Source: a virus
Strand: one strand, 5' to 3'
Virus record (IMG/VR): IMGVR_UViG_3300025809_000059
Location: 1-34,809 of that record
DNA: 34,809 nt
The notes beneath the pieces were generated by a model. That model was given only the letters and a program-made list of their open reading frames with translations. It ran no database searches and was not told where the DNA came from. Position numbers and translations under genes: made by a program. Below are positions 1-34,809 of this stretch, piece by piece. Each line of letters starts with the position of its first letter. Within the stretch, counting starts at the first letter, position 1.

Positions 1-75
1 ATAAAACTTGAAAGGGAAAGAGTAAGAAAAGATATTAAACGACTAAACGAGAAAATAAATGAGAAAGCTAATTGA
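1..75 (+). CDS. 3' end of the coiled-coil membrane protein that starts at 34507 (wrapped copy)
   Basis: This is the last 24 codons and TGA stop of the 97-residue gene at 34507-34800, repeated here because the window overlaps itself. It should be counted once. The residues visible here are a Lys/Glu/Arg-rich coiled-coil tail. Confidence 0.9.
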   Translation: MKLERERVRKDIKRLNEKINEKAN

Positions 76-84
76 TAAAATAGT
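1..84. repeat. Terminal direct repeat, left copy (circular junction)
   Basis: Bases 1-84 are identical to bases 34726-34809. The repeat lies inside coding sequence: it spans the 3' end of the membrane/coiled-coil gene and the start of the next small gene. Both genes read through intact if the two copies are merged. This is what an assembler leaves on a circular or circularly permuted genome; 84 bp is too short for a typical phage direct terminal repeat, but a true repeat cannot be excluded from sequence alone. Confidence 0.93.
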
Positions 85-217
85 ATTTAAGTTTATAGAA
101 TTTAAGATATGGCTACACCAAAAGAAAAATGGTAGTACTTGGGATAAGTTTCAGTTTGCTTTATTTGTCATGTTAGTAATGGTTTTAACAAGTATTTTAT
201 TAGGTAAGATTATATGA
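59..217 (+). CDS. 52-residue single-pass membrane protein of the lysis region
   Basis: The ATG at 59 opens a 52-codon frame ending in TGA at 215-217. It overlaps the 3' end of the preceding coiled-coil membrane gene by 17 nt, and its stop overlaps the next start as ATGA, a translational-coupling arrangement that supports a real gene. The N-terminal ~30 residues are basic and amphipathic (several Lys, Phe, Trp). Residues about 32-50 are a hydrophobic membrane segment rich in Leu, Val and Met. I do not recognise a family. Its place directly before the endolysin fits a holin, antiholin or inner-membrane spanin-like component. This gene becomes fully contiguous with its neighbours only on the circular molecule. 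Confidence 0.75.
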   Translation: MRKLIDKIVFKFIEFKIWLHQKKNGSTWDKFQFALFVMLVMVLTSILLGKII

Positions 218-582
218 AGTATTTTAAACTTTCTGAGTTTGATAGTCCTGATATGGTGGGAAGTGGCGAAGCTATGGATAAAGAGTTTTTAAGTAGGCTT
301 GATCAGGCTCGTTCATTGTGCGACATACCATTTAGAATAACATCAGGTTATAGAACTAAAGAGTATAACGAAGGGTTATTGAAAAGAGGTTATAAAGCAT
401 CAACTAAATCTTCTCACTTAAAAGGTTTAGCAGCAGATATTGCTTGCACAAATAGCTCTGCAAGGCATATAATAATAAGTGCATTATTAAAGGTTGGTTT
501 AAATAGGATAGGTATTGCTGATACATTTATACATGTAGATCGAGATCCCGATAAAGTAGCCAATGTAATTTGGACCTATTAA
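214..582 (+). CDS. M15-type D-Ala-D-Ala peptidase endolysin
   Basis: This 122-residue protein is a compact Peptidase_M15A-like zinc peptidase that would cleave peptidoglycan cross-bridges or stems during lysis. The motifs seen are FRITSGYRT (40-48) and SSHLKGLAADI (66-76) with ligands His68 and Asp75, then FIHVDRD (105-111) with the third ligand His107. Length and motif spacing match phage M15_3-type endolysins. There is no signal peptide, so release would need a holin. The start overlaps the stop of the preceding small membrane gene (ATGA). The stop codon TAA at 580-582 lies inside a copy of a 12-bp repeated element. A degenerate paralogue lies at 1560-1946. Confidence 0.88.
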   Translation: MKYFKLSEFDSPDMVGSGEAMDKEFLSRLDQARSLCDIPFRITSGYRTKEYNEGLLKRGYKASTKSSHLKGLAADIACTNSSARHIIISALLKVGLNRIGIADTFIHVDRDPDKVANVIWTY

Positions 583-605
583 ACATAGTACTCTTAAACA
601 TAGTA
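579..605 (+). repeat. Two copies of the TTAAACATAGTA element
   Basis: Copies at 579-590 and 594-605 are spaced 15 bp apart. The first supplies the TAA stop of the endolysin gene. The second ends one base before the ATG of the holin-like gene. The same 12-mer recurs at 12713-12786 and 28035-28059. Confidence 0.85.
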
Positions 606-606
606 T

Positions 607-1059
607 ATGATAGATAAGAAACCATTTAGAGATACTAAGCTCGGTAAATTCCTTTTAGGTAGTAGTTCTTCTGTAGGAGAAGCTATAGGTGACTTATTAC
701 CTGATAGAGGTTTATTAGGTGTTGTTAAGAAACTTATAGATACAGACCCTGATTTAACTGATGATGAAAAGGAGCAGGCTCATGCTCACTTAGTTGACAT
801 GTATGAGTTAGAGGTTAGAGATAGAGATTCTGCGAGGAGAAGAGAGGTAGCTCTTAGAAAGTATGGTACTGATTGGATGTTTAATGTAACAGGTATCGTA
901 GGTCTTTTAGCTTTTGCATTTTTAGTATATACAGTTGTTACTACAGAAGTTCCTGCATCTAATAAAGAGATATTTATACACCTATTAGGTATTGTAGAGG
1001 GTGTTGCTTTAAGTATATTTGGATTCTACTTTGGATCTGCTAAAAAAGAGAACAGGTAA
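607..1059 (+). CDS. Holin-like membrane protein (GTA/3TM-holin type)
   Basis: This is a 150-residue protein. The N-terminal half is soluble and contains an acidic/basic stretch DPDLTDDEKEQ (47-57) followed by RDRDSARRRE (71-80). The latter resembles the conserved 'RdRdSARrRE' segment of the Holin_3TM / GTA-holin family. Two clear membrane segments follow at about 91-113 and 121-143, with a short basic tail. It sits immediately downstream of the endolysin, separated only by the 12-bp repeat pair. The inferred role is pore formation, or timing of access of the endolysin to the wall. The start ATG is the first in the frame and has no Shine-Dalgarno. Confidence 0.72.
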   Translation: MIDKKPFRDTKLGKFLLGSSSSVGEAIGDLLPDRGLLGVVKKLIDTDPDLTDDEKEQAHAHLVDMYELEVRDRDSARRREVALRKYGTDWMFNVTGIVGLLAFAFLVYTVVTTEVPASNKEIFIHLLGIVEGVALSIFGFYFGSAKKENR

Positions 1060-1062
1060 TAA

Positions 1063-1100
1063 TACCTTCTCTAAACAACTCTATTGTAACAGAAGCTTTT
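1063..1100 (+). terminator. Possible intrinsic terminator after the lysis module
   Basis: CTTCT and AGAAG arms enclose an inner ACAA/TTGT hairpin and are followed by CTTTTTTT. The stem is short and interrupted, so this is a weak but correctly placed terminator for the late/lysis transcript. Confidence 0.4.
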
Positions 1101-1252
1101 TTTATAGAACATACTTATCCTATTGTATTTATATAAAATAATATTTACTTCTACTTCTTTATTCGCCTTCGTTTGAGACTACGGCTCTAAAGATTAATAA
1201 TAAGCCTTTCATTTTATTTTGTAAAGTTAGTTGTTTTTTCTGACATAATCAA

Positions 1253-1277
1253 GTTGATAACTAAACGAGTTATTAAC
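1253..1277 (+). promoter_or_regulatory. Inverted repeat, operator-like
   Basis: GTTGATAAC (1253-1261) and GTTATTAAC (1269-1277) form a 9-bp dyad with a single mismatch, separated by 7 bp. It lies 35 bp upstream of the start of the next operon, where a regulator-binding site would be expected. No cognate regulator can be named. Confidence 0.4.
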
Positions 1278-1299
1278 ATTTATATTGTACTCTTTATTA

Positions 1300-1307
1300 T
1301 ATATTTG
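1300..1307 (+). promoter_or_regulatory. Bacteroidota -7 element (TATATTTG), candidate promoter
   Basis: A perfect TAnnTTTG match lies 5 bp before the ATG at 1312. There is no TTG at the usual 19-20 bp upstream (the nearest is 12 bp away). Use of this promoter would give an almost leaderless mRNA. Weak support. Confidence 0.3.
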
Positions 1308-1311
1308 TTAT

Positions 1312-1560
1312 ATGGATAAGGAAGAAGTAAAAAGAATCGCAGAAGACTTCAATAAAAGCATCAAGGAGAGAATTGATGAGCTTTTGGAGGCTGATACCAA
1401 TATGTACACCAACTTAGGTTCTGATTCTACTAAATCTGATGTGGAAGAAGTAAAAAAAAAGAGTAGGGTAATCTATAGAGCTATAAAGGACTTAGATAGT
1501 TTTGCAGGCTCTCAGTTATTATACTATCAAGATAAAGAGTATAAAAACAAAGAAGCCTAA
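1312..1560 (+). CDS. 82-residue hypothetical helical protein
   Basis: I chose the ATG at 1312; an in-frame TTG at 1285 would only add nine hydrophobic residues with no support. The protein is charged and mostly helical (Lys/Glu/Asp-rich), with no membrane segment and no recognised family. Its TAA overlaps the start of the next gene (TAATG), so the two are probably translationally coupled. With the following gene it makes up a short unit between two terminators. Confidence 0.7.
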   Translation: MDKEEVKRIAEDFNKSIKERIDELLEADTNMYTNLGSDSTKSDVEEVKKKSRVIYRAIKDLDSFAGSQLLYYQDKEYKNKEA

Positions 1561-1946
1561 TGACTAAAGAAGAGCTACAGAACTGCGAAGGATTAACATA
1601 CCTAACATGGGATATGTTTGACAGTCCTGATTCAAAGGGAAGTGGTTTTAGGTTCATGGAAAGAGAACCTGTCCTTATATTAGATGCTATAGTAAGAAAG
1701 ACTCAAGCTAAGATGAATGTAGAGCTTGGTTATGTATCTAAGCCTGTAGCTGACAAGATGGGTTTAGTGTCTACAGATAGTCATAGAGTTGGTAAAGCTG
1801 TAAGACTAAGATGTGTAGGTCATAAAAAGAGAATGGTAATAATAAAAGCGTTAGTTGAATTTGGTGTTGAGAGAATAGCAGTAAACAGAGAGACTGTGTA
1901 TTTCGATACTGATGATTTAAAAGAAAGGGCATTCTATCTTTGGTAG
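1560..1946 (+). CDS. Degenerate M15 peptidase paralogue, probably catalytically inactive
   Basis: This 128-residue protein aligns along its length with the endolysin at 214-582. Shared features are the FDSP-D..GSG motif (20-29), the SH..GKA segment (74-80), and the C-terminal block corresponding to 'IISALLKVGLNRIGI' (here IIKALVEFGVERIAV, 94-108). Of the three zinc ligands only His75 remains. The position of Asp75 of the endolysin is Arg82 here, and the last ligand His107 is Phe115. The SGYRT motif is also gone. It is therefore a pseudoenzyme rather than a second endolysin. A role in binding cell wall or regulating the active enzyme is inference only. The frame is intact, so it is not a pseudogene in the usual sense. 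Confidence 0.7.
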   Translation: MTKEELQNCEGLTYLTWDMFDSPDSKGSGFRFMEREPVLILDAIVRKTQAKMNVELGYVSKPVADKMGLVSTDSHRVGKAVRLRCVGHKKRMVIIKALVEFGVERIAVNRETVYFDTDDLKERAFYLW

Positions 1947-2006
1947 GTCCTTAAAAGAATACAATTTTGTCTTTGTATCTTTGCTATTAATTTGTTTTAA
2001 TGTAAG

Positions 2007-2039
2007 AAGAGGGGTTAGTGAAAGCTAACCTCTTTTTTT
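2007..2039 (+). terminator. Strong intrinsic terminator
   Basis: A stem of about 12 bp with two G:U pairs (AAGAGGGGTTAG against CTAACCTCTTTT), loop TGAAAG, ends in a run of seven T. It closes the two-gene unit 1312-1946 and insulates it from the early operon. Confidence 0.85.
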
Positions 2040-2068
2040 GTTAACTATGTTAAAGTTTTGTTAAAGCC

Positions 2069-2099
2069 TTGACTTGAATTATATTATTATATATATTCG
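2069..2099 (+). promoter_or_regulatory. Bacteroidota-type promoter of the early operon
   Basis: TTG at 2069-2071, a 20-bp spacer, then TATATTCG at 2092-2099 (7 of 8 against TAnnTTTG). The leader to the ATG at 2130 contains TAATCATTAAAACAAAAAC, nearly identical to the leader behind the promoter at 13002. Confidence 0.55.
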
Positions 2100-2129
2100 C
2101 TTCATATTAATCATTAAAACAAAAACAAA

Positions 2130-2846
2130 ATGACTACAAATTGGTATTTAGGAGAGACAAGAGATTATTCAATCTTTAACTTCGTAGAAAGCAACAGAGA
2201 GATTAACAAGGCTAACCTTAAAAAGATCGAGGAATCTATCTTAGATATAGGTGTTCAAGTTCCTATTGTTGTTAACAGTAATTATGACATTATAGAGGGT
2301 CAGCACAGATTCTTAGCATTGAAGAGCAATAAATTACCTGTACCTTATATAGTGTCAAGAGGAGCATCTGAAGATCATATATCTAAATTGCAAGAGAGCA
2401 AGAAATGGACCGCTTTAGACTACTGTAATAGTTGGGCAAAAAAAGGTAATAAGGATTGTGCAGATGCTTTAGAGATAGCTAAAGTTTGGTATGAAGAAAC
2501 AAACAGAAAGATGTCTATGATTAAAACATTAGAGCTTCTTATAGACACTTCAGGTTATAATATCTTATACAGACTAAAGCATGGAAAATACTTTATAAAC
2601 AAGAAGATTGCGAGCGAGGTTTATGAGTGTGTTAAGATAATGAGTGATTTGGAGACGGGTGCTAATCCTTTTGGAAACAAAGTAGTAAGAGCTTTAAAGA
2701 AACTTTATTATGACTTTGATGGAATAAATCCTGATGCAATACATCACATGACTAAAAGAAACTTTATTCAGGGTTACTCAAATGAAGTTGATCAATTCAA
2801 TTATATGAAGAAGCTTTATTTAAAATCACTAAAAGCAATTAGTTAA
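2130..2846 (+). CDS. ParB/Srx-fold N-terminal domain protein
   Basis: This 238-residue protein has a ParB-like N-terminal domain. It contains the sequence VQVPIVVN (43-50), a 'D-I-I-E-G-Q-H-R-F' motif (53-61) that matches the EGxHR box of ParB/sulfiredoxin-fold nucleases, and PVPYIV (70-75). The remaining ~160 residues are helical and unlike the ParB DNA-binding HTH. Phage proteins of this type are often annotated as ParB-like nuclease or DNA-binding proteins, but the exact function is unknown. It is the first gene of the early operon and follows the promoter at 2069-2099 and an A-rich leader. Confidence 0.72.
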   Translation: MTTNWYLGETRDYSIFNFVESNREINKANLKKIEESILDIGVQVPIVVNSNYDIIEGQHRFLALKSNKLPVPYIVSRGASEDHISKLQESKKWTALDYCNSWAKKGNKDCADALEIAKVWYEETNRKMSMIKTLELLIDTSGYNILYRLKHGKYFINKKIASEVYECVKIMSDLETGANPFGNKVVRALKKLYYDFDGINPDAIHHMTKRNFIQGYSNEVDQFNYMKKLYLKSLKAIS

Positions 2847-2847
2847 T

Positions 2848-3000
2848 ATGAGTAAGTTAGCAGAACCTTGGTGGGATATGGGGTTAAATCCAATAACAGG
2901 ATTGACCCCTCCCGAAAGGTCAGATAGAGGAAGGCATTTATCTGAAGAGAAAAAGTATGCAGAAGCATATCCAACATTAGATATAAAAACAGAGTTATGA
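2848..3000 (+). CDS. 50-residue hypothetical protein
   Basis: The ATG at 2848 follows the previous stop by one base, and the stop TGA overlaps the next start (ATGA). The product is small, polar and Pro/Glu/Lys-rich with a Trp-Trp pair near the N terminus. There is no recognisable family. The tight coupling at both ends is the main evidence that it is real. Confidence 0.6.
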   Translation: MSKLAEPWWDMGLNPITGLTPPERSDRGRHLSEEKKYAEAYPTLDIKTEL

Positions 3001-3164
3001 AAAAACAACCTTACAGAATAACAATAGAACAGTACGAGTATAAATACTCGGTAGAAGTAGACCATTCAGATATATCTTTCACAGAATATATAGACCTGTT
3101 AAGACAAATAACATTAGCAGCAGCTTGGAATACAGACCAAGTAAAGGAATTTTTTGATGAGTAA
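2997..3164 (+). CDS. 55-residue hypothetical protein
   Basis: The start ATG at 2997 overlaps the upstream stop. The N-terminal half is beta-rich (ITIEQYEYKYSVEVD, 9-23). The second half reads as one helix (residues 29-55) ending in acidic residues. The pattern resembles small phage accessory proteins of unknown function; no family recognised. Confidence 0.6.
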   Translation: MKKQPYRITIEQYEYKYSVEVDHSDISFTEYIDLLRQITLAAAWNTDQVKEFFDE

Positions 3165-3175
3165 ACAATAAAAAT

Positions 3176-3349
3176 ATGAGCCACGATTTATTAAGTTACA
3201 AAGAAGCAAGAATTGAAGCGCTACTGAATAGAGTAGAGGAGCTTGAATTAAGGAATGAGAAACTTACCACATATATATATGAGTTATGTGATAAGGATTG
3301 TCCTGAAGATTATAAAAGAATAGTTAAGGGTGATGTATTCGAGGGATAG
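3176..3349 (+). CDS. 57-residue hypothetical protein with coiled-coil helix
   Basis: The ATG at 3176 follows the A-rich sequence AATAAAAAT. Residues 8-36 form a continuous Glu/Leu/Arg helix with heptad character. Two Cys (38 and 42) follow. The stop lies 16 nt inside the next gene. No recognised family. Confidence 0.55.
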   Translation: MSHDLLSYKEARIEALLNRVEELELRNEKLTTYIYELCDKDCPEDYKRIVKGDVFEG

Positions 3350-3584
3350 TTATTTAGAGATGTTCATGGAGCTAAACAACATTCTTAAAGATGGATTAGC
3401 TAAAGATCCTAATAATAAAGTAGTTAAAAACATGATTAGCTTGCACGACAAAATGTTCTTGTTCACTAACCAACTATTTAACAAGCAGGATTCAATAGAC
3501 ATGGAGAATAGATTACTATATAAAAAGCTTCATGACACACAGACAGAGTTAGAAACCCTAAAGATGAAATGCAATAAAACTTAG
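3333..3584 (+). CDS. 83-residue hypothetical helical protein
   Basis: I take the ATG at 3333; the GTG one codon upstream is an unlikely start. The gene overlaps the previous one by 17 nt. The product is helical, with Met-rich segments and a C-terminal coiled-coil region (residues about 50-78) of alternating Leu and charged residues. No family recognised. It ends 64 nt before the ERF gene, where a -7 promoter element lies. Confidence 0.6.
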   Translation: MYSRDSYLEMFMELNNILKDGLAKDPNNKVVKNMISLHDKMFLFTNQLFNKQDSIDMENRLLYKKLHDTQTELETLKMKCNKT

Positions 3585-3592
3585 ATATTATT

Positions 3593-3622
3593 TTTTTATT
3601 AACAATAAATACATTATATTTG
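3593..3622 (+). promoter_or_regulatory. Candidate internal promoter before the ERF gene
   Basis: A perfect TATATTTG -7 element lies at 3615-3622, 27 bp before the ATG at 3649. The expected -33 TTG is replaced by a T-rich tract around 3593. The leader AAACAAAACAAACAATT is typical of this genome. Confidence 0.45.
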
Positions 3623-3648
3623 ACAAAGTTTAAACAAAACAAACAATT

Positions 3649-4230
3649 ATGGCAAAGAAAACAACAACAAAAGTAGAAGACCTTACCTTTCATGGTAGAG
3701 TCGTAGCTATTCAGAATGAATTAAAAGCTCCTAAGAGCCAATATAATTCTTTTGGTAAATATAGTTACAGAAATCAAGAAGACATCTTAGAAGCCGTTAA
3801 ACCGCTTTTAAACAAGTATGGTTTATCATTAACTATTACAGATGAGATTAAAGAAGTAGGTGGATTAGTTTTTGTAGAAGCAAGAGCTATATTACATGCA
3901 CCCGATGGAAGTGTAGAAGCTAAAGCACAAGCAGGTATTGATCCTAACAGAAAGGGAATGGATATAGCCCAATCTTTCGGAAGTAGCTCTTCTTATGCTC
4001 GGAAGTACTGTCTCAACGGCATTTTTCTTATAGATGACACGCGAGATAGTGATGCGACAAACGATCATGGAAAAGGTCCTGCAACTACATTAGTTAAGAA
4101 GCCTTGGTTAAATGAAGGAACTCCTGAGTTTGCTAAAGCACAAACGTATGTAAAAGCAGGTAATAGTGTCGCAGACATTAAAAAGAAATACAGTATATCA
4201 AAAGCAGTTGAAGCTAAATTATTAGCATAA
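3649..4230 (+). CDS. erf: ERF-family single-strand annealing protein
   Basis: This 193-residue recombinase belongs to the ERF superfamily, which anneals complementary single strands during phage recombination and replication. Supporting motifs are the helical start with 'GRVVAIQNELKAPKSQYNSF' (16-35), YSYRNQEDILEAVKPLL (39-55), and the typical DIAQSFGSSSSYARKYCLNGIF (105-126, here read as the 'q.iGsa.tYarRyal...l' box). An acidic LIDDTRDSDAT stretch follows. The C-terminal 40 residues (GTPEFAKA...) form the small helical module often attached to ERF proteins. It is followed directly by the SSB-like gene, the usual partner. Confidence 0.9.
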   Translation: MAKKTTTKVEDLTFHGRVVAIQNELKAPKSQYNSFGKYSYRNQEDILEAVKPLLNKYGLSLTITDEIKEVGGLVFVEARAILHAPDGSVEAKAQAGIDPNRKGMDIAQSFGSSSSYARKYCLNGIFLIDDTRDSDATNDHGKGPATTLVKKPWLNEGTPEFAKAQTYVKAGNSVADIKKKYSISKAVEAKLLA

Positions 4231-4254
4231 TTATTAATTTTAAATTTTATTACA

Positions 4255-4572
4255 ATGGCAAGTTTATTAAGCGTAAGTATTGATGTAGCATCTCTTCCAA
4301 AAGAGAAGTTTACTAAAGGTAAAAATGGTAAAGTATATTATAACTTTACAATGGCTATCAATGATGATTCTAAGTATGGAAATAATGTTTCTGTATTTGA
4401 TTCACAAACACAAGAAGAAAGAGAGGCTAAGAAGCCTAAAGAATACTTAGGAAATGGAAAAGTATTTTGGACAGATGGGAATATTGTTTTAGCGGAGAAG
4501 GATGAAAATGCCGCACCTGCACAACAGAAAGCAGCTCCTGTATCTGTAGATGATAGTGGTTTACCATTCTAA
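4255..4572 (+). CDS. ssb: Single-stranded DNA-binding protein-like, with SSB C-terminal tip
   Basis: This is a 105-residue protein. The first ~85 residues are beta-rich with the pattern KGKNGKVYYNFTMAIND (21-37), consistent with a short OB fold. A Pro/Ala/Gln linker follows and the protein ends DDSGLPF, matching the acidic-tip/Pro-Phe ending that SSB proteins use to recruit partners. It lies 24 nt after the ERF gene and before a RecA-like ATPase, which fits a replication/recombination role. It is shorter than bacterial SSB (~170 residues) but normal for phage versions. Confidence 0.72.
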   Translation: MASLLSVSIDVASLPKEKFTKGKNGKVYYNFTMAINDDSKYGNNVSVFDSQTQEEREAKKPKEYLGNGKVFWTDGNIVLAEKDENAAPAQQKAAPVSVDDSGLPF

Positions 4573-4582
4573 TCTAAACAAT

Positions 4583-4648
4583 AAACCCTGTTATTATTTA
4601 TTCCTGTGTTACAACTTGGGGAGTAAGTGATTTCAGGGTTTTATTTTT
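4583..4648 (+). terminator. Long-loop hairpin, possible terminator or RNA element
   Basis: AAACCCTG (4583-4590) pairs with CAGGGTTT (4634-4641), an 8-bp perfect stem, followed by TATTTTTAT. The 43-nt loop can form its own small helices. It lies between the SSB-like and ATPase genes, so it would reduce or control read-through rather than end the operon. Confidence 0.5.
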
Positions 4649-4682
4649 ATTACAAAGACAAATTAAGACAAAGACAAAAGAC

Positions 4683-5531
4683 ATGAGCAATGAATATACT
4701 GAGAAAGATTATAAGTTATTTGAAGAGATTGATAAAAATGGTAAAGTTAACCCCTTTGAAAAGGTAGAGCATCCACCTGTAGCTATATCAATGGGCGAGA
4801 CAATGATGGGTGGAAAAACATATCCTATACCACTTGGAACTTATGGTAACTTCAGTTTCGTGTATGGACCTCCTAAAACTCGTAAGACCTTTTTAATATC
4901 TTTAATGAGTAGTGTTTACTTGAATGATCAGGTTTCTTTTGGAGGTAAGATGAGAGGGCATAGAGAGGGAAGGGGGTTGTTACATGTAGATACAGAGCAG
5001 GGAAAATTCCATGCCTCTAAAGTGTTTAGAAGACCATTTGATATATCAGGTAGGGATAGTTTTGATAACTACCATACCTTTGCTCTAAGACAATATAGCT
5101 ATAAAGAGAGGTTAGCTTTTATAGATTATTATTTATATAATAAAGTAGAAAATTTAGGAGTGTTAATTTTAGATGGAATTGCAGATTTATGTTCTGATGT
5201 GAACAATATAGAAGAATCATCTTCAGTTGTTCAGTACCTAATGAAATGGACACAAGAATTAAACATACACATTATTACAGTTATTCATAGTAACTTTGGT
5301 AGCGACAAACCCACAGGACACCTTGGATCCTTCCTCGAGAAGAAGACCGAGTGTCAGATATTGTTAGAGGCAAACACAAAGCATGAGAATATGGTAACTG
5401 TTATGTGTAAAAGAAGTAGAAGCTTCCCATTTGAGAAGTTTTCTTTTAGTGTTAATGAGCATGGTCTTCCGCAGGTAGTAGGAGATCTTTACGACCCTTT
5501 AGAGGGAATGAATGTGGTTAAAGTAGTATAA
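4683..5531 (+). CDS. RecA-like AAA ATPase (RepA/DnaB-type, AAA_25)
   Basis: This is a 282-residue ATPase with a RecA-like core. The P-loop is GPPKTRKT (62-69), where the usual Gly before Lys is Arg, a variant I associate with Bacteroidota mobile-element ATPases. HVDTEQ (101-106) is the first catalytic strand, Walker B is VLILDGIADL (160-169), and TVIHSN (199-204) is the sensor strand. GHLGSFLEKK (212-221) follows, as in RepA/AAA_25 proteins. It probably acts as replicative helicase, helicase loader or recombination motor in the operon with ERF, SSB and the DUF1064 nuclease. The next gene starts three bases after its stop. Confidence 0.78.
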   Translation: MSNEYTEKDYKLFEEIDKNGKVNPFEKVEHPPVAISMGETMMGGKTYPIPLGTYGNFSFVYGPPKTRKTFLISLMSSVYLNDQVSFGGKMRGHREGRGLLHVDTEQGKFHASKVFRRPFDISGRDSFDNYHTFALRQYSYKERLAFIDYYLYNKVENLGVLILDGIADLCSDVNNIEESSSVVQYLMKWTQELNIHIITVIHSNFGSDKPTGHLGSFLEKKTECQILLEANTKHENMVTVMCKRSRSFPFEKFSFSVNEHGLPQVVGDLYDPLEGMNVVKVV

Positions 5532-5534
5532 TAT

Positions 5535-5984
5535 ATGAGAAGAGGTAAAAGTAAGAAGAGAGGTCCTGTACAATCTAAGAAGATAACTTACGATGGAATT
5601 ACTTTTGCTTCAGGTCTTGAGCGGTATATGTATATGGCTCTAAAAAAGGCTAAAATAAAAGCTGAATATGAAGGAGAACAATTTGTCCTTGTGCAGGGTT
5701 TTGAATTAGCAAATGAATCCTATGAGAGACAATCTAATGGGAAAGGGGAGTATAGAAATAGAGGGTCTAAGAAAGTCCTACCTATTAAGTACACCCCTGA
5801 CTTTATTGGGGATGGTTTTATTATAGAAACCAAGGGTAGGGCTAATGAGAGCTTTCCAATGAGATGGAAGCTATTTAAGAAGCTTATATCTGAGAAATAC
5901 CCTAACTATACTCTATATAAGCCACAGAATCAATCTGAGTGCGATAAGACTATAGAATTGATAAAAACCACCAAACAAAAATAA
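5535..5984 (+). CDS. DUF1064 PD-(D/E)XK nuclease
   Basis: This 149-residue protein has the DUF1064 signature. It contains the segment GITFASGLERYMYMAL (21-36) with Glu29, YTPDF (86-90) with Asp89, and IIETKG (96-101) with Glu98 and Lys100, followed by FPMRWKLFKKL. These correspond to the PD-(D/E)XK active site of a T7-endonuclease-I-like fold. The N-terminus is very basic (Arg/Lys-rich), consistent with DNA binding. It is likely a structure-specific endonuclease resolving replication or recombination intermediates before packaging. Confidence 0.82.
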   Translation: MRRGKSKKRGPVQSKKITYDGITFASGLERYMYMALKKAKIKAEYEGEQFVLVQGFELANESYERQSNGKGEYRNRGSKKVLPIKYTPDFIGDGFIIETKGRANESFPMRWKLFKKLISEKYPNYTLYKPQNQSECDKTIELIKTTKQK

Positions 5985-5985
5985 T

Positions 5986-6156
5986 ATGTTAGTAGTAAGC
6001 TTCGAGGCTCTTTATGGTCTTATTTTAGGAATTGATTATGTTTATGATATTACTCCTGATGGGGTAGATGATTTAGATGAAGCTCAGTATGACCTATTGA
6101 GATTTCATTTCTTGATATTTGCAATGTACATTCTAATTAAAAGAGATAGAGAGTAA
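5986..6156 (+). CDS. 56-residue hypothetical protein
   Basis: The ATG at 5986 follows the nuclease stop after one base, and the stop abuts the ATG of the sigma-like gene with no gap. The product is acidic in the middle (DITPDGVDDLDEAQYD, 21-36), with hydrophobic ends (residues 1-16 and 39-52). It is too short to assign. Tight packing between two real genes supports expression. Confidence 0.6.
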   Translation: MLVVSFEALYGLILGIDYVYDITPDGVDDLDEAQYDLLRFHFLIFAMYILIKRDRE

Positions 6157-6720
6157 ATGTTAGAACTATTAGCTAAAGAACACTTGTTGTGGCTGAAGAT
6201 GGTTATAAACATGGGTTGCTCTAAAGATGTTGCGGAGGATATTGTGCAAGAAATGTACATTAAACTGCATAGACTTATATCTGATGAGAATAAAATAATG
6301 TACAATGATGAAGAGGTTAATAGGTTTTATGTATTTGTAACACTTAAAAACCTTTACATAGATTACAGGAAAGCTAAAAATAAATATACTTTCTTTGAGT
6401 ATATAGAGACTGACAAGGAAGATGATGAAGATGAGATGTTTATTAACGACATGACAGACCTCGAAAAGGATCAGGCTTTCACTAAGTTAATGAGTAGTAT
6501 TACAGAAGAGATAAACTCTTGGCACTTGTACGATGCTAAGTTGTGCAACACATACTACAAATCTAATCTATCTTTGAGAGATATAGCTACAGGAAGTAAG
6601 ATCAGCTTAACCTCTATCTTTAACTCTGTGAAGAATTATAAGAAAATACTAAAGGACAAGTTTGAAGAAGATGTCCTTGACTTTTATAACGGAGACTATC
6701 ATTTAATAAATAAAAACTAA
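6157..6720 (+). CDS. Sigma-70-family (ECF-like) sigma factor
   Basis: This 187-residue protein resembles small phage sigma factors. Region 2 spans about residues 21-72: CSKDVAEDIVQEMYIKLHRL is the core-binding helix and FYVFVTLKNLYIDYRK the -10 recognition helix. A Glu/Asp-rich linker (85-100) follows. A region-4-like helix-turn-helix occupies about 138-165 (LSLRDIATGSKISLTSIFNSV). It could redirect host RNA polymerase to later phage promoters. The structural operons lack clear TTG/TAnnTTTG promoters, which fits, but its target sequence cannot be derived from this window. It is co-transcribed with the replication genes. Confidence 0.72.
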   Translation: MLELLAKEHLLWLKMVINMGCSKDVAEDIVQEMYIKLHRLISDENKIMYNDEEVNRFYVFVTLKNLYIDYRKAKNKYTFFEYIETDKEDDEDEMFINDMTDLEKDQAFTKLMSSITEEINSWHLYDAKLCNTYYKSNLSLRDIATGSKISLTSIFNSVKNYKKILKDKFEEDVLDFYNGDYHLINKN

Positions 6721-6722
6721 TC

Positions 6723-7145
6723 ATGGAAGAATTTAAAGGAGACAAAAGAACCAAAGCCTACAGAGAGTGGAAGGCTAAGTTTGAAGCTAAACAATCAGAA
6801 GAGTCTAAAGGACTTGGAGATACTGTAGAGAAGATCACAGAAGCTACAGGAATTAAGAAGGCTGTTAAGTTTATTGCAGGTGAAGACTGTGGGTGCGATG
6901 CTCGCAAGGAAAAGCTAAATAAATTATTCAGATATAAGCAACCTGAGTGTTTGACAGAAGAGGAGTACAATTACCTTGATGAAGTATTTAAAGTAGGTGA
7001 TACTACCATACCTTCTGCTCAACAAATGAAAATGAATAAGATATACAATAGAGTGTTCCATCAAAACAAAAAGACTACCTCTTGCGGCAGATGCTTTATG
7101 TCTACCTACAATGAGTTAAAAACTTTGATGAACGAATACAAGTAG
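6723..7145 (+). CDS. Hypothetical cysteine-motif phage protein
   Basis: This is a 140-residue protein with a basic N-terminal helix. A segment 'ATGIKKAVKFIAGEDCGCDARK' (41-62) has Cys56 and Cys58, and a later pair lies in SCGRC (Cys121 and Cys124); Cys76 lies between. The four paired cysteines could bind zinc. I recognise the GEDCGCDxRK motif as recurrent in phages of Bacteroidota and relatives, but no function is known. It starts two bases after the sigma-like gene and ends directly at the next ATG. Confidence 0.65.
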   Translation: MEEFKGDKRTKAYREWKAKFEAKQSEESKGLGDTVEKITEATGIKKAVKFIAGEDCGCDARKEKLNKLFRYKQPECLTEEEYNYLDEVFKVGDTTIPSAQQMKMNKIYNRVFHQNKKTTSCGRCFMSTYNELKTLMNEYK

Positions 7146-7796
7146 ATGGAGTTATTTGAATCAAATATACCTAAAACACTTTATTCTAAGCTAAATAAAG
7201 ATTCTAAGCTATCAAGGAAGTTTAGATCATCAAATGTAGGTAAATGCACTCAGATATATGATAACTACTATCATAGTGTTGAAGGAAATGTTAACAAGGA
7301 TGATTGGAGTAAGTTTTACTTAAAAACTATACATAAGAGCGTTCTTGAAGACATAGCTAATTATATAATTGAGGAGTATGATTGCTCCGAGGCTTATGCT
7401 AAGAACTATGTTTACTTTAGAGTTGTAGGTCAAACTTGGAATGGCATGGCTAAGGAGCAGCATTTGATTGGTATATTAAGTAGGGAGTTCTTAAACGCAG
7501 ACTTTGTTAAGACAAACTACGAATTAGATGAACAGTACTTTACAGATTGGGAGGCTTATTCTTTTGGTCAGTTATTATTTGGAATACAGATCAAGCCAAT
7601 AAGTTATAAGAAGATGAATAGTTCTTATCAGATGCAGGCTAAGGAGAATCATCAAAAGCAGGCAGAAGCTTATAGAGAGAAGTATAGTGTACCTCACATA
7701 ATAATTTACTACGATGGAGATGAATTTTATGATAAAGATTATGTTTTTAATCAAATAAACACTATGTTAGCAATGAAAATTAATATTATATTTTAA
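7146..7796 (+). CDS. MjaI-like restriction endonuclease (PD-(D/E)XK), no methyltransferase partner
   Basis: This 216-residue protein resembles the MjaI restriction endonuclease family (Pfam RE_MjaI), whose archetype recognises CTAG. The pattern seen is VVGQTWNGMAKEQHLIGIL (93-111) with Glu104, TDWEAY (133-138) with Asp134, then GIQIKPISYKK (146-156) with Gln148 and Lys150 as the (E/Q)xK of a PD-(D/E)XK site. PHIIIYYDGDE (183-193) matches the family's closing strand. A Gln/Lys/Glu-rich helix lies between. No DNA methyltransferase gene exists anywhere in the genome. By eye I find no CTAG in the whole window, which would protect the phage from its own enzyme. Family assignment is from motif memory, without a search; another PD-(D/E)XK nuclease is the main alternative. 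Confidence 0.55.
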   Translation: MELFESNIPKTLYSKLNKDSKLSRKFRSSNVGKCTQIYDNYYHSVEGNVNKDDWSKFYLKTIHKSVLEDIANYIIEEYDCSEAYAKNYVYFRVVGQTWNGMAKEQHLIGILSREFLNADFVKTNYELDEQYFTDWEAYSFGQLLFGIQIKPISYKKMNSSYQMQAKENHQKQAEAYREKYSVPHIIIYYDGDEFYDKDYVFNQINTMLAMKINIIF

Positions 7797-7799
7797 ACT

Positions 7800-8165
7800 A
7801 TGGAAGAAACAAAGACAAATCCTGTACAGTTAGCTTACTTAAAGTCGATGCTTATAGGTCAACTATGGTTGGAGGCGAATGACAAACTTATTCTAACTAC
7901 CACCTACAGACAGAACATTAAACAAATGTATAACAGACTTAACAACTCGTTAGAGTCTACCATAAAGCAGGGTTATGATGAGATCTACTCTACAGATCCT
8001 GAGATGGTAACAAACATCTTAAACTCTATAGAGTCTTTGATTGATAAGATCAAGGGAGGTAATATAGATGAGCTTGTTATGATGAACGCAGTAATAGATA
8101 AGTATAATGAAAACAAAGAGTGGTTTGCAGAGCATGCAGCCGCTGAATTTTTAAGAATAGATTAA
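7800..8165 (+). CDS. Hypothetical helical protein, 121 residues
   Basis: This is an all-helical, soluble protein with no recognised domain. It starts three bases after the endonuclease stop, so it is co-expressed with it. It might be a partner or inhibitor of the nuclease, but that is only positional inference. The C-terminus has an Ala-rich helix ending EFLRID. Confidence 0.6.
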   Translation: MEETKTNPVQLAYLKSMLIGQLWLEANDKLILTTTYRQNIKQMYNRLNNSLESTIKQGYDEIYSTDPEMVTNILNSIESLIDKIKGGNIDELVMMNAVIDKYNENKEWFAEHAAAEFLRID

Positions 8166-8166
8166 T

Positions 8167-8436
8167 ATGAGAGGAAACGCAATACACTACGAAGCTACAG
8201 GAGATTATGACATTATAGATGTCTGCAATCATTACAAGCTAAATTTCAACAGAGGCAATGTGGTTAAGTACATAGCGAGAGCAGGTAAGAAGGATGATGA
8301 GCTTCAGGACCTTTACAAAGCTAAAGATTACATAGAAAGAGAGATAGCTTATGTTAGGGAGAATAGAAACAAAGAAGCAGAAGACTTTAAAGATGGACAT
8401 GTAAGTCCATACAGCTATAACTATAAAGACAGATAA
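8167..8436 (+). CDS. DUF3310 protein
   Basis: This is an 89-residue protein of the DUF3310 (SaV-like) family, common in phage nucleotide-metabolism/replication regions. It has HY at 7-8, YDIIDVCNHYKLNFNRGNVVKYI (14-36, the 'ei.D.i...gl.f..GNviKYi.R' signature) and ARAGKKDDELQDLYKAKDYI. The usual family is 60-100 residues, so this is full length. The biochemical role is unknown. Confidence 0.85.
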   Translation: MRGNAIHYEATGDYDIIDVCNHYKLNFNRGNVVKYIARAGKKDDELQDLYKAKDYIEREIAYVRENRNKEAEDFKDGHVSPYSYNYKDR

Positions 8437-8438
8437 TT

Positions 8439-8579
8439 ATGCCACTACCAATACCACGAGAAGATGAGATGCAAAAGGATTTTATGAGCAGGTGTATGGC
8501 TGATGATGTTATGCTTAGGGAATACCCTAACATACAACAAAGGCGAGCAGTATGCTACATTCAATGGAGAGACAATTAA
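8439..8579 (+). CDS. 46-residue protein with the 'FxxRCM...QRxAVCYxQW' motif
   Basis: The ATG at 8439 opens 46 codons to TAA at 8577-8579. The product contains DFMSRCMADDVM (14-25) and QQRRAVCYIQW (33-43). I recognise this motif from the N-termini of phage prohead proteases and other phage head proteins. Here it stands alone, far from the head genes. The last codons also form the 5' arm of the terminator that follows. The function is unknown. Confidence 0.68.
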   Translation: MPLPIPREDEMQKDFMSRCMADDVMLREYPNIQQRRAVCYIQWRDN

Positions 8580-8595
8580 ATCTCTCCTTTTTTTT
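8566..8595 (+). terminator. Strong intrinsic terminator ending the first early operon
   Basis: GGAGAGA (8566-8572), loop CAATTAAA, TCTCTCC (8581-8587), then eight T. The stem is perfect and its 5' arm overlaps the stop of the 46-residue gene. Confidence 0.92.
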
Positions 8596-8604
8596 ATATC
8601 ATAG

Positions 8605-8634
8605 TTGAATATTAACAATTTTTGTTTATATTTG
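8605..8634 (+). promoter_or_regulatory. Bacteroidota-type promoter of the second early operon
   Basis: TTG at 8605-8607, 19-bp spacer, perfect TATATTTG at 8627-8634. It lies ten bases after the terminator's T-run and 21 bp before the ATG at 8656. Confidence 0.8.
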
Positions 8635-8655
8635 TTTAACATTAAAACATAAGAT

Positions 8656-8778
8656 ATGAATTACTTTGATTACTTAGAAGAACCACAAGAGCAGGATTAT
8701 GAATGTTCAGTATGTGGAAAGCCTATGGATAAGGCAGGAGAATGTTCAACACAATGCTTTGAGGCATCATTAAGATAA
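8656..8778 (+). CDS. 40-residue zinc-ribbon miniprotein
   Basis: The ATG at 8656 opens 40 codons to TAA at 8776-8778. Cys residues fall as CSVC (17-20) and CSTQC (30-34), a CxxC...CxxxC spacing typical of a one-zinc knuckle. The N-terminus is acidic and aromatic. It is the first gene behind a near-perfect promoter, so it should be strongly expressed. Function unknown; small zinc proteins of this kind in phages often bind host proteins. Confidence 0.68.
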   Translation: MNYFDYLEEPQEQDYECSVCGKPMDKAGECSTQCFEASLR

Positions 8779-8795
8779 ACATTAAAACAATTATT

Positions 8796-9566
8796 ATGAT
8801 TACATTATTAAACGGAGAACAATGGCAGGAGAAGGACATCTTAAAAGAGATGTTACATGATCCATTTTATTATGGACACTTAGGTAAGCATGCACTAAGT
8901 AGCTCTGCCTTGAAGAAACTAATTGAGAGTCCTAAAGCTTATGAGAAGTCTTTAAGATTTAATAGTAATGCCCAACCACTTAGGGATGGTAGGTTAATAC
9001 ATCTAAGCGTGTTAGAGAAGCATAGATTGAGTGAACTTACTATAATAGATGGCACTAAGGCAACTAAAGGATTTAAGGAAGCGGTAAAGGAGTTTGGAGC
9101 TGAGTCAGTTTATACTAAGTCTGAGATGGACAATGCTTATTGGATAACTAAGGCTGTTGAGGATTGCGATTCTGCTTCTGAGTTATTAGATGGTTGCACC
9201 TTTGAAGAACCTGCAGTTAAAATGATAGATGGTATTGCTATTAGAGGAAAGGCAGATGCGAGGAAGGGATCTACAATTATTGATCTGAAAACAACAAATG
9301 ACCTTTCTAAATTTAAGTGGAGTACAAAGCATTTTTCTTATGACCTTCAAGCGGCATTGTACTTAGAATTGTTTGATGCTACTGAATTTATATTTCTTGT
9401 AGTAGATAAGGACACAAAAGATATTGGTATATTTGAATGTAGTTCAGACTTTATTCAGAGAGGCTATGATAAGATAGAAAGAGGTATATACAACTATAAG
9501 TATTTCTTCTTAGAGAATAACCCTAAAGACTCAGTTAGAAATTATGTTACACATGATGTCCTTTAA
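8796..9566 (+). CDS. RecE/DUF3799-like PD-(D/E)XK exonuclease
   Basis: This 256-residue nuclease of the RecE/Cas4-like superfamily would degrade one strand at DNA ends to feed the ERF annealing protein. The motifs are LSSSALKKL (34-42), GRLIHLSVLE (65-74) with His69, FEEPAV (136-141), GKADAR (151-156) with Asp154, and IIDLKTT (161-167) with Asp163 and Lys165, followed by YDLQAALYLE (182-191), the QxxxY motif. All catalytic residues are present. It is separated from ERF by about 4.6 kb and one terminator, so the two are in different operons. Confidence 0.87.
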   Translation: MITLLNGEQWQEKDILKEMLHDPFYYGHLGKHALSSSALKKLIESPKAYEKSLRFNSNAQPLRDGRLIHLSVLEKHRLSELTIIDGTKATKGFKEAVKEFGAESVYTKSEMDNAYWITKAVEDCDSASELLDGCTFEEPAVKMIDGIAIRGKADARKGSTIIDLKTTNDLSKFKWSTKHFSYDLQAALYLELFDATEFIFLVVDKDTKDIGIFECSSDFIQRGYDKIERGIYNYKYFFLENNPKDSVRNYVTHDVL

Positions 9567-9948
9567 GATTTACATACTATCTACTTTAACATCTATAATG
9601 TCTATACTGAAAGTTGTAGAGACAAACAGTAATCCTGATTCTATTGGAGACAATGGAAGGTCTTATGGCATCCTGCAGATACAGGAGAGCGTTCTAAAAG
9701 ATGTTAATAGAATTTATGGCACTAACTATCATCATGATCAGATGTTCTCTGAGAAGGCTTCTGAAGAAGTATTTAAGCTTTACATTTGCTATGGTAGAGA
9801 AGTGTTCTTAAAGAAGCATGGTAGATTTCCTAAAGAGTCAGAGATGGTTAGAATGTGGAATGGAGGTATCTATAAAGGTTACACTTACAATCAAACTAAA
9901 GTATATTATCAAAAGTATTTAGATGTCAAGAGAGAGTTTAACAGATGA
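9544..9948 (+). CDS. Lytic-transglycosylase-like lysozyme
   Basis: This is a 134-residue goose-lysozyme/SLT-like domain. The signature is KVVETNSNP (23-31) with catalytic Glu26, then GDNGRSYGILQIQ (35-47), and MWNGGIY near residue 107. The first 20 residues are hydrophobic but not a convincing signal peptide. The start overlaps the exonuclease gene by 23 nt; ATG codons at 9553 and 9556 are alternatives. It would cleave peptidoglycan glycan strands. Its place among replication genes, far from lysis and tail genes, is unusual. Confidence 0.78.
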   Translation: MLHMMSFKIYILSTLTSIMSILKVVETNSNPDSIGDNGRSYGILQIQESVLKDVNRIYGTNYHHDQMFSEKASEEVFKLYICYGREVFLKKHGRFPKESEMVRMWNGGIYKGYTYNQTKVYYQKYLDVKREFNR

Positions 9949-10198
9949 AGAAAAGAAGAAGCTAACAGATGAGGCATATCGTATGACTATGCTCGATCTA
10001 TCTTATAGCGATGGTGATGATAGCTTATACGAAGCTGAGTTCCTATTAAAGGAGTTGGAAGAAAAAGAGATGTATGAAGAATGTGCAGGTGTATATAGAG
10101 CAGTAGACACATATAGATTCATAAAGAATTTTTATTCAGTAACAGAGAAAACAAATTTATCAGACAAAATTAAATTAGATTATGACAAAGACAGTTAA
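9923..10198 (+). CDS. 91-residue hypothetical protein
   Basis: The start at 9923 lies 26 nt inside the lysozyme gene and the 3' end overlaps the next gene by 17 nt. The product is acidic, helical and Glu/Lys/Asp-rich with Tyr residues and no membrane segment. No family recognised. Overlap at both ends supports a coupled gene. Confidence 0.6.
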   Translation: MSRESLTDEEKKKLTDEAYRMTMLDLSYSDGDDSLYEAEFLLKELEEKEMYEECAGVYRAVDTYRFIKNFYSVTEKTNLSDKIKLDYDKDS

Positions 10199-10760
10199 AG
10201 AAGCGAAGCAAGATTTATTAGATAAGTTACATAACAAGATTAGATTAGAGAAGATCAAGCAATTTGTAGATAGGTATTATGGTTTTAACATAGATAGAAA
10301 TACAAGGAAAGATGAGTATGTGAAAGCAAGGACTATGTATTACTACCTCAGTAGGACCTACACTTCTACACCTCTTTCAGAGATAGGTGCTTTACTAAAT
10401 AAGGATCATTCTACTGTTTTACATAGCATTAATAACAATCACGAGTTCTACAATAAACATAATCGAGTTTACAAAAGAGGATTGGAGTCATTTGATGATT
10501 ATGCCGTTAGATATGTAGAGATGTTAGAGTTAAAGCAGCAACAGGAGGAGGGTGTTGATTCCATAGCTATGAAGGAGTCTGTTTTACATTATGAGAACAC
10601 CAAACTTAAGGAAGAGCTTCGTGAAACAACTGCAGAACTGCAAATGTTACAGGAATCAACTAAGGTAGCTAATGTTTTAGGGGATATTGTGAACAAAATA
10701 CCTGAAAACAAGTTACCTATAGTGGTTGAGAGGTTAAACGCAATGGTAAAGATGTTGTAG
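10182..10760 (+). CDS. Stand-alone DnaA domain IV-like DNA-binding protein
   Basis: This is a 192-residue protein. Residues about 44-82 match the C-terminal DNA-binding domain of DnaA: ARTMYYYLSRTYTSTPLSEIG (49-69) and NKDHSTVLH (73-81), the DHSTV box that contacts DnaA boxes. There is no AAA+ ATPase domain. Residues about 110-165 form a charged coiled coil. It could mark a phage origin, recruit host DnaA, or compete with it. A near-consensus DnaA box (CTATCCACA) lies in the non-coding region at 15264-15272. Confidence 0.75.
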   Translation: MTKTVKEAKQDLLDKLHNKIRLEKIKQFVDRYYGFNIDRNTRKDEYVKARTMYYYLSRTYTSTPLSEIGALLNKDHSTVLHSINNNHEFYNKHNRVYKRGLESFDDYAVRYVEMLELKQQQEEGVDSIAMKESVLHYENTKLKEELRETTAELQMLQESTKVANVLGDIVNKIPENKLPIVVERLNAMVKML

Positions 10761-11024
10761 ATGCCTAAAAAGATCAGAAAACCAACTTATGTGCCTTCAT
10801 TAGAAGAAACAGAAGCTCATTTATGGTGCATGAGGAATAATTATGTCATTTATCCTGTAGAATTGTCTCCTATGAGTGGAAATTATCAAATTCACATGGA
10901 ACTTGGGCATAAACACGCTATTTTGAATGAAGAATACAAAGATTCCACACTTTGGAAGGCTTTTTATGAGCTTTGTGTTAAAATAATGAATAAATCATGC
11001 CAAAACCAAGAAAAAACCCCTTAG
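10761..11024 (+). CDS. 87-residue hypothetical protein
   Basis: The start abuts the previous stop and the end overlaps the small-terminase candidate by 28 nt. The product has a basic, Pro-rich N-terminus, then a mixed alpha/beta region with His-rich MELGHKHAIL (46-55). No family recognised. Confidence 0.6.
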   Translation: MPKKIRKPTYVPSLEETEAHLWCMRNNYVIYPVELSPMSGNYQIHMELGHKHAILNEEYKDSTLWKAFYELCVKIMNKSCQNQEKTP

Positions 11025-11425
11025 CAATGAAGAATCAGAAGTCTACCGATGGTAGGAAGAATAATAGTAGGAAACAATCTAAGCAAGAGACAAGAGAGAT
11101 TGTTAAGAAAGCTAAAGCTATGACACCTGCACAAATAAATAATGCAAAGAAGGATAGAGCTTCCACCTATGCTTTAAAAGCTATGAAAAAAGTGTTTGGT
11201 TCTGAGTCTGAAGCTTGGGAGACATTAGCAGAGAAGGCTAAGGAAGGATCATTCGCTCACCTAAACCTACTTTGGCAGTATAAGTATGGTAAACCTATAG
11301 ACAAGGAGAAAGGAAACAATGTAGCGGCTACTAAAGCACCTGTTATTAATTTCTATAACAATGCTCCTGAACAAAAAGAGATAGATAACACAATAGATAT
11401 AGACCACGAAGAAAGCGATGAGTAG
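10997..11425 (+). CDS. Candidate terminase small subunit
   Basis: This is a 142-residue protein directly before, and overlapping by 8 nt, the large terminase. The N-terminal 50 residues are very basic (Lys/Arg/Ser/Asn), as in DNA-binding TerS. A helical middle follows (AWETLAEKAKEGSFAHLNLL, 74-93), then YKYGKP, which recurs in Bacteroidota phage TerS/DUF5681-like proteins. The C-terminus is acidic (DIDHEESDE) and may contact TerL. The assignment rests on position and this weak motif match. Confidence 0.6.
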   Translation: MPKPRKNPLAMKNQKSTDGRKNNSRKQSKQETREIVKKAKAMTPAQINNAKKDRASTYALKAMKKVFGSESEAWETLAEKAKEGSFAHLNLLWQYKYGKPIDKEKGNNVAATKAPVINFYNNAPEQKEIDNTIDIDHEESDE

Positions 11426-12638
11426 TAAACAAGAGGTAAAGATACATGAGAAATATATACCACTATGGCAGAGTCCAAGTAGGTACTTTGTAGTTACAGG
11501 TGGTCGAGGATCAGGTAAATCATTTGGTGTAGCCGTTTTCTTACTTAACTTAACCTATGAAGAAGGTCATAAGGTATTGTTTACAAGATATACCATGATC
11601 TCCGCACAGACTTCTATTATCCCTGAATTTATAGAGAAGATAGATATGATGGGTGTATCAGAAGACTTTAGGATAACTAAAGATGAGATCATAAATCTAA
11701 CTACAGGAAGCTCTATAATATTTAAGGGTATTAGAACATCATCGGGTAATCAAACTGCTGCTTTAAAGTCTTTAAACGGAGTTACAACCTTTGTATTAGA
11801 TGAGGCAGAAGAGCTTATAGATGAGTCAGTCTTTGATAAGATAGACTTCTCTGTAAGGAGTCAGACTAAACAGAACAGGTGTATTCTGATATTAAACCCC
11901 ACAACTAAAGAGCATTGGATATACCAAAGATTCTTTCAGTCTTATGGTGTTATAGATGCTTATAATGGTTCTAACAATGATATAACTTACATACACACAG
12001 ACTACAGAGATAATAAAGATAACCTATCAGACTCTTTCTTAGTGCAGGTAATGGACATGAAGAAGAGAAGACCTGACAAATACCAACATCAGATCCTTGG
12101 GGGATGGTTAGCTAAGGCAGAGGGAACAATCTTTAAGAATTGGAGAGTAGGTGAGTACTTACAGACCGAGCATACATGTTATGGGCAGGATTTTGGGTTC
12201 GCAACCGATTTAACAACTCTTGTAAAGATTTCTGTAGATAAAGAAGGTAGAAAGATGTGGGTTAAAGAGATTTATGGTAAACCGAGTCTAAGCACAGATG
12301 AGATAGCTACAAGGAATAAGATGGAGTGCGGCATGGACCTGATCATTTGTGATAACTCTGAACCAAGACTTATAAACGAGATGAAACGCAAAGGAGTCAA
12401 TGTTAAACCAACTATCAAAAGACAAGGGAGTATTTTAAGTGGTATTGCCTTGATGCAAGACTTTGAGATAATAGTTGATAGAGAATCTCATGGTGTTATT
12501 AGAGAGCTTAACAACTATACTTGGCAGGATAAGAACTCTAAGCCAATAGACAAATGGAATCACTTCTTGGATGCCTGTAGATATTCTTTACAATATTTAG
12601 TGCAAGGAGTTAATTCAGGAAAGTATGTAGTTAGATAA
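11418..12638 (+). CDS. terL: Terminase large subunit
   Basis: This is a 406-residue packaging motor/nuclease. The ATPase domain has Walker A GGRGSGKS (28-35) and Walker B VLDEAEE (126-132), with LILNPTT (157-163) as coupling motif. The nuclease domain has YGQDFGF (255-261) with Asp258, IICDNSEP (309-316) with Asp312, and HFLDACRY (382-389) with Asp385, the three acidic residues of the RNaseH-like fold. The length is typical for Terminase_3/6 proteins. It ends the second early operon; a T-tract and a terminator follow. Confidence 0.95.
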   Translation: MSSKQEVKIHEKYIPLWQSPSRYFVVTGGRGSGKSFGVAVFLLNLTYEEGHKVLFTRYTMISAQTSIIPEFIEKIDMMGVSEDFRITKDEIINLTTGSSIIFKGIRTSSGNQTAALKSLNGVTTFVLDEAEELIDESVFDKIDFSVRSQTKQNRCILILNPTTKEHWIYQRFFQSYGVIDAYNGSNNDITYIHTDYRDNKDNLSDSFLVQVMDMKKRRPDKYQHQILGGWLAKAEGTIFKNWRVGEYLQTEHTCYGQDFGFATDLTTLVKISVDKEGRKMWVKEIYGKPSLSTDEIATRNKMECGMDLIICDNSEPRLINEMKRKGVNVKPTIKRQGSILSGIALMQDFEIIVDRESHGVIRELNNYTWQDKNSKPIDKWNHFLDACRYSLQYLVQGVNSGKYVVR

Positions 12639-12680
12639 TTTTTTTTTTTGCTACGGCAGTAAAAATATTTTTTTTTATTT

Positions 12681-12711
12681 CCCTTACTCTTAAACCGAGT
12701 AGGGGTTTTTT
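12681..12711 (+). terminator. Intrinsic terminator after terL
   Basis: CCCTTACTC pairs with GAGTAGGGG (one G:U), loop TTAAACC, followed by six T. The loop and 3' arm are a diverged copy of the TTAAACATAGTAGGGG repeat, suggesting the repeat and terminator share an origin. Confidence 0.82.
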
Positions 12712-12712
12712 C

Positions 12713-12786
12713 TTAAACATAGTAGGGTGTTTACTATCCTCTTAAACATAGTAGGGGGTCAACCATCTTCTTAAACATAGTAGGGG
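12713..12786 (+). repeat. Tandem TTAAACATAGTAGGG repeats (three copies)
   Basis: Copies begin at 12713, 12742 and 12771, exactly 29 bp apart, each preceded by TC or TTC. A diverged fourth unit is in the terminator at 12690. The shared core TTAAACATAGTA also occurs at 579-605 and 28035-28059. Confidence 0.88.
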
Positions 12787-13001
12787 TCTTAGCCCCTTGT
12801 GTTATTTTTCCTACATGTAGCCATTTTCCTACAAATGTTAAATAAATGTTAAAATGCTTGCACAATTCAAATAAAGGTGTATTTGCGTGTGCGGGATTCA
12901 TTATATAAGTATTTGAAAAGATGTAAACCATGATAAAACAAAGGTTTAACTTAAAAAAGTGTTAAAAGTGAAAAAAAAGTGTGTTTTTTTCTTGCATGGT
13001 A

Positions 13002-13031
13002 TTGTTTATTTAAAAAAAGGGTGTACATTTG
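13002..13031 (+). promoter_or_regulatory. Strong Bacteroidota-type promoter of the accessory cassette
   Basis: TTG at 13002-13004, 19-bp spacer, perfect TACATTTG at 13024-13031. The leader TAATCATTAAAACAAAAAAC to the ATG at 13064 nearly duplicates the leader before 2130. Confidence 0.82.
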
Positions 13032-13063
13032 AAATGTAATTAATCATTAAAACAAAAAACACC

Positions 13064-13255
13064 ATGAAAACATTATCCAACATTTTAACAGCTACATTTT
13101 TAACCGCTTTATTTATTTATACATTAATTGTATTAACTGCGGGTTTATTTTTAACCTTAGGTTTTAACTTACCTTTAAATGATATGACCTTTGGAATCTT
13201 TGGAGCTTGCACAATTTTAGCTTTCAGTAAATTATATACTAACTTTAATATTTAA
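13064..13255 (+). CDS. 63-residue two-pass membrane protein
   Basis: This is the first gene of the accessory cassette, behind a consensus promoter. Two hydrophobic segments (about 7-33 and 42-57) are linked by NLPLND. There is no catalytic motif and no recognised family. Small membrane proteins in this position can alter the host envelope or block other phages, but nothing here shows which. Confidence 0.68.
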   Translation: MKTLSNILTATFLTALFIYTLIVLTAGLFLTLGFNLPLNDMTFGIFGACTILAFSKLYTNFNI

Positions 13256-13259
13256 TATC

Positions 13260-14096
13260 ATGAGAAAAGTTTTAAGAAACACAGAAGAGGTAATACATGT
13301 TTACGCCCAACAAACACAAAGCGAGGGTAGGAACCAAAGCGGGAGCATATTTTTTGAGGGTACAAAAATTTACTCTTATGGCTACCATTATTTATTAGGT
13401 GAATTTATAGACAAAGACACTATTTTAATAAATGACAAAGGGTATAGCGTTACAACCTCGAAACATATTTATTCCTTAGTAGATGCAACAACCCAATATA
13501 AAAGATTTAATAAAACAGAAACAGACCTTTTTTTAGTGCATGCCGAAATAAACGCAACACTTCCAAAAATACCCAAAGCAAGGACAAATAAAGCGGTGTA
13601 TTTAAAAAGAATTTTATACTTATTTGAAAGGCTAAATGAATACCTAATATATACAAAGACAAAAACAAAAGTTTCTAAGCTAAAGGAATATAAGCAAATA
13701 AAGAAAATAGTACAAAGGCTTGAAACAGACAAAGACAAAATACTTTCAGAGGTTGCCGAAATGGTTAAGGCAAAAGAAAAAAGACAATACGAAAGGAATA
13801 AAGAAAACATAAAACTTTGGCGAAACCATGATAAAATGTATTTGCATGGAATTAAAAACAGTCTTTTAAGATTGTCAAAAGATAGTGCAAGCGTTGAGAC
13901 CTCGGGAGGTGTTAGAATAGAGGTTAAAAAGGCAAAGGTATTGTATAAACTAATTGAGGCGGGTAAAGATATAAAAGGCTTTAAATTGGATTATTACACA
14001 GTTATAGGAATAAAAGACAATATACTTAAAATAGGATGCCACAACATACCATTAAAAGAGGTTGATACAATAGGTAAACAATTAATAAAATTATAA
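13260..14096 (+). CDS. 278-residue phage protein of unknown function (YSYGxHY motif)
   Basis: The N-terminal segment reads SGSIFFEGTKIYSYGYHYLLG (27-47) followed by DKDTILINDKGYSVTTSKHI. I recognise this pattern ('FeGdtIYSYG.HfplA...YSvTTsKH') as recurring in hypothetical proteins of phages and plasmids, without an established function. The middle third is a long basic helical region (about 110-190, Lys/Arg/Glu-rich, coiled-coil-like). The C-terminus is beta-rich. It is the largest protein of the cassette and likely its main effector. Confidence 0.65.
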   Translation: MRKVLRNTEEVIHVYAQQTQSEGRNQSGSIFFEGTKIYSYGYHYLLGEFIDKDTILINDKGYSVTTSKHIYSLVDATTQYKRFNKTETDLFLVHAEINATLPKIPKARTNKAVYLKRILYLFERLNEYLIYTKTKTKVSKLKEYKQIKKIVQRLETDKDKILSEVAEMVKAKEKRQYERNKENIKLWRNHDKMYLHGIKNSLLRLSKDSASVETSGGVRIEVKKAKVLYKLIEAGKDIKGFKLDYYTVIGIKDNILKIGCHNIPLKEVDTIGKQLIKL

Positions 14097-14100
14097 CACC

Positions 14101-14295
14101 ATGACATTAATAAGTAAAATAAAAGCCTTACCAATTAAGCAAAGGTTTTCAATAAGCAAAAGCAAAAAAGACTTTATCATTTTAATGCCTGATAATTCGT
14201 ACATCTTAACAAATGATTTAGTAAAACACAGGACCCAATATATGAATCAGGGCGGGTTAATGGGTTGCTTGCCTACAATTAAAAACGAATTATAA
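14101..14295 (+). CDS. 64-residue hypothetical protein
   Basis: This is a small basic protein in the accessory cassette, starting four bases after the preceding stop. The pattern is beta-strands around FIILMPDNSYIL (25-36) and a Gly-rich turn NQGGLMG. No recognised family. Confidence 0.58.
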   Translation: MTLISKIKALPIKQRFSISKSKKDFIILMPDNSYILTNDLVKHRTQYMNQGGLMGCLPTIKNEL

Positions 14296-14306
14296 AATAA
14301 AATATC

Positions 14307-14528
14307 ATGAGACAAGAGACAAAAACAATTAATATTTATTCATTTGATGAATTAAGTAAAGAAGCAAAAGAAAATGTTGTTTATTGGTTAGATTTTAACC
14401 CTTTGGAATATGAAACAGAAAGCGGGGAAATGAAATATCATTACTTTATTGACATGGAGGAATGCGACATAAAAGAACATTGTGACATCAATGGTTATGA
14501 ATTTACAGAAAATGGGGACATATATTAA
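14307..14528 (+). CDS. 73-residue acidic protein with 'SFDELSKEAKENV' motif
   Basis: Residues 12-24 (SFDELSKEAKENV) match an N-terminal motif widespread in small phage proteins ('y.FdELseeAKekA'), whose function is unknown to me. The rest is acidic and aromatic (YHYFIDMEECDIKEH, 44-58), with two Cys. The strong negative charge would be compatible with a DNA-mimic or protein-inhibitor role, which is speculation. Confidence 0.62.
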   Translation: MRQETKTINIYSFDELSKEAKENVVYWLDFNPLEYETESGEMKYHYFIDMEECDIKEHCDINGYEFTENGDIY

Positions 14529-14541
14529 AACAAAAAAGATC

Positions 14542-14712
14542 ATGAAACAAAAACAATTTAAACACAATTTAGACAAAGTGAAACGCATAAAAAATTTTAA
14601 TGCTCGCACAAATAATGAAAACACATTGCATGAAATGTTTGAGCAAATGTTTAATTCTTACAAAGATATTTATAGCGATCAAGTATTAACAGATATAAAC
14701 AAATTGAAATAA
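14542..14712 (+). CDS. 56-residue hypothetical basic protein
   Basis: The ATG at 14542 follows the AAAAGATC leader; an upstream in-frame ATG at 14482 lies inside the previous gene and is less likely. The N-terminal half is basic (Lys/Arg/Asn), and the second half is an amphipathic helix (about 28-55). No family recognised. Confidence 0.55.
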   Translation: MKQKQFKHNLDKVKRIKNFNARTNNENTLHEMFEQMFNSYKDIYSDQVLTDINKLK

Positions 14713-14713
14713 T

Positions 14714-14908
14714 ATGACACCCGAACAACACACACAAGTAATTGAATTTTACAATCAAACAACAAATGAACAACACTCTTTTTTCTTAGAATTAATAACC
14801 GATAAATTAAGCCTGTGGAAAAATCAAAAAACATTTATAAAGAGCTACAAAATAGAACATATAAACCTTAACGGTATTTATATAGATGTTCACATTAAAA
14901 AAGACTAA
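14714..14908 (+). CDS. 64-residue hypothetical protein
   Basis: It starts one base after the preceding stop. Residues 4-34 are helical with His/Gln/Glu. The C-terminal part is beta (INLNGIYIDVHI, 50-61). No family recognised. Confidence 0.55.
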   Translation: MTPEQHTQVIEFYNQTTNEQHSFFLELITDKLSLWKNQKTFIKSYKIEHINLNGIYIDVHIKKD

Positions 14909-14912
14909 AGAC

Positions 14913-15110
14913 ATGAAAACAAACACACAAAATGACAAATGGTTATTAAACTATAATTATATAGAAAGTCAATTCAATAGGTTAGCAAGAACAGAGCAAA
15001 GGTTTTCCTTTTGTATTCGTGACGAGCATGGCAATAAAACAAACTATTTCAGCATAGATCAAGAGCAATTAGAAAACATAGGTACAATTTTAAAATATAT
15101 TAACCCCTAA
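14913..15110 (+). CDS. 65-residue hypothetical protein, last gene of the cassette
   Basis: I use the ATG at 14913; the in-frame ATG at 14886 lies within the previous gene. The product has FNRLARTEQRFSF (21-33) and ISIDQEQL-like (FSIDQEQLENIG, 46-57) segments. No recognised family. A strong terminator begins 27 nt after its stop. Confidence 0.58.
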   Translation: MKTNTQNDKWLLNYNYIESQFNRLARTEQRFSFCIRDEHGNKTNYFSIDQEQLENIGTILKYINP

Positions 15111-15136
15111 TTTATACCTACAATTTAAACAGTCTT

Positions 15137-15162
15137 AAACCTCCTTAATTGGGGGTTTTTTT
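15137..15162 (+). terminator. Intrinsic terminator closing the accessory cassette
   Basis: AAACCTCC (15137-15144), loop TTAATT, GGGGGTTT (15151-15158), then a T run to 15162; 8-bp stem with one G:U pair. Confidence 0.85.
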
Positions 15163-15263
15163 ATGCCTTGTTTTTAATAGCCTTTTTTTGTAGGTTATTG
15201 GTTTACATATATAGTAGATAGGATAGGGGTAACAAACCATTACAAATTAATAATACCTTAACA

Positions 15264-15272
15264 CTATCCACA
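15264..15272 (+). promoter_or_regulatory. Near-consensus DnaA box
   Basis: CTATCCACA differs from TTATCCACA only in the first base. A single 9-mer match can arise by chance, so this counts only together with the other features of the region. Confidence 0.35.
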
Positions 15273-15359
15273 CTCTAAACACTCTTAAACACGCTCTAAA
15301 TAGCCTTAGATTAAGTATAAGGTTTACTTATGCTAAATGATCGTAATATAAATATATTC

Positions 15360-15440
15360 TATGTGTATTATCTCAATTCTATGAATTCAATGTAAAACGA
15401 AAGATTAGTATGTGTATTAACCCGATTCTATGAATTCAAT
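15360..15440 (+). repeat. 32-bp imperfect direct repeat, two copies 49 bp apart
   Basis: Copies at 15360-15391 and 15409-15440 share TATGTGTATTA at the start and ATTCTATGAATTCAAT at the end, differing at about four positions in between. AATTC-TAT-GAATT in the first copy is a perfect inverted repeat. Confidence 0.8.
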
Positions 15441-15480
15441 AACTTTTGGTAACCTTAGTTGTAACTCTCTAAGGGAAGTA

Positions 15481-15707
15481 CAAGTGAGGTGACTTGATAG
15501 AATTAAATGGAAAGAAGATGTAAGCACCCCCTTAATATCTTTAATATGTGTCTGTGCCAATAGACTGTATGGCTGAATGAATGGTTAGGTTGAATGGTAT
15601 TGGGGTGCATCAAAAGATATAAAAGTAGATTGTTCTAATACCGCAATTCCTAAGCAAGGTTTACTTGATCCAAGTGCCTAACATTTATGACACAAGTTTG
15701 GGAACTT
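15481..15707 (+). repeat. Three short inverted repeats with ACTTG/CAAGT arms
   Basis: CAAGT-6nt-ACTTG (15481-15496), ACTTG-ATC-CAAGT (15663-15675) and AAGTT-TGGG-AACTT (15694-15707). The shared half-site suggests binding of one dimeric protein or small RNA hairpins. Confidence 0.55.
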
Positions 15708-15793
15708 ATACAGATTTCCAACTGCTATACTAAGATAACTAAAAAACAGGAATTTGTACAAGCATAAACCACTCTATTGTCATATTATTTTAT

Positions 15794-15801
15794 TATATTT
15801 G
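15794..15801 (+). promoter_or_regulatory. Candidate -7 element for the tail operon
   Basis: A perfect TATATTTG lies 88 bp before the ATG at 15890. The nearest TTG (15777-15779) gives only a 14-bp spacer, so this is either an atypical promoter or one read by a different sigma factor. Confidence 0.4.
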
Positions 15802-15889
15802 TTTAATTAACCATAAATAAAATTTATAGTTTATTCATAAGTGATACATAATTATAGATTTTAGTTATACTATATATAGAGATTATTAT

Positions 15890-16618
15890 ATGAGCAATGT
15901 AGTTGATTTAGAAGTAAAAGTGCCACAGGCTTTAGAGGCTATCAAGTTGCATCAGTATCAGAAGTATTTGAAGATATTAGATGGGATAGAAGATAAGGAG
16001 ACACCTGAAGCATTAGAGTTCTTAAATCTAAAGTCTTTAGAGATATTCTGTGATCTTACTTTGAAGGATAGTTATGGTTTACCTGTATCTATGTTTGAGA
16101 GTGTGATAGCACAAGTAGCTGAGTGTTTTAACGAGGATACCCCTTTAGTTCAGAGATTTACCATGACAGGTAGTGATGGTGTGTCTGCAGAGTTTGGCTT
16201 TATACCTAAGTTAGATGAAATGAGCTTTGGTGAGTATATTGATGTAGAGAAATACATTGGGGATTGGCAGAACATGCACAAGGCTTTAGCCGTGCTATAT
16301 AGACCTATTGTTGCAGGTAAAAAAGGTTTCTATGTGATAGAGGACTATGAAGGATCTGATAAGTATGCAGAGATAATGAAAGATGCCCCTGTAAATGTTG
16401 CTTTAGGAGCGGTTGTTTTTTTTTATCGTTTAGGGAAAAAATTATCGGGTTATATGATGGACTATTTACAGCATCAGGTGGACAAGCAGGTCAAATTGCA
16501 ACCGCAGAACAAGGATTTGGAAAGAAGTGGGGATGGTATCAAAGTATTTACGGACTTGCACAGGGAGATGTCAGAAGGATTTCAGAAGTTACCAAGCTTC
16601 CACTACAGCAATGCTTAA
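15890..16618 (+). CDS. Tail assembly chaperone (G-like product), zero-frame
   Basis: This is a 242-residue protein and the first gene of the tail module. Hydrophobic motif VNVALGAVVFFYRLGKKLS (168-186) followed by MMDYL, and a C-terminal SGDGIKVFTDLHREM (213-227), fit the layout of tail assembly chaperones I associate with Bacteroidota siphoviruses. At 16416-16424 the codons GTT TTT TTT TAT contain a T TTT TTT slippery heptamer. A few codons later GGG AAA AAA TTA offers a second slip site. From here the -1 frame is open to 16689 and encodes the T-like part. The tape measure gene lies downstream (21945), as expected for a chaperone pair. Confidence 0.68.
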   Translation: MSNVVDLEVKVPQALEAIKLHQYQKYLKILDGIEDKETPEALEFLNLKSLEIFCDLTLKDSYGLPVSMFESVIAQVAECFNEDTPLVQRFTMTGSDGVSAEFGFIPKLDEMSFGEYIDVEKYIGDWQNMHKALAVLYRPIVAGKKGFYVIEDYEGSDKYAEIMKDAPVNVALGAVVFFYRLGKKLSGYMMDYLQHQVDKQVKLQPQNKDLERSGDGIKVFTDLHREMSEGFQKLPSFHYSNA

Positions 16619-16689
16619 TATGGCTTGAGTTTGAGAAGGAGAAGAATAAATTAGAAGCAGATGCCATTAAAAGGGCATATAAAAGTTAG
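16423..16689 (+). CDS. Tail assembly chaperone T-like extension in the -1 frame (probable programmed frameshift)
   Basis: The -1 frame is open from 16363 to the TAG at 16687-16689 and contains no ATG, GTG or TTG, so it cannot start on its own. Its 88 codons after the slip read as a sensible protein: a Gly-rich linker ASGGQAGQ (17-24 of the extension), GFGKKWGWYQSIYGLAQGDV (31-50), KLPLQQCLIWLEFEKEKN (58-75) and a charged C-terminus. The W-G-W-Y and F-x-K-x-K segments are of the kind seen in the T domain of chaperone pairs. Slippage at T TTT TTT would give a 266-residue fusion. The slip position is an inference: the A6 run at 16436-16441 is the alternative. Roughly 190 nt are read usefully in two frames. 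Confidence 0.62.
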   Translation, partial: LSFREKIIGLYDGLFTASGGQAGQIATAEQGFGKKWGWYQSIYGLAQGDVRRISEVTKLPLQQCLIWLEFEKEKNKLEADAIKRAYKS

Positions 16690-16691
16690 TT

Positions 16692-17150
16692 ATGACACAG
16701 TTTTACGACATATTAGACAAGATAAAGGATAGGTTGAGGGAAAATCCTAATGTATTCTCTGTAACGTATGGGGATATTACAAAAGTGGATTTGGATAAGA
16801 CAACAATATTTCCACTTTCTCACTTAAACATCTCTAACGCAACGATCAGAGAGCATACAGTATCTTTTACTTTGCAGCTATTATGTGTAGACATAGTTGA
16901 CTACAATAAAGAAAGTAATCCTGACGATGAGTTTTATGGGAATGACAACATGCAGGACATCTTAAACACACAACTACAGGTGGTAAATGATGTTGTATCT
17001 CAGTTAAGAAGAGGTCTTTTGTTCACAGATAGGTTGCAGGTAGTGGAAGATGTTAGTGTGCAGCCTTTTATGGACAGGTTTGAGAATGAATTAGCAGGTT
17101 GGGGAGCAGATATAGTTATTGAAATGCCTAATGATATTTCTATATGTTAG
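16692..17150 (+). CDS. Tail completion/terminator-like protein
   Basis: This is a 152-residue alpha/beta protein starting two bases after the -1 frame stop. It begins FYDILDKIKDRL with long strands (VSFTLQLLCVDIVDYN, 57-72) and a helix carrying many Gln/Asp. This layout (about 150 residues, before a gp10-like neck protein) is that of tail-terminator or head-tail joining proteins. No specific family motif is recognised. Confidence 0.55.
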   Translation: MTQFYDILDKIKDRLRENPNVFSVTYGDITKVDLDKTTIFPLSHLNISNATIREHTVSFTLQLLCVDIVDYNKESNPDDEFYGNDNMQDILNTQLQVVNDVVSQLRRGLLFTDRLQVVEDVSVQPFMDRFENELAGWGADIVIEMPNDISIC

Positions 17151-17665
17151 AGGGGAACAAATATGTTAACCTTAAAAGACTATTAACTGCCTATGGAGAG
17201 TTATTTGTAAAGCAGTATCAAGATAGACTAAAAGCTGATGGCACTTATGCGAGCGGAAAAGCTTCCAAGAGTCTTGATTCTGAAGTTACTATATCAGATT
17301 TAGAGTCTGAACTTAGTGTATTAGGAGAGAAATACATTACTGCAATTAGTGATGGTAGAGGTCCTAATCAACAAATGCCACCATCTACAGCTATATTGCA
17401 TTGGATGAGGGAGAAGAATGTTAAGCTTAGAGACTCTAAGGGTAGATTTACTACTGTAACTGACTATAAGATGCGTAGTGCTTCATTTGCAATAGCAAGA
17501 GCGTTAGGAAGAAACGGATCTATTAAAAGGTTTAACTATACAGGAACAGGTTTAATAGATATAGTTTACAACAATATAAAAGATGTCTTTGGACAGGAGG
17601 TTCTTGAGGCATTTGGTGAAGATTTAGAATACACATTAGAAAGATATTTAAAAGAAGTTAAGTAA
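17144..17665 (+). CDS. Neck/tail completion protein, HK97 gp10-like
   Basis: This is a 173-residue protein overlapping the preceding gene by 7 nt. It shows GRGPNQQMPPSTAILHWMREK (71-91), KGRFTT, and SFAIARALGRNGSIKRFNYTG (114-134). These match the pattern of phage neck proteins of the gp10/DUF-type ('lp.i..Wi..kgi......aaf.iar.i...Gt'). It would act at the head-tail joint or tail end. It overlaps the next gene by one base (TAATG). Confidence 0.6.
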   Translation: MLEGNKYVNLKRLLTAYGELFVKQYQDRLKADGTYASGKASKSLDSEVTISDLESELSVLGEKYITAISDGRGPNQQMPPSTAILHWMREKNVKLRDSKGRFTTVTDYKMRSASFAIARALGRNGSIKRFNYTGTGLIDIVYNNIKDVFGQEVLEAFGEDLEYTLERYLKEVK

Positions 17666-18579
17666 TGGCATTAAAAAGAATACACTCAAGAAGTCCATAT
17701 TATATTACATCAAGCGATGAACCTGCACCATCACCTGTTGAGCCTGTTGATTATTTCCCTGCTGCATGTAGCGATGTTGCTATAACAGAGGGATTCATAG
17801 GTAAGAGAATTTATACTCTGACTATGACGGGAGATACAGGGGATATAACTATAGGCTATGATGGTGGAAACATACCTGCTAAAATAACATTGGCTTATAA
17901 TGGAGCAAGTGTAACTACAGGTTATGTTGGTTTAGATGCTTACGATTCTGAATTAATTGCATTAGGTATAGACCCTTCTGAGATAAACACAGGACCAACA
18001 TCGACAAAAACAGGTACATTAACATTACCAAAAGCAAGTACAGACCCATTAACAGCAACCATTACAGTACAAAGTCCAATATTAAGTGATTCCCTTAATT
18101 TAACTTTTACATGTCCAAGTGCAATACCACCTGCACCTACTTGTCCTGATAGAGCTTTGGTGTTCCAAGTTTGTAATTCAAATTCAGCAAAAGATGATAA
18201 CTTCAATATATATCTAAATGATAATTTTATAGGATATTTAGATTTAAGTCAAAACGCTCAAGTTGGAGGGATATTCATAGCTACAACAAATGAAAATGCT
18301 GATGTAGTTTCAGGAGACTTTGCCTGCCCTCTAACATTAATGGTAACAAACAGATTTGACCCTTCATTTCTTAATTACGGAACTAACATTTTAGAAATGA
18401 GAAATGCTCAAAACAATGGAAATGGTAATCTTGGAACAATAAATATTAGAAATTATGAAGTTAATGGAGATGAATTAAGCAATCCATGTGTTGTTCAAGA
18501 TGTAGATTTTGGATATTTTGATTCAGGTGAAAGCACTACATTATCTTTTGAATACACAGCTTGTTGCCCTGAAGATTAG
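17665..18579 (+). CDS. Virion protein with Ig-like beta domains
   Basis: This is a 304-residue, Thr/Ser/Asp-rich beta protein. A Pro-rich linker (APSPVEPVDYFP, 21-32) precedes a domain with TGDTGDITIGYDGGNIPAKI (54-73) and GYVGLDAYDSEL, then TKTGTLTLPKAS, of a type I associate with tail proteins of Bacteroidota phages. The C-terminal half has paired cysteines (residues about 159 and 170, 213, and near the end a CC pair). It is probably a tail tube-associated or adhesive tail protein. Confidence 0.6.
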   Translation: MALKRIHSRSPYYITSSDEPAPSPVEPVDYFPAACSDVAITEGFIGKRIYTLTMTGDTGDITIGYDGGNIPAKITLAYNGASVTTGYVGLDAYDSELIALGIDPSEINTGPTSTKTGTLTLPKASTDPLTATITVQSPILSDSLNLTFTCPSAIPPAPTCPDRALVFQVCNSNSAKDDNFNIYLNDNFIGYLDLSQNAQVGGIFIATTNENADVVSGDFACPLTLMVTNRFDPSFLNYGTNILEMRNAQNNGNGNLGTINIRNYEVNGDELSNPCVVQDVDFGYFDSGESTTLSFEYTACCPED

Positions 18580-18602
18580 ATTTAATATAATAAAAAACAA
18601 TA

Positions 18603-19703
18603 ATGGCAAATATAGTAAACGCAACATTAAATCTTTGGATATATACAGGTGATTTTGGGGGTAAAGATGCAGATAACCCTGATTACATTATATATAAAGA
18701 GAAGAAAGTAAACGAAGACATAATAGTATTTGAGATAGGTGAGCTTGTAAGGGATTATACCGAAGTATTGTTTACAGGGGATTATGATTCTATTCAACAA
18801 TCTGCATGGGCTGAATGGCAGATGATTCGCACTTATGATGATGACACTGTAGATGATACGTTAGTTGGTTCTGCAATAGCATTTAATGGATATGGCTACT
18901 TTGAAGATGGTATTAACCCTCAATTAAGTAATGATGTTCTTATAAGTAATACGACTATATTTCATAATTGTAATTCAGCAACAGAAAAAATACACATACC
19001 ACTATTAACAGGTAGTGGTGGAGCTACTGAGGTGACTTATTTAGACGAGTACGATGTTGTAATAAGAAGAGAAACAGTAACTAAAGAGACTATAACTAAA
19101 ATAACTGCTGACACTACAGATTACACTGCTGATATAACTTCTTTAACTGCAGATACTTATTACTTAAAAACTGTTTCAAGTGAAGTTACAGAGGAGATAG
19201 AAGTTCCTGAAAACACAAGTACAATAGAAATACTCCTTGCTGATGGAACTGTAAAAACTTTATACATTAGATGTATTGACTGCTCTAAATACGATCCTTA
19301 CAAAGTGTCTTTCTTAAATAAGTTTGGTGTTGTGCAGGATTTATGGTTTGATAAGAAAAGAACAGATAACTTAGATGTAGCGAAAGATTCATACAAGAGA
19401 AATATATTAGATATATCATCTACATCTGTTAATTATTCCTTAAATAAGGCGTCTATGAATCCCCATAATGTCATAGGTAATAAAAGGTTAATATTAAATA
19501 CGGGTTTTGTTACTGAAGATCATAATGAGGTTATACAGCAATTAATGCTTACGGAGTCTGCTTGGATTCATGAAGAAGGATTGGTTAAGCCTATAGTACC
19601 TAAAACAACTTCATTTACAGATAAAACAGAGGTAAATGACAAGTTAATAAACTTCACGGTTGAATTTGATTATGCTTTTGACACTATAAACAACATAAGA
19701 TAG
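18603..19703 (+). CDS. Tail structural protein with TAD heptad repeats
   Basis: This is a 366-residue beta-rich tail protein of a kind common upstream of the large baseplate protein in Bacteroidota siphoviruses. Residues 168-188 contain three TAD units spaced exactly seven residues apart (168, 175, 182). The same unit appears in the 66-residue protein at 30946-31146. A late segment HEEGLVKPIVPKTTSFTDK precedes a beta C-terminus. It ends directly at the next ATG. No enzymatic motif seen. Confidence 0.6.
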   Translation: MANIVNATLNLWIYTGDFGGKDADNPDYIIYKEKKVNEDIIVFEIGELVRDYTEVLFTGDYDSIQQSAWAEWQMIRTYDDDTVDDTLVGSAIAFNGYGYFEDGINPQLSNDVLISNTTIFHNCNSATEKIHIPLLTGSGGATEVTYLDEYDVVIRRETVTKETITKITADTTDYTADITSLTADTYYLKTVSSEVTEEIEVPENTSTIEILLADGTVKTLYIRCIDCSKYDPYKVSFLNKFGVVQDLWFDKKRTDNLDVAKDSYKRNILDISSTSVNYSLNKASMNPHNVIGNKRLILNTGFVTEDHNEVIQQLMLTESAWIHEEGLVKPIVPKTTSFTDKTEVNDKLINFTVEFDYAFDTINNIR

Positions 19704-21797
19704 ATGCAGACAATACAACTCTACATAGATGGTCAGAGAGTGGAAATGTTTGATGATGAGAGTATTCAGTTAACCTCATCTATACAAGATGTTAGAGATA
19801 TTTCTAAAATATTTACAGACTATTCACAAACTTTTAACGTACCTGCATCAAAGACTAATAATAAAATATTTAAGCACTACTATAATAACTCTATACAGAA
19901 TGGCTATGATGCAAGGTTCAGAAGTACAGCTATCATAGAACTAAACCACTCTCCTTTTAAGAGGGGTACTATTAGGCTAAATAGAGTTAAAATGAAGAAT
20001 AATAAAGCTTATTCTTATGAGTTAACTTTCTTTGGATCTATAGTATCTCTTTCAAGGATATTAGGAGACGATAAGCTGAAGAATTTAGATTTATCTGCAT
20101 ATAACCATGAGTGGACCTATGATAATGTCTTAGAAGGCTTAGAAACAGGTTTAGAGTTTAATGGAGATGCTGCTGCAGTTATATATCCACTTATAAGCCC
20201 TAAAAGAAGGTTTATATATGATTCTAACGCAGGATATACACCTATAGACAACTATGCTAATATTGGGTCAGCTTTATCGGGAGATGGGTTTCTTCCACAA
20301 GACTTAAAGCCTGCAATTAGATTAATTAGAATTATTGAAGCTATAGAGGATAGCTATCCATTAACATTCTCAAGAGATTTCTTTGGAACAACTTTATTTG
20401 AGCAGCTATACATGTGGATGCACAGAGGGGCAGGTCAGGTAAGTTATGCAGAAGGTATTTCAACCATGAATGTTAGCGGTTGGGTGTTAACAGAAACAAC
20501 TACCGAGTGTGATGTATTCGAAAATAGAATTACTTTCTCTGATGAATACTTTTCATGTACCACCACAAATTCCAACATTGATGACAGCATACACATTATT
20601 GCAGATTTAACTATAACTCCTGATGCTTTAGGAGAAGAATATAGTTACAAGATAGTTGACTTAGTTTCTGACACAACTCTAAAAGAAGAGACAGGTGTTT
20701 CAGGTATAACTGAAGTTGGTATTGGTATGCTTCCTGCAGAAGGAGAAGCGAGTAGAGACTATGAAATACAAGTTCAAATATCAACAAAAGATGATAGTGC
20801 TTTTCTTATATATGATGCTGAGTGGTATATAAGAACAATATTTATACAGCCTGACGATAGAGCGAGATGTTTTAATGGGCAAACATATCAGGCAGAAAAT
20901 CAAAGCATGATTGGGGATATGATCTTAGAAAATCAGACTCCTGATATTAAAGTAATAGACCTACTAACAGGTTTATTCAAGATGTTTAACTTAACTGCTT
21001 ATGTTAACGATGCAGGCACAATAGTCGTAGACACTTTAGATAATTATTATGGTAGTTACAATTCTGCCACTAAACATGACATAACAGACTACGTTAAAGT
21101 AGATGAGTCTACCATAGAAAGAGTTCCTCTTTACGGAAACATTGACTTTAGATTTGGAGATCCCTATACTTTCTTAGCTGTAGAGTTTGAAGAAAGAAAT
21201 GGTCAGCAGTTTGGAGCGGAAGAGTTTAATGTTATTATAGATGGAGAATATATTGATGGTGAGAATTATGATGTAAGACTTCCATTTGAAAAGGTTATAT
21301 ACGAAAGATTAGTTGATGAAAATGATAGTGGAGAAACTAATATAGCTTATGGTTGGTTTGTTAGTGAAAATGAAGATGCCATAAAAGGTAATCCATTATT
21401 ATTCTTTAATGTTAATGAAACGGTAGGTAGTAAAAACATATACTTCAGGAGTGCAGATGGTATTACACTTTCTACACCATCAACATATAATAGACCGAGT
21501 AATGTAACTGAAGATGAAAGTCAAACACTAAACTTCGACACAGAGAATGATGAGTTTAACTTGTTATTTAACGAGGAGTCTTTATTTAAAAACTATTATC
21601 AAACATACATAGAGTCTGTATTTAATCAATATAATAGAATAACCAAAATAAACGCTTTACTACCAATAAAAGTTCTTGCTAAATACGAACTTAAAGATAG
21701 GTTTATAATAAATGGTGAGAGTTATAAAATAAACTCAATAACATCCAACCTTTTAAATGGTAATAGTGAAGTTGAACTAATAGAAGATATAGAATAG
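19704..21797 (+). CDS. Large tail/baseplate protein
   Basis: This is a 697-residue protein. The N-terminal domain has DISKIFTDYSQTFNVPASK (32-50), NNKIFKHYYNNS, and G-x-I-R-L-N-R-V-K-M-K-N, with YELTFFGSIVSLSRILGDDKL (103-123). I recognise this arrangement as a common large tail protein of Bacteroidota phages, probably distal tail/baseplate. The middle is beta-rich, and the C-terminus (KINALLPIKVLAKYELKDRF) resembles baseplate hub-type ends. Exact role uncertain. Confidence 0.62.
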   Translation: MQTIQLYIDGQRVEMFDDESIQLTSSIQDVRDISKIFTDYSQTFNVPASKTNNKIFKHYYNNSIQNGYDARFRSTAIIELNHSPFKRGTIRLNRVKMKNNKAYSYELTFFGSIVSLSRILGDDKLKNLDLSAYNHEWTYDNVLEGLETGLEFNGDAAAVIYPLISPKRRFIYDSNAGYTPIDNYANIGSALSGDGFLPQDLKPAIRLIRIIEAIEDSYPLTFSRDFFGTTLFEQLYMWMHRGAGQVSYAEGISTMNVSGWVLTETTTECDVFENRITFSDEYFSCTTTNSNIDDSIHIIADLTITPDALGEEYSYKIVDLVSDTTLKEETGVSGITEVGIGMLPAEGEASRDYEIQVQISTKDDSAFLIYDAEWYIRTIFIQPDDRARCFNGQTYQAENQSMIGDMILENQTPDIKVIDLLTGLFKMFNLTAYVNDAGTIVVDTLDNYYGSYNSATKHDITDYVKVDESTIERVPLYGNIDFRFGDPYTFLAVEFEERNGQQFGAEEFNVIIDGEYIDGENYDVRLPFEKVIYERLVDENDSGETNIAYGWFVSENEDAIKGNPLLFFNVNETVGSKNIYFRSADGITLSTPSTYNRPSNVTEDESQTLNFDTENDEFNLLFNEESLFKNYYQTYIESVFNQYNRITKINALLPIKVLAKYELKDRFIINGESYKINSITSNLLNGNSEVELIEDIE

Positions 21798-21798
21798 C

Positions 21799-21945
21799 AT
21801 GATAAAGAATATAATAGATTTACTAAATGCCTCTGATTGGTTAATTGGAGATGAAGATATAGATTTAGCAAAAGGTAAATATAAAGCACCTGTAACATAT
21901 TCCGAGCTAAAAGAAAGACTAAAAAGACATAAAACAATAGCATAA
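21799..21945 (+). CDS. 48-residue hypothetical protein before the tape measure
   Basis: The ATG at 21799 opens 48 codons, and the TAA overlaps the ATG of the tape measure gene (TAATG). It fills the space between two structural genes without gap. The product has an acidic centre (DEDID, 18-22) and a basic C-terminal helix (YSELKERLKRHK, 34-45). No family recognised. Confidence 0.62.
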   Translation: MIKNIIDLLNASDWLIGDEDIDLAKGKYKAPVTYSELKERLKRHKTIA

Positions 21946-24206
21946 TGGCAGATTTAACTAAGATAATTAACATAAGGGTTGATTTCGGCAAAGGCAAGCT
22001 TGAGATTGATGGACTAACTTCAAGTATCAGCAAGTTAGATACAGCGGAGAAGAATCTATCTAAAACATTAGTTGGTGCTGTACAGCCTGCTTATAAAAGA
22101 ACTGAGCAGTCTATAAGAGATCAGATTACTTATCAAAGACAATTACAAAAATCTGTTGAGATAACTTCTTTTGAGTATGTGCAATATCAAAGAACTATAG
22201 AAGGTCTTCAAAAAGAACTATCTACGTTCCAAGGTAAAAATTCTGCTGTAAGCCAAGGCTTTAAGGGTATGCGTAATAGTGCAGGTTTAGCCTCACAAAC
22301 ACTTGTCGAAGTTGGTAGGACTATCTCTGATGCTAACTACGGATTTACGGCGGTAGCAAACAACTTGTCTCAATTAGGTTACTATTTTGTTTCTTTAGTT
22401 GATCAAAGCAAGGGGTTCAAAAATGCGATGAAAGACTTGGGCAAGCAAATGCTTGGTGCAGGTGGACTTATCATTGCATTTCAATTAGTTATATTCTTTA
22501 TAGAAAAATACACTTTATCTCAAAGAGAGGCAAAAAGAGCTACAGAGGAAGCTACAGAAGCTATAGTTGGAGCTAAAGGTCAAGTAGCTGCTATAGAGTC
22601 ATTAGCTGCTGTACTAAAAGACTCAACCGCTTCTACTGCAAGTCAAAGAGTAGCTTTAGAAAGACTAAAAAAAGAAGGTTTTGATGAAGCTATTGGTAGT
22701 ATTGATGATTATTTAGCTATCAAGAAGGATCTTCTTATGTTTGAAGCTACTGAAGAAATAACAAAGAAGAAACTTCAGAAAGTAATAGAGAAAGATATTG
22801 AGCTGAACGAACAGCTAACTTCTGCTACTGAAGAATATTTAGGCAAACTACAAGAAGCAGAGGATTTAGAAGCGAGAGGTCAGAAAAGTTATATAAACAA
22901 AGAGAAGCTAAATAAAAACTATACAAAAACTTGGACTGCTTTAACAGAAGAAATAGGAAAAAACAATGATTCATTTAAAGCTATAAGTTCTGATTCCGAA
23001 AAGAGGCTAAAAGAAATTGCGGATAGATATAAAGATAATCCATTTTTCTGTTTATTGCTTGGTACATGTAAAGAAGACAAAAAAGGTAGAGGTGCTTCTG
23101 CTAAAAATATAGATGATTTCTTTAAACAGAGATTATTAAACCTAAGAAAGCTCGAGTTAAAGTACAGAAAAGAATCTTTAACAGATGAAAGAACCACAGA
23201 AGAAGAAAGGCTTCAAATAAACAAAGAGGCTGCTATTCTTGACCTCAAAAGAAGAAGAGATGATTTCTTAGAAAAGGAAAGGCTTAGATTTGCTGAATTT
23301 AGAGCAGAAAAAGAAGCTATTATAAACAACAGTAAGTCTACAAGAAAAGAAGTAGAGCAAGCTGAAAAAGAACTTGGAGATGGTAGAACAAAGTTTTATG
23401 CTTCTGCAGCAGCAGCAAGAAAAGAGTATCATGATGTTTTATTAGCACTTGAAGCTTCCTTCAACAATAAATCTCTTCAGTTAGAAAGGCAGAAAAACCT
23501 TGCATTTGAACAACTACTAAATGAAAATCAAGTTGCTGAATTAGCTTCTGTTGCTGCTTTAGCTACAAATGATTTAGATAGAATAGACGCTAACTTTGCT
23601 TTAGAGCAAGAAAAAGCTGCACAAAAAATAGCCTTAATAGAGGAAGAGAAGAAGATTAGAATAAAGGCGGGTCAAGATACTTTTGTTCAAGATCAGCAAA
23701 TAGCTAATGCTACAGAAGAGTTAAATCAAAAAAGGCTTCAGGCTTTTGAAGATGGTGAACAAGCTAAACTTGCTATTGCTAATCAAGTAGGTGAAGCAAT
23801 TATAGCTATCGCAGGAGAAGGTTCTGCTGTAGGTAAAGCAGTTGCGGTTGCTATGGCTACCATGAACACTTATGAAGCAGTTACAGCGGCATTAGGAGCA
23901 AAACCTTATGGACCATGGAATATTGCTCAAGCAGCAGCAGTTGCAGCCATGGGATTTGTGCAAGTAAGAAATATACTTAAAACAGAAGTTCCATCACCTA
24001 AAGGAGGTGCAGGCGGAGGAGCTGCGGCAGCACCATCTATACAACCACCTGATTTTAACATAGTAGGTCAGTCTGCAAGTAATCAATTAGCTTCTGCAGT
24101 ACAAGGTCAATTTAACCAACCTGTAAAAGCTTATGTAGTATCTAAAGATGTGTCTACTGCACAGGAGATGGATAGGAACATTGTTTCAACTGCAAGTTTA
24201 GGTTAA
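21945..24206 (+). CDS. Tape measure protein
   Basis: This is a 753-residue, mainly helical protein. The N-terminal region is coiled coil with heptad Leu/Gln/Lys. A membrane-like hydrophobic helix lies at about 170-187 (MLGAGGLIIAFQLVIFFI). Long charged coiled coil covers about 195-620. A small-residue-rich hydrophobic end, GSAVGKAVAVAMATMNTYEA (approximately 626-645), and the GPW..AQAAAVAAMGFVQV segment are typical of tape measure C-termini. It sets tail length; at roughly 0.15 nm per residue this suggests a tail a little over 100 nm. The absence of sheath genes indicates a siphovirus. Confidence 0.85.
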   Translation: MADLTKIINIRVDFGKGKLEIDGLTSSISKLDTAEKNLSKTLVGAVQPAYKRTEQSIRDQITYQRQLQKSVEITSFEYVQYQRTIEGLQKELSTFQGKNSAVSQGFKGMRNSAGLASQTLVEVGRTISDANYGFTAVANNLSQLGYYFVSLVDQSKGFKNAMKDLGKQMLGAGGLIIAFQLVIFFIEKYTLSQREAKRATEEATEAIVGAKGQVAAIESLAAVLKDSTASTASQRVALERLKKEGFDEAIGSIDDYLAIKKDLLMFEATEEITKKKLQKVIEKDIELNEQLTSATEEYLGKLQEAEDLEARGQKSYINKEKLNKNYTKTWTALTEEIGKNNDSFKAISSDSEKRLKEIADRYKDNPFFCLLLGTCKEDKKGRGASAKNIDDFFKQRLLNLRKLELKYRKESLTDERTTEEERLQINKEAAILDLKRRRDDFLEKERLRFAEFRAEKEAIINNSKSTRKEVEQAEKELGDGRTKFYASAAAARKEYHDVLLALEASFNNKSLQLERQKNLAFEQLLNENQVAELASVAALATNDLDRIDANFALEQEKAAQKIALIEEEKKIRIKAGQDTFVQDQQIANATEELNQKRLQAFEDGEQAKLAIANQVGEAIIAIAGEGSAVGKAVAVAMATMNTYEAVTAALGAKPYGPWNIAQAAAVAAMGFVQVRNILKTEVPSPKGGAGGGAAAAPSIQPPDFNIVGQSASNQLASAVQGQFNQPVKAYVVSKDVSTAQEMDRNIVSTASLG

Positions 24207-24242
24207 TAATAAAACAAAATCAACAAATTAAGTTATCATTTT

Positions 24243-25163
24243 ATGAAGACTATTGAACTATATATAGACGAAGAAAACGAGTTTAGTGGAATAGAGGCTA
24301 TCTCTATCGTTGAGAACCCTGCTATAGAAGAAGACTTTATAGCATTGAACAGTCATGAAGTTAAGTTGGCTGAAGTAGATACTGAGAAGAGAATCCTTAT
24401 GGGTGCTGCTCTCATACCTAATAAAAAAATATACAGAACTAATGGCGAAGAAGAATATTATATTTTCTTTAGCGAGGAAACTGTCAGGAAAGCTTCAGAG
24501 TTGTTTTTATCAAGAGGTAAACAAAACAATTCAACATTGGAGCATGATGTCGAACTAAATGGCATGTCAGTCGTAGAGTCTTGGATAGTAGAAGACTTAG
24601 AAAAAGACAAGAGCAAAAAATACAACCTAAACGTACCTATGGGTACTTGGATGGTTTCTGTTAAAGTAAACAACGATCAGATTTGGGAGGAATTTGTCAA
24701 GAGCGGAAAGGTTAAGGGATTCAGTATTGAAGGATTCTTTGCAGATGCTTCTAAAGAAAGACCAAGAGAGTCTGTAGAAGAAGACTTTGCAGAAATGGAA
24801 GCTTTATCTCAGATATACGCACTCGAGGAGTCATTTTTAGAGGCTCAGGGAGTAGAACTTGAATCTTATAGTGATTACCCTCAAGGAGCCGTAAACAACG
24901 CTAAGAGAGCCTTAAAATGGAAGAAAGATAATGGTTCTTCATGCGGAACTTCTGTGGGTTGGACAAGAGCTAATCAATTAGCAAATAAAGAGCCTTTAAG
25001 TAGGTCCACTATTGCAAGAATGGCTTCATTTAAAAGACATCAACAAAACAAAGATGTACCTTACTCTGAAGGATGCGGAGGTATTATGTGGGATGCTTGG
25101 GGTGGTTCTGCAGGTGTTAATTGGGCAATATCTAAACTAAAAGAGATAGATGAGAGCAATTAA
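24243..25163 (+). CDS. Prohead serine protease (XkdF-like) with C-terminal accessory domain
   Basis: This is a 306-residue protein. The N-terminal domain resembles the XkdF/S78-like prohead protease: IPNKKIYR (58-65), STLEHDVELNG (97-107) with His101, VVESWIVED (110-118), and KGFSIEGFF (158-166) with Ser161. The C-terminal ~95 residues (YPQGAVNNAKRAL, CGTSVGWTRANQLA, SRSTIARMASFKRHQ, WDAWGGSAG) form a separate conserved module that I have seen attached to phage head proteins. It would cleave scaffold and capsid during maturation. It is directly followed by scaffold and capsid genes. Confidence 0.75.
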   Translation: MKTIELYIDEENEFSGIEAISIVENPAIEEDFIALNSHEVKLAEVDTEKRILMGAALIPNKKIYRTNGEEEYYIFFSEETVRKASELFLSRGKQNNSTLEHDVELNGMSVVESWIVEDLEKDKSKKYNLNVPMGTWMVSVKVNNDQIWEEFVKSGKVKGFSIEGFFADASKERPRESVEEDFAEMEALSQIYALEESFLEAQGVELESYSDYPQGAVNNAKRALKWKKDNGSSCGTSVGWTRANQLANKEPLSRSTIARMASFKRHQQNKDVPYSEGCGGIMWDAWGGSAGVNWAISKLKEIDESN

Positions 25164-25785
25164 AAACACCGCTTATAAAGTACATGTTCAAAGAGAGACT
25201 GATGATGAAATAAACTCAGTAAATATAGAACAGGGAGCTATGATGGTTTCTAATACAGGTCTATATATGGGTTATAATGACAATAATGTTAGAGTATATC
25301 CACAATACCCAACAAGCCAAGCATTAGGTTGGGCAAGATACGATGATGATCAATATACCTCAGCTAATAAGTTTAGCCTTGCTGATGGTGTGCCTGTTAT
25401 TATTCCAAACAATGCTGCTAACATAGTAAGAAGCAATGTAGGATTTGATTATTATAATAGCACAACTAAAAGAGTAATTGCAGATAATGCTAATGACACC
25501 TATATGTTTACTGTGGTGTTTAAATGTAGTGCTGCTAATGCCAATCAGACTCTTATAGACATAAACTTTAAGGGAGAGAACGGAACACCATACGACAGAA
25601 TAACAGGCGAGGTGCAGTTTACAAAAGGTAATGATTTAGAACATAATTACCATCAAGTATTTCAATACTATGCGGATAGTAATTTTGTAAATAACGGTTC
25701 TTGGTGGGAAATTGAATCCACAGGAGGCACGGCTAAAATATGGGATATTATATACTTTATACAAAAAACACAATCTTATGCGTGA
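25150..25785 (+). CDS. Virion structural protein, head-fibre or decoration candidate
   Basis: This is a 211-residue beta-rich protein that overlaps the protease gene by 14 nt. It contains GLYMGYNDNNVRVYPQYPTS (37-56) and DGVPVIIPNNA, patterns that look like virion surface proteins. It lies between the protease and the scaffold genes. The function as decoration/fibre protein is inferred from position and composition. Confidence 0.5.
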   Translation: MRAIKNTAYKVHVQRETDDEINSVNIEQGAMMVSNTGLYMGYNDNNVRVYPQYPTSQALGWARYDDDQYTSANKFSLADGVPVIIPNNAANIVRSNVGFDYYNSTTKRVIADNANDTYMFTVVFKCSAANANQTLIDINFKGENGTPYDRITGEVQFTKGNDLEHNYHQVFQYYADSNFVNNGSWWEIESTGGTAKIWDIIYFIQKTQSYA

Positions 25786-25933
25786 TAAAATGAAAGCTAC
25801 TCCAAGTAGAACAAGTCCAAAATCATCTAAGAGAGCATGCCTTTGTGATAACGGAACTTACTCAAGGAAATGTTGCAAAGGTAATATTATAAATCAAGGT
25901 ATAGGTAGTGTTACATTTATACCTGAAGACTAA
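25778..25933 (+). CDS. 51-residue Cys-containing phage miniprotein
   Basis: I use the ATG at 25778, overlapping the previous stop by 8 nt; a longer frame from 25712 lies inside the previous gene. The product has a basic start, then KRACLCDNGTYSRKCCKG (18-35) and NQGIGS. Four Cys fall as CLC and CC, a motif found in small phage proteins between head genes. Function unknown. Confidence 0.6.
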   Translation: MRDKMKATPSRTSPKSSKRACLCDNGTYSRKCCKGNIINQGIGSVTFIPED

Positions 25934-25998
25934 GAAATACAACAGTATTAAAAATCTTAGTTAACATAACATATTGTAATTAATAAACAATTAAATAT

Positions 25999-26466
25999 AT
26001 GAAAACCACAGAACTTGTAGAAAAACTAAAGAATGTTTTCCTAAGTGAAGAGGCTATTGAAGCTCAACCTGAAGTACAGGAGGAAGTTCAGTTAGAATCT
26101 TCTCAGGAAGAAGTGGTAGAAGAAACTCTTGCTGAAGAAATGCCTGCAGAAGATATAGCTGAAGATGCTATTGAAGATGTGGCGGAAGAAGCAGATAAGT
26201 ATGCTACCAAAGAAGAATTAGCTACTGCTGTTGCTGAAATGAAAGCTATGTATGATGCCATTATGGAGAATATGTCTACAGAAGCTGAAACTGAAGTGCC
26301 TGCAGAATTAGAAGAAGCAAAAGAAGAGTTGTCTGCTCAAGAACCTGCCGCACAGCCTATGTCTCACGACCCTGAAGCTATGGTAGAAAAAAGACAAGTA
26401 AATCTTTACGGACAAAAAAGACCACAGACGACATTAGATTCTGTCTTGGCTAAATTTAACAAATAA
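25999..26466 (+). CDS. Candidate scaffolding protein
   Basis: This is a 155-residue protein. Residues 17-70 are extremely acidic (Glu/Ala/Asp), followed by a helix (about 70-95). The C-terminus KRQVNLYGQKRPQTTLDSVL (131-150) is basic and resembles the capsid-binding end of scaffold proteins in Bacteroidota phages. It lies immediately before the major capsid gene. The acidic, low-complexity composition and order support scaffolding. The protease upstream probably degrades it. Confidence 0.68.
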   Translation: MKTTELVEKLKNVFLSEEAIEAQPEVQEEVQLESSQEEVVEETLAEEMPAEDIAEDAIEDVAEEADKYATKEELATAVAEMKAMYDAIMENMSTEAETEVPAELEEAKEELSAQEPAAQPMSHDPEAMVEKRQVNLYGQKRPQTTLDSVLAKFNK

Positions 26467-26490
26467 TAAACTAAATAAACACAATTAAAA

Positions 26491-27423
26491 ATGGCTACAA
26501 CTACTAACATTACTACTACTTACGCAGGTGAGTTTGCAGGTAAATATATCTCTGCTGCTTTATTATCTGCTTCTACTATTGAGAATGGTGGAATTACAGT
26601 AAAACCAAATGTGAAGTACAAAGAGGTAATGAAAAAATTATCTACAAATGACCTTGTTGCAGATGCAACTTGTGATTTTGATCCTACTTCAACTATTACA
26701 TTAACTGAAAGAATCTTACAACCTGAAGAGTTTCAAGTAAACTTAGAATTATGTAAGAAAGACTTCGTATCTGATTGGGAAGCAGTACAAATGGGATATT
26801 CTGCATTTGACAACTTGCCTCCATCTTTTCAAGACTTCTTAGTTGCACATGTTGCTGCTAAAGTTGCTGAAAAAACAGAGGAAACTATTTGGTCAGGAGC
26901 TAACGCTACTGCAGGTGAATTCGATGGATTAGTTGCTTTGGCTACTGCTGATGCTTCTGTTGTTGATGTAGCAGGAACTTCTATTACTGCTGCTAACGTA
27001 ATTGACGAATTAGGGAAAGTTGTTGATGCTATTCCATCTGCAGTTTACGGAAAAGAAGACTTGTACCTATATGTATCTCAAAACGTAGCAAGAGCTTACG
27101 TTAGAGCTTTAGGAGGATTTGGAGCTGCAGGATTAGGTGCTAATGGTGTGAATGCACAAGGAACTCAATGGTGGAACAACGGAGCATTATCTTTTGATGG
27201 TGTAAAAATCTTTGTTGCAAACGGATTGGGAGATAACTACATCATGGCTGCTGAAAAATCTAACATCTTCTTCGGAACAGGATTACTTTCAGACCATAAC
27301 TTAGTAAAGGTTATTGACATGGCAGACATTGATGGAAGTCAGAATGTTCGTGTGGTAATGCGTTACACAAGTGGAGTACAGTACGGAATCGGTTCAGACA
27401 TCGTTCTTTACACACCTGCATAA
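26491..27423 (+). CDS. Major capsid protein
   Basis: This is a 310-residue protein with the size and composition of an HK97-fold capsid protein. A beta-rich N-terminal arm (TNITTTYAGEFAGKYISAAL, 5-24) comes first, then a long helix (FLVAHVAAKVAEKTEETIW, about 115-133). A Gly/Ala-rich loop (LGGFGAAGLGANG, 207-219) and a beta C-terminus ending VQYGIGSDIVLYTPA follow. Codons look strongly biased to common choices, as in highly expressed genes. A terminator follows 20 nt after the stop. Confidence 0.82.
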   Translation: MATTTNITTTYAGEFAGKYISAALLSASTIENGGITVKPNVKYKEVMKKLSTNDLVADATCDFDPTSTITLTERILQPEEFQVNLELCKKDFVSDWEAVQMGYSAFDNLPPSFQDFLVAHVAAKVAEKTEETIWSGANATAGEFDGLVALATADASVVDVAGTSITAANVIDELGKVVDAIPSAVYGKEDLYLYVSQNVARAYVRALGGFGAAGLGANGVNAQGTQWWNNGALSFDGVKIFVANGLGDNYIMAAEKSNIFFGTGLLSDHNLVKVIDMADIDGSQNVRVVMRYTSGVQYGIGSDIVLYTPA

Positions 27424-27442
27424 TTAGAAATTAAATAAAGAT

Positions 27443-27482
27443 AAAGGGTAGGTAAGCCGTAAAGCCTGCCTGCCCTTTTTTT
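27443..27482 (+). terminator. Intrinsic terminator after the capsid gene
   Basis: AAAGGGTAGGTA pairs with TGCCTGCCCTTT (two G:U), loop about 16 nt, followed by a seven-T run. Partial termination here would raise capsid mRNA over the downstream portal. Confidence 0.85.
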
Positions 27483-27510
27483 ATAACAATAACCTTAAAA
27501 TATATAACAA

Positions 27511-28038
27511 ATGGCTTGTGATTTAACATTAGGAAGGATAGAACCTTGCAAAGATAGTGTTGGTGGCTTAAAAAACTTGTACTTTGTTAATTACGATGAT
27601 TTAGGAGCAATCACTTATGATTTAACCGATTCAGATGTAATTGATGCAGTAGCAGGAACACCTAACGCATACAAATACGAAATTAAAGGAGCTTCTTCTT
27701 TTACTCAAAACATTCAATCTTCAAGAGATACAGGAACAACTGCATTTGAGCAGGTTCTTGAGGTTACTTTGAAGAAATTAACTGTAGCTGACCACAAAGA
27801 GCTTAAAATCTTGGCTTTCGGAAGACCTCATGTAATTATTGAAGATTACAACGGAAACTTCTTTTTAGCAGGTTTAGAGCATGGTGCGGAAGTAACAGGT
27901 GGTACTATCGTTACAGGTACAGCAATGTCTGACTTGAGCGGTTACACACTTACTTTAACTGCTATGGAAAGAACACCTGCAAACTTTTTAGGAGATACTC
28001 CTGAAAATGTAGGATTTACTATCGTTAGTGGTTCTTAA
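27511..28038 (+). CDS. Candidate major tail tube protein
   Basis: This is a 175-residue protein. It starts MACDLTLGRIEPCKDSVGG, then SSFTQNIQSSRDTGTTAFEQ (62-81), LKKLTVADHKEL (87-98), and GLEHGAEVTGGTIVTGTAMS (118-137). I recognise this set as a conserved Bacteroidota phage virion protein; its size and beta content fit a tail tube subunit. It lies directly after the capsid gene, away from the other tail genes. Its TAA stop lies inside the 12-bp repeat. Confidence 0.6.
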   Translation: MACDLTLGRIEPCKDSVGGLKNLYFVNYDDLGAITYDLTDSDVIDAVAGTPNAYKYEIKGASSFTQNIQSSRDTGTTAFEQVLEVTLKKLTVADHKELKILAFGRPHVIIEDYNGNFFLAGLEHGAEVTGGTIVTGTAMSDLSGYTLTLTAMERTPANFLGDTPENVGFTIVSGS

Positions 28039-28059
28039 ACATAGTACTTAAACATAGTA
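28035..28059 (+). repeat. Two copies of the TTAAACATAGTA element
   Basis: Copies at 28035-28046 and 28048-28059, 13 bp apart. The first supplies the TAA stop of the preceding gene, as at the 579-605 locus. Confidence 0.88.
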
Positions 28060-28067
28060 CACACATT

Positions 28068-28102
28068 AAAGAGTGGGGGGTTTTATTACTCTCCACTTTT
28101 TT
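28068..28102 (+). terminator. Intrinsic terminator after the tail-tube-like gene
   Basis: AAAGAGTGG pairs with CCACTTTTT (one G:U) around a loop of about 16 nt that includes a GGGG tract, and ends in T7. Stem less regular than the others. Confidence 0.65.
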
Positions 28103-28148
28103 TATACACCAAAATAAAAACAAATTTTAACTTTTCAGTTATCATAAT

Positions 28149-28523
28149 ATGATAAGATTATTACCTGATACAGAAGCTCAGATAATTGCGGTTGTTCCAA
28201 GGGAGTTTCCTACTGAGGAGGTTTCTTTTGATAATGTTACTTTGGTTATAACTGAGGATGGTACGAATATATCTGAAACTATTGAAGACATTGTAGCTGA
28301 AATTCCTGATAACAATAGCAACTATGTTTACATGGACATAGCTTTCTCTATTTTAAGAGAGGGTTATGGTTATTACTTAGAGTTCACAAAAGATGGTGAG
28401 TTGTGGTTTAGAGATAAAGCTTACGCAACTGATCAAGTAGATAAAACTATAAAACATACTTTAAACACAAATGAGTATGAAGAGTATAATGGCACAGGTG
28501 GCGATTATATCATTTTAGAATAA
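28149..28523 (+). CDS. 124-residue hypothetical virion-module protein
   Basis: This is a beta-rich, acidic protein between the tail-tube-like gene and the portal. YGYYLEFTKDGELWFRDKAY (72-91) resembles small beta-barrel virion proteins. A flexible Gly-rich end follows. No family recognised. It starts after a terminator and a short AT-rich leader, so it opens the portal transcription unit. Confidence 0.55.
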   Translation: MIRLLPDTEAQIIAVVPREFPTEEVSFDNVTLVITEDGTNISETIEDIVAEIPDNNSNYVYMDIAFSILREGYGYYLEFTKDGELWFRDKAYATDQVDKTIKHTLNTNEYEEYNGTGGDYIILE

Positions 28524-28528
28524 CACTT

Positions 28529-30343
28529 ATGGCTAAAAGAAGAGTAACATTAAATAACAACGTAAAACCTGCTAATAAATTTAGCGAGGGTTCTGTGAGG
28601 GTTGTTAATCTTTCAGGATATGCTGCTCCTGAGATTAAGGAGGTGTATGGTAAGGATTGGGTTCAGTATGGTGAAAACAATGATTACTTTGATCAGTTAA
28701 TTGACAGATACTTAGGTAGTCCAACCAATTCAGGTTGTATCAATGGTATTGTAGAGATGATTTATGGTAGAGGTTTAGATGCAACTGACTCAGATGTTAA
28801 GCCTGAGATGTATGCTAAAATGAAGTTACTACTTAAACCTAAAGAGGTTAAGAAAGTAGTTAATGACTATAAAATGCTTGGGCAGTCTGCAATGCAGCTT
28901 GTTTACAACAAGCAAAAAACAAGTATAGTAAAAGTACTACACTTTCCAATGGAGACATTAAGAGCTGAGAAAGCTACTGATGGTCAAATAAAAGCTTACT
29001 ACTACCACCCTAAATGGTGTGATATAAAACCATCTGACAAACCTAAGAGAATACCAACTTTTGGTAATGGTTCTGATTCAGATGTTATTGAGTTATTTGT
29101 AATTAAGCCTTACAAAGCAGGTTTTTATTACTATGCACCTGTAGATTATAATGGTTGTTTACAATACTGTTCTTTAGAAGAAGAAGTATCTAACTACCAT
29201 ATCAACAACATAAAGAATGGTCTACAACCTTCCTTACTAATCAACTTTAATAACGGAGTACCTAATGAAGAGACTCAGGAGTTATTAGAAAGTAAGATAT
29301 ACGACAAGTTTAGCGGAACATCTAATGCAGGTAAATTCATACTTACATTTAATGACTCTGCAGAAACTAAAGCTGACTTAGAGCCAATACATTTACCTGA
29401 TGCTCATGCACAATATCAATTCTTATCTACAGAAAGTAGAGAGAAGATTATGATGGGTCACAGAATTGTTTCACCTATCTTGATGGGTATTAAGGACAAC
29501 ACAGGCTTTGGTAACAATGCAGAAGAGCTTAGAACAGCTTCTATTATAATGGACAATGTTGTTATTAGACCATTTCAGCAGGCTTTAATTGATGGATTTA
29601 ACGAGATACTAAACTTTAACGGAATCTTCTTAAACCTATACTTTATTACTCTACAACCTATTGAATTTACAGAGTTAGACAACATATCTACTAAAGTAAG
29701 AAAGGAAGAAGAGACAGGGGAGAAGCAATCTGAAAACCTATCGTCTCAAAAAGAAGTTGAGTTAGATGATTTCTCTGATGAAGATGGGGAGGATATGCTT
29801 GAGCAATTAGAAGACTTAGGAGAGGTTATAAGCGATGAATGGGAGTTAATTGATAGTCAACTATTAGATGGAACAGAAACCTCATTAGAAGAGCTTAAAA
29901 CAAGTTTAGCTAAAGTATCTAAGGATGATGCCAACCCCAATAAAGACTCTAAGCAAGATAATGCAGGGTTTAAAGTAAGATATGCTTATGGTCCTGTAAG
30001 AAATAGTGCTAACAGTAGAGTGTTTTGCAAGAAGATGGAAGCTCTGACTAAAAAAGATGTAGTGTTTAGAAAAGAAGATATTGGAATGATGTCTTTCAAA
30101 GGAGCTAACAGAGATCTTGGACATAAGAAGCAAAACTATAGCTTGTTTCTCTACAAAGGTGGAAAAAACTGTAAGCACATGTGGGAGAGAAGAGTCTATA
30201 AGAAAAAAGTGGGTAAGAACACAGAAGTTGAAGCTTCAGATGCTACAGAAGAAGGATTTGTTGAACCCAAAAACCCAAAAGAAGTATCAGTAAGACCTTC
30301 TGACATGAAGAATGGGGGAGCTTATCCAAACACTAAAAAATAA
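28529..30343 (+). CDS. Portal protein with C-terminal extension
   Basis: This is a 604-residue protein. Residues 1-450 resemble portal proteins: NSGCINGIVEMIYGRGL (67-83), VVNDYKMLGQSAMQLVYN (110-127), then the FPMETLRAEKA and MMGHRIVSPILMGI (approximately 307-320) segments. The extra ~100 C-terminal residues contain KVRYAYGPVRNSANSRVFCK, VFRKEDIGMMS and YKGGKNCKHMWERRVY. This domain is seen on portals of Bacteroidota phages and resembles the C-terminal module of phage Mu F-like head proteins. The very acidic linker (about 400-450) joins the parts. It forms the DNA channel at one capsid vertex. Confidence 0.82.
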   Translation: MAKRRVTLNNNVKPANKFSEGSVRVVNLSGYAAPEIKEVYGKDWVQYGENNDYFDQLIDRYLGSPTNSGCINGIVEMIYGRGLDATDSDVKPEMYAKMKLLLKPKEVKKVVNDYKMLGQSAMQLVYNKQKTSIVKVLHFPMETLRAEKATDGQIKAYYYHPKWCDIKPSDKPKRIPTFGNGSDSDVIELFVIKPYKAGFYYYAPVDYNGCLQYCSLEEEVSNYHINNIKNGLQPSLLINFNNGVPNEETQELLESKIYDKFSGTSNAGKFILTFNDSAETKADLEPIHLPDAHAQYQFLSTESREKIMMGHRIVSPILMGIKDNTGFGNNAEELRTASIIMDNVVIRPFQQALIDGFNEILNFNGIFLNLYFITLQPIEFTELDNISTKVRKEEETGEKQSENLSSQKEVELDDFSDEDGEDMLEQLEDLGEVISDEWELIDSQLLDGTETSLEELKTSLAKVSKDDANPNKDSKQDNAGFKVRYAYGPVRNSANSRVFCKKMEALTKKDVVFRKEDIGMMSFKGANRDLGHKKQNYSLFLYKGGKNCKHMWERRVYKKKVGKNTEVEASDATEEGFVEPKNPKEVSVRPSDMKNGGAYPNTKK

Positions 30344-30348
30344 TTAAT

Positions 30349-30864
30349 ATGGCGAACAAAGCTCTATTCATAGGATTAGAAGAACTAAAACGCAAGTCCA
30401 TTATTGATGGAAATGTGGATAATGATAAAATTATACAATTCATCGAAGTAGCACAAGATACTCATATCCAAAACTACTTAGGTGGTAAACTATATAACAA
30501 ATTACAAACACTAATATTAAACGGAACTATATCTGATGCAGGTAACTCAAACTATAAAGACTTATTGGATGATTATATCAAGCCTATGCTTATATGGTTC
30601 ACTCAAAGCAACTACATTCCTTTTGCAATGTATCAGATCAGTAACGGAGGGGTTTACAAGCATCGTTCAGAAAGCTCGGAAACTATTTCGTTGGAAGAAA
30701 TGACCATGATGCTAAATAAGGTTACTGAGACTGCTGAGTTTTACACAAGGAGATTTGTTGATTACATGGGGTTCTATAGTCAACTGTTTCCTGAGTATAA
30801 TCAAAGTACTAATGGAGAGATGTACCCCGACAAAGATGTAAACTTTCATTCATGGGTTCTGTAG
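30349..30864 (+). CDS. Head-tail connector (DUF6712-like adaptor)
   Basis: This is a 171-residue helical protein. Motifs are DNDKIIQFIEVAQDTHIQNYLG (24-45), YNKLQTLI, DDYIKPMLIWFTQSNYIPF (74-92) and SNGGVYKH. This matches the DUF6712-type head-tail adaptor found directly after the portal in Bacteroidota phages. It would extend the portal channel toward the tail. Confidence 0.75.
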   Translation: MANKALFIGLEELKRKSIIDGNVDNDKIIQFIEVAQDTHIQNYLGGKLYNKLQTLILNGTISDAGNSNYKDLLDDYIKPMLIWFTQSNYIPFAMYQISNGGVYKHRSESSETISLEEMTMMLNKVTETAEFYTRRFVDYMGFYSQLFPEYNQSTNGEMYPDKDVNFHSWVL

Positions 30865-30971
30865 AGAAAGATAAAATTAAAACATATAAGCCTAAACAAA
30901 GTAATATAATAAAGTTAGAAGCTTATTTAAAACAAATTAACAACAATGGCAAACAACATAAATTGGGGTAA
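30852..30971 (+). CDS. 39-residue basic miniprotein overlapping both neighbours
   Basis: The ATG at 30852 lies 13 nt inside the connector gene and the TAA is 26 nt inside the next gene. It fills the gap between them with an intact frame. The product is Lys-rich and helical (MGSVEKDKIKTYKPKQSNII for the first 20 residues). No known family. Supported mainly by the overlap pattern typical of this genome. Confidence 0.45.
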   Translation: MGSVEKDKIKTYKPKQSNIIKLEAYLKQINNNGKQHKLG

Positions 30972-31146
30972 AGTTTATTGTGATATGGCAACCAATGATA
31001 GTTGGGGAGCAGACACTTATTGGAGTACAAATGCAGTACCTGATATATCCGCCCCTACTTGTTGGGATTTGTTCAGATTAACAGCAGACACTACTTTATT
31101 TACGGCAGATACAACAACATTAACAGCAGATAGAACACAACTTTAA
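30946..31146 (+). CDS. 66-residue virion-type protein with TAD heptad repeats
   Basis: The N-terminus NNINWGKVYCDMATNDSWG precedes DISAPTCWDLFRL and then three TAD units at residues 46, 53 and 60, spaced exactly seven residues. The same repeat is in the tail protein at 18603-19703. I have seen such LTADTT repeats in Bacteroidota phages. It possibly forms a small trimeric fibre or a capping element. Confidence 0.65.
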   Translation: MANNINWGKVYCDMATNDSWGADTYWSTNAVPDISAPTCWDLFRLTADTTLFTADTTTLTADRTQL

Positions 31147-31158
31147 AAATAAAAAAAC

Positions 31159-31758
31159 ATGGCAAAAAAAACAATAGTAACAATACCTGCTGTAGGGGCA
31201 GATTCAGGTAATGGAACTCCATTAGCAACGGCTTTTCAGTGGATAAATGAAAACTTCACTGAATTATATGATGCTGATGCAAGTGATGTAAACTCAGTAA
31301 CAGGTAGTGGAGGTATAACAGCTACCCCAACCACAGGAGAGGTAGCGGTAAGTATAACTGATGGCGGAGTAACAAACGCTAAAATGGCTGCTAATTCAGT
31401 AGATTCAGACCAATACGTAGATGGTTCTATTGATACAGTACACTTAGCTAACGATATTGTTACATATGATAAGTTAGCAGTAGAATTTACAGAAAGTGCG
31501 GTTATAAGTGCCGCAGAAGTTAATTTTGGTTCAGCCCAAGTATTTACTAAAACACTTACAGGAACGACTGATTTTACATATGCAGGCACAGAAATAGGAA
31601 TGGTTAAAGACTTAATCATTAACGCTGACGGAAACACTTTTACGCTACCAACAGGGACTAAAATTATAGCAGGAACACCAACAACAGGAATAAACTTTAT
31701 TCAAGTCGTAGTAACTGCCACAGGCGAGTATTGGACATCAATTTCACAAGAACAATAA
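31159..31758 (+). CDS. Tail fibre-type protein
   Basis: This is a 199-residue protein rich in Thr, Ala, Gly and Val. FQWINENFTELYDADAS (27-43) is the helical start seen in many phage fibres. Repeated 'sv.s.qY.DGSIdt.HLa' segments (GGVTNAKMAANSVDSDQYVD at 72-91, GSIDTVHLANDIVTYDKLA) follow, which look like fibre shaft repeats. The beta-rich C-terminus may be a trimeric cap. It is followed by a fibre-associated gene. Confidence 0.68.
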   Translation: MAKKTIVTIPAVGADSGNGTPLATAFQWINENFTELYDADASDVNSVTGSGGITATPTTGEVAVSITDGGVTNAKMAANSVDSDQYVDGSIDTVHLANDIVTYDKLAVEFTESAVISAAEVNFGSAQVFTKTLTGTTDFTYAGTEIGMVKDLIINADGNTFTLPTGTKIIAGTPTTGINFIQVVVTATGEYWTSISQEQ

Positions 31759-31761
31759 GAT

Positions 31762-32265
31762 ATGAAAGCAATAGAAATTAACGGAAAAATTAAAACCTTT
31801 AACAGACTCCCTAAGACTTGGGAAGATGCGAGCGGTGTACACTTAAACTTTAACAAGCTATCTGATGCAGAAGCAGAGGCTTATGGTTTCTATAATGTAG
31901 TTATGCCTTCTTACGATAGCATAACACAACAAATATCTAACTTACATTTTGTAGAGGCTGATAGTGTATTTACTTACGATGTAACAGACAAGGTATTTAG
32001 CCAAACATTAGAACAAGCTAAAGAGACTAAGAAGTCAGAGGTTAAAAAGAAAGCAGGAGACTTATTAAAAGTTACTGATTGGTATGTTATTAGAAATGCA
32101 GACATATCCGCAGGTATTCCTGAAAATATAGCAGCCGAAAGAGAAGACATAAGAACTAAAGCAGATGCTGCTGAATTAGAAATTGATGCCTTAGAAACTA
32201 TTGCAGAAGTGCTTAAATATCAAATTGTATTAGTAGAGCCAATAGACCCTTTAGAGTTAGTATAA
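31762..32265 (+). CDS. Fibre-associated protein, tail fibre assembly-like
   Basis: This is a 167-residue protein. LSDAEAEAYGFYNVVMPSYD (33-52), FTYDV, a helical EQAKETKKSEVKKKAGDLL, and TDWYVIRNADISAGIPENIA (approximately 104-123) match the arrangement seen in phage fibre chaperones and short fibre proteins. It starts three bases after the fibre gene. It either assists folding of the fibre or forms part of it. Confidence 0.62.
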   Translation: MKAIEINGKIKTFNRLPKTWEDASGVHLNFNKLSDAEAEAYGFYNVVMPSYDSITQQISNLHFVEADSVFTYDVTDKVFSQTLEQAKETKKSEVKKKAGDLLKVTDWYVIRNADISAGIPENIAAEREDIRTKADAAELEIDALETIAEVLKYQIVLVEPIDPLELV

Positions 32266-32280
32266 CCTTAAAACAAGAGT

Positions 32281-34302
32281 ATGAATAATAGATTAATAAA
32301 TACTAAAGTTGCAGGTGGTGGTGGCGGCGGTTGTACTGATATAGTAGATAACTTTGACCCATTTGATGGTGGTGGTGTGGGTCTTTGGCAGCTAAATGGA
32401 AATGCTGATGATTTAAGCCCAAATGAAAATGATGGAACATTTATAGCTTCATCTTATGGTGCAGGTGTATTTGGTCAAGCGGGAGTGTTTAACGGGAGTA
32501 CATCAAAAATAGATTTTACTAATCCAATACCTAATACAGATACTGATTGCTCATATTCTGTTTGGGTTAATTTCAGCTCTGTGCCAACAACAGGATCAGT
32601 TTGTTTGTTTGGTAATCAAAGTGCAAATGTATTTGCTCCATTTATAACATTTATTTATTTTCAATCAGATGGAGTGGGAATAAGTTTTGAAAGATGTTAC
32701 GGAAGCACAACAGAATATGCAAACAATTACAATACCGCAGCTAAATCTGTTTTAACCGCAGGAACTTGGTATAATATATCTGCGGTTTATGATGCTTCAG
32801 CAAGTACTGCTAAAATTTATTTAAATGGTAGTTTTTTAGGAACTCACAACTTAATACCACAATCCACAGGAAGAACAACAAGTACATCTGCTACAATAGG
32901 AGCTTATCAAAGTGGGAGTTTTTTCAACGGCTCAATAGACCAAGTAAGAATATTCAACACCGCATTAACACCTTTAGAAGTAGAGGCTTTATATACAGAA
33001 GAACTATGTATTTGTGATGGAACAGTAGATACCTTACAAGTCTTAGGAGATACTTCTTGTATTGCTACATACCAATTAGATGGTAATGCTAATGATTTAA
33101 GCGGTAATTATTCAGGAACACCTACTGATGTATCTTATGGAGTAGGCGAGTTTGATTTATGTTTAACCGCAGGTAGAGTACAAAACCCTGATTATAACCT
33201 AACTAATCAAGTTAGTGTTAGCGGTTGGTACAAAACAAATGCAGACGGGTCTGTTTGGGCTTTAGGTCAAGGAGGAGACAACCCTCTTATAGCTTGCGAT
33301 ACTTGGAGAGCATATTTTGAAGGAAATGGAACACAATCTGATACTTTATCCTTACCATCTGTAAACACGAATGCTTGGACTCATATAGTTCAAGTTATAG
33401 ATTTAATAACTCATACACAGACTGTTTATATAAATAAAGTTGCTTATAGTAATTCAATACCAACAGATAATACTGCAATAGGTAATTTAGCTTCAACTAA
33501 TGGTTTAGGTACAGATACAAGTAGTGCTGCTTTTTCATTAAATGGACTTGACCAAGTTCGTATATTCAACAAAGCCTTAAATTCTACAGAGGTAGATATT
33601 TTATTTGCTGAATCTGCTTGTGCTAAAGGTGCTTGTGCAGGAACTACTCATACATTAAACATATTAGGAGGTGGAGATACAAGTTGTATAGCTGCTTATC
33701 CTTTAGATGGTTCGCCTGCTGATTTAAGTGGTAATTATAACGGAGTACAAACAGATGTTACTTATCCACAAGGGTATTTTGATTTGGCAGGTTCTTTTGG
33801 TACTTCAAGTATTCAAACAGAATTAACAACTGCGTTTAATTTGCAAGAATTTAGTTTTTCTTTTTGGGCAAAGCCAAGTTTAGTTAATTCAACAAACCAA
33901 GAATTGTTAGGTAATTATTCATCTGCAAATCAAGGTTGGATTTTAAGGCTTACAGATTCAAATAAGTTTTCTTTTCTAACGTCTTTACCTGCAGTTTATG
34001 CTACATCTACAACAACACCTGTCGTTGACACTTGGTATAATATTGTAGTAACAAATAGTAGTTCTAATGGAGTAAGTAAAATTTATATTAACAATTCTCT
34101 TGAAGATACTGTTACATACACCGCAGGAACACAAATTCCATATACGGCAGGTGGTATGAATTTAGCTATGGGTGCGGGTTTATCTGATACTTTAAATGCA
34201 AGATTTTTTAAAGGTCAAATAGACCAAGTAAGAATCTTTAACAAAGAACTTAGTTTAGCAGAAGTAGGTATATTGTTTAACGACGAAACACCTTGTAATT
34301 AA
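32281..34302 (+). CDS. Triple LamG/concanavalin-like adhesin (receptor-binding candidate)
   Basis: This is a 673-residue protein with a Gly-rich start (six Gly at 12-17). Three homologous lectin-like domains follow, at about 33-243, 258-446 and 469-671. Each opens with 'y.LdGna.DlSgny.Gt...v.y..G.fd' and closes with 'DQVRIFNkaL...EV..Lf.e', the LamG_3 pattern. Cys-containing linkers separate them (CICDGT, CAKGACAG). It likely binds host surface polysaccharide and is the best candidate for host recognition. It is the last virion gene before a strong GC hairpin and the lysis region. Confidence 0.78.
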   Translation: MNNRLINTKVAGGGGGGCTDIVDNFDPFDGGGVGLWQLNGNADDLSPNENDGTFIASSYGAGVFGQAGVFNGSTSKIDFTNPIPNTDTDCSYSVWVNFSSVPTTGSVCLFGNQSANVFAPFITFIYFQSDGVGISFERCYGSTTEYANNYNTAAKSVLTAGTWYNISAVYDASASTAKIYLNGSFLGTHNLIPQSTGRTTSTSATIGAYQSGSFFNGSIDQVRIFNTALTPLEVEALYTEELCICDGTVDTLQVLGDTSCIATYQLDGNANDLSGNYSGTPTDVSYGVGEFDLCLTAGRVQNPDYNLTNQVSVSGWYKTNADGSVWALGQGGDNPLIACDTWRAYFEGNGTQSDTLSLPSVNTNAWTHIVQVIDLITHTQTVYINKVAYSNSIPTDNTAIGNLASTNGLGTDTSSAAFSLNGLDQVRIFNKALNSTEVDILFAESACAKGACAGTTHTLNILGGGDTSCIAAYPLDGSPADLSGNYNGVQTDVTYPQGYFDLAGSFGTSSIQTELTTAFNLQEFSFSFWAKPSLVNSTNQELLGNYSSANQGWILRLTDSNKFSFLTSLPAVYATSTTTPVVDTWYNIVVTNSSSNGVSKIYINNSLEDTVTYTAGTQIPYTAGGMNLAMGAGLSDTLNARFFKGQIDQVRIFNKELSLAEVGILFNDETPCN

Positions 34303-34313
34303 ATAAAGGGAAA

Positions 34314-34330
34314 GGGGGCTTAATGCCCCC
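34314..34330 (+). other. GC-rich hairpin without T tract after the adhesin gene
   Basis: GGGGGC-TTAAT-GCCCCC is a perfect 6-bp stem, very stable for this AT-rich genome, and is followed by ACCCATATAAA rather than a T run. It could protect the upstream mRNA 3' end or act as a processing site. It is not a classic intrinsic terminator. Confidence 0.6.
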
Positions 34331-34343
34331 ACCCATATAAACT

Positions 34344-34526
34344 ATGACACTTGACAATAAAATATCATTCATTAGTGGCTTTGTATTTACTGCCCTATCA
34401 ACTGTAACAATTATGGGAGTAGCACAAGCCGCAGTAGTTGGTCTTGTCGGTGGCTTCTTTGGTCTATTAGGAAAAGAATTATTCTATTACTTGAAAGGCA
34501 AAATTAATGGGAGAAAATCTACCTAA
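34344..34526 (+). CDS. 60-residue holin-like membrane protein
   Basis: Residues 7-47 are strongly hydrophobic with a central polar/Ala-rich turn (GVAQAAVVG, 25-33). This allows two membrane passes, followed by a short basic tail (KGKINGRKST, 51-60). Size, topology and location (just before the endolysin block on the circle) fit a small class II holin or antiholin. It overlaps the next gene by 20 nt. Confidence 0.65.
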   Translation: MTLDNKISFISGFVFTALSTVTIMGVAQAAVVGLVGGFFGLLGKELFYYLKGKINGRKST

Positions 34527-34800
34527 GCTAAATGATGATGCAGGAATATCCATAAACATTAAATGGCTAATACAGATAGTTATATTAGTTGGTAGTGCGG
34601 TATTACTATATTCACATTTAGAGGGCAGAATAACAGACACAGAGAGCGAGGCAAAGGCACTAAGATTCAATCAAAATACTTATGTGTTTCCTGACATTAG
34701 AGTTTTAGAAAGCGAGATATTAGAAATAAAACTTGAAAGGGAAAGAGTAAGAAAAGATATTAAACGACTAAACGAGAAAATAAATGAGAAAGCTAATTGA
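34507..34800 (+). CDS. 97-residue membrane-anchored coiled-coil protein (i-spanin-like candidate)
   Basis: A short polar N-terminus is followed by one membrane segment (about 20-36). The rest is charged, with a strong coiled coil at about 65-97 (Leu/Ile heptads with Glu, Lys and Arg). A single N-terminal anchor with a periplasmic coiled coil is the layout of inner-membrane spanins; no outer-membrane lipoprotein partner was identified. The last 75 nt are duplicated at the window start. The next gene (59-217) overlaps its end on the circle. Confidence 0.62.
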   Translation: MGENLPKLNDDAGISINIKWLIQIVILVGSAVLLYSHLEGRITDTESEAKALRFNQNTYVFPDIRVLESEILEIKLERERVRKDIKRLNEKINEKAN

Positions 34801-34809
34801 TAAAATAGT
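34726..34809. repeat. Terminal direct repeat, right copy (circular junction)
   Basis: Identical over 84 bp to bases 1-84; joining the copies gives a circle of about 34,725 bp. Confidence 0.93.

Follow-up and report, generated by a model that had tools for sequence, protein, structure and literature searches.

Restriction endonucleases that lack a companion methylase are usually taken to be broken or toxic. T4 endonuclease II and similar enzymes are early phage nucleases that degrade unprotected host DNA, and T4 shields its own DNA through modified cytosine, not through an absence of sites. The enzyme PacI recognises a site of 8 bp. In Pseudomonas alcaligenes, it is a solitary endonuclease without a methylase, and the genome is devoid of its sites (PMC3488263). 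The intron endonuclease gp210 of phage PhiPA3, a homing nickase whose action is limited to a single homologous locus, competes against PhiKZ (PMC11620839). MjaI of Methanocaldococcus jannaschii (Pfam family RE_MjaI, PF09568) has been cloned and assayed (PMC4752239), and M.MjaI clusters among the CTAG N4-cytosine methyltransferases (PMC5867850). Literature searches of partial coverage returned no report of a solitary phage restriction enzyme combined with site avoidance.

The stretch analysed here (the window) is a 34,809-nt IMG/VR record of a virus of bacteria and is possibly not a complete genome. On its plus strand, positions 7146–7796 encode a 216-aa protein which is read, with a probability of roughly 80%, as an active MjaI-family endonuclease, type II-like and methylase-free, that has CTAG as its cleavage site (here probably CTGG/CCAG too), is tolerated through site avoidance and occupies a slot in which related phages swap enzymes. 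Its profile homology to MjaI covers most of the domain, and the forbidden core word, CTAG, is the same. However, MjaI belongs to a restriction-modification system with M.MjaI, whereas the phage enzyme has no methyltransferase, lies in an early operon and probably has a wider target. Like PacI, it would be a methylase-less restriction enzyme tolerated by a site-free genome, an immunity for which PacI is the bacterial precedent, but PacI is a different nuclease with a long, rare site, while the phage has removed a 4-bp word expected about 100 times. With gp210 it would share the cutting of a co-infecting relative while sparing its own genome, although gp210 is a homing nickase tied to one locus and the phage enzyme would be a frequent cutter whose sites are avoided throughout the genome. 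The parallel with T4 endonuclease II is that of an early phage nuclease presumably aimed at unprotected host DNA; the folds differ, and missing sites take the place of modified cytosine.

The assignment to the MjaI family rests on profiles, an alignment and a structural model. The copy in the window scores 21.2 bits against RE_MjaI, slightly below the Pfam cut-off of 22.7, but 13 of 25 homologous viral contigs exceed this threshold (best 36.2), among them L008 (29.8), which is 50% identical to the window copy. The profile is matched by 17 of 28 aligned homologs (best E-value 5.8e-9) and, among the control genomes, by M. jannaschii alone; the PADLOC REase_II profile also matches the window protein (E-value 7e-6). 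The candidate catalytic residues Glu104, Asp134, Gln148 and Lys150 are invariant across the 28 homologs, the other members being 40–88% identical to the window copy. An AlphaFold model built from this alignment is confident (pLDDT 94.5, pTM 0.87) and places these residues within a PD-(D/E)XK region, the alpha/beta core of which begins at about residue 100. Foldseek alone gave weak matches and PDB sequence searches no credible one. The structural matches of the model are all PD-(D/E)XK nucleases, namely archaeal Hjc (Z 8.4, 99 residues aligned), BsaWI (Z 7.6, 104 aligned), Vsr (Z 7.4, 122 aligned) and Bse634I (Z 5.3); a Z near 8 reflects the common core only. Profiles and predicted fold together confirm the protein as a PD-(D/E)XK nuclease homologous to RE_MjaI. 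The earlier note, which had proposed this kinship and active site from the letters alone and suggested the profile search and the model comparison as checks, is thus borne out on both counts. As for the distribution of the family, tblastn with the window protein and with the L146 homolog found no match among 50,697 GenBank phage records. A scan of bacterial and archaeal genomes yielded one weak homolog at a contig edge (L160); as a single scan with two short peptide patterns, it cannot demonstrate that the family is specific to phages.

The gene is free-standing within a conserved slot, and in the open reading frame map its ATG begins at the base directly after the stop codon of the preceding gene. 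That gene (6723–7145, plus strand), encoding a Cys-rich protein of 140 aa, and a 121-aa gene downstream (7800–8165, plus) form the left and right borders of the slot, as seen by comparison with relatives. The surrounding plus-strand genes are in keeping with the early operon proposed by the earlier note. They encode an ERF single-strand annealing protein (3649–4230; Pfam ERF, E-value 2e-34), an AAA_25 ATPase (4683–5531), a DUF1064/T7 endonuclease I-like nuclease that is probably a resolvase (5535–5984), a sigma-like factor with a helix-turn-helix (6157–6720; UPF0122, below threshold), which also serves as phylogenetic marker, and a PD-(D/E)XK exonuclease of the DUF3799 family (8796–9566). The position of the resolvase-like gene is itself exchangeable, with RusA-like or NinG-like genes in relatives (L025:4552–4983, L014:3655–4080).

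Within the 34.8-kb record, which may be incomplete, no gene matches the N6/N4 (PF01555), C5 (PF00145) or D12 (PF02086) methyltransferase families, so that the cognate methyltransferase expected of a type II restriction-modification system is missing from it, as the earlier note had stated. The absence of CTAG, claimed there too, also holds: the whole record (1–34,809) contains no CTAG, against 84.6 ± 7.3 expected from synonymous-codon shuffles of the coding sequence. By the same shuffles, CTGG (69.3 expected), CCAG (49.4) and CCGG (11.0) are likewise at zero, while CATG (82 observed, 67.6 expected) and AGCT show no depletion. Of the 101 tryptophan codons, not one is preceded by C. Together with the synonymous shuffles, this indicates a purge that targets the DNA word itself and extends beyond CTAG, and the missing words presumably confer passive immunity. 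GGCC is absent as well (17–31 expected, or 13.3 in synonymous shuffles), and there is a single GCGC and a single CGCG, against 14–17 and 5–6 expected; no gene in the window accounts for the absence of GGCC or the rarity of GCGC and CGCG.

Many bacteria have fewer CTAG sites than expected (PMC4687349). A first control set of terminase relatives contained many phages without the gene in which CTAG is zero too, so that the absence of CTAG from one genome is weak evidence, and its plain absence was dropped as proof. Among the same terminase relatives, CTGG and CCAG are both zero only in two groups: the gene-bearing clade, of which L012 and L015 are fragments that do not reach the slot, and distant phages that carry the gene. 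For a wider survey, which the earlier note had recommended, 80 gene-bearing loci were collected by protein similarity, not by composition; many loci are fragments, expected counts outside the window follow a first-order Markov model, and absence of the gene is called from coverage of the slot. The 80 loci together contain a single CTAG. In the 77 non-redundant ones, this amounts to 1 against about 2839 expected (2 against 5678 on both strands), the lowest observed/expected ratio of all tetranucleotides in an unbiased scan; in the remaining loci, where the gene is absent or its state unknown, the ratio is 0.24. CTAG is thus zero in 76 of the 77 loci, and the exception, L157, has a premature internal stop in its copy of the gene. 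Ten contigs of 19–31 kb contain no CTAG where 828 are expected. When 124 gene families were compared with 12 words, the MjaI-type gene and CTAG gave the strongest strict association.

Shared ancestry was taken into account with a tree built on the adjacent sigma-like factor, comprising 146 loci with gene state known from slot coverage; on it, the MjaI-type gene switches between presence and absence a minimum of 22 times. CTAG is zero in all 68 gene-bearing loci of this set; among the 73 lacking the gene, it is present in 50 and zero in 23. In independent pairs, CTAG changes in the same way as the gene in 5.1 of 9 and the opposite way in none (median p 0.0625), which by itself is a marginal sign test. 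For CTGG/CCAG, the corresponding values are 6.6 of 11 and 0.1 (median p 0.016). The control words give 1.6 same and 1.6 opposite for GATC, 0.7 and 2.2 for CATG, and 1.2 and 0.2 for GGCC. Loss of CTAG and of CTGG/CCAG therefore tracks the gene on the tree, and loss of CATG, GATC and GGCC does not. Of the CTAG-free one-gene system suggested by the earlier note, the association between gene and word stands across relatives; the argument from zero CTAG in one genome is weak by itself, as about a third of the gene-lacking relatives are also at zero. Some of these (L163, L165, L172, L179, L191, L192, L249 and L250) lack CTGG/CCAG too, so the gene is not the sole cause of word loss. Such relatives may reflect recent swaps or exposure to the enzyme during co-infection.

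That the 216-aa protein would cleave CTAG is suggested by the genomic trace, CTAG being the most depleted tetranucleotide in carriers. To this extent the target named at the outset is upheld, but the site is probably wider: all members except L157 avoid CTAG, and most, including the clade of the window, also lack CTGG/CCAG; of the 74 eligible loci with the gene, 61 have neither word. CCGG can be present in carriers (L123, L157, L158), and the absence of CTGG/CCAG while CCGG can occur fits CTRG read in either orientation. In some carriers (the L027 clade, L102, L105, L108, L152 and L153), CTGG/CCAG are normal or half-depleted. Within the half-depleted group (L100, L102, L105, L108, L152 and L243), GCTGG stands at 0/48, CCTGG at 1/45 and TCTGG at 96/98; this avoidance of SCTGG with TCTGG retained suggests that the site in that clade is longer or less strict. 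In L133, a gene-bearing and otherwise CTGG-free locus, all five CTGG/CCAG sites cluster within 1.4 kb (983–2388), as if recently acquired.

In relatives, the slot lies between a Cys-rich gene of 122–145 aa and a gene of 116–121 aa and is occupied by other small nucleases, none of which is recognised by Pfam or PADLOC. The commonest is a 133-aa PD-(D/E)XK family with a D-ExK motif, unrelated to the MjaI-type gene (L163:6445–6846, L025:5955–6359, L263, L250:4409–4819 and relatives). All 71 loci that retain its D, E and K are free of CATG. The catalytic motif is lost in 11 loci, all with the MjaI-type gene, and 7 of these contain CATG, with L115 and L144 at normal density. CTAG is present in 34 of the 56 loci that carry an intact 133-aa gene without the MjaI-type gene. 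On the tree, 2.9 of 13 pairs link this nuclease to CATG and none runs opposite, a weaker link, since many other relatives are devoid of CATG as well. By its pattern of missing words, the 133-aa family is likely a new family of CATG-specific solitary endonucleases. A VRR-like nuclease of 131–135 aa also occurs in the slot (L032:5968–6375, L083:6551–6955, L087:6955–7359, L089:5115–5519, L250:4822–5217); none of the five loci has any GATC, and three contain CTAG and CATG, but these loci are few and related, so the link is a lead only. A further nuclease-like family of 114–124 aa (IEVK...E.SRGKPSG; L235:12236–12610 and its family) has 14 carriers, with 4 GATC against 341 expected.

Host restriction of CTAG/CTGG could have stripped the sites from all phages of a host group, with the phage gene merely tracking that group. 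GATC, GGCC and CATG are also missing in many of these phages, and CTAG, CTGG and CCAG are all absent from some close relatives that do not carry the gene, as this explanation would have it. It is nevertheless unlikely in view of the repeated changes of gene state on the tree, which word loss follows and the control words do not. Moreover, the strongest depletion falls on the word already known from the MjaI enzyme family, and the presence of CATG coincides with loss of the catalytic motif in the 133-aa nuclease. Host restriction may still add to the pattern, and it probably explains the other missing words.

The structural matches raise two further possibilities. Archaeal Hjc has the top score, the nuclease adjoins the ERF and resolvase genes, and its slot accepts other nucleases, all of which would suit a structure-specific, Hjc- or resolvase-like enzyme of recombination or replication, unrelated to site loss. 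The likeness, however, extends to the common PD-(D/E)XK core only, a separate resolvase-like gene already lies at 5535–5984, and the association with CTAG and CTGG/CCAG would be left unexplained, making this role quite improbable. Alternatively, the match to Vsr could point to mismatch nicking that mutates CTAG to CCAG, and very short patch repair is among the published causes of a shortage of CTAG (PMC4687349). Such a mutational cause predicts enrichment of CCAG/CTGG at the expense of CTAG and is contradicted by the zero counts of both words in the window and in most eligible gene-bearing loci; it is the least probable of the three by some distance.

Under the favoured reading, that of a methylase-free MjaI-family endonuclease, the enzyme would be made early, together with the recombination and replication genes, and selection would strip its target word from the entire phage genome, so that no methyltransferase is needed. 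Its own genome being site-free, the enzyme would cut only other DNA, such as the host chromosome, co-infecting phages or plasmids, and its purpose would be an attack on host or rival virus DNA, by host degradation or rival exclusion. Through the slot, relatives would exchange enzymes of differing specificity, each with its own missing word, CTAG for the MjaI type and CATG for the 133-aa family. A broader proposal is given only slightly better than even odds: that widespread environmental phages swap methylase-free 4-bp enzymes in one weapon slot (MjaI-type for CTAG or CTRG, 133-aa PD-(D/E)XK for CATG, perhaps VRR-like and 124-aa types for GATC), each word being purged genome-wide, for use against host or rival DNA, and that enzyme-lacking relatives lose the word through co-infection.

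If this is correct, the antidote to a phage's own restriction enzyme would lie in a word missing from its whole genome, and the missing words of a phage would disclose the specificity of its own nucleases. New restriction enzymes could then be discovered and assigned by computation alone, even in families present in no library, such as the 133-aa family. It would also offer an alternative to host restriction as the reason for missing palindromes in phage genomes, and phage–phage competition by frequent-cutting enzymes would become directly testable.
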